DNA of 64,000 bases, taken from Belliella pelovolcani. GTDB taxonomy: Bacteria; Bacteroidota; Bacteroidia; Cytophagales; Cyclobacteriaceae. Numbering within the stretch: the stretch's first letter is position 1; the number at the start of each line of letters is the position of its first letter. A program made the position numbers and the translations under genes. The notes beneath the pieces were generated by a model that saw nothing but the letters and a program-made list of their open reading frames with translations, made no database searches and was not told the DNA's origin. The stretch spans positions 124,001 through 188,000 of the forward strand of contig NZ_FTOP01000004.1 of NCBI RefSeq assembly GCF_900156785.1, read 5' to 3'. Of this stretch, positions 1-64,000 are shown piece by piece.

Positions 1-519
1 TCTGTTTGCCACCTCAGTTTTTTCCATGCCAAAAGTACTCGCAACGGCTTGTGTTATTAAGTTTTGGCTCACACCAACTCTAAAGCCTCCTGTGATGATT
101 TTATTAAATATAAAGCGTTGCCGTTGATTTAAGTTTTCCCAAGCGGCTATGATTTTCTTTTTCTTTTCTTCTTCTTCTAAATCTTTGAGCTCTTGCAAAT
201 AGTTGATCCATTCAGAAAGGCTCATATCTGATTCTGAACTAGGAGAGGGTAGCAGCAAAGCGATCGTCTCTGCAAGGTCACCCACAGTTTGATAAGATTC
301 TTCAAAAAGCCATTCAGGAATTGCTGCTTGTTCCATGCACCAAGTTCTGAGTTGCTTGGTATTGACCTGTCTTTTGGGTCTTCTATGGGTAAAAAGTGCC
401 AGAGTCCAGATCTTATCTTGATCAGGAGCCAATCTGAAATACGCCTCTAAAGCTTGTAACTTGTCAGAGGTTTTATTGGATTGATCCAGTCGGTAATAAA
501 GATCTGCAAAAAGCTTCAT
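1..519 (-). CDS. ATP-dependent DNA ligase, N-terminal part (cut by window edge)
   Basis: The reverse strand reads 173 codons from an ATG at 519-517 to the window edge with no stop, so the C-terminal part lies outside. The N-terminus (MKLFADLYYRLDQSNK...) and the following helical segment resemble the N-terminal DNA-binding domain of the Bacteroidota/archaeal-type ATP-dependent DNA ligase, which seals nicks using ATP. The catalytic KxDG lysine is not in the visible part, so the call rests on the N-terminal domain alone. In related genomes this ligase usually sits with a ligase-associated DExH helicase, an exonuclease and a metallophosphoesterase; those would lie to the left, out of view. Confidence 0.75.
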   Translation of the reverse strand, partial: MKLFADLYYRLDQSNKTSDKLQALEAYFRLAPDQDKIWTLALFTHRRPKRQVNTKQLRTWCMEQAAIPEWLFEESYQTVGDLAETIALLLPSPSSESDMSLSEWINYLQELKDLEEEEKKKKIIAAWENLNQRQRFIFNKIITGGFRVGVSQNLITQAVASTFGMEKTEVANR

Positions 520-642
520 TCAAAAAGGAATAGGAGTTTTGTGACTTAGTTCACATGTAGAATACAATTATTTCAATAAATTTAAATTTGAATTTAACTT
601 AATACAAAATAAATGCGTTATTGAGTTAGAAACCCATAAGAC

Positions 643-1155
643 ATGAAAAAGTTAATACCCATCATCTTTATTTTGCCTTTGATATTTGCATGTAACAAAG
701 ACAAAGAAAATAGGTATACACGTAATTCCCTAGAATATAACCTCTATCAAGGGTCTGATTTTAATTACGAAGGAAAAGTTACCTTAAGAGAATTGGTATC
801 TGGACAACTAGAAATGCACATAGAGCTGATAGGAGCAAAATCAACAGAAGATTATTTTTTTCCCGCACATCTTCACTTCAGTACTTATGATGGCCCAGAT
901 TCTCCTATTGCATTTCAGCTTAACCCTATCAATAATAAAGATCTAAAAAGCACAACTATTCTTGGTATGATGTCCAATGGACAAAACTTGGATTTTGAAG
1001 CTTTCAAGAATTTTGATGGGCATATCAAAATCCACTTAGCAGAAAGCGGTCCTGATTATAATGTCATTCTTGCAGCAGGTAATATAGGTCTTAACGATAA
1101 TAGCCGTGAGTCCTTTGAAAGAGAAGCTATTTCAATTTGTCTTCCAACATATTAA
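643..1155 (+). CDS. Putative lipoprotein, CHRD/SOD-like composition
   Basis: A 170-residue protein with a type II signal peptide: a hydrophobic stretch at residues 4-16 ends in a lipobox IFAC with the lipidated Cys at 17. The mature part contains an HLH-containing segment (AHLHFSTYDG) and a C-terminal SGPDYNVILAAGNIG segment. This layout recalls CHRD-like or Cu/Zn-SOD-like beta-sandwich lipoproteins, but the resemblance is weak and no metal site can be assigned. It is probably periplasmic or outer-membrane anchored. It stands alone and converges on the next gene across a hairpin at 1162-1186. Function unknown. Confidence 0.6.
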   Translation: MKKLIPIIFILPLIFACNKDKENRYTRNSLEYNLYQGSDFNYEGKVTLRELVSGQLEMHIELIGAKSTEDYFFPAHLHFSTYDGPDSPIAFQLNPINNKDLKSTTILGMMSNGQNLDFEAFKNFDGHIKIHLAESGPDYNVILAAGNIGLNDNSRESFEREAISICLPTY

Positions 1156-1161
1156 CTAAAA

Positions 1162-1186
1162 AGAGGTCATTTTTTAAGTGACCTCT
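1162..1186. terminator. Bidirectional terminator-like hairpin
   Basis: Perfect 8-bp inverted repeat (agaggtca / tgacctct) with a 9-base T-rich loop, placed between the convergent stops at 1155 and 1197. Confidence 0.6.
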
Positions 1187-1196
1187 ATATTACTTT

Positions 1197-1646
1197 TTAT
1201 CCTTCTTCAGATTCATCCATTACTTCTGGAGTAAGTAATCTACCCATTCTAGAAGAGATTTCAACAATTTCATCATACATTACCTGCTGATAGTTCTTGT
1301 GTTCTTCAGGCGTGAATTCTTTCATCGGGTTGTGCACATGATATTTGCGCTGATGCTCATCATCATGAGAATGTTCAAAGCCTGGAACTTCAATGATATC
1401 CTTATCCCATATCTTCAACTCTTCTTTCAGTTCAGCATAATCAATATTTGCTTCTTTTAACTGTTTTTCTAATTCCATCAATTCCTCTCGAATGTCTAAG
1501 GATTGTTGGTGAATCATATTAGCCTGAATCAGATTTTCGTCTGTAACTTCTTCATGGTCATGATCATGGCTTGATTTGGAATTACAAGCTATCGCCAATA
1601 CGGCAAGGGAAAATAGTAGCGAGATTGATTTGATAAGTGTCTTCAT
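1197..1646 (-). CDS. Histidine-rich lipoprotein, probable metal-binding
   Basis: 149 residues with a lipoprotein signal (lipobox AIAC, Cys at 21) followed by two His/Asp/Glu-rich clusters (SHDHDHEE near residues 26-33, and HSHDDEHQRKYHVH near 92-105), separated by an acidic coiled-coil-like helix. Such His clusters typically bind zinc or other transition metals in the periplasm. The gene lies directly downstream of a ZnuD-like TonB receptor operon in the same direction, but a terminator at 1681-1711 separates them, so it probably has its own promoter. Role in metal capture or buffering is inferred from composition and context. Confidence 0.6.
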   Translation of the reverse strand: MKTLIKSISLLFSLAVLAIACNSKSSHDHDHEEVTDENLIQANMIHQQSLDIREELMELEKQLKEANIDYAELKEELKIWDKDIIEVPGFEHSHDDEHQRKYHVHNPMKEFTPEEHKNYQQVMYDEIVEISSRMGRLLTPEVMDESEEG

Positions 1647-1680
1647 GATTTTGGTTGATTTTAGCTTTAAAGATATAAAA

Positions 1681-1711
1681 AAAGACTGCTCTGATAAATA
1701 GAACAGTCTTT
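1681..1711 (-). terminator. Terminator of the TonB receptor/lipoprotein operon
   Basis: A 12-bp arm at 1681-1692 pairs with 1700-1711 (one G-U pair), with a 7-base loop. On the minus strand it is followed by a long T run, 22 bases after the stop of the 1733-2344 gene. Confidence 0.75.
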
Positions 1712-1732
1712 TTTGTAAAACACCTGTTTGAA

Positions 1733-2344
1733 TTAATTTCCAGTGATGATAAGTGGGAAGATGATATCCAAATCAGTTTCTCCACCTGCATTCACAAAAT
1801 TTTCAAAATTTGGATTATTGGCACCAGGGAAACCTTTGTTCAAATCATGTCTCAAAACAAGTCTAAATTGAGCATTATTTACTGCTGGTGATTCTGCCAC
1901 AGTTACAAAGCCTCTCAAACCAATTGGATTTCCATCTCCATCTTCATCATCGTATACATACGTCAATACTGGAGTACCAACGAAAGCCGAACCTAAGAAA
2001 TAGAACTGATGCTCGTCATCTTCTTCTAGAATTTCCTCTGTGATATCTTCATCCTCTATGCTATTGTACAGCTCAATTTCTAGAAGGTATCTTTTTCCAG
2101 CTTCCAATGTTATTGAACCAATTGTAGGACTTGATCCCAATTCAAGACCTTCAGGATCTGAGGCTAGAACATCAAAGGATGCACTTAATGCTGCACCTGA
2201 TTCATCTACTTCTGTGAATGTTAATGTTACATCAGTAATTACTTCTTCTTCACTTTCAATTTCAGGATCGTCACTTGAACAAGCTACTGAAAATGTAATG
2301 ATAGCGATCAATAGGAGGTTTCTTAACATGTCAATTGTTTTCAT
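1733..2344 (-). CDS. Lipoprotein partner of TonB receptor
   Basis: 203 residues with signal and lipobox (FSVAC, Cys at 22) and a very acidic region just after it. The mature domain looks like an all-beta fold with a conserved-looking HQFYFLGSAF segment and an ERY-like KRYLLEIELYN segment. It starts 23 bases after the TonB-receptor stop and shares its terminator, so the two form an operon. In Bacteroidota, lipoproteins encoded with ZnuD/HmuR-type receptors often act as surface ligand-capturing partners; that role is inferred here. A second in-frame ATG (residue 6) would still leave a complete signal peptide. Confidence 0.6.
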   Translation of the reverse strand: MKTIDMLRNLLLIAIITFSVACSSDDPEIESEEEVITDVTLTFTEVDESGAALSASFDVLASDPEGLELGSSPTIGSITLEAGKRYLLEIELYNSIEDEDITEEILEEDDEHQFYFLGSAFVGTPVLTYVYDDEDGDGNPIGLRGFVTVAESPAVNNAQFRLVLRHDLNKGFPGANNPNFENFVNAGGETDLDIIFPLIITGN

Positions 2345-2367
2345 AATAGATAGTTTAAATGGATTGT

Positions 2368-4674
2368 TTAAAATTCATAATTTAGTTTCAATATCACGTT
2401 TCTACCCATTTCATGGGCGAAATATCTAAATCGATTCATATAGTCTTTGAACTCAGTGTCAAATAAGTTATTGACATGTAGCCCAATATTGAGATTGTTT
2501 TCTCCAACCTTGATGTTGTTTTGAAAACCAATATTCCAAAGATTATAAGCATCAGGAGCTGGAGCAAAATCAAAGTCAGGTTCTCTGTTTTGTTTAGCAA
2601 CCAAAAGATTAGACAAAAATATTTTTGAATTGTATCCTGATTTAGAATTGATGAGATTGTATGAAATACCGCTCTCAAGTCTATCCGCTGGAATAAATGG
2701 CAAATAAGAATCATTGGAAACATCCCTAGCTCTTACAAGAGAGGCCTTGGTGAAAAGTTCTATTCCCAAATAAGACTTATACCTTGCACTGGCGTCAAAT
2801 CCCCATAAGAAGGCATCAGTTTGCTGATATTCAAATACATTAAATGATCCTCTGAGTGAGACTAGTTGCTGATCAGTAGGGTTAAGATATATGTAGTTGT
2901 TGATCTGATTGGCATATCCTGTAATTTCAAAATTGACTTGATTATTGGAATAAGCCAGTGTGTTTACCCATTTAAAAGATTGCTCGCTGACAAAATCTGG
3001 ATTTCCAATTTCTATGGCTGCCACACCATGGTGAAGCCCTTGACTAAATTGTTCATTGATATTTGGAGGTCTCCAAGCAGTTCCCAGGTTAGAGTTAAAT
3101 ACCCAAGACCTTCCTAAAGCGTAAACCCCACCTATAAAAGCGGAGAAGTTCTGAAACGTAAAATCTCGCTCTTCAAGTTCTCGGTTGATAAACCTCGCTG
3201 ATTCTACATATCTATAATCATACCTCAGTCCTGCTTCAAGTTCCAAAGGTCCATTTGTAAACTTCTCAATAACAAAAATGCCTGCATTGATCAAATCAAA
3301 ATTAGGAATCAAAGGAACCACACCAGTTCCTGGAATATTGGAATTAGCCTGCTGTAACAAACTCAAACCAACAGATCCATTCCAATTCCTTCTAGTTTTA
3401 TGATTGAGACTAATATCAAGTGCGTTAGAAAAGAGTTCTAAATCTAAAGAAGGTCGATCATTGGCTTCACCTCTTCTGCGGTCATACTCTTGCCTATGAT
3501 TCCGTTGAAATCCGTATTGAAGATTCAATTTTGAGCCATTTGCCAAGTGATAGTGAGCCTTAAGTTTAATCAATTGATGATCAACAGCCTGTCTTGGGTT
3601 CTGGATTTCATAAGTAAAATCAGATTCAGTGAAGGGTCTACCGTTGTTAATAATAGCCTCCAGATCACTCAAATTTCCCGTATGAGCATCCCTCAATATT
3701 CCAATATTGGTTTGAAAATGACTTAAATAAAGCTCTGTACCAAGTTTTGGTGTACTATACCCAATTGCTCCAGAAAAATTCAATTCACTTACACCAGTAT
3801 TATTTTGATAGTAATTTGGGGATTGGATGTTACCGATTGTTTTCGATGAACCTTGAACTCTGTACCCTAGGCCTTTGATCTTTTCTGAACCTCCAGTAAA
3901 TGATGCTGAACCATTGAACCCTCTTCCATTAGAGGAACCTATAAAATCTACTTCTCCTGATTTCTCTCCTTTGGTAGGTAAGGGAGCGGGATTCACAATA
4001 ATAATACCTCCCATGGCTTCAGGTCCGAACCTAACTGTTTCTGCACCTTTGACAACTGCGATTTCTTTAGCAATAAATGGATCTAATTCGGGCGCATGCT
4101 CCGTACCCCATTGTTGTCCTTCTAGTTTAACTCCATTATTTAGGATGATTATTCTATTAGAATGAAGGCCATGAATAACTGGCTTGGCTATATTGGATCC
4201 TGATGAAAAAGTATTTACACCAGGGATTCTTTTTAAGGCATTTCCAAGATTTTCACCTTTTGAAGCTTTCAATTCATCTCCTCTGAGAGTATTCACAGAA
4301 CTTGTAGTAATCAGTGCTTCATGGTGTCCATGGATCTCTACACCTTCCAATTGAATATCTTCTGCATGTAACCTAACTGTAAGATTTGTATTTGAATTGA
4401 TGTTTACAACTTCAAAATAATCCTCATGTCCCAAGTAGCTAACTTTTAATGTAAACGTACCTGAACATATATTATCAATTCTAAAATTTCCATTGAGATC
4501 ACTGATGCTCCCTCTTTCTAGCTCTTGAATCCAAATATATGCAGCCTCTATGGCTTCATTATTTTCCTCATGCAATATTTTTCCTCTCAAAGAGTAACTG
4601 CAGACTTGTCCTAAGGCCAAGGAAGCAGTTAGTAATAGAGATAAAAAGAAGAAAAGGAAAAGGTACTTTTTCAT
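2368..4674 (-). CDS. TonB-dependent receptor, ZnuD-like (probable zinc uptake)
   Basis: 768 residues. A signal peptide ends near residue 22, then a carboxypeptidase-regulatory-like beta domain (about 26-110), a plug domain (about 120-235, with IPGVNTF, a PVIHGLHSNR segment and NNGVKLEGQQWG) and a 22-strand-type barrel ending in a C-terminal aromatic (NYEF). The plug segment with EHAPELDPF and the ETVRFGPEAMGG block match the ZnuD type of receptors, which import zinc across the outer membrane using TonB energy. The linked acidic and His-rich lipoproteins fit a metal substrate. Substrate remains inferred; a related haem or siderophore role cannot be excluded. A -7-like box TATTTTTG lies at 4698-4691 on the minus strand. 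Confidence 0.8.
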   Translation of the reverse strand: MKKYLFLFFFLSLLLTASLALGQVCSYSLRGKILHEENNEAIEAAYIWIQELERGSISDLNGNFRIDNICSGTFTLKVSYLGHEDYFEVVNINSNTNLTVRLHAEDIQLEGVEIHGHHEALITTSSVNTLRGDELKASKGENLGNALKRIPGVNTFSSGSNIAKPVIHGLHSNRIIILNNGVKLEGQQWGTEHAPELDPFIAKEIAVVKGAETVRFGPEAMGGIIIVNPAPLPTKGEKSGEVDFIGSSNGRGFNGSASFTGGSEKIKGLGYRVQGSSKTIGNIQSPNYYQNNTGVSELNFSGAIGYSTPKLGTELYLSHFQTNIGILRDAHTGNLSDLEAIINNGRPFTESDFTYEIQNPRQAVDHQLIKLKAHYHLANGSKLNLQYGFQRNHRQEYDRRRGEANDRPSLDLELFSNALDISLNHKTRRNWNGSVGLSLLQQANSNIPGTGVVPLIPNFDLINAGIFVIEKFTNGPLELEAGLRYDYRYVESARFINRELEERDFTFQNFSAFIGGVYALGRSWVFNSNLGTAWRPPNINEQFSQGLHHGVAAIEIGNPDFVSEQSFKWVNTLAYSNNQVNFEITGYANQINNYIYLNPTDQQLVSLRGSFNVFEYQQTDAFLWGFDASARYKSYLGIELFTKASLVRARDVSNDSYLPFIPADRLESGISYNLINSKSGYNSKIFLSNLLVAKQNREPDFDFAPAPDAYNLWNIGFQNNIKVGENNLNIGLHVNNLFDTEFKDYMNRFRYFAHEMGRNVILKLNYEF

Positions 4675-4930
4675 AAATGTAACAGAGTTGCAAAAATAAA
4701 AAGAAAAATTTAAACCAGCTATTAATAATGCAACTTTGTATCACTTGACACATAGCATGATAAAAAATTGTATAAGGTCAAAACCCCCTAAATCAGGATA
4801 AAATTGGTATAAACGATAAAAATTATTGAAAATATTTTACTGAATGTGAAAACTTTAAAAATAAAATATTTATGTTAGAATGTTGAATAAGTCGTTCAAC
4901 ACGTTTATTAACCATTAATCATTATTATTT

Positions 4931-6157
4931 ATGTTTACAAAAATCTACAAATCCATTTGCAAACCGGCTGGTATAGCAGCAATAGGCTTGAGCATGCTGA
5001 CATTCTCTTGTCAAACTGATTTAGAGAATCCTAATTTGGATAACCAACTTGAAATATTGGATTTTCAGCGTGGTCAGATCATTCCTGGTAAATACATTGT
5101 AGTTTTAAATTCCAACAGTGTTAATTTCAGAAAAAGTGGTTCGTACGAGGAAAATGCTGCATTAGCAAGAAAAAATGCTACATCAATTTTATCAAAATAT
5201 AGAATTGCTGAAGAAAAATTGGATTTAGCATTTGGAACTGTGTTAGATGGATTCTCAGTAGAATTATCAGATGCTGAATTTGACTTGTTGTCAAAAGATC
5301 CAGCAGTGGCGTACATTGAGCCTGATCAGATTGTCTCTATCGCACAAGGTCGTCCTGGCGGAGGCGGAGGAGGTGGAGGATCTACTCCTTCGCAAGTTAT
5401 ACCATACGGTATTACTAGAGTGAAAGGTGGCCAGACTTACTCAGGTAGCAAAAAAGCATGGGTAATTGATACCGGAATTCAATTAAATCACCCAGATTTA
5501 AATGTGGATCAAAGCATAGGATTCTCTGCGTTTACTAGAGGTAAGGATGCAAGCTTTGATGACGGAAATGGTCACGGAACTCACGTAGCTGGAACGATTG
5601 CGGCAATTGATAATGATTTTGGAGTAGTTGGTGTTGCTGCTGGTGCAACAGTTGTTTCTATTAAAGTATTAGACTCAAGAGGATCAGGCTCAAATTCAGG
5701 CGTGATAGCTGGTGTTGATTTTGTTGGAGCAAATGCTAACAATGGTGATGTTGCTAACATGAGTCTAGGTGGAGGTGCTTCTACAGCATTGGATAATGCT
5801 GTACTTGCGGCAGCTAGTAAAGGAATCGTTTTTGTAATTGCGGCAGGAAATTCAGGTGCTAATGCAAATAACTTCTCTCCAGCTAGAGTGAATGGAAACA
5901 ACATATATACTATTTCTGCAATGAATAGCTCTGATGTTTGGGCTTCATTTTCCAATTTTGCAAATCCACCTATAGATTACTGTGCTCCTGGCGTGGGTGT
6001 AAACTCTACTTGGATAAGTAGCGGCTACAGGTCAATCAGCGGTACATCCATGGCTGCACCACACGCAGCCGGTGTTTTGATGTGGGGTGCTCCAAAAACA
6101 GATGGATTTGTAATCGGCGATCCTGATGGAAATCCAGATCCGATTATTACAAGATAA
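4931..6157 (+). CDS. S8 family subtilisin-like serine peptidase, lipoprotein-type signal
   Basis: 408 residues. Residues 1-27 look like a lipoprotein signal (TFSC). An inhibitor I9-type propeptide follows (about 50-135), then a Gly-rich linker and the subtilase domain. The catalytic triad is visible: D180 (VIDTGI), H215 (NGHGTHVAGT), S373 (SGTSMAAPH), with oxyanion N307 (AAGNSG). The protein ends shortly after the domain with a GDPDGNPDPI tail and has no type IX secretion C-terminal domain, so it is probably membrane-anchored and matures by propeptide removal. Upstream, a 7-bp inverted repeat (tgttgaa 4881-4887 / ttcaaca 4895-4901) lies in the leader and may be regulatory. Substrate unknown. 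Confidence 0.9.
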   Translation: MFTKIYKSICKPAGIAAIGLSMLTFSCQTDLENPNLDNQLEILDFQRGQIIPGKYIVVLNSNSVNFRKSGSYEENAALARKNATSILSKYRIAEEKLDLAFGTVLDGFSVELSDAEFDLLSKDPAVAYIEPDQIVSIAQGRPGGGGGGGGSTPSQVIPYGITRVKGGQTYSGSKKAWVIDTGIQLNHPDLNVDQSIGFSAFTRGKDASFDDGNGHGTHVAGTIAAIDNDFGVVGVAAGATVVSIKVLDSRGSGSNSGVIAGVDFVGANANNGDVANMSLGGGASTALDNAVLAAASKGIVFVIAAGNSGANANNFSPARVNGNNIYTISAMNSSDVWASFSNFANPPIDYCAPGVGVNSTWISSGYRSISGTSMAAPHAAGVLMWGAPKTDGFVIGDPDGNPDPIITR

Positions 6158-6186
6158 AAAGTTTTCAAATGATCCTTTTATAAATC

Positions 6187-6214
6187 AAAAGCCTGACCGA
6201 TCGGTCAGGCTTTT
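6187..6214. terminator. Bidirectional intrinsic terminator
   Basis: Perfect palindrome (gcctgaccga / tcggtcaggc) flanked by A4 and T4, between convergent genes. It overlaps the stop codon of the minus-strand DUF3820 gene. Confidence 0.85.
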
Positions 6215-6431
6215 ATTGTTTTAACTTTTTAAGTTGTTGCAAAATATCCTCTAATCCATTGAGCCTGATTTCATAGAGCGTGTGCAGCCACATACCAAGT
6301 TTGCCCTCAGGAAATCCTTGCCCATACATCCATACAAGGTAATGTTCGGGAATATCACAGAGCAATTTCCCTTTGTACTTACCAAAAGGCATTCTTTTGG
6401 TCACCAAATCCATCAATATTTCCTTATCCAT
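6213..6431 (-). CDS. DUF3820 family protein
   Basis: 72 residues matching the DUF3820 pattern: MPFGKYKGKLLCDIP followed by EHYLVWM and a GKLG motif. The family is small, cytoplasmic and widespread, with no established biochemical function; some members have been linked to quorum-sensing-controlled virulence factors in other bacteria. The gene stands alone, convergent with the S8 peptidase, and its stop lies inside the shared terminator. Confidence 0.8.
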   Translation of the reverse strand: MDKEILMDLVTKRMPFGKYKGKLLCDIPEHYLVWMYGQGFPEGKLGMWLHTLYEIRLNGLEDILQQLKKLKQ

Positions 6432-6499
6432 CGCTCAAAAATAGGAATCCAGTCTGGAATATCAATTTTCTAGTTTATCTTGTTGAAAAATTAAAACCT

Positions 6500-7906
6500 A
6501 TGAAAAACGCACTCTTTTCAATTTTGCTTTTTGCTTTATGTATTCAAAATATTCATGCACAGTCCATTGAGGGTTCATGGCAAGGCGAATTAGCCGTAAT
6601 GGGACAGAAGATTCCATTGATTGTTCATTTTTCTGAAAAAGAGGGTGAATGGTCAGGAAAAATGGATAGCCCAAACCAAGGTGCTATGGGCATTGCGATG
6701 CGAAAAGTACTTTTTGATGGCACTATGCTTAGCTTTGAAATGAGTATGGGAAATGCATCTTATGAGGGGTTACTTTTAGGAGAACAAATCAAAGGCAATT
6801 TTTCCCAGTCAGGCATGTCTATTCCATTGGATTTTACAAAAGCAAAAGATGGCGAACTAAAAAGTGCTCAGCCGAACAGACCTCAAAATCCCCAAGAACC
6901 TTTTGAATATGAAATCCAAGAACTGAGCTTCGAAAATTCCGAAGCTGGAATTCTCTTGAAAGGTACGCTAACTAAACCTGCCGGGAATGGTCCTTTTCCA
7001 ACTGTAGTTTTGATCAGTGGCTCAGGGCCCCACAATAGAGACCATGAAATCATGGGGCATAGGCCATTTTGGGTGATGGCTGATTATCTGACAAATAGGG
7101 GTATTGCAGTACTTAGGTATGATGAAAGAGGAGTAGGGGAGTCCAAAGGAGTCTATACTGACGCCACCACAATTGATTTGATGACAGACGTATCAGCTGC
7201 TTTAGATTTTCTAAAATCTCAGGATTATGTAGACTCAAAAAGACTCGGAGTCATCGGTCACAGTGAAGGTGGCTTAATTTCTTGGATGCTTGGTGCAGAA
7301 TATGAAGGGCTAGATTTCTTAATTACCATGGCCCCACCAGTAATACCAATCACGGAGTTGATGGATAAGCAAACAGAAGCTATCACAAGAGTTTCAGGCG
7401 CCAATGAAATGATAGTCAAAGCAGCTGTAGAAAGGAATAGAGAAGTCTATCAAGTTGTTGTCGAAAGCAATAATATAGACGAAATCAAACCTAAATTAAA
7501 AGAGCTTTTTGAATCACAACTCAAAAGCATGGGAATCCCTGAATCTATGATGGACGCCCAACTCAAACAATTGCAACAAGCATATGAATCCCAGCTCGAT
7601 ACATGGATGATTAACTTTTTGAAAATGAAGCCGGCTGATTATATTCATCGAATTGATATTCCAGTATTTGCAGCATTTGGTTCAAAAGACTTGCAAGTTG
7701 ATGCTGCTCAAAATGGTAATGAATTGATAGCATTGTTTAGCGATAAACCAGAACTCCTCGAGGTCAAGGTTTATGAAAATCAGAATCACCTTTTTCAAAC
7801 TGCGCAAACAGGTGCTGTGGATGAATATGCAAAGATTGAAGAATCTATCAGCTACCTACTGCTAGAAGATATAGTCAAGTTTATTGAATCAATAGGTTCA
7901 AACTAA
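6500..7906 (+). CDS. Secreted alpha/beta hydrolase
   Basis: 468 residues with a signal peptide (cleavage near residue 20, IHAQS). Residues 21-125 form a beta-rich N-terminal domain (SIEGSWQGEL...) often found in front of Bacteroidota esterases. The alpha/beta-hydrolase domain follows, with oxyanion segment SGSGPHNRDHE, nucleophile S255 (GHSEGG), acid D397 (GSKD) and H430 (NQNH). It is probably a periplasmic esterase or acyl-peptide-type hydrolase; the exact substrate cannot be read from the sequence. The gene is single and ends at a strong terminator. Confidence 0.8.
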   Translation: MKNALFSILLFALCIQNIHAQSIEGSWQGELAVMGQKIPLIVHFSEKEGEWSGKMDSPNQGAMGIAMRKVLFDGTMLSFEMSMGNASYEGLLLGEQIKGNFSQSGMSIPLDFTKAKDGELKSAQPNRPQNPQEPFEYEIQELSFENSEAGILLKGTLTKPAGNGPFPTVVLISGSGPHNRDHEIMGHRPFWVMADYLTNRGIAVLRYDERGVGESKGVYTDATTIDLMTDVSAALDFLKSQDYVDSKRLGVIGHSEGGLISWMLGAEYEGLDFLITMAPPVIPITELMDKQTEAITRVSGANEMIVKAAVERNREVYQVVVESNNIDEIKPKLKELFESQLKSMGIPESMMDAQLKQLQQAYESQLDTWMINFLKMKPADYIHRIDIPVFAAFGSKDLQVDAAQNGNELIALFSDKPELLEVKVYENQNHLFQTAQTGAVDEYAKIEESISYLLLEDIVKFIESIGSN

Positions 7907-7969
7907 AAGTCATTATGTATTTGAAATGGAGGATATCAAGCCACCAAGTATAAACGCAAGTCAAAAAGA

Positions 7970-8004
7970 AAGAGCCTCGATAGGTCGGAACTATCGAGGC
8001 TCTT
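7970..8004. terminator. Bidirectional intrinsic terminator
   Basis: Perfect 14-bp stem (7970-7983 with 7991-8004), loop gtcggaa, followed by a T run on the plus strand. It lies between the convergent alpha/beta hydrolase and gamma-glutamyltransferase genes. Confidence 0.85.
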
Positions 8005-8030
8005 TTGAATTTTAGGGATTTGCAGCAGCA

Positions 8031-9731
8031 TTAAAACCCTACCGCAGTATCATCACCTCTAGGGTCTGCACCACCTTCTAATTTCCCATCTTTCAATTTT
8101 AAAATAGCATCTACTTTGCCAATGATAGGTGAGGGGGATTCATTGATGAGATACCCTTTTGCTTTTAGTTTTTCAAGTGTCTCAGAAGTGAATACATCTT
8201 TTTCAAAGCGGATTTCGTCAGGAAGCCATTGATGATGAAAACGTGGAGCATTGACGGCTTCCTGCATGGTCATATCAAATTCAACCACATTGAGAATGGT
8301 CTGTACCACTGAAGTAATGATGGTAGAGCCTCCAGGCGTACCTACTATCATCAATATATCTCCATCTTTTACCACTAAGGTAGGCGTCATCGAACTCAGC
8401 ATACGCTTACCAGGCTCAATTTGATTGGCTTCAGCACCGATCAAACCAAACATATTTGGTACTCCCGCTTTAGCAGAGAAGTCATCCATTTCATTGTTGA
8501 AAAAGAAACCTAGCTCTTCACTATAAAGTTTGGATCCAAAAGCACCATTCAAAGTAGTCGTAATTGCCAATGCATTTCCATATTGATCCATGATAGAGTA
8601 GTGGGTGGTCTCATCGCTTTCTTGGAATTGTATTTGTCCTTGTGAAACTTCTGAAGACAAAGTTGCCTTATCCCAATTGAAGCTTTCCATCCTCTTTCGT
8701 AAGTAGGCTTTATCCATCAATTGAGCTATAGGAACTGTCACAAAATCAGGATCACCTAAGTAATAATTCCTATCGGCATAAGCCCTTCTTTCAGCTTCTA
8801 CCAATACTTGTATGTATTCAGGAGAGTTGTGCCCTAAGCTTTTCAAATCATGATCTTCTATCATCCCCATGATTTGAGCAATGGTGATCCCACCACTGCT
8901 CGGAGGTGCCATGGAGATGATTTGATGACCTCGGTAATCGAATTCAATGGGTTCCCTCCATTGAGCTTCATAGTTAGCTAGATCTTCTAGAGTAATGATT
9001 CCTCCATGACCTTGGATATAGTCCACGATCTTTTGTGCTGTCTCCCCTTTATAAAATTCGTCTCTGCCATTGGCTGCAATTCTTTTCAGGGTATTGGCAA
9101 GCGCTAGGTATTTAATTGTGTCTCCTTCCTGATACGCCTGGGCAAACATGGATGCTGACCCATTTACTTCCTCGATGATACTTCTATTACCCTTCAAACT
9201 TCTAGCTTGTTTGGAGGTGACGACTACGCCTTTTTCTGCCAATGTGATCACAGGAGCAAGAATATCTGCAACAGGAAGTGATCCAAATTTGCGATGCACT
9301 TCAAAAATTCCTGCTATAGTACCTGGAACACCAACTGCTAGTGCTCCTGTTGTACTTAAACGGGGAATCACTTCTCCATGCTCGTCCAAATACATATCAC
9401 GTGTTGCTGCCAATGGAGCCTTTTCTCTGTAATCAATAGACCCTATGGCCCCATCAGCAGTTCTATAAACCATGAATCCGCCCCCTCCTAAATTACCTGC
9501 AAAAGGGAATGCGATTGCCAAAGCCAATTCAGTTGCCATCATGGCATCAAAAGCATTACCACCTTGCTGCATGATAGAGAGCCCAATTTCTGAAGCTTCC
9601 TTTCTAGCAGATACGACCATAGCATGTTCGGCAATCAATCCTCTTTTTGAGGATTCTTTTTGCTCTGCTTTGCAAGAAACAAATAATATGCAGCTAACTA
9701 GAAAATACCGGATCAATGGAGTTGTTTTCAT
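8031..9731 (-). CDS. ggt: Gamma-glutamyltransferase
   Basis: 566 residues, an Ntn-hydrolase that removes the gamma-glutamyl group of glutathione and related peptides. A signal with lipobox-like LFVSC (Cys 20) points to an envelope location. The autoprocessing and catalytic threonine is T375 in DETTHYSIMD, the start of the small subunit. The substrate-binding GTPGGS and SSMTPT segments and the GNLGGGGFMVY block of the large subunit are present, and the length is normal. It starts one base after the stop of the upstream S9 peptidase, so the two are co-transcribed; together they suggest breakdown of extracytoplasmic peptides and glutathione. Confidence 0.93.
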   Translation of the reverse strand: MKTTPLIRYFLVSCILFVSCKAEQKESSKRGLIAEHAMVVSARKEASEIGLSIMQQGGNAFDAMMATELALAIAFPFAGNLGGGGFMVYRTADGAIGSIDYREKAPLAATRDMYLDEHGEVIPRLSTTGALAVGVPGTIAGIFEVHRKFGSLPVADILAPVITLAEKGVVVTSKQARSLKGNRSIIEEVNGSASMFAQAYQEGDTIKYLALANTLKRIAANGRDEFYKGETAQKIVDYIQGHGGIITLEDLANYEAQWREPIEFDYRGHQIISMAPPSSGGITIAQIMGMIEDHDLKSLGHNSPEYIQVLVEAERRAYADRNYYLGDPDFVTVPIAQLMDKAYLRKRMESFNWDKATLSSEVSQGQIQFQESDETTHYSIMDQYGNALAITTTLNGAFGSKLYSEELGFFFNNEMDDFSAKAGVPNMFGLIGAEANQIEPGKRMLSSMTPTLVVKDGDILMIVGTPGGSTIITSVVQTILNVVEFDMTMQEAVNAPRFHHQWLPDEIRFEKDVFTSETLEKLKAKGYLINESPSPIIGKVDAILKLKDGKLEGGADPRGDDTAVGF

Positions 9732-9732
9732 A

Positions 9733-12096
9733 TTACCTTACCAACGTATCATTGAATAACTTTAATATTCTCTTGTATTCATCTGTCCAGCTACTAGGCT
9801 CTACAAAACCGTGATCTTCGACTGGATAAACTGCCATTTCCCAATTGTCTTTGCCTAATTCAATCAGTCGTTGTGCCAATCTCACCACATCTTGGAAGTG
9901 AACGTTGGTATCAATCATTCCGTGAGCAATTAGCAAGTTACCTTTCAGACCTTCAGCAAAGTAAATAGGAGAAGACCTTCTGTAGGCAATAGGATCATTG
10001 AATGGTTCATTGAGAATATTGGATGTATAACCATGATTATAATGCGCCCAATCTGTTACAGAACGAAGTGCGGCACCTGAGGTGAAAGTATCAGAAGCAT
10101 TAAACAAAGCCATTAAAGTGATGAATCCACCATAACTACCTCCATAAATACCAATTTTACCTGGTTGAACACCATGCTCCGAAATCAAATAATTAGCTCC
10201 ATCTACCTGATCAGAAAGATCCTTTCCTCCCATATGTCTATAAATACCTGTTCTCCAATCTCTACCATAACCGGCAGATCCTCTGTAATCTATATCCAAG
10301 ACGGTATAACCCAAGTCTGTCAAAAGATTATGGAACATGAATTCTCTAAAATAACTAGACCACCATTTGTGAACATTCTGAAGATAACCTGCTCCATGAA
10401 CAAAAATTACAGCAGCACCATTACTTTTAGCAGGATCTGGCTTGTAAAGTCTTGCAGGAACAGAGGCACCATCCTGAGCTGTAAAATTCACCAATTGTGG
10501 ATCTCGCCAATCATAAGCCTTAAACTCCTCGGTCAATCCAGAGGTCAATTGCTTTGGTTCAGCTTTTGCATTATTTGGCTTGAGGTATAATTCCCATGGC
10601 TTATTGCTATAGGAATAAAGGATGGCTATGTTTTTTTCATCAGGAGAAAGAGAAACGTCATTATTTCCTGTCATGCTGGTCAATTTTTCCATTTTACCTC
10701 CCATCAATGGCATCTTATAGAAATGTCTTTCTCCTGGATGCACCTCTGAAGTAGTCAGATACCATGATTTCATATCCTTAGATATAAAAGGACTAAATAC
10801 TTCATATTGACCACTGGTTAAAGCTTTTTTGGTTCCAGTAGTAACATCTAATAGATAGAGATGTGAGTAACCAGTCTCTTCTGACTGAAAGTAAATATGT
10901 TTATTGTCTGGCAACCATCCCAAAGTTCCTCCTCCAAAGGATGATCCAATTCCAGGGCCGGCGACCCATGCTTCATCACGTTGCCTGTCTAAATTCTTCA
11001 GATCTCCGGTCGCAAGGTCCAAAAGAGCAATCCAACGATCTTTGTTATCCGAGGATCGGATATTCACTATAGCTCTTTTTCCATCATTAGAGAAGACAGG
11101 AGATCCCACAGTAACTATTCTTTCAGAAGCTTCCCATTCCTTTTCTGGGTAATCTTTCACATAATCTGGTAGATCTTTGATCCCTGGTAAGCTGGAAGTA
11201 CTTACTGTTATAACTTTTTTGTTCTCAATATCATAGATTCCCAATTGAACTTTGGTAGGTTCATCCCCGACTTTCGAACGTGTATTGATATCAGTGGTAT
11301 ATCCTGAAATATGGGTATAGTCTGGAACAGCTGTTCGCTTATTTTCGGATCTAGTAATCAATGAAAAAGTTGCAAATTTCTCATCTGGACTCAATTGTAA
11401 ACCAGTCATCTGACCACTGCCAAGATAATGTACAAACTCATCTTCTGTAGCAGTAGCTTCTCTATATGCTCTTGAAGCTTCTCTTTTTTCGTCTCGTTCT
11501 CTGACTACTTGTAGCAGTTCAAGGTTATCTTTTTTCAACCAATCATCTCTATCATTTAATTTTCCACCATCACGAGATTGAGGTTTACTTCCAGTTCTGA
11601 TGTTAGTCTTTCGCTCTAATGCATTTGTTTTGAGGTCCAAAACATACAAATTACCAGACATTTCAAAACTGATGCGATCTTGATTAGCAAGGAAACTTGG
11701 TGTGCCTACTCTGTCTCCAATTTCAAGTACTTTTTTCTTAGAATTAGATGCCACATCATAAATCATGATCGAGCCATTTTCTACAAAAACTTTCTTGGTC
11801 TGTGCTAGATTACTATTGGCAAATCGGAAAATAAAATTTCTTTGTTCTGCCAAACTGACCTTTTCAATTTTATCGGGCGCATTGATATTGATCTTGTAAA
11901 GCGAATCTGCTGGATTACCCTCTGGGTTGTAATTAAAAAATATGGTTTTCCCCTGATCGTCCCATCTAATGCTCGATGGGAAATTCCCAATCCACTTGGG
12001 ATCTTGCATGATTTTTTCGACACTCAACTGAGTCTGAGCAAATCCATTCAGGCAACCTATGAAGATTCCTAAAATTAATAAAGTTGTTTTCCTCAT
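9733..12096 (-). CDS. S9 family (DPP-IV/prolyl oligopeptidase-like) peptidase
   Basis: 787 residues from the ATG at 12096; the longer frame begins at a TTG (12120), but the ATG starts a better signal peptide (MRKTTLLILGIFIGCLNGFA). An N-terminal beta-propeller (about 30-510, WD40/PD40-like) precedes the hydrolase domain. The catalytic triad is S654 (YGGSYGG), D729 (HGMIDTNV) and H762 (EDHGF). The family cleaves short peptides, often after proline or alanine. It is the first gene of an operon with ggt (1-base spacing), consistent with periplasmic peptide use. Confidence 0.9.
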   Translation of the reverse strand: MRKTTLLILGIFIGCLNGFAQTQLSVEKIMQDPKWIGNFPSSIRWDDQGKTIFFNYNPEGNPADSLYKININAPDKIEKVSLAEQRNFIFRFANSNLAQTKKVFVENGSIMIYDVASNSKKKVLEIGDRVGTPSFLANQDRISFEMSGNLYVLDLKTNALERKTNIRTGSKPQSRDGGKLNDRDDWLKKDNLELLQVVRERDEKREASRAYREATATEDEFVHYLGSGQMTGLQLSPDEKFATFSLITRSENKRTAVPDYTHISGYTTDINTRSKVGDEPTKVQLGIYDIENKKVITVSTSSLPGIKDLPDYVKDYPEKEWEASERIVTVGSPVFSNDGKRAIVNIRSSDNKDRWIALLDLATGDLKNLDRQRDEAWVAGPGIGSSFGGGTLGWLPDNKHIYFQSEETGYSHLYLLDVTTGTKKALTSGQYEVFSPFISKDMKSWYLTTSEVHPGERHFYKMPLMGGKMEKLTSMTGNNDVSLSPDEKNIAILYSYSNKPWELYLKPNNAKAEPKQLTSGLTEEFKAYDWRDPQLVNFTAQDGASVPARLYKPDPAKSNGAAVIFVHGAGYLQNVHKWWSSYFREFMFHNLLTDLGYTVLDIDYRGSAGYGRDWRTGIYRHMGGKDLSDQVDGANYLISEHGVQPGKIGIYGGSYGGFITLMALFNASDTFTSGAALRSVTDWAHYNHGYTSNILNEPFNDPIAYRRSSPIYFAEGLKGNLLIAHGMIDTNVHFQDVVRLAQRLIELGKDNWEMAVYPVEDHGFVEPSSWTDEYKRILKLFNDTLVR

Positions 12097-12183
12097 GATA
12101 GATAATTGCTTTTTTTTCAATAATAAGCAATCAAGAGGAATAATCTTCCAAAAATGTATGGATGGTTTATAGATTACAAGAGT

Positions 12184-12516
12184 TTAGAGTTTCTCTAAAA
12201 AGTCTTTTAATTCCTGCTCAATGGTGATAATCTGGGATTTCAATAAATCATATTTACTCCTAGAGTTTTCCAGATCGGCTTCAATGGCTTCCAATAATTT
12301 TCTTGTTTCTAAAGCGCCTACATAGCTCATACTTGGTTTGGCTTTGTGACATCTCTTTTTGACCGTAGCATAGTCGTCTTGAGCATAAAATTGATCTAAT
12401 TCCTTCAAATCATGTAGGTTAGTCTCTAAGATAATTTCGATCATCTCTTTGATCATCTCCTTGTCATCATCTCCAAAATACTGAAAAATGGTTTGTGGGT
12501 TTACGATTTGGTACAT
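12184..12516 (-). CDS. Hpt (histidine phosphotransfer) domain protein
   Basis: 110 residues making up a single Hpt four-helix domain. The phospho-accepting histidine is H57 in CHKAKPS, followed by a small-residue stretch and the YVGA turn, as in phosphorelay intermediates. No kinase or response regulator gene lies nearby, so its partners are encoded elsewhere. It reads in the same direction as the S9 peptidase, 87 bases upstream of that ATG, but a functional link is not evident. Confidence 0.8.
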   Translation of the reverse strand: MYQIVNPQTIFQYFGDDDKEMIKEMIEIILETNLHDLKELDQFYAQDDYATVKKRCHKAKPSMSYVGALETRKLLEAIEADLENSRSKYDLLKSQIITIEQELKDFLEKL

Positions 12517-12623
12517 ACAGTTTAGGGCAGTTAAAACATTGAAAATTAAATCTGTGTTAAATATGCTAATAATTCAATAAGAGCAAGTCGAAATTTATAA
12601 TAATTTTTCCAAAATTAAATCTA

Positions 12624-13208
12624 ATGGCCTCCTACAAGTTTATAAATAGTCAGAGGATCAATAAAAGCCTCATAGTTCCTTCAAGATTAGGTTTCTTGAT
12701 GTTTTTGGTCTTTTTGATAGAAATAAGCTTCAATTTTAGACTCAACTTCCTGGGGATTTTGCCATTAAGTATTCCTCATATTTTCGGGGTACTATTTGCT
12801 CCGCTGATTCATGGTGGATTTTTACATTTAATTTCTAATCTAGTTCCTTTCTTTATTCTTAGCTTCCTGCTTTACTATTTCTATGATCGCGTGGCGGATC
12901 ATGTTTTGCTGAATGTTTATCTAGTTACCAATTTAGTTGTTTGGATGGCAGGAAGACCTTATTTCCATATAGGTTCTAGTGGTCTTGTTTACGGGTTATT
13001 GTTTTTTTTGATTTCTATGGGAATATTTCGGGCTACTTTCCAGTCTGTTCTCATTGCTATTTCGATTTTTATCATTTATGGAAGTATTATATATGGCGTC
13101 CTTCCTTCTAATGGTCGTATTTCTTGGGAGTCTCACCTGGCAGGTGCTTGCGTAGGTGTTGTAAGTGCATTTTATAATAGCAGGAAAGTACGATTGAGTA
13201 GTTTTTAA
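12624..13208 (+). CDS. Rhomboid family intramembrane serine protease
   Basis: 194 residues with about six hydrophobic segments. Rhomboid features are visible: HGGFLHLISNL in the helix before the active site, catalytic S119 in GSSG, and H171 in ESHLAGA. The protein cleaves transmembrane substrates within the inner membrane; its substrate is unknown. The loop segment contains WMAGR. It is encoded divergently from the Hpt gene, with 107 AT-rich bases between. It could be co-transcribed with the next genes (69-base gap). Confidence 0.9.
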   Translation: MASYKFINSQRINKSLIVPSRLGFLMFLVFLIEISFNFRLNFLGILPLSIPHIFGVLFAPLIHGGFLHLISNLVPFFILSFLLYYFYDRVADHVLLNVYLVTNLVVWMAGRPYFHIGSSGLVYGLLFFLISMGIFRATFQSVLIAISIFIIYGSIIYGVLPSNGRISWESHLAGACVGVVSAFYNSRKVRLSSF

Positions 13209-13277
13209 TCTATGATTGATCACTTATTTTTACAATTCATTTAAACCTTGCATTGATAAACCTGTTAATTTTAACAA

Positions 13278-13448
13278 ATGAATAAGAACAAGCTCATCTT
13301 TCTTGTTTTGGCAGTAATATTTTTACTTGCCATGTTTTGGATAGGATACGATATCTCTACCCGCACGACATTTCCAGGATCGAAGGGAAACCTCAAAGAA
13401 AGAATAGCTCCGAGCGATAGCCTTAAAATAGATGACAAAGAAAAATAA
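13278..13448 (+). CDS. Small single-pass membrane protein (56 aa)
   Basis: An ATG at 13278 opens 56 codons ending in TAA at 13446-13448. Residues 4-24 are a strong transmembrane helix (KLIFLVLAVIFLLAMFWIGY), followed by a short polar tail (about 30 residues, ending KIDDKEK). The 3' end overlaps the start of the DUF2452 gene (13432) by 17 bases in another frame, which suggests translational coupling and supports it being real. No family recognised; orientation would place the tail outside or inside with equal uncertainty. Confidence 0.65.
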   Translation: MNKNKLIFLVLAVIFLLAMFWIGYDISTRTTFPGSKGNLKERIAPSDSLKIDDKEK

Positions 13449-13890
13449 GATCGATATAGATCAAATTGACCTGGAAAGGATGAAAGAGTTGACGACTGAA
13501 AATCCAGGTTTATTACCATATGCGCATACTTCTGGAGGAGCCATCATCAAACCCGAAGATAAAGGCAAAATCACTGGAAGGGCTGTAGCAGCCATGCATT
13601 CTCAGACGGATATGCAAATGACTCAGATCTATCAACAGATGCAGCTTCTGGCAGACCAAGCCAAGAAAATTCAGAAAAGGGTAGAGGTCTCCGAGAGAAT
13701 TTATAATGCAAGAATCAGCTTCGAGCCTTTGATCAATCATATTTACTATCTCTATCAGAAAGAGGATGGTACGGATTTTTTAAGTATGATCGCACCTGAT
13801 GAATGGGGGAGAAAGAAAGGTTTTGCTAGCTTTGTGGCTGAAATCAAACTTCTCGCTGACCATACCTGGGATGTGCTTAGCGAAGGATAA
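13432..13890 (+). CDS. DUF2452 family protein
   Basis: 152 residues resembling DUF2452, a family I recall as shared with the eukaryotic C1orf50 protein. Key segments are NPGLLPYAHTSGGA near residue 24, an amphipathic helix (about 60-100), IYYLYQKEDG and MIAPDEWG near the C-terminus. No catalytic motif or signal peptide, so probably cytoplasmic. It overlaps the preceding membrane-protein gene and is followed after 11 bases by an unknown gene, implying a three-gene operon. Function unknown. Confidence 0.75.
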   Translation: MTKKNKIDIDQIDLERMKELTTENPGLLPYAHTSGGAIIKPEDKGKITGRAVAAMHSQTDMQMTQIYQQMQLLADQAKKIQKRVEVSERIYNARISFEPLINHIYYLYQKEDGTDFLSMIAPDEWGRKKGFASFVAEIKLLADHTWDVLSEG

Positions 13891-13901
13891 ATTCAAATAC
13901 A

Positions 13902-14552
13902 GTGCACCAACTCAAAGTCCAAAACCTTTACAGCATACTCAAAGATTCTGAACATTTTTTAGAACCTGAGTTCCTATTGGATGTCAATCCTGCATATATA
14001 AATGGTAAAGGAGAACAGCTATTACAGGAAGTTTTATCAGTATTGGATGGTAATGCAAAAAAGCTTCCATTACTTGAGCATCTTAAGTTTGATTTCAAAA
14101 TCAATCGATACGTATTCATTTATGATGATCAAGTTCACTTTAATAGATATAGATTAAACTCCTTAAAGACAGACCTTTATAATTCATTTACCTTTCCTTG
14201 GGTAGATGGGTATAAGAGGCTTTGTAGAACTTTTGAGAAAGAATGTCTAAAGGCTGGACTTCAAGAAAGAATCTGGATTGGGCCACCTTTTGCCACGCAA
14301 CTTTTTGGCTCATCTGAGGAACCAGGAGATTTGTCTGGAAGTGGTTCAGCTGGATGGAGACTCAATGCATACAATGATGCACAGTATGATTTGATCAGTA
14401 GACTACATGGCTACAAACTAATAAGAATTCCCATGTATGAAAATATCATGACAGGAGGGAGTTTGAAAAAAATTGACGACTTGCTACTCAACCCTAAGGA
14501 AGAAACTTTTCAAGCCATCAAAAATTGGTTCTTCAGAAAATTAGAACAATGA
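13902..14552 (+). CDS. Conserved hypothetical protein
   Basis: 216 residues starting at a GTG (13902) with an AAGGA about 14 bases upstream; no in-frame ATG precedes it. It has no signal peptide or membrane segment. Distinctive stretches are FTFPWVDGYKRLC, RIWIGPPFATQLFG and a Gly/Ser-rich linker (SGSGSAGW), giving the impression of a soluble alpha/beta protein. I do not recognise the family. Its close spacing to the DUF2452 gene suggests a shared process. Confidence 0.65.
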   Translation: MHQLKVQNLYSILKDSEHFLEPEFLLDVNPAYINGKGEQLLQEVLSVLDGNAKKLPLLEHLKFDFKINRYVFIYDDQVHFNRYRLNSLKTDLYNSFTFPWVDGYKRLCRTFEKECLKAGLQERIWIGPPFATQLFGSSEEPGDLSGSGSAGWRLNAYNDAQYDLISRLHGYKLIRIPMYENIMTGGSLKKIDDLLLNPKEETFQAIKNWFFRKLEQ

Positions 14553-14588
14553 GGGTTATTGATTGTCACATGACAATCAATAACCCTC
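14551..14588. terminator. Long perfect inverted repeat between convergent genes
   Basis: 18-bp perfect arms (14551-14568 and 14571-14588) with almost no loop. It includes the last two bases of the TGA stop of the plus-strand gene and lies 10 bases from the stop of the kinase gene. It has no good T tract on either side, so termination strength is uncertain. Confidence 0.6.
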
Positions 14589-14597
14589 AAACATACA

Positions 14598-15215
14598 TCA
14601 AGAGAAAAGTCCATGTATTTCTCTATCTACTTTTTCTACGATCTCAGAAAAATGCTCAGGGTAGGCCACAAAGTCCATATCATTGACATCAACAATCAAT
14701 AACTTCCCTTTGTCATAACCAGAGATCCAATCTTCATAATGGGAGTTAAGATTTTTGAGGTAATCAATTCTTATGGCATTTTCATAATCACGTCCACGCT
14801 TCTCGATTTGACCGACGAGTTTGGGAATATCTGCCTTGAGATAAATCAACAAATCAGGGGCCTGCACAAATTCAATCATGGAATGGAACAGATTCAAATA
14901 GTTGTCATAATCTCTTTGGCTGATAAGGTTTGATTTATGCAAATTTGCCGCAAAAATGTAAGCATCTTCGTAAATTGTCCTGTCTTGAATCACTGATTCA
15001 GCGTTTTGCCTGATTTTATTGATTTGATTGAATCGACTATTCAGGAAATAAACTTGAAGATGAAAAGACCATCTTTTCATATCCTCATAAAAATCAGCCA
15101 AGTAGGGATTGTTTTCCACTGCCTCAAATTCCGCCTTCCAACCGTAATGTTTGGCTAATTTTTCTGTCAAAGTGGTCTTACCACTTCCAATATTTCCTGA
15201 TACTGCTATGTGCAT
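14598..15215 (-). CDS. Deoxynucleoside kinase
   Basis: 205 residues from the ATG at 15215; the longer open frame upstream is non-coding in character. The P-loop GNIGSGKTT spans residues 7-15, the substrate region FEAVENNPYL follows, and the QDRTIYEDAYIFA block carries the DR(S/T) catalytic motif. The LID arginines are in EKRGRDYE. It phosphorylates deoxynucleosides (family members prefer dA/dG) in the salvage pathway. A hairpin (15231-15260) sits immediately upstream of its start. Confidence 0.9.
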   Translation of the reverse strand: MHIAVSGNIGSGKTTLTEKLAKHYGWKAEFEAVENNPYLADFYEDMKRWSFHLQVYFLNSRFNQINKIRQNAESVIQDRTIYEDAYIFAANLHKSNLISQRDYDNYLNLFHSMIEFVQAPDLLIYLKADIPKLVGQIEKRGRDYENAIRIDYLKNLNSHYEDWISGYDKGKLLIVDVNDMDFVAYPEHFSEIVEKVDREIHGLFS

Positions 15216-15230
15216 TATTGATTCAATAAA

Positions 15231-15260
15231 AGGAGGAAAGAGCTTAATCACTTTCCTCCT
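15231..15260 (-). terminator. Hairpin between hbd-like gene and kinase gene
   Basis: Perfect 10-bp stem (aggaggaaag / ctttcctcct) with a 10-base loop. On the minus strand it is followed by TTTTATT, 22 bases after the dehydrogenase stop and 15 bases before the kinase ATG. It probably ends or attenuates read-through. Confidence 0.65.
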
Positions 15261-15282
15261 GATGTAAATTCTTAAGATTAAA

Positions 15283-16173
15283 TTATTTTTTAAACTGAGT
15301 AGATACAGTGATATCCTTGCTTCCTGGAGTATATTTATAGAAGCCTTCTCCTGTTTTAGCTCCTTTGTATCCAGCCTGAACCATATTGACGAGTAAAGGA
15401 CAAGGGGCATATTTAGGATTACCAAATCCATCGTGAAGTACTCTCAAAATAGAAAGACATACATCTAATCCAATGAAGTCCGCTAATTGCAGGGGGCCCA
15501 TTGGATGTGCCATACCAAGCTTCATTACCGTATCGATTTCCTCAACTCCTGCTACCCCTTCGAAAAGTGTATAAATAGCCTCGTTGATCATCGGCATCAA
15601 AATTCTATTGGCTACAAAACCAGGATAATCATTGACTTCTACAGGTACTTTTTGAAGGTTGCTGGAGAGCTCCATGATCTGATTGGTAACCTCGTCTGAT
15701 GTGGCATAGCCTCGGATCACTTCTATCAATTTCATCACAGGCACTGGATTCATAAAGTGCATCCCTATCACCTTATCAGGTCTACCAGTCACTGAACCGA
15801 TTTTAGTGATAGAAATAGAGCTGGTATTAGATGCCAATATGGTATGAGCTGGACAGATTTGATCCAACTCTTTGAAAATGTTCAATTTGATGTCAACATT
15901 TTCTGTAGCTGCTTCTACTACCAAATCAGCTGCTTTGACTCCATCTGATACTGCTGTGAAGGTGCTAATGTTACCAAGAGCTTTCGCTTTATCTTCTTCA
16001 GTAAGTAATCCTTTGCTTACTTGTCGATCTAGGTTTTTGCCAATGGTAGCCAAAGCTTTATCCAAGGCACCTTGATTGATATCGATTAGGGCAACTTGGT
16101 AACCAAATTGCGCAAAAACATGTGCAATTCCGTTCCCCATGGTTCCAGAACCGATTACTGCTATATTTTTCAT
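15283..16173 (-). CDS. 3-hydroxybutyryl-CoA / 3-hydroxyacyl-CoA dehydrogenase
   Basis: 296 residues from the ATG at 16173 (the longer frame begins with non-homologous sequence). An N-terminal NAD-binding Rossmann fold (GSGTMGNGIA at 8-17, acidic D31) is followed by the catalytic region with NTSSI (116-120), H139 in GMHFMNP and E151. The C-terminal helical domain has DYPGFVANRI and GAKTGEGFYKY. It oxidises (S)-3-hydroxyacyl-CoA in fatty-acid or amino-acid breakdown. No acyl-CoA genes are adjacent; it is apparently monocistronic. Confidence 0.93.
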   Translation of the reverse strand: MKNIAVIGSGTMGNGIAHVFAQFGYQVALIDINQGALDKALATIGKNLDRQVSKGLLTEEDKAKALGNISTFTAVSDGVKAADLVVEAATENVDIKLNIFKELDQICPAHTILASNTSSISITKIGSVTGRPDKVIGMHFMNPVPVMKLIEVIRGYATSDEVTNQIMELSSNLQKVPVEVNDYPGFVANRILMPMINEAIYTLFEGVAGVEEIDTVMKLGMAHPMGPLQLADFIGLDVCLSILRVLHDGFGNPKYAPCPLLVNMVQAGYKGAKTGEGFYKYTPGSKDITVSTQFKK

Positions 16174-16327
16174 AAATTCTTTGGGTTTATATGATTTGAT
16201 TAGCTTAACAATGTAAATCAAAAATTGTCTCCTCTCGAGAGGAAATAATCATTTTCAACTTCCAAATCTAATCTGATTAGGCACTTTTTCCAATTTCTAC
16301 TTCAAGTAATTTAATTACCTTTGAACC

Positions 16328-17155
16328 ATGAAAGAATTGGGAAAAATCAATAGTCTGCTGATCAATAGGTTTACTGCTAATGGAGCGTATTTGGCTTTGC
16401 AAGAAGGTGGAGAGGTACTTCTACCCAAAAGTTACCTCCCTGAAGAAATAAAGGAAGGTCAGGAGATTGAAGTTTTTGTATATACAGATAGTGAAGATAG
16501 ACCCGTTGCGGTCACTACCCCTCCAGTCGCTTTATTAGATGAATTTGCTGTAATGGAAGCAAAGGAAATCACAAGATTTGGAGCTTTCATGGATTGGGGA
16601 TTGCCCAAGGACCTTTTTGTACCAAAGTCTGAGATGCACAAAGAAATGCAGGTGGGAGAGAAGTATCTTGTCCGTGTTTGTGTCGATTTCAAAACAGATA
16701 GATTGATTGGTGTATCCAAGTACCAAGACTTTTTGATTGAAGATACTCGTGGATTCGAAGAAGGCCAAGAAGTTGAGGCTTTGATTTTTGAAGAAACAGA
16801 TTTAGGATATAAAGCATTAATTGAAAATAGCTTCGAAGCACTGTTATATAAAAATGAAGTATTCGAAACCATTCAGGTTGGAGATAAAGTAAAGGCTAGT
16901 ATCAAAAAGAAAAGAGATGACGGCAAATTAGACCTGATTCTAGGCTCTTTGGGTAGGCAAAAATATGAAGAAGGGGCTGAAAAAATCCTTACCGTTTTAA
17001 AAGCGAAGAAATTTTTGCCCCTTCATGATAAATCATCCCCTGAGTCCATCAAAGAGTTGTTGGGAATGAGTAAAAAGCACTTTAAACAATCAATTGGTCA
17101 ACTTTACAAAGCCAAAACAATCAGGATTACTAATAAAGGTATTGAACTCGTCTAG
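16328..17155 (+). CDS. CvfB-like S1 RNA-binding protein
   Basis: 275 residues with the CvfB/YitL layout: several S1-type OB-fold segments (about 1-60; 65-135 with RFGAFMDWGLPKDLFVP; 145-210) and a C-terminal winged-helix domain (about 225-275). Family members bind RNA and influence expression of other genes; the exact role here is unknown. A TACCTTTG box lies at 16316-16323, only four bases before the ATG, which would imply a leaderless message if it is used. The stop codon overlaps that of the next, convergent gene. Confidence 0.85.
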   Translation: MKELGKINSLLINRFTANGAYLALQEGGEVLLPKSYLPEEIKEGQEIEVFVYTDSEDRPVAVTTPPVALLDEFAVMEAKEITRFGAFMDWGLPKDLFVPKSEMHKEMQVGEKYLVRVCVDFKTDRLIGVSKYQDFLIEDTRGFEEGQEVEALIFEETDLGYKALIENSFEALLYKNEVFETIQVGDKVKASIKKKRDDGKLDLILGSLGRQKYEEGAEKILTVLKAKKFLPLHDKSSPESIKELLGMSKKHFKQSIGQLYKAKTIRITNKGIELV

Positions 17156-17511
17156 TTCAATTGCAGAATTGCATTTGGCGTGGTACAAAGCACCGCTTTG
17201 TTTCTCTTAATGGCAATTGGAGCTTTGATAAGATGCGGATACTTTACCAATATTTGTAACCAACTTTCATCATCCCAATTCTTGCCTGCAATGTGATTTT
17301 GATAATCAGGATGTGCTCTATTCAACAAGTCTTTTGGTCTTAGCTTAAGTAAATCCAAAATGGACCTCCATCCAGTGGTTGTAATTCTCTCTTTATCAAT
17401 ATTGATTTCATTCACATGATTAGAAATAGAATGTGCAAAAGCCCTCACTTGCTTGTCAACAGAATGGCTTGGATTGTAGTAGAAGAATAACTCGTTTGGA
17501 TGCATTTTCAT
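17152..17511 (-). CDS. ArsC/Spx-like thioredoxin-fold protein lacking the catalytic Cys
   Basis: 119 residues with arsenate-reductase-like landmarks: an N-terminal beta strand and NPxxS loop, a central WRSILDLLKLRPKDLLNR region, and the C-terminal IKAPIAIKRNKAVLC strand pair. In active ArsC-type proteins the loop reads NPxCS; here it is N13-P14-S15-H16-S17, with His in place of Cys. It is therefore unlikely to reduce arsenate by the usual chemistry, and may be a binding or regulatory member. It overlaps the convergent CvfB-like gene by four bases (CTAG, both stops). Confidence 0.75.
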   Translation of the reverse strand: MKMHPNELFFYYNPSHSVDKQVRAFAHSISNHVNEINIDKERITTTGWRSILDLLKLRPKDLLNRAHPDYQNHIAGKNWDDESWLQILVKYPHLIKAPIAIKRNKAVLCTTPNAILQLN

Positions 17512-17618
17512 AGTTTTTTGGGTTTAGTGAGTTTTAATATAGTGCAATACAGATAAAATTCCAAATAAAAACCTGTTGAATATTTGAATTCAAAACTATT
17601 CATAAGCGAAGTATTAAT

Positions 17619-18107
17619 ATGGATTTAGAAAGTTTCAAAATAAAAAGTAAGGCTGAATTTGCACATCATAAAAAGACCAAAGAAAGGCTCAAGAAGATTA
17701 AGCCCAAGGTACTTGATCAAATGTTCGAAGAGGCACATGAGGAAAAATTCTCAAAGCTTGATTGTCTCAGTTGTGCCAATTGCTGCAAAACCACTAGCCC
17801 TATATTTTTACAAACTGATATTGATAGGCTTGCTAAAGTTTTCAAAATGAAATCATCAGAATTTATTGATCAATATCTTTTTAGAGATGAAGAAGGTGAT
17901 TACGTGCTGCATAGTTCTCCTTGTCCATTTTTGAATGATGACAATACTTGCTTCGTCTATGAAGTCCGTCCAAAAGCTTGCAGAGAGTATCCACATACAA
18001 ATCGGAAAAACATGCATGGCATTCTTAATTTGACATTAAACAATACTTTGGTTTGTCCGGCAGTTCATGAAATTTTTCAAGACTTTGGAAAAGATTCTAG
18101 GAAGTAA
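17619..18107 (+). CDS. YkgJ-type cysteine-cluster protein
   Basis: 162 residues with the CxxCxxCC cluster (CLSCANCC, about residues 48-55), then CPFLNDDNTCFVYEVRP and ACREYPH, matching the YkgJ/UPF0153 family of zinc- or iron-chelating proteins. The last conserved Cys is near VCPAV. The N-terminal part is lysine-rich and helical. The metal and role are not established for the family. It is followed 48 bases later by the ROK kinase gene. Confidence 0.85.
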   Translation: MDLESFKIKSKAEFAHHKKTKERLKKIKPKVLDQMFEEAHEEKFSKLDCLSCANCCKTTSPIFLQTDIDRLAKVFKMKSSEFIDQYLFRDEEGDYVLHSSPCPFLNDDNTCFVYEVRPKACREYPHTNRKNMHGILNLTLNNTLVCPAVHEIFQDFGKDSRK

Positions 18108-18155
18108 GGGATAGACTTTACTATTTTAGTGCCTTAAACCTATTGAAGAAAAACT

Positions 18156-19085
18156 ATGAATAACAATGAAGAACATTTTTTGGGAGTGGATGTAGGAGGC
18201 ACTCATCTCAAGATTGGTTTGGTAAATAGAAGGGGAGAGATAGTCTCCTTCGACAAAGAAGATACCACGCCATACAGAGATGACCCTAGAGGTTTTAATG
18301 CATGTTTTATTGAAGGTGTTGGCAAGTATCTCCGAAAATATCCACAAGTGAATAAAGTCGGAATAGGGCTACCTGGCTTGATTTCGAAGGATAGAACCAC
18401 AACACTAGAAATCCCAGCCATTCCAGCGCTAAATGGTTTCAATTTGAAGCAAGGGCTTTTGGATGCTTACCCTGAGAAGAAGTTTTATTTAGAAAATGAT
18501 GCCGCAGCAGCTGCTTTGGGTGAGTTTCGATACGGGAAAGGTAATCCTTCTCCTAATTTCCTATTTATTACTATGGGAACAGGTATCGGTAGTGCGATGA
18601 TCATGGACGGCAAGGTATTCAAAGGCTCTAGAGGTAATGCCATGGAAATGGGCCATATGCTTTCGAGAGGAAATGAAGCACTAGAGCGCATCATTGGTAG
18701 AGATGGTATTCTAAGGATTATGGATAGGATGATTCGAGCATACCCAGATTTAGCGGGGAAGGAGTTGATCGGTCAAGAATTGGGTACACACTTATTGGTA
18801 GATACTGCAAAAAATGGCAATCAAGTTTCCATTATGGTCTTCGAGGAAGTGGCTAGAGTTCTTGGAGAGGCTATTGTATCAGCTATAAGAATATTGGATG
18901 TTACAGAAGTGTACTTCGGAGGGGGAATATCAGCAGGATTGGAATTTATGATGCCTGCATTGGATAAGACTGTGAGACAGTTTTTGACAAAGTACTATGT
19001 AGAGGACTTAAAACTTATCAAAGCCAGTTTGGAAAATAATGCTGGTACATTAGGAGCTGCTGCGCTTTGTTTTATAGAAGATTAA
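18156..19085 (+). CDS. ROK family sugar kinase (glucokinase-like)
   Basis: 309 residues of the actin/hexokinase fold. The N-terminal phosphate loop is GVDVGGTHLKIG (10-21), the catalytic Asp is in LENDAAAAALGE, and the second nucleotide-binding loop is MGTGIGSAM. The usual ROK zinc motif with CxCGxxGCxE is absent; after EMGHM the sequence continues SRGNEALE, so this is a zinc-free ROK subtype. Probable ATP-dependent phosphorylation of glucose or a related hexose in the cytoplasm. A possible -7 box TATTTTAG is at 18122-18129. Confidence 0.85.
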   Translation: MNNNEEHFLGVDVGGTHLKIGLVNRRGEIVSFDKEDTTPYRDDPRGFNACFIEGVGKYLRKYPQVNKVGIGLPGLISKDRTTTLEIPAIPALNGFNLKQGLLDAYPEKKFYLENDAAAAALGEFRYGKGNPSPNFLFITMGTGIGSAMIMDGKVFKGSRGNAMEMGHMLSRGNEALERIIGRDGILRIMDRMIRAYPDLAGKELIGQELGTHLLVDTAKNGNQVSIMVFEEVARVLGEAIVSAIRILDVTEVYFGGGISAGLEFMMPALDKTVRQFLTKYYVEDLKLIKASLENNAGTLGAAALCFIED

Positions 19086-19248
19086 TAACCCTATTTTAAA
19101 AAAATAAATTTATGGAACTTTGCTAGAGACATTAAATCCCAATATTAATTGATATTGGATACTTGTGGATATTAACCATTAGCAACCGAAAATACCAATT
19201 AATTGAAGTTAAAAGCAAAGAAGCATATAACAGATTTAAAAAAATATT

Positions 19249-19280
19249 AATCCCCATGGAAAGAGCATTTCATGGGGATT
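19249..19280. terminator. Intrinsic terminator-like hairpin
   Basis: Perfect 10-bp stem (aatccccatg / catggggatt) with a 12-base loop, with A/T runs on both sides. It lies between the convergent ROK and lipoprotein genes in an otherwise featureless 246-base gap. Confidence 0.75.
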
Positions 19281-19331
19281 TTCATTTATTTGATCTTTTT
19301 TAATTTCTCAATTTAATACGAAATAAAACCA

Positions 19332-19724
19332 TCAAGGATCCAATCTACTAATGGTAACTTCACTCACTTTATTGATCGCGTTGAGTCGAAACATGACTTT
19401 GAGTGGTGCTATTTCGGAATCATAATTGTCACAGTTTTCACTTGGCTCAAGAAAGTAAAAAAAGTAGCTCTGACTTTTATCTACCAACATCACTCGGTCA
19501 GGTCTACCAAATGTTTTGATTAAATTTTGATTGTTTACACCCAAGAAATCATTCTTGATACGCTGAATCTCTTCAAGCTCTTGGATCCTCAAGCCATTAC
19601 AACCATAGCGGTCATTTTTCCAGTTTTGAAGATTTAAGGTTTCCACATCCAGCTTACCAGAGCAAGCGGAGAATAGTATCATCAAGAAAAGGCTATATAT
19701 CAAGTAAACGGAAGATCTATGCAT
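19332..19724 (-). CDS. Putative lipoprotein
   Basis: 130 residues with a lipoprotein signal (FSAC, Cys at 21). The mature part carries NDRYGCNGLR and TFGRPDRVMLVD, a pattern seen in small Bacteroidota lipoproteins related to SmpA/OmlA-type folds, though the similarity is loose. Its start overlaps the end of the upstream hydroxylase gene by eight bases, so they are translationally coupled. Function unknown. Confidence 0.6.
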   Translation of the reverse strand: MHRSSVYLIYSLFLMILFSACSGKLDVETLNLQNWKNDRYGCNGLRIQELEEIQRIKNDFLGVNNQNLIKTFGRPDRVMLVDKSQSYFFYFLEPSENCDNYDSEIAPLKVMFRLNAINKVSEVTISRLDP

Positions 19725-20967
19725 GTTGAGATTGATTTTTGACTATTTGTTGAAATTGCTTGACAGCAGTTCCATTTTTCCAAAGCCAAAAGTACGAGCT
19801 CAAAAGGTACATAGAAAGGGAGATTAGAATTATATTTTCTGCTAACAGTTCTCTTGCGATCCACCAAATCGTTACACTCAACAAGGCAATTCGGATGATT
19901 TCCTGGACATGATACCAGCGACTTTGTTCGAAGATAGCAGAGAAACTCACCGTACTCCAAATAATCATTGCCGATAAACCTACCTTGAGCACCCAATCGA
20001 AGTCCCCTAAATTAAATAGAAAAAAAGCTGTAATCACCATTAGCATTACATATTGATAAAACACATAGTAATTTAGTGGTTGAGGGACTGTTGTATCAAA
20101 CTTTTTATACTCCCTTGGTACCTCCTTTACAGTACGATAGCCGCCAAGGTATTCAGGTAGCCATCCAGGTTTATTAAATAGGTATCTGAGTTTATCGGAC
20201 CATTTAGGGATTTGCCTCAATTCATTTTTCATATTGGCATAATGAGACAAGTTTACCCATACAGGATTCCAGCTATTGACAGGTGTAGTAATGCCATAGG
20301 TTGGTCTCTCTTCTTCTTCTTTGAATGTCCCAAACCATTTATCGAAGATGATAAAAGTTCCTCCGTGATTTTTATCAATATATTTAGGATTACGCCCATG
20401 ATGAACGCGGTGATGGGAAGGAGTATTCATGAATTTTTCCAAAAAACCCATGCGATCAATCGCTTCTGTATGAATCCAAAACTGATAGAGCAAGTTGAGA
20501 CCTGACACCAATACCAAAGCCACTGGATCAAAACCAGTGATTGCTAATGGTAGGTAAAACATAAAAGTCCAAATGGTCTGGGTCGAACTTTGTCTCAAAG
20601 CTACAGATAAATTATATTCTTCTGAAGAATGATGTACTACATGTCCCCCCCAGAAAAGATTGATCTCGTGTGACATTCTGTGAGCCCAGTAATAACAAAA
20701 ATCATAGAGAAAAAATAACAATAGGAAAGTCCAGAGATTGCTAGGGATATCCAGAATCGCAAATTTTTCAAAAAAGAAAGTATACACGCCGATGGAAAGG
20801 ACTTTAAGAAATACACCTGTCACTTGAGAAACAACACCCAAATTGATATTGGTAATTGCATCATTCATGCGGTAACTTGGATTCTTTTGAAATCTCAATA
20901 CGATCAACTCTACAGCCATCAAAAGAAAATACATTGGAATGGCTATGACTACAGGACTCAGATTCAT
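19717..20967 (-). CDS. Sterol desaturase/fatty acid hydroxylase family membrane protein (AGMO-like)
   Basis: 416 residues with several transmembrane helices. The di-iron histidine clusters are complete: H96-x3-H100 (AHRMSH), H109/H112/H113 (GGHVVHHSSE), and H185/H186/H189/H190 (SHHRVHHG), plus H166. The extended C-terminal membrane region resembles the alkylglycerol-monooxygenase (TMEM195) branch, which hydroxylates ether lipids. It probably acts on a membrane lipid; substrate unknown. It is coupled to the small lipoprotein gene downstream. Confidence 0.85.
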   Translation of the reverse strand: MNLSPVVIAIPMYFLLMAVELIVLRFQKNPSYRMNDAITNINLGVVSQVTGVFLKVLSIGVYTFFFEKFAILDIPSNLWTFLLLFFLYDFCYYWAHRMSHEINLFWGGHVVHHSSEEYNLSVALRQSSTQTIWTFMFYLPLAITGFDPVALVLVSGLNLLYQFWIHTEAIDRMGFLEKFMNTPSHHRVHHGRNPKYIDKNHGGTFIIFDKWFGTFKEEEERPTYGITTPVNSWNPVWVNLSHYANMKNELRQIPKWSDKLRYLFNKPGWLPEYLGGYRTVKEVPREYKKFDTTVPQPLNYYVFYQYVMLMVITAFFLFNLGDFDWVLKVGLSAMIIWSTVSFSAIFEQSRWYHVQEIIRIALLSVTIWWIARELLAENIILISLSMYLLSSYFWLWKNGTAVKQFQQIVKNQSQHA

Positions 20968-21090
20968 CTTATGCTCAGTATTTTGGGGTTTATTTGAGTA
21001 GAAAACTACTTATAAAAACTGAATAAACGAAAAATCTGTTTCGATTTTGCTAAGCATAAATCTTTATATTAGCGCCTTAAATAAATTCAC

Positions 21091-21594
21091 ATGATGTATT
21101 ATAGATTCGGAAAAGTATTTCACTTTCTCACCGTTTTGATTTTCGTTTTTGTATTTCTTTATATCTATGCAGCACTGACAGATATTGTGGCTTACCAATT
21201 AGATGATTCAGGTGGCTTTGACAAAAGTATTGGGAAAGAGACTTTTTTCTATACCGGTATTGTCGCTTTCATTGTACTCAATGTGCTATTGGTGGTGCCA
21301 GCAAAAATGATTGAGAATCAAAGTATTTCAAGTCTAAAACGAATTTTTCCAAAAGGAAAATTACTAAGTGATTATATGATTGCTTGGATGTATAGTTTTG
21401 TTGGGATTATCAATGTTTCTTTGATAATCATGACCTTTTTTGTTCACAGTATCAACAACCAAAACGAGATAAGTGCAGGAGAATTCAGTTTCTTCTTTTA
21501 TCTTATTCCAGTTTTATTTGTGATTTGGATAGGAGCCTTGTTTTGGATTCTCATTCAAAAATTCAAAGAAGTACAAGCTTCAAATAAAATTTAG
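21091..21594 (+). CDS. Four-helix membrane protein of unknown function
   Basis: 167 residues with four clear hydrophobic segments (about 10-32, 52-72, 97-120, 130-155) and short loops. No family or catalytic motif recognised. A second ATG is at codon 2. It lies 31 bases upstream of parE in the same direction and may be co-transcribed with the topoisomerase IV genes; a TATATTAGCGCC sequence at 21065-21076 could be its -7 element. Confidence 0.6.
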   Translation: MMYYRFGKVFHFLTVLIFVFVFLYIYAALTDIVAYQLDDSGGFDKSIGKETFFYTGIVAFIVLNVLLVVPAKMIENQSISSLKRIFPKGKLLSDYMIAWMYSFVGIINVSLIIMTFFVHSINNQNEISAGEFSFFFYLIPVLFVIWIGALFWILIQKFKEVQASNKI

Positions 21595-21625
21595 TAATAA
21601 TCCATCATAAAGTCATCAAAATCAA

Positions 21626-23527
21626 ATGGCAGAAAACGTTCAATATACAGAAGACAGTATCAAATCCTTAGATTGGAGAGAACATATTAGGTTGCGTCCT
21701 GGTATGTATATCGGAAAGCTAGGAGATGGTAGTGCCCAAGATGATGGTATCTATGTATTGGTAAAGGAAATTCTTGACAACAGTATCGATGAGCACATGA
21801 TGGGCTATGGTAGGACCATCGACATCAAGATATCCGAGCATAGGGTAGAAGTAAGAGATTATGGACGAGGTATTCCTTTGGGCAAGGTCATCGATTGTGT
21901 TTCCAAAATCAATACAGGGGGGAAATACGATTCTGGTGCTTTTCAAAAGTCAGTTGGTCTCAATGGAGTAGGTACCAAAGCAGTCAATGCCCTATCTGAG
22001 TACTTTAAAGTTCAATCTTACAGAGATGGTGAAACCAAGGTAGCGGAGTTTGAAAAGGGTGTTTTGGTCAATGATCAAGCTGTGACCAAAAGTTCTGATA
22101 GGAATGGTACAAAAATCATCTTTTCACCAGATGGATCAGTTTTCAAAAATTACCACTTCATTCCAGAGTATCTCGAGAATCAAATCTGGAATTATGCTTT
22201 TTTGAATGCTGGACTGACGATCAATTACAATGGTAAAAAATTCTATTCTGAAAAAGGCCTGTATGATTTACTTCAGAGAAAAGTAGATGAAGAAAGTGCA
22301 CGCTATCCTATCATCCACTTGAAAGGAAACGACATCGAAGTAGCCATTACTCATAGTAATCAATATGGTGAAGAATATTATTCCTTTGTCAATGGACAGT
22401 TTACCACTCAAGGAGGTACGCATCTGGCTGCATTTAGAGAAGCCATTGTCAAAACAGTCAGAGAGTTTTATAAAAAAGACTACGATGCTTCTGATATCAG
22501 ACAAAGTGTAGTTGCGGCGATTGCCGTACGGGTGCAAGAGCCAGTATTCGAATCACAGACTAAGACCAAGCTAGGATCTCAAACAACTGGACCTGATGGT
22601 CCAACTTTGAGAACTTTTGTAAATGACTTTTTGAAAGTCGAGTTGGATAATTACCTGCACAAAAATCCAGCTGTTGCAGATGCATTATTGAAACGAATCT
22701 TGCAATCAGAAAGAGAGCGAAAAGAAATCTCAGGCATCAAAAAACTAGCAAACGAAAGGGCCAAAAAGGCGAACCTACACAATAAGAAACTCAGGGATTG
22801 TCGTGTGCATTATGATGATGCCAAAGGAGACGAAGAGAAGAAAAACAATACCATGCTGTTCATCACAGAAGGAGATTCCGCTTCAGGTTCTATTACCAAG
22901 TCACGTGATGTACAGACACAAGCGGTGTTTTCTCTTAGAGGAAAGCCCCTAAACTGTTTTGGCATGACCAAAAAGGTGGTTTACGAGAATGAAGAATTCA
23001 ACCTTCTTCAGCACGCCTTGAATATTGAGGATGGAGTTGAAAATCTCAGGTACAGAAAGATTGTGATTGCTACTGATGCGGATGTAGATGGAATGCATAT
23101 TCGTTTGCTGGTCATGACTTACTTCTTACAATTCTTTCCTGATTTGGTAAAGAATGGACACCTCTATATTCTGGATACTCCTTTGTTCAGAGTAAGAAAC
23201 AAAAAAGAAACAATCTACTGCTATACTGATGAAGAGCGCCAAAGGGCTATTCATAAATTAGGAAAAACCGCTGAAATCACACGTTTCAAAGGGCTGGGTG
23301 AAATCTCACCTGGTGAATTTGGGACATTCATAGGTGAAGACATCCGTCTTGAGCCCATTATTTTGAATAAGGAAACCAAAATTGCTGATCTATTAGGTTT
23401 CTATATGGGAAAAAATACGCCAGATAGACAAAATTTTATCATCGACAACTTGAAGATCGAAAAGGACATCGTCCACGATGACCCTGCCAAGAAAGCTGAG
23501 GAAGAAGATGAAAATGAAGCAGCCTAA
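21626..23527 (+). CDS. parE: DNA topoisomerase IV subunit B
   Basis: 633 residues. The GHKL ATPase ([43 protein letters not shown]) is followed by the transducer domain and the TOPRIM domain ([19 protein letters not shown]). It forms the ATPase half of the tetramer that decatenates daughter chromosomes. It is assigned to ParE rather than GyrB because it is directly followed by a ParC-type subunit and has the short ParE-like length. Followed 27 bases later by parC. Confidence 0.9.
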
Positions 23528-23554
23528 TCGTATTTTGAATAAGGAAAAATAAGC

Positions 23555-26167
23555 ATGAGCGATCATATCAACGATACACCAGAAGAAAACGAGGAATCAC
23601 TTCATGAATCCATCCCTGTCACGGGAATGTACAAAGAGTGGTTCTTAGATTACGCCTCCTATGTAATTCTCGAAAGGGCAGTCCCCGCCATAGAAGATGG
23701 ATTGAAGCCAGTACAGCGTAGAATCTTGCACGCCATGAAAGAAATGGACGATGGAAGGTTCAATAAAGTCGCCAATATCATTGGTCAATCAATGCAGTAT
23801 CACCCACACGGTGACCAGTCTATTGGTGATGCAATAGTGAATCTGGGTCAAAAAGACCTGCTTATCGAAACTCAAGGTAACTGGGGAGATATACGTACTG
23901 GTGATGGTGCTGCTGCATCTAGATACATAGAGGCTAGACTTTCTAAGTTTGCGCTTGAAGTAGTATTCAATCCGCAGACTACCGAATGGCAACTTTCATA
24001 CGACGGCAGGAAAAAAGAACCCGTCACACTTCCTGTTAAATTTCCACTATTGCTTGCGCAAGGTGTTGAAGGGATTGCGGTAGGTTTGTCAACAAAAATT
24101 CTTCCTCACAACTTCATTGAATTAATTCACGGGTCTATTGCTATCCTTCAAGGAGAGCGAACCAACATCCTGCCTGACTTCCCAACTGGGGGTATGGCGG
24201 ACTTTTCAGAATATAATGAAGGTCTTAGAGGAGGGAAAATTAAAGTTAGAGCAAGGATTGAAGAGGGAGACAACAAAACGCTGTTAATCAAAGATATACC
24301 ATTCGGAACAACTACCAACTCCCTGATTGATTCAATTATCAAAGCCAATGATAAAGGCAAGATCAAAATCAAAAAGGTAGTAGACAATACAGCAGCAGAT
24401 GTTGAAATAGCTATTCAGCTAGCGCCTGGTCAATCACCAGATATGACCATTGATGCGCTGTATGCATTTACGGATTGTGAAGTCAGTATTTCGCCAAATG
24501 CATGTGTCATCATAGCAGATAAGCCGGTATTCCTATCTGTAAACGACATCTTAGAATACAATACCAAGCAGACCAAAGCGCTTCTCAAAAAAGAGCTCGA
24601 AATCCGTAAGGCCGAGTTGATGGAGAAGTTACTTTTCTCCTCTCTTGAGAAAATATTCATCGAAAACCGAATCTACCGAGACATTGAGGAATGTGAAACA
24701 TGGGATGCTGTAATTGAGACAATTGATAGGGGGTTAGATCCTTTCAAACCAGAATTCTACAGAGAAATTACAACCGAAGATATTGTAAGGCTGACAGAGA
24801 TCAAGATCAAGAGAATTTCCAAGTTTGATGCCTTCAAAGCAGATGAACTGATGCGTAAGCTTCAGGAAGAGCTCAAAGAGGTCAATTACAATCTCAAACA
24901 CCTGACGGAATATGCCATCAAATATTACGAAAACTTATTGACCAAATACGGAAAGGGTAGAGAGCGTAAAACAGAAATCAGAACTTTTGACCAAATTGAA
25001 GCTACGGTAGTTGCTGCAAACAACGCTAAGCTTTATGTCAACAGGGCTGATGGATTTGTGGGCTATGGATTGAAAAAAGACGAATTTGTTTGTGACTGTT
25101 CTGACTTAGATGATGTGATTGTCATCCGGAGAGATGGCAAGTGTGTAGTTACAAGAATTCAAGAAAAAGGCTTCGTTGGTAAAGACATTCTTTATGTAGG
25201 GATATTCCGCAAAGGAGACGAGCGAATGGTTTACAACCTGATTTACCTTGATGGAGGCTCAGGAAGGGCCATGGTGAAGCGATTCCAAGTCTTAGCAGTG
25301 ACGCGAGATAGGGAATATGAATTGACCAAAGGTACAAAAGGATCAAAAGTCCTCTATATGACAGCTAACCCAAATGGGGAAGCAGAAATTGTCACAGTCT
25401 ATTTAACTCAAGGAGCAAAAGCTAGAGTGAAAGTTTTTGATTTTGACTTTAGCACAATAGAGATCAAAGGTAGGGGAGCAGGTGGTAATATCCTGACCAA
25501 ATACCCTATCAGAAAAGTTCAATTAAAAATGGAGGGGGTTTCTACACTTGGAGGTCTTGATATTTATTATGACCCTGCAATTGGTAGATTGAATACAGAC
25601 CAAAGAGGAAATTTGGTTGGTAACTTCTTAGGTGATGATAAAATTCTAGTTTGCTACAAAAATGGTGAATATGAATTGACCACCTTTGAGTTAACCAATA
25701 GATATGAAGCTCAAAATGTACTGTTGATTGAGAAGTTTGATGCACAGAAAGTTATATCTGCTATCTATTTTGATGGAGGAAGTAAGACATTCTTTGTCAA
25801 GAGATTCATGATAGAGACTTCCACGATCAACAAGAAATTCAACTTCATTTCAGACCATAGACAGTCTTATCTCAAGATCGTCTCTACGCACAAGCAGCCA
25901 CAAGTCAAAGCAACTTTGCAGAAAGGCAAGGATAAAGAGGCTGTGGAGTACGATTTAGATATGTTGATTGATGTGAAAGGTTGGAAAGCCGTTGGAAATA
26001 AGCTTTCTTCTCATCAAGTGATAGATTTAGAGTTGATCGAGCCAGTCAAGTCGGTTTCAAACAAAAAAAATGATGATAATGCTCCTGATGATGATTCAAT
26101 TGAAGTAGGATCGACCATTGATCTAAAGGTGAATAATGATGACGAAGAGCAACTTGGCCTTTTCTAA
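23555..26167 (+). CDS. parC: DNA topoisomerase IV subunit A
   Basis: 870 residues. The winged-helix DNA cleavage domain has the RRIL...MKEMDDG and HPHGDQSIGDA segments and the catalytic tyrosine Y124 in SRYIEARL. A coiled-coil C-gate region (about 370-460) and a C-terminal beta-pinwheel (about 480-800) follow. The end is acidic and low in complexity, finishing EEQLGLF. It pairs with ParE to unlink and relax DNA. The frame and start (ATG at 23555) are clear. Confidence 0.92.
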   Translation: MSDHINDTPEENEESLHESIPVTGMYKEWFLDYASYVILERAVPAIEDGLKPVQRRILHAMKEMDDGRFNKVANIIGQSMQYHPHGDQSIGDAIVNLGQKDLLIETQGNWGDIRTGDGAAASRYIEARLSKFALEVVFNPQTTEWQLSYDGRKKEPVTLPVKFPLLLAQGVEGIAVGLSTKILPHNFIELIHGSIAILQGERTNILPDFPTGGMADFSEYNEGLRGGKIKVRARIEEGDNKTLLIKDIPFGTTTNSLIDSIIKANDKGKIKIKKVVDNTAADVEIAIQLAPGQSPDMTIDALYAFTDCEVSISPNACVIIADKPVFLSVNDILEYNTKQTKALLKKELEIRKAELMEKLLFSSLEKIFIENRIYRDIEECETWDAVIETIDRGLDPFKPEFYREITTEDIVRLTEIKIKRISKFDAFKADELMRKLQEELKEVNYNLKHLTEYAIKYYENLLTKYGKGRERKTEIRTFDQIEATVVAANNAKLYVNRADGFVGYGLKKDEFVCDCSDLDDVIVIRRDGKCVVTRIQEKGFVGKDILYVGIFRKGDERMVYNLIYLDGGSGRAMVKRFQVLAVTRDREYELTKGTKGSKVLYMTANPNGEAEIVTVYLTQGAKARVKVFDFDFSTIEIKGRGAGGNILTKYPIRKVQLKMEGVSTLGGLDIYYDPAIGRLNTDQRGNLVGNFLGDDKILVCYKNGEYELTTFELTNRYEAQNVLLIEKFDAQKVISAIYFDGGSKTFFVKRFMIETSTINKKFNFISDHRQSYLKIVSTHKQPQVKATLQKGKDKEAVEYDLDMLIDVKGWKAVGNKLSSHQVIDLELIEPVKSVSNKKNDDNAPDDDSIEVGSTIDLKVNNDDEEQLGLF

Positions 26168-26182
26168 AGAATTGAAAAAAGA

Positions 26183-26869
26183 ATGGATCAAAAAGAGAAG
26201 GAGTTTTTGAAATACCTATCAGGTTATATCACAGCCCATAAATTGGCAATGATGGAGCAGGTGATGGCCAAAAGAACTAGGTATTTTACAGTGGTCCTTG
26301 AAGATATCTACAAGCCCCATAATGCATCAGCCGTTCTCAGGACGGCTGATTGCTTTGGTATACAAGATGTCCATATCATTGAGAAAAAGAATCAATACAA
26401 AATTAATCCTTATGTCACGCGTGGTGCTGCCCAATGGGTAGATATTCACAAATACTTTACACCAGAGGGCTCAGCAATAGCATCATGTTTTGGCCAATTA
26501 AGACAGGCTGGATATAAAATCTACGCCACCAGTCCAAGACCAGAAAGCATCTCTATCCATGAGTTACCAGCAGATCACAAAACAGCATTGGTCTTCGGCA
26601 ACGAACATGAAGGAGTAAGTGAAGAAGTCATTGCTAATGCTGATGGGCTTGTTCACATACCGATGAACGGTTTTACTGAAAGCTTTAACATATCTGTTTC
26701 TGCTTCTATTTTTCTTTTTGATTTACAACGAAAAGCAGCAGCAATAAATATCCCTGATTTTTACATTTCAGAAAGTGAAAAAGAAATCTTGAGATCTAAG
26801 TGGTATCGCGAAATCGTAAAAAACTCAGAAATCCACGAGAAGAATTTTTTTAAAGCTTACGAGGAATAA
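26183..26869 (+). CDS. trmH: TrmH family RNA 2'-O-methyltransferase (tRNA Gm18-type)
   Basis: 228 residues of the SPOUT class. Motif 1 is NASAVLRTADCFGI, motif 2 LVFGNEHEGVS and motif 3 IPMNGFTESFNISVSAS, the knot that binds S-adenosylmethionine. The N-terminal helix and C-terminal helical extension match the tRNA (guanosine-18) methyltransferase type. It starts 16 bases after parC and probably belongs to the same transcript. A terminator follows at 26899-26933. Confidence 0.88.
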   Translation: MDQKEKEFLKYLSGYITAHKLAMMEQVMAKRTRYFTVVLEDIYKPHNASAVLRTADCFGIQDVHIIEKKNQYKINPYVTRGAAQWVDIHKYFTPEGSAIASCFGQLRQAGYKIYATSPRPESISIHELPADHKTALVFGNEHEGVSEEVIANADGLVHIPMNGFTESFNISVSASIFLFDLQRKAAAINIPDFYISESEKEILRSKWYREIVKNSEIHEKNFFKAYEE

Positions 26870-26898
26870 AGTTATGATTAATCCATGTAAGAACTAAC

Positions 26899-26933
26899 AA
26901 AAAGGGCCATTCAATAAGCGAATGACCTTTTTT
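26899..26933. terminator. Bidirectional terminator
   Basis: Stem aaaaagggccattc / gaatgaccttttt with one mismatch and one G-U pair, loop aataagc, followed by T6 on the plus strand. Located between convergent trmH and the CocE-like gene. Confidence 0.75.
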
Positions 26934-26953
26934 GTTTGTAGTCCTTTATCCAA

Positions 26954-28828
26954 CTATCGCTTCACAATTGGTAAGCTGATACTGCTTGGATATCTGCTAG
27001 AGTGATGAATGTTATTTGTAGCTACTATGCCTTCTGTCTCATCATAGGTATTGCCACCTGTATTCATGTTACGATCAAACCTCGGGAAATTAGAGGAAGA
27101 TACTTCAATTCTAATTCTATGCCCTTTTTCAAAGTAATTGGATGTAGACATTGGGGTCATATTGACTTCATAGACTTTGCCTTTTTCCATAAAAACCTCC
27201 TTTTCGTAGCCTTCTCTATACCTCACCCTTTGGATCGTTTCATCTAGGTTATAGGCTTTGCCATCTGGATATACATCGATTAACTTGATTGTAAGATCCG
27301 TATCCTTCACATCAGTGGATAAAAATAACTTAGCCTCAATAAAACCACTGATTTCCACGCCTTCAGCCAACGGTTCAGTGGTATAAACCAAGATATCTTC
27401 TCTCAACTCCATTTCTTGCTGATCAAAAGATCCACCTTGAACAGCATTGCCTGTACAGCATACATTTCCTCCATATGATGTCACTGGGTACATTGGATCA
27501 TATTGGAAAGTGTCTGGGTTATCTCTGCCCGGTTTTTTGGTCGTCAAGACACCGTTACCAAGCCTGGTATTTGCCTTGCCTTTGCTGTCTAGATAATATG
27601 TGACCATTTGAGCCTCTTTTGGAGGCCAAGTATCAGAAGATTGCCATTTATTTGATCCCATGGTGAAGTATCTTACTTTCGGCATTTCCTCTTTGATTTG
27701 ATTGGCTTCTTCCTTGAGCCAGAAATCAAACCAAGCATAGGTCAGTTCATTATAGTTCAATCTAGCATCGCCAACTGATCTTTCGCCCACTACGGTATTT
27801 TCAGAAGCTCTGGTAAATGCACAATGTAGGGTAGGAGCGATGACCAGGTATTGGTTATCTCTGATTTTAGGATCTTTTGCATTATTTCGGATATGATTAT
27901 ACATCGCTAAGTTTGGGCTACTAGCTACATCATACCATGATACAAACCAGAATCCAGGTTTTTCGAAAGGCATATCATCGTGGAATAAACCACCTTCATA
28001 CCATTTTGGATCATTTGGCTTACGGGTGATCATTTCTTCATAGATACCTCTAGGTCCGTTGACATTCTTGATGATATCTTGAATCGGCAAATGACTCAAT
28101 CCTTCTTTCCAATCAACTCTAGGATATCGTGGTGCCATGTCATAAAATCTCTGCAAGCGTTGCAAATCCTCCTGTTGAATTCCTTCGGGTAGTCTTGGAG
28201 CCATAGGATCATGCTGCGTACTGTACAACCAAGTCGTGAAAAGCATCTGTCCAGCACCACCTCGGTACCAATTGCCTTGCTCGTAATAATCACCAATTCT
28301 TCCAACGCCTGCGCCATATCCCTGAGGAATTAAGACCGCGTGAGCTGGGTGATCCAGTGCTGCAACAGCCATTTGCCATTCAGCAGTAGAAGAACAACCG
28401 ATAGTACCTATCTTTCCATTACTCCAAGGCTGTGAGGACATCCATTCCATAGCATCATAGCCATCAGTCAGTGGGGTACCTAAAATATCCCACTCACCCT
28501 CAGAGAAAAAACGACCTCTTTCATTTTGAACTACATATGCATAGCCTCTTTTGACCGCTTCCAAGGCTGTTTGCATGGTTCTAGTCACTAATTCACCATC
28601 TCGATAGGAATTGAAATTGTATGGGGTACGCGAAAAAATGATAGGAACGGGCTCGTCTCCTTTGGGTCTGTAGATATCTGTTGCCAACCTGACACCATCT
28701 CGCATTGGCATCATTACTTTTTGATCAATGACCGCAACCTCGTCTAATTGATCTAAAATAGACTTTTCTTGTGCTGAGCTTACTCCCCACATAAACAGGA
28801 GTAGCAGTAGTAAGTGCAATTTTCTCAT
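26954..28828 (-). CDS. CocE/NonD family hydrolase (S15 Xaa-Pro dipeptidyl-peptidase-like)
   Basis: 624 residues from the ATG at 28828; the longer frame starts at a TTG. Signal peptide [19 protein letters not shown]. The catalytic domain begins with [14 protein letters not shown], the nucleophile is S146 in GCSSTAEWQ, and the later IAPTLHCAF segment carries a candidate catalytic His region. A C-terminal jelly-roll domain (about 420-620) is typical of CocE enzymes. It is probably a periplasmic esterase, acylase or peptidase. A CC pair near VCCTGNA could form a disulfide or bind metal. Confidence 0.85.
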
Positions 28829-28907
28829 AGGTATGATTTGGATTATTTTCAATACCTAAAATAGAGCTTTATTCCTGAAAAGTAGAATTTAATTTTATAA
28901 ATGGGTT

Positions 28908-29516
28908 TTAATTCCTTTTAATTTTCTCCTTGAGCCCTTCAAAAAATGGCGTTCTATTTTTTTTCCTTTTGGCTCTTGCTTTTTGCCTCCGCTTTTTGTC
29001 TTGAGTTTTACTTTTAACTAAAACAGTTCTCGCCGAAATTCCAACTTGTCCTCTAAAAAACTCTTCCCTTCCTGACATGTTAAAATTAGGCTTGTAGTCC
29101 AGTGAAATCGTAGTGTTGAGCACAGTCATTTCTATTCCTGCAATCAAATCTATTCCATTGGTCGCATTACCGTAGGTCGTTATGATTTCCATTGTTGCAG
29201 GGTTTTTCACCTGACTTTCCTCCCAACCAAATGAATAGCCCAAACCATAATAATAATTGAAACGCTTAGAGATAATTGGCTTGTGTTGCTCGAGGAGCAA
29301 ATGCATCGTTGTATTTCGACTGAAATCTGATTGAATGATTCCCTCTAGGGTCGTATGTTTCAAAATACGCTGCTTCGCTGTAAGCCCTAAGGTTCGACTG
29401 TAATCATTAGATCCTAATCTCAAACCAGCTGCTGTTCCATAGCGTTGCGCTTGAACATCAGTCAATGTGAATAGTATCAAGAAAAATGGAATCAGGAGTA
29501 TAAGGTGATTTTTCAA
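28908..29516 (-). CDS. Outer-membrane-barrel-like protein with very basic tail
   Basis: 202 residues that start at a TTG (29516), since a stop lies just upstream in frame and no ATG precedes the signal peptide (ending about residue 24, VQAQ). The middle part alternates in barrel fashion (AAGLRLGSNDYS, YYYGLGYSFGW, TTISLDYKPNFN). The last about 35 residues are strongly basic (KKRRQKARAKRKKN), which is odd for an outer-membrane protein and may bind LPS or nucleic acid. Function unknown. It follows the VLRF1-like gene in the same direction (59-base gap). Confidence 0.6.
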   Translation of the reverse strand: MKNHLILLIPFFLILFTLTDVQAQRYGTAAGLRLGSNDYSRTLGLTAKQRILKHTTLEGIIQSDFSRNTTMHLLLEQHKPIISKRFNYYYGLGYSFGWEESQVKNPATMEIITTYGNATNGIDLIAGIEMTVLNTTISLDYKPNFNMSGREEFFRGQVGISARTVLVKSKTQDKKRRQKARAKRKKNRTPFFEGLKEKIKRN

Positions 29517-29575
29517 AGGCTTAGTCTAAATTAATGATATTTAATAAATTAAAAGGATCAAAAAACATTCCAATA

Positions 29576-30286
29576 TTACCAATCTTCTTCCTCTTCGTCT
29601 ATCTGCTCACTATCATTTGAAGAAAAATACCCAGCCAATATTTCTCTTCCTTGTTCAGTCACCTTAACTTCAGCCTTCAATAAAAACTCATTAGTTTCCA
29701 TCAATGCTTCATAAGTTGGATTTTGGATATGTTTTGGGATTTTGAATATCCTAGAATCTTGTTTTTCAAATGGAATGCCTACTTTGCCTCCGTATAAATA
29801 CGGAATCAACGTTTCCGAGCAACTAATTCCGATCCTATCTATTCTGAATTCTTCAAAATGCTCTCTCAGTCGCTCATTTATGTCATCAAAGAAATCTAAA
29901 GTCTCTTGCAACCTAACTCTAGATCCTGCTCGAGACTTACCTTTTGTTTTCAAATGTTTGATTTGACTTTTTCCCTGTTTTTTTCTAACCATATAAGCAC
30001 GAAAAACTTTATGCCTTTCATTTACAAAATTTTCAAAAAATCCAACCGAACCAATTCCCGATCTTATCATGATTAAGACATAATTGAGAAATTCCTGTTC
30101 TTGAATCACATTTTTCTTAGCATCAAAATTTATATTCAAAGGAAGCCTGATTTTGATACAATTTTCACCTGAATCTGTATAGCTAATCTGATGTTTCTTT
30201 TGACTATATTCGAAACTTAGTCCACTATTTAGGAGAGAATCAAACAACTTTTTAAATGCTTCTTTTTCAAATAAATAAGTCTTCAT
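29576..30286 (-). CDS. VLRF1-like protein (Vms1/ANKZF1-type release factor fold)
   Basis: 236 residues. The core block (residues 93-108) reads KVFRAYMVRKKQGKSQ, followed by a basic, KSRAGSR-containing loop and RLQETLDFFDDI. This matches the VLRF1 signature of eukaryotic Vms1/ANKZF1 (KTFHRYxVRKxQGGxQ...KSAGxxLRRYNE), the factor that cleaves peptidyl-tRNA on stalled 60S subunits; the catalytic Gln would be Q108 or Q104. The later segment ending SRIFKIPKHIQNPTYEAL parallels RIRxIPFPTRRPTFEEV. No zinc finger or ankyrin part is present. Cytoplasmic, probably acting in ribosome rescue; the family is recognised by motif and function is inferred. Confidence 0.75.
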   Translation of the reverse strand: MKTYLFEKEAFKKLFDSLLNSGLSFEYSQKKHQISYTDSGENCIKIRLPLNINFDAKKNVIQEQEFLNYVLIMIRSGIGSVGFFENFVNERHKVFRAYMVRKKQGKSQIKHLKTKGKSRAGSRVRLQETLDFFDDINERLREHFEEFRIDRIGISCSETLIPYLYGGKVGIPFEKQDSRIFKIPKHIQNPTYEALMETNEFLLKAEVKVTEQGREILAGYFSSNDSEQIDEEEEDW

Positions 30287-30323
30287 TTACTTTTTTTTTA
30301 TGTTTCCTCCTTGTAGATGGTCT

Positions 30324-30331
30324 TATATTTG
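30324..30331 (+). promoter_or_regulatory. Predicted -7 element (TATATTTG)
   Basis: Exact match to the Bacteroidota -7 consensus TAnnTTTG, 18 bases before the ATG at 30350, in the short divergent spacer. No clear -33 TTTG was found at the usual distance. Confidence 0.45.
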
Positions 30332-30349
30332 ATACTAAAGTAAAAAACC

Positions 30350-30874
30350 ATGGAAAATAAAATACAATATCTGCTTGATAAAATGTGTGATAAGTCTGAA
30401 GAAGAGGCTTACGCTTATGCTGATCAACTTGCAGAAATAGGAACGGAAGAAGTGCTAGATAGTTTGATCGATGTATTGAACAGTGAAAATATTGACAATG
30501 CTTATTTAGCGGCCAGAGCTTTGAGTAAGATCGAAAATAACAATAAGGCTCTTGAACCACTACTAGAGAAAATTCACGATCATGCAAATAAAAATAGAAA
30601 TGGACTCTTTGTCCAAGCGCTTGAAGGGTTTGATTTGAGTGACAAATTTGTTGATGTTCTCAGGATATATCTTTTCGGAAACTTCAAATCATCGAATTTG
30701 GCTAAAACCTACCTGGATCATGTAGAGTTTGATTTGAGCCCGAGGACGATTAAGAAAGCAGAAAAGCACTGGAGCCATTTTCAGAACAACTCCGATCAGG
30801 AAAGTGATGATTATGCCATCAAAAAAGCAGAGGTTGAAACTATATTGAATGAAATAAAACAATTATTTCTTTAA
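30350..30874 (+). CDS. HEAT-repeat-like protein
   Basis: 174 residues, wholly alpha-helical, with repeating AxxLAEIGTEEVLDSLIDVL and ARALSKIENNNKALEPLLEKI units, as in short HEAT/PBS-lyase-type repeats. No signal peptide; probably a cytoplasmic scaffold or interaction protein. It is divergent from the VLRF1-like gene with 63 bases between, and is followed 41 bases later by another unknown gene in the same direction. Confidence 0.65.
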   Translation: MENKIQYLLDKMCDKSEEEAYAYADQLAEIGTEEVLDSLIDVLNSENIDNAYLAARALSKIENNNKALEPLLEKIHDHANKNRNGLFVQALEGFDLSDKFVDVLRIYLFGNFKSSNLAKTYLDHVEFDLSPRTIKKAEKHWSHFQNNSDQESDDYAIKKAEVETILNEIKQLFL

Positions 30875-30915
30875 ATATAAACAACAAATTAAGGGAAATA
30901 CAGGTTATAATAGGG

Positions 30916-31536
30916 ATGATAGTATCAAAAGAAATGAAAACGGCATACCAAGATTTTTTGGAAGATTTTGGGTTCAATCTAGATCCAACGATTCTTCATT
31001 ATGTCAAATTATTTGATGAAGGCAAACAGGTCGTCTTCTTTCATCATATCTCAAATTCAGATTCTAACTGCATTGAGGTTCAGCTTGGCATTAGAATCGA
31101 CGCAGTAGAAGATATCATCAATCAGTTCTTGCCATCATTGGGTGATTTTAGTGAAAGAAGTACAACATTGATCATGCCCATCGATCAGATCAATGCCAAC
31201 ATGCAAAGACGGTACTTCATTGAAGAAGAAAAAGAAGTGCCTGAAGTCCTTAAAAAAATTGAAAGTCATTTGATAAATGATGGTTTTAGGTGGCTAGATA
31301 GGTATTCAGACCCAATAATTCTTGAGGATTATTTTAATAATAATCCAGATCAAGAATTTATCACTCAGAACTTCACTTATCGATCTGCTCGAGCTATTAC
31401 GCTGTGTAAATTATATAATCCGAATAACTACGAGGAAAAGAAAAAGGCTTATTTGGACAAACTAGAGGAAATGATGGTCACTCCATTTACGCTGGCAAGC
31501 TTTCTTAACCTGCTAAACTATCTAGAGAACAACTAA
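30916..31536 (+). CDS. Conserved hypothetical protein
   Basis: 206 residues, soluble, with no signal peptide. The N-terminal half has a FFHHISNSDSNCIEVQLGIRI strand-like region and the C-terminal half is helical (LDKLEEMMVTPFTLASFLNLL). The ATG at 30916 is used, but M7 (MKTAYQDF) is an alternative. No family recognised. It shares an operon with the HEAT-like gene and ends at the terminator 31535-31567. Confidence 0.6.
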   Translation: MIVSKEMKTAYQDFLEDFGFNLDPTILHYVKLFDEGKQVVFFHHISNSDSNCIEVQLGIRIDAVEDIINQFLPSLGDFSERSTTLIMPIDQINANMQRRYFIEEEKEVPEVLKKIESHLINDGFRWLDRYSDPIILEDYFNNNPDQEFITQNFTYRSARAITLCKLYNPNNYEEKKKAYLDKLEEMMVTPFTLASFLNLLNYLENN

Positions 31537-31567
31537 AAAAAGGATCGAGTCACATCGATCCTTTTTT
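31535..31567. terminator. Bidirectional terminator
   Basis: Stem aaaaaaaggatcga (31535-31548) with tcgatcctttttt (31555-31567), loop gtcaca, with A and T runs on each side. Shared by the plus-strand operon and the convergent hrpB. Confidence 0.85.
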
Positions 31568-31570
31568 AAT

Positions 31571-34051
31571 TCACTTCTTTATCACACCTCTTACAGCCTC
31601 AGCTTCCAAAGGATTGTCAGGCCAAGCGTGCTTTGGATATCTCCTTTTCAATTCTTTCTTTACTTCAAAGTAAGCATGATGCCAAAAGCTATTTAAGTCA
31701 GCCGTCACTTGCACTGGTTTGAATCCAGGGGAAAGTAAGTGAAGAATGATGCTTGTCTGGCCATCATTGATTTTGGGAGTATACACCCAGCCAAAGACTT
31801 CTTGTAGCCTCACGGCCAATACCGGCGCATCTCCGTGAGGTGAATAATTTAGCATCAAGCTACTTCCACTCGGAACAGTGATTCTAACTGGCGCAAGTGT
31901 TTCAAATTTTGTCCATTGCTTATAACTTATACTATTTTTTAAAATTTCTACTAAATCCAGCTTTTTGAAATCCTCCGGTTTTTTGATCCCTGAAAAATAA
32001 GATCCAAACAGTTCTTTATTTCGTTCAATAATAGCTGATGTAGACCAATCAGGCCATTTCTCGTATGGTCTCCAAAGTTTTATACAAGCCATTCTAGCTT
32101 GTAAAGCTTTGACTTGCTCATTGATGTCCAGCAGTTTTTCTCCTTCCTTGTTGAGTGCATGGCTCAAGGCAAGGTACAAATCTTCTTTTGTGAGGTCATC
32201 GATTGGCGTTGACTTTAATACTATGCTTCCAATACTCAAGTCATTGCTAGCAATCAGGCCGCCCTTTCTACTATCCCATACCACTCTTCTTTTGGTTTTT
32301 AAGAAGGAGCGAAGGTCTTTAGGGTTCAATGGGGAAGCAAGAAATATCTTGCCCATGCCATCCCTAGCGTCTATATGTGATACAGCAAGCCATGAATCAT
32401 GCGCCAAGTCATCTTTGTGTGAAATCATGGCCAACTTGCCATTAGCCAGCTGAAATTGGGCATTATTTCCTGGCCGAGCACAAGCAATTCGCTCCGGATA
32501 AGCCAAAGCGATCAAAGCCCCAGTTTCAAATGGATCTACAAAATCATTCTCAACTGCTGCTCCAAATATCCTTCTGTAATTTGCAGCAATTTTCTCCACT
32601 TTATTGAATCCTTTAACTGATAATTTTTCTTTTCGGGTACGGCGCAAAGCTTCTATACGCAAATTGATATCTACCCCTGAATCAGGAGCTAAAGGATCTT
32701 TTTCTTCTAATAACCCAGCAATATCAGTGGCCAATGCAAGTTTGGATTCTTCCTCGGCGATGACCAGCATGTGTGCAATCCTCGGATGGGCTGGTATGGC
32801 ATGGATTTGCTTACCATGTGCTGTGATTTTACCGTCTTCTATGGCACTGAGCTGGGTCAAGATTTCGAAAGCCTGCGAAATGGTACCTGATGGAGGAGGA
32901 GTAAGCCAAGTCATTTCTCTGATGTCTTTGACACCCCATTCTAACATGTCAAGCACCAAAAAAGCTAGATCTGCTTCTAATATCTCAGGAGTCCGAAACT
33001 CCTGAAGCTTTGCTTGGGTAGCTTTGGACCATAATCTATAACACACGCCAGCTTGCAATCTACCAGCTCTTCCAGCTCTTTGATCTGCTGAATCTTTGGC
33101 AATCCTGATAGTCTCCAACCTACTCAAACCTGAATTTGGATCAAACTTTGATGTTTTACCATATCCAGAATCTATCACTATAGTAATTCCCTCAATCGTC
33201 AAGCTGGTCTCAGCGATAGAAGTGGACAGGACAACTTTTCTTTTGCCATGTCTATTGGGCATGATAGCCTGATATTGGGCAGTATGGGAGAGTTGGCCAT
33301 AAAGTGGATGGATAGAAAAATCAGGTAATTGCTTCCTTAAAATAGCTTCTGCTTTTTTGATTTCTCCTTGCCCTGGCAAGAATACAAGAATATCTCCTGT
33401 ATGCTTTTTACTTGCATCAATAGTAGCTTTGGCTACCATCTCAGGCATCAACCAAGGATCTATATCTCCTGCATAATAAATATCAACTGGAAACATTCTC
33501 CCTTGACTGGAAATCACTGGTGCTTGAAGTAAGTGGGATAGCTGTGGCATATCCAAAGTCGCTGACATCACCAAAATCCTCAAGTCAGGTCTCAATACTT
33601 GCTGTGCTTCTCTACAAAGCGCCATCGCTACATCAGCATGAATGTTTCTTTCATGAAATTCATCAAAAATAACCATCCCAACATCTTCGAGGGCATTGTC
33701 AGCATGTAGCATTCTCGTCAAAATCCCTTCAGTTAGGACTTCTAATTTGGTTTTAGAGGAAACTTTAGACTCAAATCTGATTCGATAGCCTATAGTTTCT
33801 CCAAGGTTTTCACCAAGGAGTTCAGCCATTCGCTGAGCGATAGACTTTGTGGCTAGGCGTCTGGGCTCAAGCATTAGAATTTTCTTTCCTTTTAGAAAAT
33901 CGGACTCAAGCAAAGCCAAAGGCAATAAGGTGCTCTTTCCAGCTCCTGGTGGTGCCTGGACGATTACTGTATTTTTATGGGCTAATGTTTCCTGTACTTC
34001 TGAGATAATCTCACGAACAGGCAAATCAATGCGGAATGAATCAAAAGTCAA
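31571..34051 (-). CDS. hrpB: ATP-dependent helicase HrpB
   Basis: 826 residues. DEAH/RHA helicase core with Walker A PPGAGKST (34-41), Walker B DEFH, SAT (VMSATLD), and motif VI QRAGRAGR. Helicase-associated HA2 and the C-terminal HrpB-specific domain follow, the latter including YSPHGDAPVLAVRLQEVFGW. The start is a TTG at 34051; no ATG fits before the first conserved segment (RIDLPV). It presumably remodels RNA or RNA-protein complexes, though the family's physiological role is not defined. Confidence 0.9.
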   Translation of the reverse strand: MTFDSFRIDLPVREIISEVQETLAHKNTVIVQAPPGAGKSTLLPLALLESDFLKGKKILMLEPRRLATKSIAQRMAELLGENLGETIGYRIRFESKVSSKTKLEVLTEGILTRMLHADNALEDVGMVIFDEFHERNIHADVAMALCREAQQVLRPDLRILVMSATLDMPQLSHLLQAPVISSQGRMFPVDIYYAGDIDPWLMPEMVAKATIDASKKHTGDILVFLPGQGEIKKAEAILRKQLPDFSIHPLYGQLSHTAQYQAIMPNRHGKRKVVLSTSIAETSLTIEGITIVIDSGYGKTSKFDPNSGLSRLETIRIAKDSADQRAGRAGRLQAGVCYRLWSKATQAKLQEFRTPEILEADLAFLVLDMLEWGVKDIREMTWLTPPPSGTISQAFEILTQLSAIEDGKITAHGKQIHAIPAHPRIAHMLVIAEEESKLALATDIAGLLEEKDPLAPDSGVDINLRIEALRRTRKEKLSVKGFNKVEKIAANYRRIFGAAVENDFVDPFETGALIALAYPERIACARPGNNAQFQLANGKLAMISHKDDLAHDSWLAVSHIDARDGMGKIFLASPLNPKDLRSFLKTKRRVVWDSRKGGLIASNDLSIGSIVLKSTPIDDLTKEDLYLALSHALNKEGEKLLDINEQVKALQARMACIKLWRPYEKWPDWSTSAIIERNKELFGSYFSGIKKPEDFKKLDLVEILKNSISYKQWTKFETLAPVRITVPSGSSLMLNYSPHGDAPVLAVRLQEVFGWVYTPKINDGQTSIILHLLSPGFKPVQVTADLNSFWHHAYFEVKKELKRRYPKHAWPDNPLEAEAVRGVIKK

Positions 34052-34084
34052 AATCTACTTTATTTTTGAGATTCAAAGGTAAAA

Positions 34085-34114
34085 AAAATACCACCGCGCT
34101 AGCAGTGGTATTTT
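34085..34114 (-). terminator. Terminator after DUF2911 gene
   Basis: Stem aaaataccac / gtggtatttt (10 bp) with a 10-base loop. On the minus strand it is followed by a T run, 22 bases past the stop of the DUF2911 gene. Confidence 0.8.
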
Positions 34115-34135
34115 CAAAATTATAAGGTAAGTGAC

Positions 34136-34636
34136 TTATTCTACTTTTGCAGCAGCTCTACCATATTCCCATCTAATCTCAAAACCTGAAGAAGTGACTT
34201 CATAAACCAATCGCTCTTCCATGGAAGACCCTTGTCCAGAAGGTACTGTCACTCTCAAAGCATCCTGTGATTGATCATAGGTATAAGCACCCCATTGCTT
34301 GGCAACTTTATTGAAGATGAAAGTTGATTCCATCTCACCTGGGATGACAAAGAAGCTGTATTTCCCAGCAGGAAGGTCTTTTCCTTGTACTTTGACATCC
34401 TTGCTAAACTCTATGGTGGTGGCATCATTAGCTCCAGCTCTCCATACTTGACCTAGTGGAACTAGATCACCCCAAATCGTTCTACCTTTCACGGCTGGAC
34501 TAGAATAATTGATAGTGATCTTGGTGCCATTAATTTCTCCCTCAGCTGTTTTTGCTGGACTCGGCTTTTCATCTTGTGCTTGAGCTACAAGCCCAAAAGC
34601 CATCAAAATAATTAAAATCAAACTGCTCTTTTTCAT
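34136..34636 (-). CDS. DUF2911 domain protein, secreted
   Basis: 166 residues with a cleavable signal (AQAQD, about residue 21). The mature domain has the DUF2911 landmarks ITINYSSPAVKGRTIWG, VWRAGANDATTIEFS and AGKYSFFVIP. The family is common in Bacteroidota envelopes and has no assigned activity. It starts 44 bases after the Gfo/Idh/MocA gene and may share its transcript. Confidence 0.88.
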   Translation of the reverse strand: MKKSSLILIILMAFGLVAQAQDEKPSPAKTAEGEINGTKITINYSSPAVKGRTIWGDLVPLGQVWRAGANDATTIEFSKDVKVQGKDLPAGKYSFFVIPGEMESTFIFNKVAKQWGAYTYDQSQDALRVTVPSGQGSSMEERLVYEVTSSGFEIRWEYGRAAAKVE

Positions 34637-34680
34637 TTCGTTTTCAATTTTGGATTGTTAAATTTTTACTTTTAAATAAA

Positions 34681-35826
34681 TCAAACTTTAACCCACCTTT
34701 GTTCTTTATGGCTCTCAATGATTCTTTCACAAATAATCAATTCGCGAAGTCCATCTTCAAAGGTAGGGAAACTTGGCTGAACAGGCTGCTTTCCTTCTCT
34801 CACGGCAGCATAGACTTCTTTAAACATTTGCTTGGAAGTATCAGGAAAGCCTTCATTGTGTCCGCCAGGAAAACTGATTAAACCAGCTGCCTCCGGTGAA
34901 AATAAAGCTGGATCTTTCATCAAGTGTTGATTAGCTGTTTCTCTCTTGCCAATCCACATTTCATTAGGACGTTCTGAGCACCATTCAAAATTTGCTTTTG
35001 AACCCGCTATCTCAATATTCAATCTGTTTTTGCGTCCAGCATTTACTTGGGAAACAGTCACCGAGCCCTTGTTACCATTATCAAACCTGAGCATCACTGT
35101 TGCATGATCCTCAGTAGTGATAGGTACTTCCTCATAATCGGAGGCATTGAGCATTTTCCCAGAATATGTTTCTATGGCTTTCAAAGGTTTTAACCTAGTT
35201 TTGTGCACAGTTGAAAAGTCAGCCATCACTTCGGTGATTTTCAATCCCGAAATGTACTCTGTGATATCCAAAAGGTGAGATCCAATATCTGCAATGGCCC
35301 TAGAGTCTCCTGACTTATCTGGCTCAAGCCTCCAATTATAATCCGTCTGAAGGAATAACCAATCTTGCAAATAGGAACCCATGACACTGTAGATGTCTCC
35401 CAAATCACCATTTTCACGCATGGTCTTCATTTGTCTAACCATTGGGTAATACCTAAGATTGAAATGTACTGCATTGACTAGGCCTTTTTCTTTAGCCAAT
35501 GCAACTAGTTCCTCAGCTTCTTCGATTTTGGTAGCGAGTGGTTTTTCGCAGACCACATGCTTACCTGCCAAAAGCGCTGCTTTGGATTGTGAAAAATGCA
35601 GGAAATTTGGCGTACAGATATGTACCACATCAATCTCAGGATTTTGAAGCATAGCTTCGAAAGTAAAAGCTTCTGGAATGCCCAATAAAGTGGCTTTTTC
35701 CCTTGCCAACTCAATATTGACCTCACAAAGTGCCACAACTTCAATATTTGGAATTCTTCTTAATGCTTCCAGATGTGCCGGGCCAATAAAACCCGTTCCA
35801 ACAATTGCTGCTTTTATTTTTTTCAT
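34681..35826 (-). CDS. Gfo/Idh/MocA family oxidoreductase
   Basis: 381 residues. Rossmann nucleotide-binding loop GTGFIGPAH (10-18), the family EKP motif (VVCEKPLATK) with the catalytic Lys, and the C-terminal alpha/beta domain with DIGSHLLDITEYI and GGHNEGFPDT. Such enzymes use NAD(P) to oxidise or reduce sugars, inositols or related polyols; the substrate is not deducible. No signal peptide, so cytoplasmic. Confidence 0.9.
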   Translation of the reverse strand: MKKIKAAIVGTGFIGPAHLEALRRIPNIEVVALCEVNIELAREKATLLGIPEAFTFEAMLQNPEIDVVHICTPNFLHFSQSKAALLAGKHVVCEKPLATKIEEAEELVALAKEKGLVNAVHFNLRYYPMVRQMKTMRENGDLGDIYSVMGSYLQDWLFLQTDYNWRLEPDKSGDSRAIADIGSHLLDITEYISGLKITEVMADFSTVHKTRLKPLKAIETYSGKMLNASDYEEVPITTEDHATVMLRFDNGNKGSVTVSQVNAGRKNRLNIEIAGSKANFEWCSERPNEMWIGKRETANQHLMKDPALFSPEAAGLISFPGGHNEGFPDTSKQMFKEVYAAVREGKQPVQPSFPTFEDGLRELIICERIIESHKEQRWVKV

Positions 35827-36031
35827 AATAGGTTTGGTAGTTTTTGATTCAAAAAATAAATATAGTGCTTTAAAAGCTTTTTAAAAACCATTAGTACGAG
35901 CCTGGGTGAAAACCATATCCATTTATATCCATTAATGGCAGTTTGTCAAATTATCTATCGAAAAAATACCCAAGCATTTATGCATTTATGATTTTATGTT
36001 TAAATTATACTCTAAATAAATAATTTCTATC

Positions 36032-36490
36032 ATGGCAAATTATAATCTACGCATAAACGGTAAAAATTACGAAGTAGATGTAGAAGACGACACGCCACTT
36101 CTGTGGGTTTTAAGAGATCATCTAGGCTTAGTAGGTACCAAATATTCCTGTGGGATCGCCCAATGTGGAGCTTGCACAGTACATATCAATGGAGAGGCTA
36201 CTTTCTCTTGTACTATGCCTATATCTAGTGTTGGAACAGATAAAGTCACTACCATAGAAGGATTATCTGATAATGGTGACCACCCTGTTCAAAAGGCATG
36301 GAAGGAAGTGGACGTGGCACAGTGTGGATACTGTCAAGCAGGTCAAATTATGAATGCAGCTGCATTTTTGAAAAAGAACCCTAAGCCAAGCTTGGAAGAA
36401 ATAGACAATGCGATGAATCGAAATATCTGTCGCTGCGGAACCTATCACAAAATCAGAGAAGCAGTAGCTTTGGCTGCTAAAACCAAATAA
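36032..36490 (+). CDS. (2Fe-2S)-binding subunit of molybdenum hydroxylase (IorA-like)
   Basis: 152 residues. The plant-type [2Fe-2S] cluster uses C40, C45, C48 and C60 (SCGIAQCGAC), and the second, helical cluster uses C98, C101, C133 and C135 (CGYCQAG, ICRCG). It passes electrons from the molybdopterin subunit encoded two bases downstream. It has no signal of its own and probably travels with the Tat-bearing partner. Isoquinoline-1-oxidoreductase alpha-type; true substrate unknown. Confidence 0.9.
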   Translation: MANYNLRINGKNYEVDVEDDTPLLWVLRDHLGLVGTKYSCGIAQCGACTVHINGEATFSCTMPISSVGTDKVTTIEGLSDNGDHPVQKAWKEVDVAQCGYCQAGQIMNAAAFLKKNPKPSLEEIDNAMNRNICRCGTYHKIREAVALAAKTK

Positions 36491-36492
36491 TT

Positions 36493-38655
36493 ATGGCTGA
36501 TATCACTAAAACAAATAGACGGGATTTCTTGAAAATCGCGGCAACTGCTACAGGAGGTCTTTTTATTGGCTTTTATTGGTCTAGTTGTGACTCTCCAAAA
36601 ATGAAAGTACTCTCAACTGAGGAAGTTTTGAGTAAAGCACATAATTTCAATAGTTTTCTATCCATCTCTCCAGATGGAGATGTGGTGATCTATTCTCCTA
36701 ATCCAGAATTGGGTCAAAATATCAAAACATCTTTTCCTATGGTCGTAGCTGAGGAACTTGATGCTGATTGGTCAAAAGTACGCGTATTACAAGCTCCATT
36801 GGATAATGATAAATTTGATCGACAGCTTACTGGAGGTTCGGGTGCTATGCCTCATTCATGGGAAAGATTGAGAAAAGCAGGTGCCACAGCGAGACACCTT
36901 TTGTTGACAGCAGCTGCTAATCAGCTAGAAGTGGATATGGCTTCATTATCCACCGAAAAAGGAATGATTTACCATAAAGCTAGTGGAAAAAAGCTGACAT
37001 ATGGAGAAGTGGTCATGGCGGCCTCGGAATTAGAGGCACCAGAAGAAGTATTGCTTAAAGATCCAAAGGATTTTACCATCATAGGTACTCCCATCAAAAA
37101 TGTAGACAATGATGATATGTTTACAGGAAAGCCTCTTTTTGGTTTGGATTTTTACAGAGAAGGGATGCTTCACGCCATGATTCAAAGGCCTCCTTTTGGA
37201 ATGAAAATCAAATCTGTAGATGATGCATCAGCTAGGAGTGTCTCCGGAGTGACAGACGTCATCCAATATGATAATTTTGTGGCAATCGTAGGTACTTCTA
37301 CTTGGCCATTGATGAAGGCAAAGCGTAGATTAAAAGTAGAATACGAATCAGATGGAAATGTAGAAAGTACTTTTGATCATGATAAAATCATGAAGGAATT
37401 ACTAGATTCCAAAGATGCAAGAGTCATGCGACAGGATGGTAATGTGGACGAGGCATTTAAAAATGCAGCAAAAGTAATCACAAGTGAATATCAGTGTCCA
37501 TTCTTGCCGCATGCACCCATGGAACCGATGAATTTCTTTGCGCATGTCAAGGGAGAAGAAGTGGAGCTAATTGGCCCTACACAGACTCCCGATGCAGCAA
37601 GAATGCAGACAGCTCAACTATTGGGAATTCCTAAAGAAAACATCACCGTGGATATCACTAGACTTGGTGGTGGTTTTGGTAGAAGATTGAGAGCAGACTA
37701 TGTTTTGGATGCAGTAGAAGTCTCAAGAAGAGTCAATGCACCTGTAAAAGTGACTTGGACTAGAGAGGATGATATGACCGGAGGAGCATACAGACCTGCT
37801 GTAAGGTACAGGTTCTCTGCCGCGCTAGATGCGGCAGGAAATATGATTGGATTTAAGTTAAGAGGAGTAGGGCTCAATGCTGGTAACTCCGTCAGACAAG
37901 ATAATTTCCCTTCTGGTGCCGTACCAAACCTTCTGATCGAGAATATCAATTACAACTCCTCTGTGACTACCAATGCATGGAGAGCACCTATTACCAACTT
38001 CCTAGCCTATGCGGAGCAATCTTTTCTGGACGAAGTAGCTTTAGAAGCACAGAAAGACCCTGTGAAGTTTAGACTAGATTTATTAGAACAAGCTAAGAGT
38101 TCACCAACTGGATCAGTTAATTATGATGTTGATCGTATGATCGGTGTTATCAAAGATGCTGCTGAACGATCCAATTGGGGTAAGGATAGCAATGTGAAGC
38201 AAGGATTTTCTGTCTATTTCTCACACAGATCCTATGTTGCTCAAGTGGCTAATATTGAAATGATCAATAATCAGCCCGTATTGAAAAAGATAGTAGCCTC
38301 AACAGATTGTGGCATTGTGGTCAATCCTACAGGAGCCAATCATCAGGTAAGGGGAGGTATAGTAGATGGTATGGGGCATGCGATGTTTGGTAACTTGGTA
38401 TTTGAGAATGGTCTTCCAAAGCAGAAGAATTTCGACTCCTATAGATTGATCAGGATGAAAGAAGTGCCTGAAATAGATGTTAATTATGTTGACAGTGGTT
38501 ATGACCCGACTGGACTTGGCGAACCAGCCTTACCTCCGACAGGTGGCGCAATTGCCAATGCTATCTTTGCTGCAACTGGAAGGAGATTGAGAAGTCAACC
38601 ATTTATAGAACAAAAAGAGTTTTCTGATTTGAATCTAGAGATCAGAAGGGGGTAG
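36493..38655 (+). CDS. Molybdopterin-binding aldehyde/isoquinoline oxidoreductase-type subunit (IorB-like), Tat signal
   Basis: 720 residues. A twin-arginine signal (NRRDFLKIAATATGG, RR at 9-10) is followed by a lipobox-like SSC at 30-32, so it may be a Tat-exported lipoprotein. Molybdopterin-binding segments LGGGFGRRLRADY and the C-terminal GLGEPALPPTGGAIA are present; E677 is the likely catalytic glutamate of the xanthine-oxidase family. The layout matches IorB-type two-subunit enzymes rather than FAD-containing xanthine dehydrogenases. No cofactor-maturation or cytochrome partner is adjacent. Probably periplasmic aldehyde or N-heterocycle oxidation. Confidence 0.9.
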   Translation: MADITKTNRRDFLKIAATATGGLFIGFYWSSCDSPKMKVLSTEEVLSKAHNFNSFLSISPDGDVVIYSPNPELGQNIKTSFPMVVAEELDADWSKVRVLQAPLDNDKFDRQLTGGSGAMPHSWERLRKAGATARHLLLTAAANQLEVDMASLSTEKGMIYHKASGKKLTYGEVVMAASELEAPEEVLLKDPKDFTIIGTPIKNVDNDDMFTGKPLFGLDFYREGMLHAMIQRPPFGMKIKSVDDASARSVSGVTDVIQYDNFVAIVGTSTWPLMKAKRRLKVEYESDGNVESTFDHDKIMKELLDSKDARVMRQDGNVDEAFKNAAKVITSEYQCPFLPHAPMEPMNFFAHVKGEEVELIGPTQTPDAARMQTAQLLGIPKENITVDITRLGGGFGRRLRADYVLDAVEVSRRVNAPVKVTWTREDDMTGGAYRPAVRYRFSAALDAAGNMIGFKLRGVGLNAGNSVRQDNFPSGAVPNLLIENINYNSSVTTNAWRAPITNFLAYAEQSFLDEVALEAQKDPVKFRLDLLEQAKSSPTGSVNYDVDRMIGVIKDAAERSNWGKDSNVKQGFSVYFSHRSYVAQVANIEMINNQPVLKKIVASTDCGIVVNPTGANHQVRGGIVDGMGHAMFGNLVFENGLPKQKNFDSYRLIRMKEVPEIDVNYVDSGYDPTGLGEPALPPTGGAIANAIFAATGRRLRSQPFIEQKEFSDLNLEIRRG

Positions 38656-38748
38656 GTGAGATTTGAGATGTTTTGTCAGGCACGGCGGATAAGGATAGAG
38701 ATAAAAGACTCAAGATTCAAGAAATGAAGACTTTATTTTGATGATTTT

Positions 38749-38777
38749 AATAGCCCCGTGTGAAACTCGGGGTTATT
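38749..38777. terminator. Intrinsic terminator between convergent genes
   Basis: Stem aatagccccg / cggggttatt (10 bp with one G-U), 9-base loop, followed by TTTGTATTTT. Ends the IorAB-type operon. Confidence 0.75.
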
Positions 38778-38800
38778 TGTATTTTACAGTATAATGCATC

Positions 38801-39151
38801 TCAAATTTCGTCCATTCCTCTTTCTGGAAAATATGGTCCGGTGAGCTTAAGTTCTTTCATGTCTTCCGATAACTCAAAGTCAACCTTAATTTCATCTAGA
38901 TTGGTATCATGAATATTCAGACATGCATTGAAGTGTACCAAGTCAAAATCTAAGGTAAAAAAACCTTTCAACTCAGAAATAAAATTTATTTCACCTTTCA
39001 AAGCCACATTTTCAGTGACTGCACCTTCTCTTTTGAAATAATAGGAAAGGAAAATCCCGAGTTCTTTCCGTTCCTTTTCCAAAATATCTTTAATAAGAGT
39101 TTCTAGTGAGGATTGCTTCTGATTTATTTTAAAAAACCAAGTTTCTTGCAT
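38801..39151 (-). CDS. Hypothetical protein
   Basis: 116 residues, no signal peptide. An N-terminal helix (SLETLIKDILEKERKELGIFL) is followed by a beta-rich half with alternating charged residues. Acidic C-terminus ending PYFPERGMDEI. It stands alone between the molybdenum hydroxylase and cysteine desulfurase genes. No family recognised; coding status rests on the ATG and clean reading frame. Confidence 0.55.
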   Translation of the reverse strand: MQETWFFKINQKQSSLETLIKDILEKERKELGIFLSYYFKREGAVTENVALKGEINFISELKGFFTLDFDLVHFNACLNIHDTNLDEIKVDFELSEDMKELKLTGPYFPERGMDEI

Positions 39152-39358
39152 GATTTGGGTTTGGTTTGATTTTGTTTCTCTATATGAAATATGATAGAAA
39201 TATAGTAGTAATAGAATTGAAATAATATTTAGAAAGTAGGCTTTACCATTTCAAAAGACAATTTTATTTACGAAGATTCTATAACTTGTTTTTAATGAAG
39301 TTCAACTAATAGCATATATACCAATAACCAATCCACTATTAGCCATTAACCTATTCAA

Positions 39359-40501
39359 ATGAATTACCCAATTTACCTAGATCATAATGCCACTACGCCA
39401 GTAGCTCCAGTAATATTAGAGGCCATGCTTCCTTATTTTTCTACTCACTTTGGTAATGCTGCTAGCAAAAATCACCCCTTTGGCTGGATGGCTGAAAACG
39501 CAGTAGAAGAGGCTAGAGAAAAACTTGCTCATCTAATCCAAGCAAAACCCAAGGAGCTGATTTTTACTTCAGGTGCTACAGAGGCAATTAACTTAGCTAT
39601 CAAGGGTACATTTGATCATTATCAAGGTGAGCAGCAACATTATATTTCTTGTGTCACTGAGCACAAAGCAGTCTTAGATACCTTAAGTAGCATTGCTAAA
39701 AAGGGAGCAGAAGTTTCGCTATTACCTGTAAATCCTACTGGTAAAATAGATCTCGAACAGCTAGAAGCAAGCATCACACCCACGACAAAAATGATCTGCT
39801 TGATGTGGGCAAACAATGAAACTGGTCTGATACATCCAATAGAAGAAATTGCAGCTATTGCTGAGAGGCACAATGTCATTTTTTTTACTGATGCAGTTCA
39901 AGCCATAGGGAAAATCCCAGTCAACTCAAGTGGAATCCATCTAATGGCCTTGTCTGCGCATAAGTTTTATGGACCAAAAGGAGTTGGGGCTTTGTTTATC
40001 AGACATAACCACACCTTTCCAAAGCCTCAACCATTGATAGAGGGAGGTGGTCATGAAAAGGGATTCAGAAGCGGTACATTGAATGTTCCTGGCATCATAG
40101 GGCTAGGAATGGCAGCAGAAATTGCTAAAGATCATATTGACTTATATTCAAATCAGATAGAAAAGCTCCGATATGAGCTTGAATCAGGCATTCTTGCACT
40201 AGAGGGAACAGTTTTAAATGCTAGTCAAGAAAATAGGCTTCCACATGTCACCAATATTTCATTTGAAGGCGTAGAAGGAGAAGATTTACTTCGAGAAATC
40301 AATCGATTCGTGGCTGTCAGCTCTGGGTCAGCGTGTAGCAGCATAACCCCAAAACCATCCCATGTACTTGATGCAATGGGAATTGAGGCAGATTTAGCAA
40401 GAGCTTCAATTCGATTTAGTCTTGGGATAAGTACCACGCATGAGGAGATAGAGCAAACAATCACAGTAGTCAGAGCAGTCCTAAGTAGACTAAGAAGTTA
40501 G
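39359..40501 (+). CDS. Cysteine desulfurase family aminotransferase (NifS/IscS-like)
   Basis: 380 residues of the class V PLP fold. DHNATTP at the start, the PLP lysine K202 in SAHKFYGPKG, and the catalytic cysteine C326 in SSGSACSS. It mobilises sulfur from cysteine for Fe-S clusters or thio-modified tRNA. No scaffold or other Fe-S genes are adjacent, so it is a stand-alone copy. It converges on the serine hydrolase with six bases between stop codons and no evident terminator. Confidence 0.88.
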   Translation: MNYPIYLDHNATTPVAPVILEAMLPYFSTHFGNAASKNHPFGWMAENAVEEAREKLAHLIQAKPKELIFTSGATEAINLAIKGTFDHYQGEQQHYISCVTEHKAVLDTLSSIAKKGAEVSLLPVNPTGKIDLEQLEASITPTTKMICLMWANNETGLIHPIEEIAAIAERHNVIFFTDAVQAIGKIPVNSSGIHLMALSAHKFYGPKGVGALFIRHNHTFPKPQPLIEGGGHEKGFRSGTLNVPGIIGLGMAAEIAKDHIDLYSNQIEKLRYELESGILALEGTVLNASQENRLPHVTNISFEGVEGEDLLREINRFVAVSSGSACSSITPKPSHVLDAMGIEADLARASIRFSLGISTTHEEIEQTITVVRAVLSRLRS

Positions 40502-40506
40502 CCGAA

Positions 40507-41727
40507 TTATTTACCAATGGCTTTCAATACCTTTTCTACCAATTCAGATTTTTTACTATTCTCAATCCAACGAGTTACGATGACCAAATCATTGTCTGGA
40601 TCTACATAGATCATGTTGGTTCCAGCACCTAAGTGGAAGAAGGCTGTGGAAGGTGCAGCTGGAATTTCTTTTTTGTCCGTATTGAGAAAATAATTCATGA
40701 AGCCATAATTGGTCTGAACAGAAGTTGGACTGAGGGACTTTTCTATCCAAGATTCTGAGATGATTTGCTCACCATTCCATTTTCCTTTGTTCATGGTCAA
40801 ATAGCCAAATCTGGCTTGATCATAAGCAGATATGAATAAGCCACCTCCCCAATGTGAGCCACCCGAAACAGATTGCATGATTTGACCATCAATGATGACA
40901 AAAGAATTTTCATAACCAGTCCATCTCCAAGTTGGACTAGCACCGATCTTATCCATGACCATTTCCTTGAAAACAATCGGTAGGGGTTTTCTCCATACAT
41001 TCATAGCCGCTAGTGCCAATACATTCACCCTAGTATCATTGTATTTATAAACAGACCCAGGCTCATTTCTTTCTCTATTGATCCAAGTAGCAGAATTCCC
41101 CTGTGGACGATCGCCCCAGTCTGGTTTGCCCCAAAGTGATCCTTCCCAGTCAGAAGTTTGTCTCAATAGATGCTCCCAGGTGATTTTCTTATTGTGATCA
41201 GTACCAAACAAGTCAAAAACATCTTCATCATTCAAATGATCTGACTTGTTCATTAACATTTTGTAAGGATCATAAGGTATAATGGGTGCCATATAAGGAT
41301 AAACCAAATCTTTTTCTGAACGAATCAAACCTTGATCTACAGCGAGCCCAACCGTAGTAGATAGTACACTCTTGGCTACACTAAATGTCAAATCAACCCT
41401 GCCAGGTTCACCCCATTCGGCGATAATATATCCTTTAAAAATTACTAATCCCGTCGCAGGGCCTCGATCTTTCATCGGGCCTACAGGAAAACCAAAAGGC
41501 TCTCTACCAAAAGCACTTAGGTAATGAGCCACTTTCAAGTTTTGATCAGCAGAACTTTCGGTCGCGATAGCAAAATCTACCGCGTCTTGTAGTAGTTTGC
41601 TATCTACTTTTAATGTAGAAGGGTCTTTCTTATCCCAAGTACCCAAACTTGGAAAATACCTTGACTGAGCAATCAGAGAATTGATAATTAAGAAGAAAAC
41701 AAAGAAATATGAGATACAGGCTTTCAT
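40507..41727 (-). CDS. SxxK serine hydrolase (class C beta-lactamase-like), secreted
   Basis: 406 residues with a signal peptide (about 1-20). The SxxK motif S116-VAK119 (TFSVAKS) supplies the nucleophile, and a YxN-like KYND follows (about residue 245). The family includes esterases, D-amino peptidases and beta-lactamases; the segment HWGGGLFIS near the C-terminal third resembles the third motif region. It is probably a periplasmic esterase or peptidase; no resistance role can be claimed. Confidence 0.85.
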   Translation of the reverse strand: MKACISYFFVFFLIINSLIAQSRYFPSLGTWDKKDPSTLKVDSKLLQDAVDFAIATESSADQNLKVAHYLSAFGREPFGFPVGPMKDRGPATGLVIFKGYIIAEWGEPGRVDLTFSVAKSVLSTTVGLAVDQGLIRSEKDLVYPYMAPIIPYDPYKMLMNKSDHLNDEDVFDLFGTDHNKKITWEHLLRQTSDWEGSLWGKPDWGDRPQGNSATWINRERNEPGSVYKYNDTRVNVLALAAMNVWRKPLPIVFKEMVMDKIGASPTWRWTGYENSFVIIDGQIMQSVSGGSHWGGGLFISAYDQARFGYLTMNKGKWNGEQIISESWIEKSLSPTSVQTNYGFMNYFLNTDKKEIPAAPSTAFFHLGAGTNMIYVDPDNDLVIVTRWIENSKKSELVEKVLKAIGK

Positions 41728-41913
41728 GGGGTGATTATTTATTTAAGTTGAAAATTAAGTGCTTTGATTTTCTCATCAAAGAAAATTTATTTGAATGAAA
41801 TAGTCTTCTTTTAAAAGGAAGTTGCATGATTACACCATCAAAATTCTTAATTTAGACCTAAACAATTTGGTTTGAATTTGGTCTATTTGTTAAGCAACAG
41901 CACAAAGTAACAC

Positions 41914-43155
41914 ATGAATGTAATTGTAATTGGAGCGGGAATATCGGGACTTATTGCCGCATATGAGTTAGAAAGATCTGAAGTCAAGCCTGTTCTACTA
42001 GAGGCAACAGACAAAATAGGAGGAAGGGTAATCACAGATGAGAAAAATGGATTTTTGTTGGATAGGGGATTCCAGGTTTTATTGACAGCATATCCTGAAG
42101 CAAAAAGATACTTAGATTATGAAGCGCTAAACCTCAAGCGTTTCTCTCCAGGAGCAATCATCATGAAACCAGGAAATTCCTTCGCGATTCATGATCCTTT
42201 GAGAGATCCTGCAAAACTTTTTGGGATGATTTTCTCTAAAGTTGGTAGTCTGACAGATAAAATCAGAATTTATAAACTCAACAAAGATTTAGCAAAAAAG
42301 TCAATTGAAGAGATATTTGAAACACCATCCAAGTCTACTTTAAATTTTTTGAAAGATTATGGTTTTTCAGATACAATAATTGACAATTTCTTTAAGCCCT
42401 TTTTCAGGGGAATATTCCTTGAAAACGAATTAAGTACCTCTTCACGCATGTTTCAGTTTGTTTTCAAGATGTTTGGAGAAGGGTATGCTGCAGTTCCTGA
42501 AAAGGGTATGGGAGAGATCACTAAACAGCTCAGCCAAAAGTTACATCAGACCACTATCAAACTGAATTCCCCTGTCAAATCAGTCATGGGACAAGAAGTT
42601 ACTCTTGAAAATGGGGAAGTTCTTAAGGCAGACAAAGTTATCATTGCTTGCAGACCTGACAGAATTATTCCACAGTTGGAAGGCCAAATCAAGCCTTTCA
42701 GATCAGTGTACAATGTTTATTTTTCCCTAGAGAAGTCCTTTTTGATACAACCTATGATCGCATTGATACCTGATGATAACTATTTGATTAACAATATTGT
42801 ATTTATGACTGATGTAAGTAAAGCTTATAGTCAAAATGGTAAAGCATTACTGTCTGTCTCTGTGACCAAATCAATCAAAGATCCTAGTAATTTAGCGAAA
42901 TTGATCAGTATAGAATTAGAAGCCCTGAGCGGAATCAAGGCAGAATATTTCAAGCATATCAAAACTTACCAGATTTTAGATGCACTACCAGATGTAGATG
43001 ATATGAAATCAAGCCTTCCTTTTACCAACGCAAAACTGAATGACCATGTGTTTTTGGCTGGAGACTACCTACTCAATGGCTCTATCAATGCTGCAATGAC
43101 TTCTGGTAGAAAAGCAGCGGAAGCACTTTTACTCAGCACACAAAAACCGATGTAA
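41914..43155 (+). CDS. FAD-dependent amine oxidase-like oxidoreductase
   Basis: 413 residues with an N-terminal FAD-binding fold (VIGAGISGLIAAYELE), the GG-R-V motif (KIGGRVITDE) and a C-terminal FAD segment (HVFLAGDYLLNGSINAAMTSG). It resembles the protoporphyrinogen/phytoene oxidase group; the substrate is open. It is followed after one base by the SDR-DUF2867 gene, forming an operon. Confidence 0.88.
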   Translation: MNVIVIGAGISGLIAAYELERSEVKPVLLEATDKIGGRVITDEKNGFLLDRGFQVLLTAYPEAKRYLDYEALNLKRFSPGAIIMKPGNSFAIHDPLRDPAKLFGMIFSKVGSLTDKIRIYKLNKDLAKKSIEEIFETPSKSTLNFLKDYGFSDTIIDNFFKPFFRGIFLENELSTSSRMFQFVFKMFGEGYAAVPEKGMGEITKQLSQKLHQTTIKLNSPVKSVMGQEVTLENGEVLKADKVIIACRPDRIIPQLEGQIKPFRSVYNVYFSLEKSFLIQPMIALIPDDNYLINNIVFMTDVSKAYSQNGKALLSVSVTKSIKDPSNLAKLISIELEALSGIKAEYFKHIKTYQILDALPDVDDMKSSLPFTNAKLNDHVFLAGDYLLNGSINAAMTSGRKAAEALLLSTQKPM

Positions 43156-43156
43156 A

Positions 43157-44539
43157 ATGAAAAAGACCATCGCAATAGCAGGAGCAGCAGGATACATTGG
43201 GCGATGGTTTATAGATCGCTTCAAAGATAAGTACCATATCATAGCGCTAAGTAGGGGAGTTGCACTTAACAACCCAGATCCGCAAGTAGAATGGCGCTCA
43301 GTGGAATTATATTCTATTACCTCTACTATTGAAGCATTGAAGGGGGTGGATTATGCTATTTATTTAATTCATTCTATGTCTGCTTCTACTAGGCTAAATC
43401 AGGGTAGTTTTGAAGATACAGATTTGCTTTTGGCAGATAATTTTGCTCGTGCTGCAAAGGCCAACAACATCAAACAGATCATTTACATGGGGGGAATTCT
43501 GCCCAAAGAAGTAGAAGATCAAAAAATCTCAAAGCACCTGAGGAGTAGGCTTGAAGTTGAAAAAACCTTAGGAAGTTCGGGAACTCCAGTGACAGCGCTA
43601 AGAGCAGGAATCATAGTGGGTCCTGGAGGCTCTTCATTTCAAATGATCTACCATTTGGTTGACAAGCTTCCTGTAATGATCTGTCCACAATGGACTTTGT
43701 CCAATACCCAAGCCATTTCTTTACGTGACACGCTGACCATCATGGATACCTGTATCGGTAACGAAGAAGCTTTTGGTAAGGTCTATGAAATAGGTAATCC
43801 TGAGATCCTTACGTATAAAAGTATGCTGGAAACTACTGCCAGGAAGATGGGCAAAAAACGGTTGATAAAATCAGTTCCAGTTTTCTCAGTTGGTTTCTCC
43901 AAGCTTTGGGTGAGCTACTTTGGTAAAAGCCCCAAAAAACTTGTTTACCCCTTAGTTGACAGCTTAAAACATACACTTACTGTTAATCCAGACCTAGTTT
44001 TTGAATTGAGAACTATTGATTATTTGTCTTACGAAGAAAGTGTGTCCATAGCCATAGATCCTAATAATCATCTTCCTAAATTACCAAAATTCAAAAGACT
44101 ACAAGCGGTAAAGAATACAGTAAGAAGTATACAAAGACTGCCAAATACCAGGCATAAGAGCGCACTTTGGGTGGCAAACAGGTACAAAGTGTGGCTACCT
44201 TTCTTCTTTAGATCGATTATCAAAGCAAGAGAGAATCAAAGAGGCGATATAGGTTTTCATTTATTAAATATGGAAAAACCCTTACTCCAATTGACTTGGA
44301 TTCCAGATAGGAGTGATCTTAAGCGACAGCTGTTTTATATCACAGGCGGTTCGCTTGTTAAACGCTTCGATTATGGCTGGCTAGAGTTTCGAGAGGTATT
44401 GGATGGTGAATTTATGATTTCGGCCATACATGAATTCGTACCCCGACTACCCTGGTATATTTATGTCAATACACAAGCACATGCACACTTGATTGTCATG
44501 AATAATTTTGCCAAATACCTCAAGCGCTTTCAAGATTAA
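43157..44539 (+). CDS. SDR family NAD(P)-binding protein with DUF2867
   Basis: 460 residues. An NmrA-like Rossmann domain (GAAGYIGRW, 8-16) is followed by an atypical SDR region (about 1-300) and a DUF2867-type C-terminal domain (about 310-460, with a DIGFHLLN and QLTWIPDRSDL region). Such proteins are often annotated as complex I-like or light-stress-associated, without biochemical proof. Co-transcribed with the FAD oxidoreductase. Confidence 0.82.
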   Translation: MKKTIAIAGAAGYIGRWFIDRFKDKYHIIALSRGVALNNPDPQVEWRSVELYSITSTIEALKGVDYAIYLIHSMSASTRLNQGSFEDTDLLLADNFARAAKANNIKQIIYMGGILPKEVEDQKISKHLRSRLEVEKTLGSSGTPVTALRAGIIVGPGGSSFQMIYHLVDKLPVMICPQWTLSNTQAISLRDTLTIMDTCIGNEEAFGKVYEIGNPEILTYKSMLETTARKMGKKRLIKSVPVFSVGFSKLWVSYFGKSPKKLVYPLVDSLKHTLTVNPDLVFELRTIDYLSYEESVSIAIDPNNHLPKLPKFKRLQAVKNTVRSIQRLPNTRHKSALWVANRYKVWLPFFFRSIIKARENQRGDIGFHLLNMEKPLLQLTWIPDRSDLKRQLFYITGGSLVKRFDYGWLEFREVLDGEFMISAIHEFVPRLPWYIYVNTQAHAHLIVMNNFAKYLKRFQD

Positions 44540-44552
44540 ATTGTACAAGTGG

Positions 44553-44585
44553 TTGGTCTGTGGCCATTCTGAATTCGTATCTTTA
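44553..44585 (+). promoter_or_regulatory. Predicted promoter of the aldo/keto reductase gene
   Basis: TTG at 44553-44555 and TATCTTTA at 44578-44585, 22 bases apart, close to the Bacteroidota -33/-7 spacing. The ATG is at 44612. Confidence 0.4.
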
Positions 44586-44611
44586 TCTAAGAATTAATCT
44601 GAAGTACTTTT

Positions 44612-45568
44612 ATGAAAACATTAACATTCAATAATGGCGATCAACTACCAATTTTAGGTTTGGGTACTTGGAAATCCAAACCTGGAGAAGTCTTTCAAGC
44701 TGTCTTATGGGCACTTGAAGCTGGCTATAGACATATTGATTGCGCTGCAATATACAACAATGAAAAAGAAGTTGGAGATGCATTGGCAAGAGCCATTGCA
44801 GATGGAATAGTAAAAAGAGAAGACTTGTTTGTCACTTCCAAACTATGGAATGATTGCCATAGATTAGAAGATGTCAGAAAGGGCTTAAGCAAGACCTTAA
44901 TGGATTTAAAATTGGATTACTTAGATCTCTATTTGATACATTGGCCTATAAGTTTTAAAAAGGGTGTTGGCTTTGCGGAAAGTAGAGAGCAATTTTATAC
45001 ATATTCTGATGTACCTCTAGCTCAGACTTGGCAAGGCATGCAGCAAGTTAAATCGGAAGGACTTGTCAGACATATTGGTGTTTCCAACTTTAATATTTCC
45101 AAGCTGGAAGAGTTATTCGCTGTAGGTGGACAAGGTCCTGAGATGAATCAAGTAGAAATGCATCCTTATCTCCGTCAAGATAAGTTGGTCGAGTATTGTA
45201 GAGGTAAAGAAATGCTGATGACAGCATATTCCCCTTTGGGTTCTGGTGATCGCTCTACTTCCATCAAAAAGTCCGACGAGCCTAATCTATTTGAAGACCC
45301 TATTGTAAAGCAAATAGCAGATCAATATGATGTCAGCCCTGCTCAAGTTTTGATTGCTTTTTCAATTCATAGAGATATCGCGGTGATTCCAAAGTCAGTC
45401 AATAAAGAAAGAATCAATCAAAATTTTCAATCAGCCACAATTCAGTTTAAATCACCCGATTTAGATTTACTACTTGGAATCAAAAATCAATATAGGTTCA
45501 TAGACGGAAGCTTTTTCACGGGTTCTAAGAGTCCATATAGTCTGAGAGACTTGTGGGAAGAAGTATAG
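44612..45568 (+). CDS. Aldo/keto reductase
   Basis: 318 residues of the TIM-barrel NADPH-dependent aldo/keto reductase type. The catalytic tetrad is D43 and Y48 (IDCAAIYNNE), K77 (TSKLWN) and H110 (LIHWP). The NADP-binding IPKSVN segment is present near residue 265. It reduces carbonyl compounds to alcohols in the cytoplasm. It has its own candidate promoter and a terminator at 45578-45610. Confidence 0.93.
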   Translation: MKTLTFNNGDQLPILGLGTWKSKPGEVFQAVLWALEAGYRHIDCAAIYNNEKEVGDALARAIADGIVKREDLFVTSKLWNDCHRLEDVRKGLSKTLMDLKLDYLDLYLIHWPISFKKGVGFAESREQFYTYSDVPLAQTWQGMQQVKSEGLVRHIGVSNFNISKLEELFAVGGQGPEMNQVEMHPYLRQDKLVEYCRGKEMLMTAYSPLGSGDRSTSIKKSDEPNLFEDPIVKQIADQYDVSPAQVLIAFSIHRDIAVIPKSVNKERINQNFQSATIQFKSPDLDLLLGIKNQYRFIDGSFFTGSKSPYSLRDLWEEV

Positions 45569-45577
45569 TAGCATATT

Positions 45578-45610
45578 AAGGACCAGGGAAATTAATTCTT
45601 GGTCCTTTTT
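45578..45610 (+). terminator. Intrinsic terminator
   Basis: Stem aaggacca (45578-45585) with tggtcctt, extended by a wobble pair, followed by TTTTTGTT. Ends the aldo/keto reductase gene. Confidence 0.8.
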
Positions 45611-45645
45611 GTTAAAAGACTTAGTTGACAAAAAATAAAATTTGT

Positions 45646-46578
45646 ATGATCAAGAGAATTAAGAAACTCACATTTTTTCAAATCATCATAGACAGTGTTA
45701 AAGACTTTGGCTCTAGTGATTCGATGAGCTTCGCAGCAAGCACGGCCTTTTATACGATCTTCAGTATGCCAGCTTTGTTAATCATCATTTTGAATATTGG
45801 TACAGCATTTTATCAAGAGTCAGAGGTAAAGGAAGAGATCATTATACAAGTAAGACAGCTGGCAGGAGAGGAAAGTGCTCAGACCTTGGCTGATATCATG
45901 GCTAATTTCACAATTCAGGCAGATGGCGTTTTTTCCAACTTCTTTGCGATCGGTATTCTCGCTTTTAGTGCTACCACTGTTTTTGTAAGTCTTCAAAACG
46001 CCATCAACCATATTTGGCATATCAAGGCAAAACCTGAAAAAGGCTTCCTAAAGTTTGTGATCAATAGGTTATTAAGCTTTTCAATGGTTGCGTCGATTGG
46101 ATTTATCTTACTGGTTTCCTTGATCATGGATGCGCTTTTGATAGTTATCTTCAATTGGTTTTCTGACTTTTTTGAATCTATGGCCTTCTTACTGGCATCT
46201 GTTGGGCATTTGATTATTGGGCAAGGCATATTGGTGGTGATATTTGCTTTGATGTTCAAGATACTACCAGATGCCAAAGTAAGGTGGAGAGATACTTGGC
46301 TAGGAGCATTCATCACAATGCTTTTGTTTGTGTTAGGTAAATATATGATCGGTCTGTATCTAGGAAATTCAGATCTTGGATCAGCCTATGGCACTGCTGG
46401 CTCATTGGTAATCCTTTTGATCTGGGTATATTATTCTGTTGTCATATTTCTTTTCGGGGGGCAGATCACCTATTACATCGCTGAGAAAGTAGGGAAAGGA
46501 GTTATTCCTCTAGCGCAAGCTGTAAAAGTGGAATTACGGGAAATAGAAGAAATGAAGTCTGAAAAAGAGGAAAAATAA
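45646..46578 (+). CDS. YihY/BrkB family inner-membrane protein
   Basis: 310 residues from the ATG at 45646 (the longer frame begins at a TTG). Six transmembrane segments, with SFAASTAFYTIFSMPALLIIIL in the first and GSLVILLIWVYYSVVIFLFGG in the last, typical of YihY/BrkB. The mature C-terminus is charged (KVELREIEEMKSEKEEK). It is an uncharacterised transporter- or channel-like family. It precedes a perfect terminator shared with the convergent phosphohexomutase. Confidence 0.88.
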   Translation: MIKRIKKLTFFQIIIDSVKDFGSSDSMSFAASTAFYTIFSMPALLIIILNIGTAFYQESEVKEEIIIQVRQLAGEESAQTLADIMANFTIQADGVFSNFFAIGILAFSATTVFVSLQNAINHIWHIKAKPEKGFLKFVINRLLSFSMVASIGFILLVSLIMDALLIVIFNWFSDFFESMAFLLASVGHLIIGQGILVVIFALMFKILPDAKVRWRDTWLGAFITMLLFVLGKYMIGLYLGNSDLGSAYGTAGSLVILLIWVYYSVVIFLFGGQITYYIAEKVGKGVIPLAQAVKVELREIEEMKSEKEEK

Positions 46579-46644
46579 GGCTGAAAAGAAATACCAGCCC
46601 TTGCTAGTTTTTAAAACTATTTCATCCTTGATATTATCAAACAA

Positions 46645-46681
46645 AATAAAGCCAACATCATGAATTGATGTTGGCTTTATT
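46645..46681. terminator. Strong bidirectional terminator
   Basis: Perfect 16-bp stem (46645-46660 with 46666-46681) and 5-base loop tgaat, flanked by A/T-rich ends, between convergent brkB-like and phosphohexomutase genes. Confidence 0.85.
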
Positions 46682-46691
46682 AATTGTCAAA

Positions 46692-48425
46692 TTATCCAAA
46701 AAAGCTCTTCAGGCCTTCAATCTTATGATCCAAGGAAGCCTCAACCGCACGATATGCTGCTCTATTTGGAAGTTTTTCATGGACAGAGAAGTAGTATTTG
46801 ATCTTAGGCTCAGTACCCGAAGGTCGGGCAGAAATCTTACTTCCATCAGCTAGATAAAACTGCATTACATTAGACTTAGCCAAATGTAAAGTTTGCTCCG
46901 TCCCATTGACCATATCATAGACCTTACTTTCTTTTACGTCTACGACTTTGGTTACTTGTATACCGTTTATTTCTTTAGGTAGGTTAGCACGGTATCCAGC
47001 CATCAGGTTTTGAATTTGCTCAGCACCATCCTTACCTTTCTTGGTGACTGAGATCAAGTGTTCCTTGTAGAAATCATGCTGCATATAAATCTCAGCTAAG
47101 ACATCTTGAACAGTCTGACCTTTAGACTTATAATATGCGATGATTTCTGCTACTATTGAGCAAGCGGATACGCCATCTTTGTCCCTGACAAAATCACCCA
47201 CTAGATAGCCATAACTTTCTTCACCACCTCCTATGTAGGTTTGCTTACCTTCTTGAGCTAGGATTACTTCTGCGATATTTTTGAACCCTGTCAAAACCGA
47301 ATAACAAGTCACGCCAAAAGATTTACAGATTTCATCTATCAATTCTGTGGTCACGATGGTGTTCACCATGAATTCCTTACCGGTGAGTTTGCCATGCTCT
47401 CGCCATTTACTGAGTAGGTAGTAGGTGATCAAAGATCCTGTTTGATTTCCATTCAATAACTCAAAGTTGCCATTTTCATCAGGAACACAAGCGGCATATC
47501 GGTCTCCATCTGGGTCACATGCTAACACTAACTCAGCATTTACCTCCTTTCCCAATGCCAAGGCCATGGTCAGAGCTTCAGCTTCTTCTGGATTAGGATA
47601 GATGACTGTTGGAAAAGTACCATCAGGCTTTGCTTGTTCTTTGACAACATGAATGTTTTCAAAACCAAAGACTTTTAATGCAGCTGGAACCATCTTACCT
47701 GAGGCTCCATGTATCGGAGAGAAGACAATTGGCATGTTTCTCTGAAGCATAACAGCGTTCGGAGATAGACTGAGTTTCTTGACTTCATTGAGATAGATCA
47801 AGTCAAAATCCTCTTCAATATATTCGATCAAGCTGTCATTTTTATCCCAATTGACGTCATCTACTGAAGTGATTTTCTGTACTTCTGTGATGATATTGAT
47901 ATCATGTGGCGCAACTACCTGACCGCCATCTTCCCAATATGCCTTGTAGCCATTGTATTCTTTGGGGTTGTGAGAAGCTGTTACCATTACACCGCTTTTG
48001 CATCCAAAATATCTGATAGCAAAAGATAGCATGGGAGTAGGGCGCATCTCCTTGAAGTATTTCACATTGATCCCATTAGCAGTGAAAACATTGGCCGTGG
48101 TATCTGCAAATAGCGTATTGTTGATTCTACAATCATGGGTGATCGCTACCGATATGCTTTCATTGGGGAAGCATTTCAGAAGGTAATTAGCCAAACCTTG
48201 AGTGGCCATGGCTACTGTGTAGACATTCATCCTATTGGAACCTACACCCATGATTCCTCTTAAGCCGCCAGTACCAAACTCTAGGTCACGGTAGAAAGAA
48301 TCAATCAATTCTGACTTGTCAGTTGAATCGAGAAGTGATTGAATTTCTGCTTTACTTTTTTCATCGATGTTACTCTTCAGCCAAGACGTTGCTTTGGCTA
48401 TAATCATTGGATCTACATTGGTCAT
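46692..48425 (-). CDS. Phosphoglucomutase/phosphomannomutase family enzyme
   Basis: 577 residues of the alpha-D-phosphohexomutase fold. GTGGLRG at the start of domain 1, the phosphoserine S151 in TASHNPKEYNG, the magnesium loop CDPDGDR (domain 2), the sugar-binding GGGEESYG (domain 3) and the phosphate-binding RPSGTEPKIK (domain 4). It interconverts hexose 1- and 6-phosphates, supplying glycan and storage precursors. Length is normal for the pgm-type. Confidence 0.93.
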   Translation of the reverse strand: MTNVDPMIIAKATSWLKSNIDEKSKAEIQSLLDSTDKSELIDSFYRDLEFGTGGLRGIMGVGSNRMNVYTVAMATQGLANYLLKCFPNESISVAITHDCRINNTLFADTTANVFTANGINVKYFKEMRPTPMLSFAIRYFGCKSGVMVTASHNPKEYNGYKAYWEDGGQVVAPHDINIITEVQKITSVDDVNWDKNDSLIEYIEEDFDLIYLNEVKKLSLSPNAVMLQRNMPIVFSPIHGASGKMVPAALKVFGFENIHVVKEQAKPDGTFPTVIYPNPEEAEALTMALALGKEVNAELVLACDPDGDRYAACVPDENGNFELLNGNQTGSLITYYLLSKWREHGKLTGKEFMVNTIVTTELIDEICKSFGVTCYSVLTGFKNIAEVILAQEGKQTYIGGGEESYGYLVGDFVRDKDGVSACSIVAEIIAYYKSKGQTVQDVLAEIYMQHDFYKEHLISVTKKGKDGAEQIQNLMAGYRANLPKEINGIQVTKVVDVKESKVYDMVNGTEQTLHLAKSNVMQFYLADGSKISARPSGTEPKIKYYFSVHEKLPNRAAYRAVEASLDHKIEGLKSFFG

Positions 48426-48583
48426 TTTATAAAAAGTTTGAATGAATATTCAAGTTATAAATTATGGGTTTAAAGTGAAAGAATTGAATAGAATTAGTTG
48501 TTGAAAGGAGGAGGTGGAAAGATGAAGGATGAAAAATTGCGGGATGTAAGAATATGTAATATTTAATTTTAGTCGAAAAAAAT

Positions 48584-48627
48584 GCATACTATACTCCGAG
48601 AAAATTAATCCTCGGAGTATAGTATGC
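48584..48627 (-). terminator. Strong terminator of the hppD gene
   Basis: Perfect 17-bp stem (48584-48600 with 48611-48627), 10-base loop, followed by a T run on the minus strand; two bases after the hppD stop region. Confidence 0.88.
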
Positions 48628-48628
48628 T

Positions 48629-49723
48629 TTATAAATTCCCTCTTAATTCTTGCTCTCTTTCTATGGCTTCGAAAAGCGCTTTGAAATTCCCTTTTCCAAA
48701 TGATTTGGCACCTTTTCTTTGGATGATCTCATAAAATAGTGTAGGTCTATCTTGCACTGGCTTGGTGAAGATCTGCAACAAATAGCCTTCATCATCTCTA
48801 TCTACTAGGATATTGAGATCTTTGAGTGGTTGAAGGTCTTCATCGATTTTTCCAACCCTATCTAGCAGATCATCATAGTAGGTAGAAGGAACTTCAAGGA
48901 ATTCTACACCTCTTTTTCTCAATTCCGAAACAGTGTGAACAATGTCATCTGTAGCGATTGCCATGTGCTGTACACCTGCTCCGTTATAGAAATCTAAATA
49001 TTCTTCAATTTGAGATTTTTTCTTGCCTTCTGCGGGTTCGTTGATTGGGAATTTGATAAATCCATTACCATTGGAAACTACCTTAGACATCAAGGCAGAA
49101 TACTCAGTAGAAATATCTTTGTCGTCGAAAGTAATCAAAAGATTGAAGCCCATGACTTTTTCATAGAATTCTACCCATTTGTTCATTTCTCCCCAGCCTA
49201 CATTTCCTACACAATGATCTATATATTTCAATCCTATAGGAGTTGGTTTGTATTGTGAAGTCCTAAGCTTGTATCCTGGGAGGAATATACCCTTGTAATT
49301 TTTCCTCTCCACAAAAGTGTGAATAGTTTCTCCATAAGTTCTGATAGACGCTACTACTACTTCTCCGTTTTCATCTTTAATTGTCTTAGGTTCTTCGTAG
49401 GATATAGCTCCTCTTGAGGTAGTTTCCTCCCAAGATTTCACGGCATCATCTACCCAAAGAGCCAAGACCTTTACACCGTCTCCGTGCTTTTTGATATGAT
49501 CAGCTATTGGATGATTTTCATTGAGCGGTGTAGTGAGTACCAATCTGATTTTATCTTGCTTCAAAACGTAGGACGCACGATCTCTAATTCCAGTCTCAGG
49601 ACCAGCATAAGCGATCAATTCATATCCAAAAGCATATTGATAGTAGAGCGCCGATTGCTTGGCATTCCCAACATACATTTCAACGTAATCTGTCCCATTG
49701 ATAGGGAGAAAATCTTGTTCCAT
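48629..49723 (-). CDS. hppD: 4-hydroxyphenylpyruvate dioxygenase
   Basis: 364 residues with two vicinal-oxygen-chelate domains. The Fe(II) ligands are H170 (YIDHCVGNV), H253 (GVQHMAIAT) and E332 (LFYEIIQRKG); the C-terminal helix region SFGKGNFKALFEAIEREQ matches the family. It converts 4-hydroxyphenylpyruvate to homogentisate in tyrosine degradation. No homogentisate dioxygenase gene lies in the window, so the pathway partner is elsewhere; the gene ends in its own terminator. Confidence 0.95.
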   Translation of the reverse strand: MEQDFLPINGTDYVEMYVGNAKQSALYYQYAFGYELIAYAGPETGIRDRASYVLKQDKIRLVLTTPLNENHPIADHIKKHGDGVKVLALWVDDAVKSWEETTSRGAISYEEPKTIKDENGEVVVASIRTYGETIHTFVERKNYKGIFLPGYKLRTSQYKPTPIGLKYIDHCVGNVGWGEMNKWVEFYEKVMGFNLLITFDDKDISTEYSALMSKVVSNGNGFIKFPINEPAEGKKKSQIEEYLDFYNGAGVQHMAIATDDIVHTVSELRKRGVEFLEVPSTYYDDLLDRVGKIDEDLQPLKDLNILVDRDDEGYLLQIFTKPVQDRPTLFYEIIQRKGAKSFGKGNFKALFEAIEREQELRGNL

Positions 49724-49756
49724 TGTGTTTTTGATTTGGGTTTATACGAATGACTA

Positions 49757-49764
49757 CAAAGATA
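49757..49764 (-). promoter_or_regulatory. Predicted -7 element of hppD (TATCTTTG)
   Basis: Exact TAnnTTTG match on the minus strand, 33 bases before the hppD ATG. No -33 TTG was found at the consensus distance. Confidence 0.45.
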
Positions 49765-49775
49765 AAAAAATAAAG

Positions 49776-50777
49776 CTATTGCTGCCCATTTCTATTGGCA
49801 AGTAGGAAAATCATCGCCAAAAAAAGAAAAGAAATTGCCCAATCTTGATGACCAATTGTAGATAAGGTGAAGTATAATGCTAAATACCAGACGGGTACTC
49901 CTACGAGACCAATGATGAACTTGAAGGTAGCTTTGAATGCTGGATCTTCGATTTTGGGCTCTAGCCATAACCAAAGCCAATATAATGGAAGGTGAAATAG
50001 TTTCATTAGCTTATTTCTCAAATAGGATTTTTGAGTTTTTCCCTTTGATGAAGAGGATTTAGCTAGAAACTGATCTACTTTATCCTTGGAAGTCAAATCT
50101 ACATCATGGGCAATCAAAGCCGTCAAATCTTCCTCATATTCTTGATCTGGTATGGTTACAACCAATTGATCCAAAGCAGTATAAGTTGCTTTTATCAAAG
50201 CATCAAAATTGGGAAAATGAATTTTTGGATTTAAGGTTTCACCAAATGTGATTCTAACTCGGCTACCAGAATGTAAGTGGTTGCTGAAATTGATCGCCAC
50301 TGGAAGAATTACCAAGTCAAGTTCAGGATTCTTCTCTAGGGCTTGATAAGCAATTCTAGCAAAACCTTTTTTCAATGGCCTTAAATTCCTCAATGTGCTG
50401 TGACTACCTTCCCCAAAAATCAGCATGGATCCTTTATTGAGAAGGACATCAACACTTTTATCAAACGTTTCCTGATTCTTCTCCATATTTTTGACACCAT
50501 CACGAACACGGTAGATGGGAACCATCCGAATATAATTCAACAGCTTAGCTATAAAAGATTGCCTAAAAACTGATGCTCGAGTAAGAAAATGTGGCCTTAA
50601 GTTCGTATTGGTAGCAATAAGGATAGGATCTATCAAGGCATTTTGATGATTGCAGACTATAAGCACAGCCTTGTCTTTTGGAATAAATTTTTTCCCCTCT
50701 ACAATGATTTTTCCAAAATAGATATTGAGCGCTAGTTTGACAATCAGCCTTAAGCAATAATTAAAGAAGTTCTTCAT
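49776..50777 (-). CDS. PlsC-like lysophospholipid acyltransferase
   Basis: 333 residues from the ATG at 50777, which overlaps the stop of the upstream transporter (ATGA); the longer frame is rejected. The acyltransferase motif is NHQNALIDP (H44, D50; an H-x5-D spacing as in glycerol-3-phosphate acyltransferase-like members), then FGEGSHST and LRPLKKG. Two hydrophobic segments lie near the C-terminus (about 280-325). It transfers acyl chains to a glycerolipid, probably in membrane lipid synthesis. Confidence 0.85.
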   Translation of the reverse strand: MKNFFNYCLRLIVKLALNIYFGKIIVEGKKFIPKDKAVLIVCNHQNALIDPILIATNTNLRPHFLTRASVFRQSFIAKLLNYIRMVPIYRVRDGVKNMEKNQETFDKSVDVLLNKGSMLIFGEGSHSTLRNLRPLKKGFARIAYQALEKNPELDLVILPVAINFSNHLHSGSRVRITFGETLNPKIHFPNFDALIKATYTALDQLVVTIPDQEYEEDLTALIAHDVDLTSKDKVDQFLAKSSSSKGKTQKSYLRNKLMKLFHLPLYWLWLWLEPKIEDPAFKATFKFIIGLVGVPVWYLALYFTLSTIGHQDWAISFLFLAMIFLLANRNGQQ

Positions 50778-51679
50778 TTGATACTGGGAGTATTTTTCCA
50801 ATAGAGGGCGATAGCCATGCCAGAGATGATGTGCCAAATTCCCCACCAAGCAGCAATAATAGCCATACCACCCAAACCATCAAAATAGGTAAAAATCAAG
50901 ACCAATCCCAAACCTGAATTTTGAATCCCTGTCTCTATAGTTAATGTTTTGGTATCTGGTAAATCTAATTTAAAAATCTTGGCTAAACTGAATCCAGAGG
51001 CTAAACCCAATAAATTATGTCCTAAAACCCAAAGAAAAATCAATCCAATAAATTGAAGGAATAGTTTGTAATTACCAATAAAGGCGATGGCTACGAAAGC
51101 TGCGAAAATTAAAATACTTAAGGGCTTAAGAATTTTTGTAGCTTTTTGACTCCAAGAGGGGAAACGGCTGTTGATCAAAATCCCAACAATCAACGGAATT
51201 CCTAAAATTAAGGCAACTGTCTGAAAAACATCAAAATAACTCAAACTGATTTCTCTCAAAATTTTTGCTGATGGAGCATAAAATCCTGCCCATAAAGCAA
51301 AATTGAATGGCGTAAGAAAGATTGAAAACAAAGTAGAAAACCCTGTCAAACTAACGGATAAAGCTGCATTACCCTTTGCAAGATGACTGAGAAAATTAGA
51401 GACATTTCCACCAGGGCATGCTGCTACAAGGAACATTCCCAATGCAACTGATGGAGGAGGATTGACGAACAAAACAAAAACCCAAGTCAGAAAAGGAAGA
51501 AAAATAAATTGGCTCAGAATACCAGCTAGAAATGACCTTGGATTGGTCAGTATAGCTTTGAAATCAGCTACTTTCAAATCCAAGGCTACACCAAACATGA
51601 TAATAGCCAAGGAGATATTAAGAATGAACAAAGATCCTTGGTCAAAATTTAAGGTGCTTTGATCCAATACTTCAAGCAT
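50774..51679 (-). CDS. Bile acid:sodium symporter (BASS) family transporter
   Basis: 301 residues with about eight to ten transmembrane segments. BASS signatures are visible: VAACPGGNVSNFLSHLAKGNAALSVSLT near residue 90-117 and IETGIQNSGLGLV near 250. It is expected to import organic anions with sodium. The stop overlaps the acyltransferase start by ATGA, so the two are translationally coupled; why a transporter and acyltransferase pair is unclear. Confidence 0.88.
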   Translation of the reverse strand: MLEVLDQSTLNFDQGSLFILNISLAIIMFGVALDLKVADFKAILTNPRSFLAGILSQFIFLPFLTWVFVLFVNPPPSVALGMFLVAACPGGNVSNFLSHLAKGNAALSVSLTGFSTLFSIFLTPFNFALWAGFYAPSAKILREISLSYFDVFQTVALILGIPLIVGILINSRFPSWSQKATKILKPLSILIFAAFVAIAFIGNYKLFLQFIGLIFLWVLGHNLLGLASGFSLAKIFKLDLPDTKTLTIETGIQNSGLGLVLIFTYFDGLGGMAIIAAWWGIWHIISGMAIALYWKNTPSIK

Positions 51680-51741
51680 AATTAGAATTGGGTTGGAGCA
51701 ACAAGATATAATTAATGTAGAATATGACCAAGGTGCATCAT

Positions 51742-52350
51742 TTAAAACCTGAAGGCTATCCCCGTTGCTATATTGATTCTACTGATATTACCAGATCCTC
51801 TGAATTGATTTTGAAAATCTATACTGTTGAACCAAGAAGAAGTAGGAGAGAGGTGATACCTTGCGGTGGCTCCTAACTCAATTCCGAAATCAAACTCACT
51901 TACTCGAGTTCCATTTGCAAACTCATCTGTATAATCCAAAACGTTGAAAAACCGACCTCCCTTAGCTTTAAAATCAATGATCAAATCATCATGGATTTCA
52001 TAGGAATACATCGGGCCGAGTAAAATAGCACCATAATTAGATTTCAATACTTTTCTATCAGCTTTATTGGTAAAAAAACCACCTTGAAGTTTAGCTGCTA
52101 TCCCCCAGTTACGATCAAAAGTATAGCCCGCATCTACAAAACTAAAATTGAAACCAACTGAACCTGGCCCTACTTCTGGATCATTCGACCCAGGTATGAT
52201 TCCGGGATTGGCATTTACATACCTTATATTTCCACCTGTATGAATCGAAGGACCTAGGCTTATTCCAAAGTATCCTTTTTTGATACCTTCTTGAGCAAAC
52301 CCATTCGCATAAACTGCAATCATCAGTAATAAAAGCGTGATTTTCTTCAT
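51742..52350 (-). CDS. Outer-membrane beta-barrel protein (paralog 1)
   Basis: 202 residues. Signal peptide about 1-19 (NGFAQ), then alternating barrel strands and the C-terminal outer-membrane signature INIATGIAFRF ending in Phe. It is clearly paralogous to the next gene upstream (shared KKGYxGISLG, GSxGxNxxxxDAGYTF, NWGIA and C-terminal blocks). Function unknown; the pair looks like a tandem duplication. Confidence 0.8.
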   Translation of the reverse strand: MKKITLLLLMIAVYANGFAQEGIKKGYFGISLGPSIHTGGNIRYVNANPGIIPGSNDPEVGPGSVGFNFSFVDAGYTFDRNWGIAAKLQGGFFTNKADRKVLKSNYGAILLGPMYSYEIHDDLIIDFKAKGGRFFNVLDYTDEFANGTRVSEFDFGIELGATARYHLSPTSSWFNSIDFQNQFRGSGNISRINIATGIAFRF

Positions 52351-52511
52351 GTTATTTTTGTAGGTTTTATGGGTGATTTAGAATTGGCCTCAATGATAAT
52401 TAAAACTTATATAATCCCATGCAAAAAAAGGAAGATTTTGACATCTCCCTTTCTAAACAAAATGAATTTGTACACTCTAATTTGAGGACTCAAAGGACAA
52501 ATAAAGTGTCT

Positions 52512-53165
52512 TTAAAATCTAAAAGCGATTCCCGTTGAAAGATTGATTCTGTTAATCCTTTCATCAGAATACTCAGTAAATTGATTTTGAAATTCCAAAT
52601 TATTGATCCAGGACCACTTAGGTGCAAAATGGTACCTTAAGGATCCTCCAAACTCCAACCCGAAGTTAATATTTTCTTGCAATGACCCACCTGAGCCATT
52701 ACCAATGGTATAATCATTCCCAAAATACATTCTACCACCTCTCAGTTTAATATCTAATTCTAAATCATCTTGGAGATTCAAAGTGTACATAGGTCCTAAC
52801 ATGATCATACCAAAGCTAGAAACAAAAGTATCTCCGTTTAGCTCGCTGACATGAGCACCTCCTTGCCATTTTAGCGCAATCCCCCAATGTTTTCCAAATG
52901 TATATCCAGCATCGATAAGATTGATGTTGATACCAATACTTCCCGGTTTTAAATCTGGTGCGGGGTCCAATATAATGGGTTGTTGTTCTTGTCCAGGATC
53001 AACTGAAGGTACAGGCACGATTCTCATTGGACCAAACGAGGATCCGGTATGTATTGTCCATCCAAGACTTATACCAACGTACCCCTTTTTAAATTTGATT
53101 ACCTCTTGGCTAAATCCTTCAAAGCAAGCAGTAAACAAAAAAACAAGCAATAAAATTTTCTTCAT
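52512..53165 (-). CDS. Outer-membrane beta-barrel protein (paralog 2)
   Basis: 217 residues with signal peptide (EGFSQ, about residue 20) and C-terminal GIAFRF. Paralog of 51742-52350; the difference is a Pro/Gln-rich insert (VPSVDPGQEQQPIILDPAP) in a surface-loop position about residue 53-71. The two genes are separated by 161 bases, so they may be separately transcribed. Function unknown. Confidence 0.8.
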   Translation of the reverse strand: MKKILLLVFLFTACFEGFSQEVIKFKKGYVGISLGWTIHTGSSFGPMRIVPVPSVDPGQEQQPIILDPAPDLKPGSIGININLIDAGYTFGKHWGIALKWQGGAHVSELNGDTFVSSFGMIMLGPMYTLNLQDDLELDIKLRGGRMYFGNDYTIGNGSGGSLQENINFGLEFGGSLRYHFAPKWSWINNLEFQNQFTEYSDERINRINLSTGIAFRF

Positions 53166-53522
53166 AGAATTGAGTTTAAGATTATGACTGAAAATTTAAT
53201 ACTAATTTTTTAATAAAAAATACCTTGGAATTATTTGCATAAAAAAGAAAAGAGGAAAATTTTAAAATTTTCCTCTTTTTCCAAAATCTAGGTTTTAAAG
53301 TTGTATGTCCTTTCAGTTATCCTCAGAATCTTAAATACCTAATACTATAATTTGATTAAATGCTTCTTTGCCAGTAGCCTTAATCGATGGTTGATTGTTC
53401 GCTTATTTTCAATATCTATAAGCATCTAATATCAAATTAATAACTTGTCCGCTGCGGCGGATCGGTTATAAGCTAATCTAGGCTTTTCTTTTGTTTGTGG
53501 CCAAGCTCAGTATATCCATTTA
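53166..53522. other. 357-base intergenic region with palindromes
   Basis: Contains the 32-base palindrome at 53248-53279 and a GC-rich 14-mer tccgctgcggcgga at 53448-53461 (5-bp stem). Between these the sequence is AT-rich and shows no coding frame or RNA gene that I can support. Confidence 0.5.
53248..53279. terminator. Perfect 32-bp palindrome, terminator-like
   Basis: aaaagaggaaaatttt followed directly by its reverse complement. It lies 243 bases past the stop of the TlpA-like gene (minus strand) and upstream of barrel paralog 2. A T run follows on both strands. Confidence 0.6.
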
Positions 53523-54932
53523 CTATAAATACTTGTCTACAGTCTCTCTGATTTTTCCTGAAGGCCTATCAGCAGATGGATCTATCACTTTCCCTTCTTT
53601 GTCAAGTAGCAAAAATCTAGGAATTGCATTGACCATGAAGTGTTGTGCAATTTCTGATTTCCAAGCATTTTCAGTAAACCACTGCAAACCGTCCATATTT
53701 TTAGCTTTGACCATTTTTTCCCATGGTTCTTTACTGTCATCAATAGAAACTGTCAAGAAAGAAATAGGCTTATCCTTATATTCCTCTTTCATCTTATCCC
53801 AATGCGGATGCTCTGCAATACATGGTCCACACCAAGTAGCCCATATATCCACGTAGACCAAGTTACCTCTCAGATCACTCAAATTCACAGGATCTCCTTC
53901 TATATTGACAAAATTAAAGTCTGGGACATCCTGACCAGGCATGATTGGTTCCCACTTTTGTTTGATTTCCTCTAGCTTCGCTTGAAGTTTTGGACTTTGA
54001 TTTTCAGCCATAAACTTTTCAAGTGAAGACTTCACATGCACAGGTCCCCGATACTCTAAGTTAGACTTGATAAAGTCATAAAGAAACTGATCTTTAACTT
54101 CAGGATTTTCTAACAATTTATCCATCGCCATAAATCTGGCTTTTTCATAACCTTCAGAACTTCCTCTAAGCGTGGTGTCCTGCTTCATGATTTCGCTGAT
54201 TTCATCACTCACTCTTCTGTCAATCAGCCCCTTGTATGGACCAGATTTTAACAAATCAGCTCTTCCAAGGTCCATTGATGCAATCTTTGCTTTTACCTCC
54301 TCTTTTGGAAAATCAATTGAATCTTGAGAAATTTTATTCACATAAGCATGATACATTGGGTATTGCGTATCAAAAAGTAAGGGCTGGTATTCAAAGTAAG
54401 CCTCTTCAAGTTTAACAAAGTCTGGGTCTAATTCTTCTTGAGACTTTTTTGACTCCAATTTCGATTTAAGTGTAGCAAAAAACTCGTCTTTTTTTGCGAA
54501 ATAAGCATCCTTTTCCATTCCCATCAATTCCATCATATTACCAATACCACTTTCTTGATAATACTGATTCTTTTCAAATAGGTAAGTATTTTCTGCAGCA
54601 TGGTCACCAACTAATTTGAAGCTATCATTGAATGATTCTTTATCAACTTCAACAAAAATGCTATCACCTGGGCTTAGAAATAAATTGAACCCCTCGCGAC
54701 CCATACTTACATAATAATTCTCTGATTCCTCTGCATCAAATGACACCTGGAAACTTCCGTCGTCAGCGATGGTAGTAGCAGCAATCTCCTGCTGAAGGTA
54801 AATCTTAAGTTCTTTTGAATCCGCATTCGCTACTTTTCCTGCGATAATGATCTTCGGATCAAATTTTTCTTGCTGTCCACAGCTCAAAATCAAAAAAGCC
54901 AGTACAGCCATTAAAATGGATGAATGTTTCAT
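53523..54932 (-). CDS. TlpA-like thioredoxin-family lipoprotein
   Basis: 469 residues with a lipoprotein signal (ILSC, Cys at 18). An N-terminal beta-sandwich like DUF4369 (about 28-110) and a long helical middle (about 115-330) precede a thioredoxin-like domain (about 335-469). The redox motif W367-C368-G369-P370-C371 is intact, and the cis-Pro segment is NAIPRF. It is probably a periplasmic thiol-disulfide reductase, a domain layout common in Bacteroidota. Partner proteins are not apparent nearby. Confidence 0.9.
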   Translation of the reverse strand: MKHSSILMAVLAFLILSCGQQEKFDPKIIIAGKVANADSKELKIYLQQEIAATTIADDGSFQVSFDAEESENYYVSMGREGFNLFLSPGDSIFVEVDKESFNDSFKLVGDHAAENTYLFEKNQYYQESGIGNMMELMGMEKDAYFAKKDEFFATLKSKLESKKSQEELDPDFVKLEEAYFEYQPLLFDTQYPMYHAYVNKISQDSIDFPKEEVKAKIASMDLGRADLLKSGPYKGLIDRRVSDEISEIMKQDTTLRGSSEGYEKARFMAMDKLLENPEVKDQFLYDFIKSNLEYRGPVHVKSSLEKFMAENQSPKLQAKLEEIKQKWEPIMPGQDVPDFNFVNIEGDPVNLSDLRGNLVYVDIWATWCGPCIAEHPHWDKMKEEYKDKPISFLTVSIDDSKEPWEKMVKAKNMDGLQWFTENAWKSEIAQHFMVNAIPRFLLLDKEGKVIDPSADRPSGKIRETVDKYL

Positions 54933-55260
54933 AGTTAGGATTTTAGAAATGGTTAATAAGCGTAAAAATTAGTCAGTAAATATCAAAAATCATAATTAAT
55001 ATTTGATTTTAACAAATGATAAGATGGCTACACCATACTTGTCTTATAACAAAATGAGCATTAAAACTAATTACGATTTTGAGTGATTTTCGATCCACCA
55101 CGCTTATGCACCTTGGAGTAGCGGACAATTTATTCTTCGAAATTAATACAATAGACACATTAAAGCTTTTGGAAGTTAAGCTTTCTTAAAAGCAGTTAAA
55201 AAATTGTGGTTAAAAAAAAGAGGGTCGGGACCCTCTTTTTAAGCTTACTAATCAGCTTTC
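54933..55260. other. 328-base intergenic region
   Basis: AT-rich, with promoter-side sequence for the TlpA-like gene at its left end and a terminator at 55215-55240 at its right. It contains agcggacaa at 55120-55128, the reverse complement of part of the GC-rich site at 53445-53453. No ORF or RNA is supported. Confidence 0.5.
55215..55240 (-). terminator. Intrinsic terminator of the helical-repeat gene
   Basis: Stem gagggtc / gaccctc extended by A/T pairs, with a T run on the minus strand, 21 bases past the stop at 55261. Confidence 0.82.
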
Positions 55261-55824
55261 TTACTTTTTAATTTCACTTATTATCTCCTTAGCACCATCT
55301 ACGCTGGAATTCAAGGCGGACTTTACAGAATCTACTGCTTCTCCACCGATATCTTTTGCTGCGTCCAATGCTGCAACTACAGCATCTTTTGCGGCTCCAA
55401 TCGTATCGCCTCCAACCTGCTTAACCCCATTGACAGCACCTTTCACAGCTTCAACCGCTACTTCGGCCACATCTTCACCAAGATCTTTGGCAGACTCAAT
55501 AGCTTGTTTTACACTACCTTGAACAGCATCTTTTTGACTTATTCCTGAATCCATCGCTCCTTGAATCGTTCCATTTACAATACCTTTTGCAGATTTGACA
55601 ACTGAAACGCCTATATCTGAAATTCCTTGAAATGCACCAGATACAATTGATGCAGGAACTTGAACCCCCTTCACTACCAACTCACCAGTTCCTTTCAAAG
55701 TAGTAACAGCTATGTTTTTAACAGAGTTTGCTAATACGCTTCCTGTATCAGCAGTACCTTTTAGCGTAGCTTTTACACCGCCCTTGATACCGTTTACGAC
55801 GTTTGAAATGATAGGTATACCCAT
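55261..55824 (-). CDS. Amphipathic helical-repeat protein
   Basis: 187 residues from the ATG at 55824 (the longer frame is rejected). After residue 15, repeating units of about 11-22 residues such as IKGGVKATLKGTAD, VKGAVNGVKQVGGDTIG and AKDAVVAALDAAKDIGG run to the end, giving alternating hydrophobic and charged faces. This resembles LEA-like or apolipoprotein-like helices. No signal peptide. Low Cys and aromatic content. It stands alone with its own terminator. Function unknown; lipid or stress association is inference. Confidence 0.7.
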   Translation of the reverse strand: MGIPIISNVVNGIKGGVKATLKGTADTGSVLANSVKNIAVTTLKGTGELVVKGVQVPASIVSGAFQGISDIGVSVVKSAKGIVNGTIQGAMDSGISQKDAVQGSVKQAIESAKDLGEDVAEVAVEAVKGAVNGVKQVGGDTIGAAKDAVVAALDAAKDIGGEAVDSVKSALNSSVDGAKEIISEIKK

Positions 55825-55944
55825 AATTTTTAATGTTATTTGGTTATTGAATATTGGTAATTTAATAAAGAAAAAGGTTAAAGTAAAGTTTAAATCTAAA
55901 ATTCTAAAGTTAAAACATGTTTTCAATTTGTTTTATAACAAAAA

Positions 55945-55967
55945 AAGTTCAGTTACTAACCGAACTT
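55945..55967 (-). terminator. Terminator of smc
   Basis: Stem aagttcagtt / aaccgaactt with one mismatch, loop act. On the minus strand it is followed by a T run. It lies about 40 bases beyond the smc stop. Confidence 0.7.
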
Positions 55968-56006
55968 GAAAAATAGGAACTCAATCCAAAACTTAGCACA
56001 AATCTA

Positions 56007-59000
56007 TTAAGCCAACTCCCTCAAATCCACTGGAACTACCCTAGAAACACCTGCTTCAATCATGGTGATCCCATAGATGATATCTGTACTTGCCATGGTA
56101 CGCTTGTTATGCGTCACGATGATAAACTGTGACTCCTTAGAAAAAGTCTGAATGATATTATTGAACTTATCTATATTGGCATCATCTAGTGGCGCATCGA
56201 CTTCATCAAATATACAGAACGGTGCGGGCTTCAATAAGTAAATCGAGAAGAGTAGGGAAGTAGCTGTCAAGGTCTTCTCTCCTCCCGAAAGCTGATTGAT
56301 GGTCAGTGGTCTCTTGCCCTTTGGCTTGGCCATAATCTCTATAGCGCTTTCCAGCGGATTATCTGGATCTACCAATTTGAGATCACAATCATCTTCTTCC
56401 GTAAATAGTGACCTAAAGACTTTCACAAAATTCTCTTTAATCTTTCCAAATGCATCCAAAAAGGTTTCTTTGGCCACTTCATCAATTTCTTTGATGGTTT
56501 CTACAAGCGAATTTTTGGCCTTGATCAAATCCTCTTTTTGCGTCGTGATGAAGGTATGACGCTCTTTGATCTCATCATAAGCTTCCATGGCCATTGGATT
56601 GATCGGTCCGATTTTCTCCAACCTATCTTTGCAGCGCTGAACGATTTGCCTGATCTCAGTATCTTCCATAGCTTCATAGGCCTCGTCTATTTCTGGATTT
56701 TCTTCCATTAGGGTATCCAGGTCAATCTCAAACTCCACACTGAGCCTTTCTTTCATGGAATTGAGCTTCAATTTCAATTCATTGAGCGCATTATTTAGCT
56801 CTTGAATAGTTGCATCAATGTTCTCTTTACTTTTTTGAATTTCCCTGATTTGCTTATCTGTAGTATCAATTTCTGCCCGAGAAGCATAGTAATCCTTCTC
56901 AGCTTCATTGACGCCTTTTTCTATGGCTTCTTTTTCTGTATATAGCTCTATCAATTCATCATCCTTGACTTCATTATTGTCAAGAAGCGTCTTGATTTCT
57001 TGGTCTATTGAACCTTGTTCAAGCTGTGACTTTTCTATCCTCTCTTTGCTGCTTTCAAAAGCACTTCTTTTGAATTCTATCTCTTGCTCTAGACTACTAA
57101 CTCTATTCAGCTGTTGGTGATATAATATGTTTTCTTGATTGAAAGCACTGGATTTTTGACTCAAACTCTCAGATTCGATTTGCAGCTGAGCATTCAACTC
57201 CTCTACTTCATTTTCAAGATATTCGAATTTAGCTTTTTCATCTTCTAAGCGTGGTAAAATATCCCCCAAGCTATTTTCTAGTTCCTCAACTCTTTCCAAA
57301 ATATCTTCACGCTTGTTGGCATTTGAAGAAAGCATATCGCTGAGCTGTTCTTTTTTAGTGCGTACAGATACGAATTCTTGATTGATTTCGGAGATTTCAG
57401 CTTGAAGTACTTCAATGCCCTTCTTGTAACTGACCTCCTTAAGTTTCAAAAGATCACTCAGTTTTTTATCCAAATTAGACCTGGTGATACTGACTTTCTT
57501 ATTCAGTTCTTTGATCTCTTTCTCAAGCTTTTCTAGATTCTTGGCTCTTCCAATTCTTTTCCCCTCGAATAAGCCCACTGAACCACCTGAAATACTAAAC
57601 TTCCGCTTGGTAAACTTTCCACTTTCGGAAATAAAAATTGCCGAACTATCTCCAGGAAAATCTTGATACTCTCCCTTTACCAGATAAACATCATCCAAAA
57701 TAAATGCGATCAATTTCGCATATTTGTCATCATACTCAATGATCTCTGTGGCAGCTATCGCATTTGCGAAAAGCTTCGTCTGAGAAGCTTGAAATTTATC
57801 AAAATGTTCTAAAACAAAGAAATTGGCTTTTCCTCTAGCAGCATCACTGAGTAAATTCACTGCGGTGATGGCTTGTTCTTGCGTATCTACTACATAATAA
57901 TTCATGTAGCCCTCGAGGTAATTTTCTATGGCAACTCTATACTTTTCCTCAGTAGTCAAAATATCAGAAAGTAATGGAGTGTCCTTACCCCAAGTAGAGT
58001 TTTTCTTGAGAAATTTAATGGCCTCTGGAAATCCCTCTAGATTTTCAACCAATGATTTGGTTAGGTTGAATTCATTCTGTTTGGCATCTAGTTTTCTGGA
58101 ATTTTGTGTCACTTCCTCTCGGATCATTTCTATGACCCTATTGTGCTCTTCTATTTTTTGATTTTGCTCTTCTTCCTTTGTTTTCAGCTTGCTCAATTCA
58201 CCCTGCTTCACATCTAGCTGCTCTCTTAATACCAATAATTTGTCTTCAAAATCCGCCAAATTAGATTCTTGAGAGTAATCATCTGAAGCTGTTTTCTCTA
58301 ATTCTTGTTTGAGTGTAGAGAGTTGGATTTGCTTGATTTCTTGCTCTTTGGAAAGTTGATAGACCATATCCTTGCGAGTAGTAAATTCTCGAGTCAGATC
58401 TTTTTGCCTTTCTTGAATAGCTGTATGTGATGTCTTTTGATTTTCATAGGACTCTCGGAGCTGCTCTACAGTTATTTCTTTCTCTGCCAGCAATTTATTG
58501 GCAGATTCCATCTCCTGTTCAAGTGATCTTATACTAAACCCCGCTCTATCATTTGACTTTCGGTCAGTATCGATTTGCTCTCTCAATTTTTGAGCACGAT
58601 CTTCTAAAAACCTTAGCCTTTCATTTTTTATTTTCTTATCAGACTCAAACTGCCTAATCTTATTAACATGATCGTTGAGTGTTTTTTGACGACCAGCCAG
58701 AAGTTTCTCTTTTTGAATCAAATCAGCTTTGATTTGTTCTAAAAGGGATTCTTTTTCAGTAATTCGGGTACTGAGCATGATTTTATTATCAGACTCGGTT
58801 TCTAGCTGTTTATTGAGTTCAATCAAAGACTCACTATGCTTGGCAACGGACTTTTTGGCAAGATTGATACTTGCTTCTTTATATTCTTGTTTGATTTCAA
58901 AATATTTGGCCGTCTGCTTTGCTTGCTTTTCTAAGCTTTTTAAGTTTTTCTCAATCTCAAAAAGTACGTCTTCCACACGATCCAAGTCAGCATCTGTATC

Positions 59001-59546
59001 TTCAAGTTTACGCAGTGTCTCTTTTTTTCTTGCCTTGAACTTTGATATTCCTGCTGCTTCCTCAAACAGATCCCTTCTTGAGTTGTTCTTATCATTGAGG
59101 AGTTCTTCAATCATTTTCAATTCTATGATCGCATAGCTATTGGAATTGATCCCAGTGTCCATGAAAAGATTGGTGATGTCTTTCAAGCGACATGCTACTC
59201 CGTTGAGCAAATATTCGCTTTCGCCACTACGATAATACCTTCTTGTAATGGTGACGTGAGTATATTCAGTTGGAAGGAGATTCTTGGTATTCTCAAAAGT
59301 CAAGGAAACTTCTGCAAGGTTGGTAGGTTTACGGTTTTTGGTTCCGTTGAAAATCACGTTCTCCATCTTATCAGAGCGAAGCATTCGGGATTTTTGCTCT
59401 CCCAATACCCACCTGATGGCATCAATCACGTTGGATTTCCCACATCCATTGGGTCCAACGACACCAGTGATTCCTTTGTCAAAATGAATCACCATTCTGT
59501 CACCAAAACTCTTGAAACCTTTTATCTCCAGCTTACTTAGCAGCAT
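56007..59546 (-). CDS. smc: Chromosome segregation protein SMC
   Basis: 1179 residues, normal for bacterial SMC. Walker A GPNGCGKS (31-38), long coiled coils (about 170-490 and 680-1020), hinge (about 510-660), signature LSGGEKTLTA and Walker B CIFDEVDAPLDD at the C-terminal head. It organises and segregates the chromosome with ScpA/ScpB, which are not in this window. It is divergent from the 59616 gene, sharing a 69-base spacer. Confidence 0.95.
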   Translation of the reverse strand: MLLSKLEIKGFKSFGDRMVIHFDKGITGVVGPNGCGKSNVIDAIRWVLGEQKSRMLRSDKMENVIFNGTKNRKPTNLAEVSLTFENTKNLLPTEYTHVTITRRYYRSGESEYLLNGVACRLKDITNLFMDTGINSNSYAIIELKMIEELLNDKNNSRRDLFEEAAGISKFKARKKETLRKLEDTDADLDRVEDVLFEIEKNLKSLEKQAKQTAKYFEIKQEYKEASINLAKKSVAKHSESLIELNKQLETESDNKIMLSTRITEKESLLEQIKADLIQKEKLLAGRQKTLNDHVNKIRQFESDKKIKNERLRFLEDRAQKLREQIDTDRKSNDRAGFSIRSLEQEMESANKLLAEKEITVEQLRESYENQKTSHTAIQERQKDLTREFTTRKDMVYQLSKEQEIKQIQLSTLKQELEKTASDDYSQESNLADFEDKLLVLREQLDVKQGELSKLKTKEEEQNQKIEEHNRVIEMIREEVTQNSRKLDAKQNEFNLTKSLVENLEGFPEAIKFLKKNSTWGKDTPLLSDILTTEEKYRVAIENYLEGYMNYYVVDTQEQAITAVNLLSDAARGKANFFVLEHFDKFQASQTKLFANAIAATEIIEYDDKYAKLIAFILDDVYLVKGEYQDFPGDSSAIFISESGKFTKRKFSISGGSVGLFEGKRIGRAKNLEKLEKEIKELNKKVSITRSNLDKKLSDLLKLKEVSYKKGIEVLQAEISEINQEFVSVRTKKEQLSDMLSSNANKREDILERVEELENSLGDILPRLEDEKAKFEYLENEVEELNAQLQIESESLSQKSSAFNQENILYHQQLNRVSSLEQEIEFKRSAFESSKERIEKSQLEQGSIDQEIKTLLDNNEVKDDELIELYTEKEAIEKGVNEAEKDYYASRAEIDTTDKQIREIQKSKENIDATIQELNNALNELKLKLNSMKERLSVEFEIDLDTLMEENPEIDEAYEAMEDTEIRQIVQRCKDRLEKIGPINPMAMEAYDEIKERHTFITTQKEDLIKAKNSLVETIKEIDEVAKETFLDAFGKIKENFVKVFRSLFTEEDDCDLKLVDPDNPLESAIEIMAKPKGKRPLTINQLSGGEKTLTATSLLFSIYLLKPAPFCIFDEVDAPLDDANIDKFNNIIQTFSKESQFIIVTHNKRTMASTDIIYGITMIEAGVSRVVPVDLRELA

Positions 59547-59562
59547 GCTTCCTCTTTTAAAA

Positions 59563-59595
59563 TTTGAACAAGAAACAAATTTATAACTATATTAG
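59563..59595 (+). promoter_or_regulatory. Predicted promoter of the 59616 gene
   Basis: TTTG at 59563-59566, 21-base spacer, then TATATTAG at 59588-59595. The spacing fits the Bacteroidota -33/-7 pair. The start codon follows 20 bases later. Confidence 0.5.
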
Positions 59596-59615
59596 AATCA
59601 TCAAAAAGAAAAATC

Positions 59616-60140
59616 GTGGACGCAGAAAATATCATATACATCGTTGCTGTAATTATTTACTTTATCTATACAGCAGTAAAAAAGGGCAATAAAAATGCAC
59701 AACCTGATAATAATGAGCCAGATATTCCCGCAGATCAAAGAGAAAAAGTACCTTCTTTTGAAGAACTACTCAGAGAAATTAGATCCGGACAGCAAGAAAG
59801 AGAACAGGATTTGAAAAACTCAGGACAAGGAGAAATAGAAAAACCTGTACAAAGAAGAGCCACACAGGAAACTTCTAAAGAAGTTGTCAGAGAGAATAAG
59901 CAAATTCGTGCTTTTGACAAATATTCTGGGGCGGTGACTGATGGCAGTTCACAGAAATTAAAAACCTTGGACGAACAAGTAAGTTTGACTGCTAATATTG
60001 AAGGCCTTATCCCTAGAGAAGAAAGAGCAACAACAAGAAAACAGCAATCAAATAACAGATACCGCAAACTTCTTCAAAGTAGAGGCAATGTAAAAGATGC
60101 CATCATTTTGAGTGAAATTCTGAATAGAAAGCATTTTTAA
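59616..60140 (+). CDS. Membrane-anchored hypothetical protein
   Basis: 174 residues starting at a GTG. One N-terminal transmembrane helix (IIYIVAVIIYFIYTAV, residues 6-21), then a long charged, Gln/Glu-rich linker, and a C-terminal block KDAIILSEILNRKHF that I have seen in other small Bacteroidota membrane proteins. It is probably inner-membrane-anchored with a cytoplasmic tail. No known activity. It lies next to smc but on the opposite strand. Confidence 0.65.
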   Translation: MDAENIIYIVAVIIYFIYTAVKKGNKNAQPDNNEPDIPADQREKVPSFEELLREIRSGQQEREQDLKNSGQGEIEKPVQRRATQETSKEVVRENKQIRAFDKYSGAVTDGSSQKLKTLDEQVSLTANIEGLIPREERATTRKQQSNNRYRKLLQSRGNVKDAIILSEILNRKHF

Positions 60141-60234
60141 TTTTTTGTTTAACATTTTATTCAAAACATTCCACATTTAAATAAAGTTAAAGATTCATCA
60201 ATCCGATCTTTAATACTTTAGCGTAAATGGGAAT

Positions 60235-60741
60235 ATGGAAAAATTAGAGACAATTAAATCAGGAACTCTATCTAATCAAAGAAGAGACTTTCTCAAAAAA
60301 TCAGGAGCATTTGCTGTAATGTCCGTGTTTGGAGTTGGCTTTTTCACTTCTTGTGCCAGTGATGATGATACCGCTCCTAACAATAATAATAACACACCAC
60401 CTCCAAGTTCCGGAACTACAGGGATTACAGTCAATAGTGATACAGTCGTCATAGACCTAAGTCAAGCAAGCTCTCTCAATAATGAAGGCGGATGGATACT
60501 GATCACGTCAGCACAAATGCTCGTTGTCAATACTGGTAGTGGTTTTAATTCTTTGACATCAGTTTGTACACACTCTGGCTGTGATAGAAATTGGTCTATT
60601 AATAACAATCAATTTGTATGCTCTTGTCATGGCTCTAGATTTACTTTAGATGGCAATGTAGTGACTGGACCTGCAAATAGACCCCTTCAAGCTTTTTCAA
60701 ATAGCAGGTCAGGAGATATTTTGACTATCAATAGAAGCTAA
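60235..60741 (+). CDS. Rieske [2Fe-2S] protein with Tat signal
   Basis: 168 residues. Twin arginines at 16-17 (RRDFLKKSGAF) start a Tat signal, and a lipobox-like FTSC ends at C40, so it may be a Tat lipoprotein. A low-complexity Asn/Pro linker follows. The Rieske cluster is C111/H113 (CTHSGC) and C129/H132 (CSCHG), with C116 and C131 placed for the usual disulfide. It carries electrons in the periplasm. It is the first gene of an operon: its TAA overlaps the next ATG by one base. Confidence 0.9.
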   Translation: MEKLETIKSGTLSNQRRDFLKKSGAFAVMSVFGVGFFTSCASDDDTAPNNNNNTPPPSSGTTGITVNSDTVVIDLSQASSLNNEGGWILITSAQMLVVNTGSGFNSLTSVCTHSGCDRNWSINNNQFVCSCHGSRFTLDGNVVTGPANRPLQAFSNSRSGDILTINRS

Positions 60742-61289
60742 TGAAAGGTTTGATTCAAATATTCATAATTTCTTTGATTTTGACATTTTCAAAGGATGCT
60801 TTTGCTCAGGTGTATAAGACCGAAGGTGGAAATGTGGAGTTCCTGTCGAAAGCTCCTTTGAATGAATTTACAGGTGTATCTGATAAGTTGAATGGTTTAA
60901 TTGACTTAGAAAAAAGCACGTTTGATTTTTTTATCGATCTCAATACTTTGAAAACAGGTATCGGTCTGAGAGACCGTCATATGCGGGAAAATTACCTCGA
61001 GACTAAGAAATATCCATTCGCCGAATTTGTGGGTGAGATCATGGAAACTGTCAAACTCGAAAAAGGTCAAAGCAAAACCGTAACAGCCAAAGGGAAATTC
61101 AAAATTCACGGGGTGGAAAGATCAATAGAAGTTCCAGGAAAGTTGACAGCAATTTCAGATAATGAATTGAAACTTGAGGCCAAATTCACAGTCAAATTAT
61201 CAGATTACAAAATAGAAGTTCCTAAGGTGGTATTTTACGAACTAGCTGAAGAACAAGAAGTGACAATCAATACAACTCTAAAAAAATAA
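60741..61289 (+). CDS. YceI family protein
   Basis: 182 residues with a signal peptide (FAQVY near residue 22) and a YceI-type lipocalin-like fold: FDFFIDLNTLKTGIGLRDRHMRENYLETKKYPFAEF, KFKIHGVERSIEVPG and KLSDYKIEVPKVV. Such proteins bind polyisoprenoids or similar amphipathic molecules in the periplasm. It is the middle gene of the Rieske-YceI-DUF5777 operon. Confidence 0.88.
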   Translation: MKGLIQIFIISLILTFSKDAFAQVYKTEGGNVEFLSKAPLNEFTGVSDKLNGLIDLEKSTFDFFIDLNTLKTGIGLRDRHMRENYLETKKYPFAEFVGEIMETVKLEKGQSKTVTAKGKFKIHGVERSIEVPGKLTAISDNELKLEAKFTVKLSDYKIEVPKVVFYELAEEQEVTINTTLKK

Positions 61290-61291
61290 AC

Positions 61292-62152
61292 ATGAAGACC
61301 AAATTGATACTTTTCATCTTTTTTCTGTGTAGTCCTGCAATGGCACAATTAGAGAGAAAACTGGCCACAGAAAACCAAGAAGTAGATTTGATTTTCCATG
61401 CTCCAAGACATATCAATTTGCTCACGGTAGAGCCTCTGGATAAAAATACACTTCATTTTGCCATCATGCATACCTTTGGAACATTAGATGGAGGTATCAG
61501 GAATCTTTATGGCTTAGACAATGGAGCTAATATTCAATTTAGTTTTGAATATGCTTTGAATGAAAACTTCTCTCTTGGTGCTGCAAGGTCAAGTAGAGAT
61601 AAGTTTTATAATCTCTATGGAAGATATCATTTATTGAAGCAAACCAACGATGAAAAAATTCCATTTTCGCTATCATTGATGGCTGGAGCAGGAGTAAATA
61701 GTTCAGATTATAGTTTTTTACCAGAAGGAAGTCCCAGTTTTCAGGAAAGGACTAGCTATGCGGCTCAATTGATGCTGGCGAGAAAATTCTCCGATAAGTT
61801 AAGTATACAACTTTCTCCCATGATGGCCTATTTCGTAGACCCAAGAGAGGTATACTTCATCGAAGGCGATCAAAATTTATATATGGCTCTAGGCCTAAGT
61901 ACAAAATATAAAATCACAGGTAAATCATCCCTTACTTTACAATATATTCCCAACCTGAATAGTGACCTGAGAAGCAACTTAGGTATTGGTATAGATGTGG
62001 AAGCTGGAGGCCATGTCTTCCAAATGTATTTTGTAACCTCACAAGCTTTGAACGAGCAATACCTCTTAGCTGGAGGCAATGGCGTTCCTGGTGAAGAGTT
62101 TAGAGTAGGTTTTAATGTCAACCGTGTTTTTGCCACTGGAAGGAGAAGATAG
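61292..62152 (+). CDS. DUF5777 beta-barrel protein
   Basis: 286 residues, signal peptide about 1-18 (AMAQ). The DUF5777 start is seen (LIFHAPRHINLLTVEPLDKNTLHFAIMHTFG), followed by alternating membrane strands; the C-terminus is VFATGRRR rather than the usual aromatic. Probably an outer-membrane barrel. It starts two bases after the YceI gene, third in the operon. Confidence 0.85.
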   Translation: MKTKLILFIFFLCSPAMAQLERKLATENQEVDLIFHAPRHINLLTVEPLDKNTLHFAIMHTFGTLDGGIRNLYGLDNGANIQFSFEYALNENFSLGAARSSRDKFYNLYGRYHLLKQTNDEKIPFSLSLMAGAGVNSSDYSFLPEGSPSFQERTSYAAQLMLARKFSDKLSIQLSPMMAYFVDPREVYFIEGDQNLYMALGLSTKYKITGKSSLTLQYIPNLNSDLRSNLGIGIDVEAGGHVFQMYFVTSQALNEQYLLAGGNGVPGEEFRVGFNVNRVFATGRRR

Positions 62153-62189
62153 ATCTCCAAAATAGATTTCAGTCAATTAGTGTCATTAA

Positions 62190-62221
62190 TTTGAGCGTCT
62201 CTATATACTGTCCTATCTTGT
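62190..62221 (+). promoter_or_regulatory. Predicted promoter of the WYL regulator
   Basis: TTTG at 62190-62193, 20-base spacer, then TATCTTGT at 62214-62221, with the ATG at 62240. Confidence 0.5.
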
Positions 62222-62239
62222 GGTTCAATTCACACAGAT

Positions 62240-63154
62240 ATGGCAAAGGCATCTAACATTGAGCAGCAAAAAATTCTCAGGGTTTTTAAATTAATTACCT
62301 TATTGAGATCAAATATTGGTAGGCCAGTACACAAACTTGCTGAAACTCTCGGCACAGATACCAGAACTATCTATCGGTACTTTAAATTATTGGAAGCCCT
62401 AGGATTTCAAGTAGTCAAAGAGCACTCCAAATTCAAAATCATTGATAGGGTAGAATCGAGTCATGAATACAACTATGGGACATTTTCTGAAGAAGAGATC
62501 GAGTTTGTAGGTAGTTTGCTGAAAAAGCAGCCTAAAAAAAACTTGATGAAGGACAGTATCCTTCAAAAAATTACTTTGCGCTCGGATTTCCGTCAAGGGG
62601 TAAATCAACTTTTCAATGCCAATCTTGGTCTTTTTGTAGACCAGCTTTCTGAAGCAATCAAGTCCAAGACTCAAGTAATTTTGAAAGATTACTATGCTCC
62701 AAGCAGCGAAACCGTTTCTGATAGATTGATTGAACCTGTTAATTTCAATAAAAATTTTGACTCAATTCATGCATTTGAAGTAGAAAGTGAAATGATGAAG
62801 GTGTTCAAAATAGAAAGGATAGCAGCTATAATGCTCACTTCTAACTCTTTTGAATTCGAGTCAATGCATGAGACATTGGAACAAGGGTTATTCGGATTTT
62901 CAGGAAAGAACAATTTCCAGATTCAACTTCAAATGACAAGGAAAGCCTATCAATTGATGATAGAAGAGTATCCAGATGCCAAGCCATATACATCCACCAA
63001 GAACCATAAAAAGTACTTTTTCGAAGGGCAAATCCCTCAACTTCCAGGCATCGCAAGGTTCATTCTTGGCTTACCGGGTGAAATCAAAGTCTTGGAAGGG
63101 GAGGAATTGAAGGAATATTTGGAACAACAGATGAAGAAGGCGAAGTTTTGGTAA
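62240..63154 (+). CDS. HTH-WYL transcriptional regulator
   Basis: 304 residues. N-terminal winged helix-turn-helix (about 12-65, KLAETLGTDTRTIYRYFKLLEALGF), then a WYL-type ligand-sensing domain (about 130-200: LSEAIKSKTQVILKDYYAPSS...LIEPVNF) and a C-terminal extension. WYL regulators bind nucleic-acid or nucleotide signals in several systems. No defence or DNA-repair cluster is visible next to it; its targets are unknown. Confidence 0.82.
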   Translation: MAKASNIEQQKILRVFKLITLLRSNIGRPVHKLAETLGTDTRTIYRYFKLLEALGFQVVKEHSKFKIIDRVESSHEYNYGTFSEEEIEFVGSLLKKQPKKNLMKDSILQKITLRSDFRQGVNQLFNANLGLFVDQLSEAIKSKTQVILKDYYAPSSETVSDRLIEPVNFNKNFDSIHAFEVESEMMKVFKIERIAAIMLTSNSFEFESMHETLEQGLFGFSGKNNFQIQLQMTRKAYQLMIEEYPDAKPYTSTKNHKKYFFEGQIPQLPGIARFILGLPGEIKVLEGEELKEYLEQQMKKAKFW

Positions 63155-63260
63155 GTTGGAAGACTCAAGGTATTATAAGCTAGTCTTATTCCCTTTCTTC
63201 TATTTCAGTTTTAAGAACTTTTAAGTTTTTGGTCTTGGCATTTCACCGTACTTTTCAAGT

Positions 63261-64000
63261 ATGAAACATCCATTAATTATTGTATTATTAGCGCTGATTT
63301 TGCTGGCAAGCTGTAATTCTGAGCAAAAAGGCTTGCATGATGATACCGACCTAAGCATCGTAATTGTTGATTCTATTCAGGTGGCTTACATGGGTAATCT
63401 TTTTCCTTATGATTTTGATTCAAATAGCGGGTTGTATTTAGGGAGATGGAACAATAATGAAGAGTATGTATTTTTCGATGATAATGGAAAGATTGTTAAT
63501 CGATTCAAATTACCATCTGAAGGTCCAAATGCAATAAATTGGGCAATGGGTGTAGGCTTTTTGAATGGTAAGCTGACCATTATGGAACAACAAAAGGGAT
63601 TGATTCAGTTTTCTGAGGATGGTGAAATAATAGACAAGATACCTATTCCAAATAATTACTTTTTTTTCAATGGACTTAATTTTCCAGCTTATAAATTAGG
63701 AAAAGAATTAGCTTATTCCAGACCTGAAAGAGAGGAGTTTGGATCAGAGGGAATAGACTGGGATGATCTTACAAATATCTTATTCAAAAATTATAGCAGC
63801 CCGTTGATAGAAGTATTAAATCCAGAAACTGGAACTATTAGAAATACCATGCTATTCCCTGAAAACACGATTTACAGCACTGGACAATTTTTTAATGTGA
63901 TTCCTCCAAATATTATAAAGTTCGGCAAAGAATGGATTCTTTTTCTTCTTGCCGAAATGAAATACTTCGTCTACGAAGAGCAGGATGGAGATGTAGAGTT
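63261..64000 (+). CDS. Lipoprotein, truncated by the window end
   Basis: 246 codons are visible from the ATG at 63261, still open at the edge. A lipoprotein signal (LASC, Cys 18) is followed by repeating beta segments with internal motifs such as VYFFDDNGKIVNRF-like and LTIMEQQKGLIQFSEDG, suggesting a beta-propeller of the DUF4221-like or 6-bladed type found in Bacteroidota. Function unknown, C-terminus not seen. Confidence 0.6.
   Translation, partial: MKHPLIIVLLALILLASCNSEQKGLHDDTDLSIVIVDSIQVAYMGNLFPYDFDSNSGLYLGRWNNNEEYVFFDDNGKIVNRFKLPSEGPNAINWAMGVGFLNGKLTIMEQQKGLIQFSEDGEIIDKIPIPNNYFFFNGLNFPAYKLGKELAYSRPEREEFGSEGIDWDDLTNILFKNYSSPLIEVLNPETGTIRNTMLFPENTIYSTGQFFNVIPPNIIKFGKEWILFLLAEMKYFVYEEQDGDVE

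Follow-up and report, generated by a model that had tools for sequence, protein, structure and literature searches.

Eukaryotic Vms1 frees unfinished proteins from jammed ribosomes, and a gene within a 64,000-nucleotide stretch of Belliella pelovolcani DNA (the whole of the DNA analysed, hereafter the window) raises the question of whether this bacterium encodes a release factor of the same type and, if so, which pathway that factor would serve. The initial annotation, which claimed an open reading frame at 29576-30286 and gave no strand, had both ends exactly right, and the frame lies on the minus strand (Table 1). Its three sequence blocks were also found as claimed, with KVFRAYMVRKKQGKSQ occupying residues 93-108, KSRAGSR residues 117-123 and SRIFKIPKHIQNPTYEAL residues 178-195.

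Table 1 Features of the bVLRF1 locus, in window coordinates
Feature	Position	Strand	Evidence
bVLRF1 gene, 236 aa plus stop, ATG start	29576..30286	minus	ORF, PF18826, Ka/Ks
N-terminal part (residues 1-68) preceding the Pfam domain; strands plus one helix	30083..30286	minus	AlphaFold2, ten-residue blocks at pLDDT 88-93; Pfam match begins at 69
VLRF1 release-factor (RNase H-like) domain, residues 69-208	29663..30082	minus	PF18826; Foldseek top matches Vms1, Balon and eRF1 complexes
Catalytic loop and start of the next helix, residues 98-125: Y98, R101, G105, S107, Q108 (GxuQ), R123, R125	29912..29995	minus	Conservation, pLDDT, Vms1 alignment
Q108 codon, candidate water-positioning Gln (Vms1 Q295)	29963..29965	minus	Invariant in 71/71; profile alignment; Q295 tested in PMC5989216
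Acidic tail ending Asp-Trp, residues 226-236	29579..29611	minus	W last in 41/71 relatives vs 7/457 neighbouring ORFs
Divergent intergenic region, 63 bases	30287..30349		Sequence; TATATTTG at 30324-30331 (+), towards the HEAT gene
HEAT-repeat protein, 174 aa, divergent neighbour, possible partner	30350..30874	plus	PF13646 at 4e-8; adjoins bVLRF1 in 16/44 loci

Checking the claimed VLRF1 assignment by a Pfam scan, we obtained a match to PF18826 (bVLRF1) over residues 69-208 at 2e-30, with 106.1 bits against a curated cut-off of 27, which bears the assignment out; no other Pfam profile rose above its cut-off across the 236 aa. The NCBIfam model Phr_regulator (15.9 bits, cut-off 320) and Pfam DUF3996 (14.4 bits, cut-off 22) were rejected as falling below threshold, and neither Pth (PF01195) nor RF-1/ArfB (PF00472) appeared in the protein's two Pfam matches up to an E value of 1, a range in which HMMER filters drop most matches above 0.1. 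The frame was open in homologues at 28-94% identity, and comparison with the nearest relative (L001, 94% identical) gave a Ka of 0.025 against a Ks of 0.264, a ratio of about 0.1 that indicates purifying selection. Because the profile match, the open frames in homologues and this selection coincide, a chance open reading frame is excluded. The genome holds a single bVLRF1 copy; ten relatives lie in genus-assigned genomes or a MAG (six Belliella, one Rhodonellum, two Marivirga and one unclassified Bacteroidetes MAG), and the homologue of Belliella buryatensis is 94% identical.

As the initial annotation had suspected, the fold had been assigned before: in 2019 Burroughs and Aravind named the bVLRF-1 family and predicted its peptidyl-hydrolase activity (PMC6514570). 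Like that family, the window protein scores above the curated PF18826 cut-off and has the GxuQ motif, the conserved arginines and a Bacteroidota host, and nothing disqualifies it. Among the titles that it listed, a literature search whose coverage largely excluded subscription journals showed no experimental study of any bacterial bVLRF1. The gene is real and conserved, its product is probably an active release factor of the Vms1 type, and it is an ordinary representative of an already predicted family.

At the level of sequence, the resemblance to Vms1 is real, but weak when judged from a single sequence alone: phmmer against the PDB reached Vms1 (5whg) at E 0.087, behind two GMP synthase chains (0.01 and 0.023). 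A 50-row profile, for which the 74 loci were thinned at 72% identity to 49 and joined with the window protein, retrieved only Vms1 at E ≤0.01, with three sequences, the best being 6r86 at 2.3e-11; the GMP synthase link (phmmer E 0.01) was missing from this search and was dropped. The predicted structure, modelled by AlphaFold2 from 11 sequences (mean pLDDT 81.3, pTM 0.75), was compared with the PDB by Foldseek, which listed 12 chains at E ≤0.001, by entry title four Vms1, three Balon and five eRF1. Vms1-60S complexes held ranks 1, 2 and 4 and the Vms1 core 5whg rank 6, while Balon, which we take to belong to the baeRF-1 clade, stood at ranks 3, 7 and 10. The best match was Vms1(Q295L)-60S (6r84; E 3.4e-6), and the release-factor fold proposed earlier was upheld, although the TM-score of this match, 0.47 on the query, and its rmsd of 25 count against the main reading. 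The further claim that the sequence blocks match the Vms1 core stood for the loop region, on both profile (2.3e-11) and fold; the third block, RIFKIPKHIQNPTYEAL, was only loosely aligned in the profile alignment.

Conservation was evaluated on 74 bVLRF1 loci plus the window, 75 rows that were reduced to 71 distinct relatives by removing four identical ones, and all rows had been picked by Pfam or tblastn match, never by motif. Y98, R101, G105, Q108, R123 and R125 were each present in 71/71. The GxuQ motif here reads G105-K-S107-Q108, with position 107 occupied by S in 57 relatives, A in 12 and F in 2 (S or A in 69/71). Spacing was likewise kept, at ten residues from Y98 to Q108 in 70/71 and seventeen from Q108 to R125 in 71/71; by sequence, the loop of one relative, L076, is one residue shorter. 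Elsewhere in the region residues 96 and 97 varied (commonest residue in 46/71 and 43/71), and residue 99 was M in 65/71. The Gln loop had been proposed with both Q104 and Q108 as its glutamines; only the latter held, being invariant and aligned with Vms1 Q295. Q104 was kept in 68/71 and replaced by R in two relatives and N in one (L076, L058 and L079), all three of which retained Q108, and these replacements ruled it out as the catalytic residue.

In the profile alignment Q108 pairs with the Gln that closes the GGSQ motif of Vms1; stepping back from there, Y98, R101 and G105 correspond to Y285, R288 and G292. In mutational work on yeast Vms1, hydrolysis is reported as absent in R288A and G292A/G293A and as strongly impaired in Q295L, in G292A and on deletion of S294; Y285A causes a partial growth defect, and H279A, H283A, R284A and T286A behave like wild type (PMC5989216). 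Since mutations at R288, G292, Q295 and Y285 harm Vms1, four positions that matter there are invariant here. The positions that Vms1 can do without show no uniform pattern, since residues 96, 97 and 99 vary to different degrees as given above. Invariance by itself is no proof of catalysis, because H92, the counterpart of Vms1 H279, is conserved in 70/71 although H279A is reported as harmless in yeast (PMC5989216). Residues 100-124 had pLDDT below 50 in the AlphaFold2 model, which fits a GGQ-type loop that is not bound to a ribosome, and the helix after the loop (119-146, of low confidence up to residue 124) carries R123 and R125. Judging from the alignment, Q108 is the candidate catalytic Gln; that GKSQ differs from a strict GGQ counts against Gln-dependent release.

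The protein's family and fold, its invariant residues, a loop of low confidence (flexible) and the co-occurrence with RqcH (below) are observed, and on this basis we consider it likely that bVLRF1 is a Gln-dependent peptidyl-tRNA release factor. In what follows, contact with rRNA, hydrolysis and the large subunit as substrate are modelled on Vms1 and eRF1. The protein would most likely enter the A-site side of the ribosome, its target probably being a free 50S subunit that still bears peptidyl-tRNA. There the basic loop and helix (R101, R123 and R125) would contact 23S rRNA, Q108 at the tip of the flexible GxSQ loop would direct a water molecule to the ester bond of the peptidyl-tRNA, and the nascent chain would be freed without the reading of a stop codon. 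With less support, bVLRF1 may end RqcH-driven quality control as Vms1 ends the Rqc2-driven one, working beside Pth and not replacing it.

A search of the same genome for RqcH, an ArfB-like protein and tmRNA, the presence of which the initial annotation had left to be checked, found all three. RqcH is 521 aa long (NFACT_N 4.5e-19, NFACT-R 6.5e-16), tmRNA scored 123 bits, Pth is also encoded, and two PF00472 proteins with frames of 359 and 350 aa were taken as RF1 and RF2. The ArfB-like protein, 142 aa with a GGQ, is encoded on the same contig outside the window (L123:1459-1887, +); its last two residues are likewise Asp-Trp, preceded by a basic tail. In ten relatives, 20 pieces of 20 kb placed at the same distance as in the window's genome yielded no ArfB. 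ArfB releases chains independently of a stop codon via a Gln loop; although bVLRF1 resembles it in Gln-loop release, ArfB belongs to another family (PF00472), and the ArfB-like protein of this genome is a separate gene product. Pth (PF01195), for which the same job is proposed, likewise belongs to another family, and a separate Pth is encoded in this genome. In published work Pth is reported to free tagged chains in Bacillus subtilis ribosome quality control (RQC), and ArfB is called a peptidyl-tRNA hydrolase (PMC11317155). In the order set Pth was present in 144/146 genomes, both misses being non-carriers of bVLRF1, and in 39/39 carriers. The tmRNA was counted only above cut-off (9/14 controls), because at E 0.001 the model matched all 14, archaea included; by this count it was present in 119/128 family-set genomes and 61/62 carriers, the exception being G314. 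Since carriers keep Pth and tmRNA at these rates, bVLRF1 substitutes for neither, and its role as a replacement of either was rejected.

The genomic distribution bears on the pathway. Carriers of bVLRF1 numbered 5 of 296 genomes in the phylum set, 6/149 in the class, 39/146 in the order and 62/128 in the family, with 0/14 among controls; RqcH was present in 221, 29, 124 and 122 genomes of the same four sets. Over the union of sets, 94 of 98 carriers had RqcH. Non-carriers with RqcH amounted to 216/291, 24/143, 87/107 and 62/66 in phylum, class, order and family, and Fisher tests of co-occurrence, uncorrected for kinship, gave p values of 0.33, 0.001, 0.064 and 0.68, respectively, the association being weak inside order and family. 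Carriers nearly always have RqcH, but within RqcH-rich groups the presence of bVLRF1 varies freely. With 221 RqcH genomes against five bVLRF1 carriers among the same 296, RQC can do without bVLRF1. A published count of rqcH in 404 of 1,956 FCB-group genomes (PMC11633108; column order inferred) is in line with the patchy distribution here. Four carriers gave no RqcH match, G329, G347 (L068), G528 (L062) and G576 (L080), in assemblies of about 1,300, 10, 700 and 40 contigs, respectively; given the contig numbers of G329 and G528, RqcH may have been missed in these two. G347, G528 and G576 would be useful for separating bVLRF1 from RQC. A genome congeneric with G347, G397, has both bVLRF1 and RqcH.

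These counts can be read in two ways, which differ over the RQC part of the proposal and agree on Gln-dependent release. bVLRF1 could well serve rescue outside RQC, for example of 50S or 70S peptidyl-tRNA complexes missed by tmRNA, ArfB and RqcH, with its co-occurrence with RqcH a lineage effect, although we lean slightly against this. Its patchiness within RqcH-bearing groups, the non-significant association in order (p 0.064) and family (p 0.68), the four carriers without an RqcH match and the suggestion in the family paper of single-component factors in specialised contexts (PMC6514570) all speak for it, against which stand the RqcH in 94/98 carriers and the fact that Vms1, the best-studied relative, is reported to act on the RQC 60S complex (PMC5989216). 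More tentatively, and with greater doubt, bVLRF1 may complete an RQC pathway in Cytophagales and their kin as its dedicated release factor, with RqcH adding the tails and bVLRF1, recruited via its acidic Asp-Trp tail or the HEAT neighbour, stopping the tailing.

The tail ends in Trp in 41/71 relatives, in 39 of which D, E or N precedes it, often with an acidic stretch ahead. Among neighbouring ORFs of at least 120 aa in the 44 loci described below, Trp was last in 7/457 and followed D, E or N in one. A wider count over 0.99 Mb comprised 757 ORFs of at least 120 aa, of which 33 ended in W; 18 of these were bVLRF1, and the other 15 included three with D/E/N-W. On the tree of 71 relatives the Trp ending is clustered, since only three changes are needed, and it occurs in both branches that part at the deepest fork. 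Sections 6, 7 and 13 of PMC6514570 make no mention of a Trp tail, which may be a short binding motif.

Neighbourhoods were compared in 44 loci, comprising the window, 4 of the 10 loci of genus-assigned relatives and 39 pieces from other carriers; the Pfam scan of neighbours covered five window neighbours, and most of the others were grouped by clustering. The HEAT gene adjoined bVLRF1 in 16/44, divergent and upstream in 15 and, in L099, downstream in the same orientation; a seventeenth locus (L120) had it 2 kb away. The survey genomes among HEAT-adjacent loci all belong to the window's own family, and the three other loci are from Belliella and Rhodonellum; the gene was not found in the 14 loci of other families (L101-L114). 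In L089, L099, L117 and L118 it still adjoins bVLRF1 though the other shared neighbours are absent. A Trp tail was present in 13/16 HEAT-adjacent loci vs 8/28 others, a linkage in which both features follow the tree. The HEAT-repeat protein is a candidate partner and nothing beyond that. Promoters of Bacteroidota have the -7 element TAnnTTTG, and TATATTTG fits it, marking a putative promoter towards the HEAT gene. Two proteins without a Pfam match flank the locus, each in 11/44 loci: one of 206 aa directly beyond the HEAT gene (30916-31536, +), and one of 202 aa (28908-29516, -), whose hydrophobic N terminus resembles a signal peptide and which lies downstream of bVLRF1 in the same orientation. 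Neither RqcH nor an ArfB-like protein was encoded in the 44 neighbourhoods (blastp, E 1e-3), so an operon with either was discarded. In these loci bVLRF1 is unfused and stands beside neither, yet 94/98 carriers do encode RqcH.

Two further readings concern the act of release. The first, that the chain is freed by a tRNA cut near the CCA end instead of Gln-guided ester hydrolysis, is in our judgement unlikely: Vms1/ANKZF1 has been called a dedicated tRNA endonuclease cleaving the CCA 3' end (PMC11317155), and the window protein carries GKSQ in place of GGQ, but Q108 is invariant (71/71), Q295L impairs tRNA hydrolysis by Vms1 (PMC5989216), and the family paper argues for GxuQ and against a nuclease reading (PMC6514570). 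The second, in which bVLRF1 would plug the A site without catalysis, in the manner of Balon or Dom34, and shield or split idle ribosomes, draws on the Balon structures at Foldseek ranks 3, 7 and 10 and is very improbable, in that Dom34 and most of the baeRF-1 clade are described as lacking the Gln, with a poorly conserved loop of variable length in baeRF-1 (PMC6514570), whereas bVLRF1 relatives retain both Gln (71/71) and loop length (70/71).

Among known systems, bVLRF1 stands close to yeast Vms1 and human ANKZF1 (eVLRF1), with which it has a common catalytic domain and whose Y, R, G and Q, important in Vms1, align with its own. The eukaryotic proteins have a Rei1-type zinc finger, ankyrin repeats and a VIM motif; bVLRF1 has no zinc finger or ankyrin repeats, because no other Pfam domain is above cut-off in its 236 aa, and carries an acidic Trp-ended tail in their place. 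The bacterial and archaeal VLRF-1 proteins have been described as standalone and independent of other RQC components, with Rqc2 noted as ancient and widespread (PMC6514570); in contrast to that standalone description, a genomic pairing with RqcH was found here, which is where the value of the finding lies. The present analysis also adds to the known family the tmRNA, ArfB-like and Pth genes of the same genome, the acidic Trp-ended tail and the HEAT-repeat neighbour. How tailing is terminated in bacteria was called unknown in 2021 (PMC8012679). One bacterial lineage, for which Belliella, Rhodonellum and Marivirga provide named species, holds RqcH, Pth and a Vms1-type factor together, and the idea of a dedicated bacterial RQC release factor is therefore directly testable. 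The finding also bears on the bacterial origin of eukaryotic Vms1 proposed in PMC6514570, and, if the tentative RQC proposal is true, the Rqc2-Vms1 pair would operate in bacteria as it does in eukaryotes.
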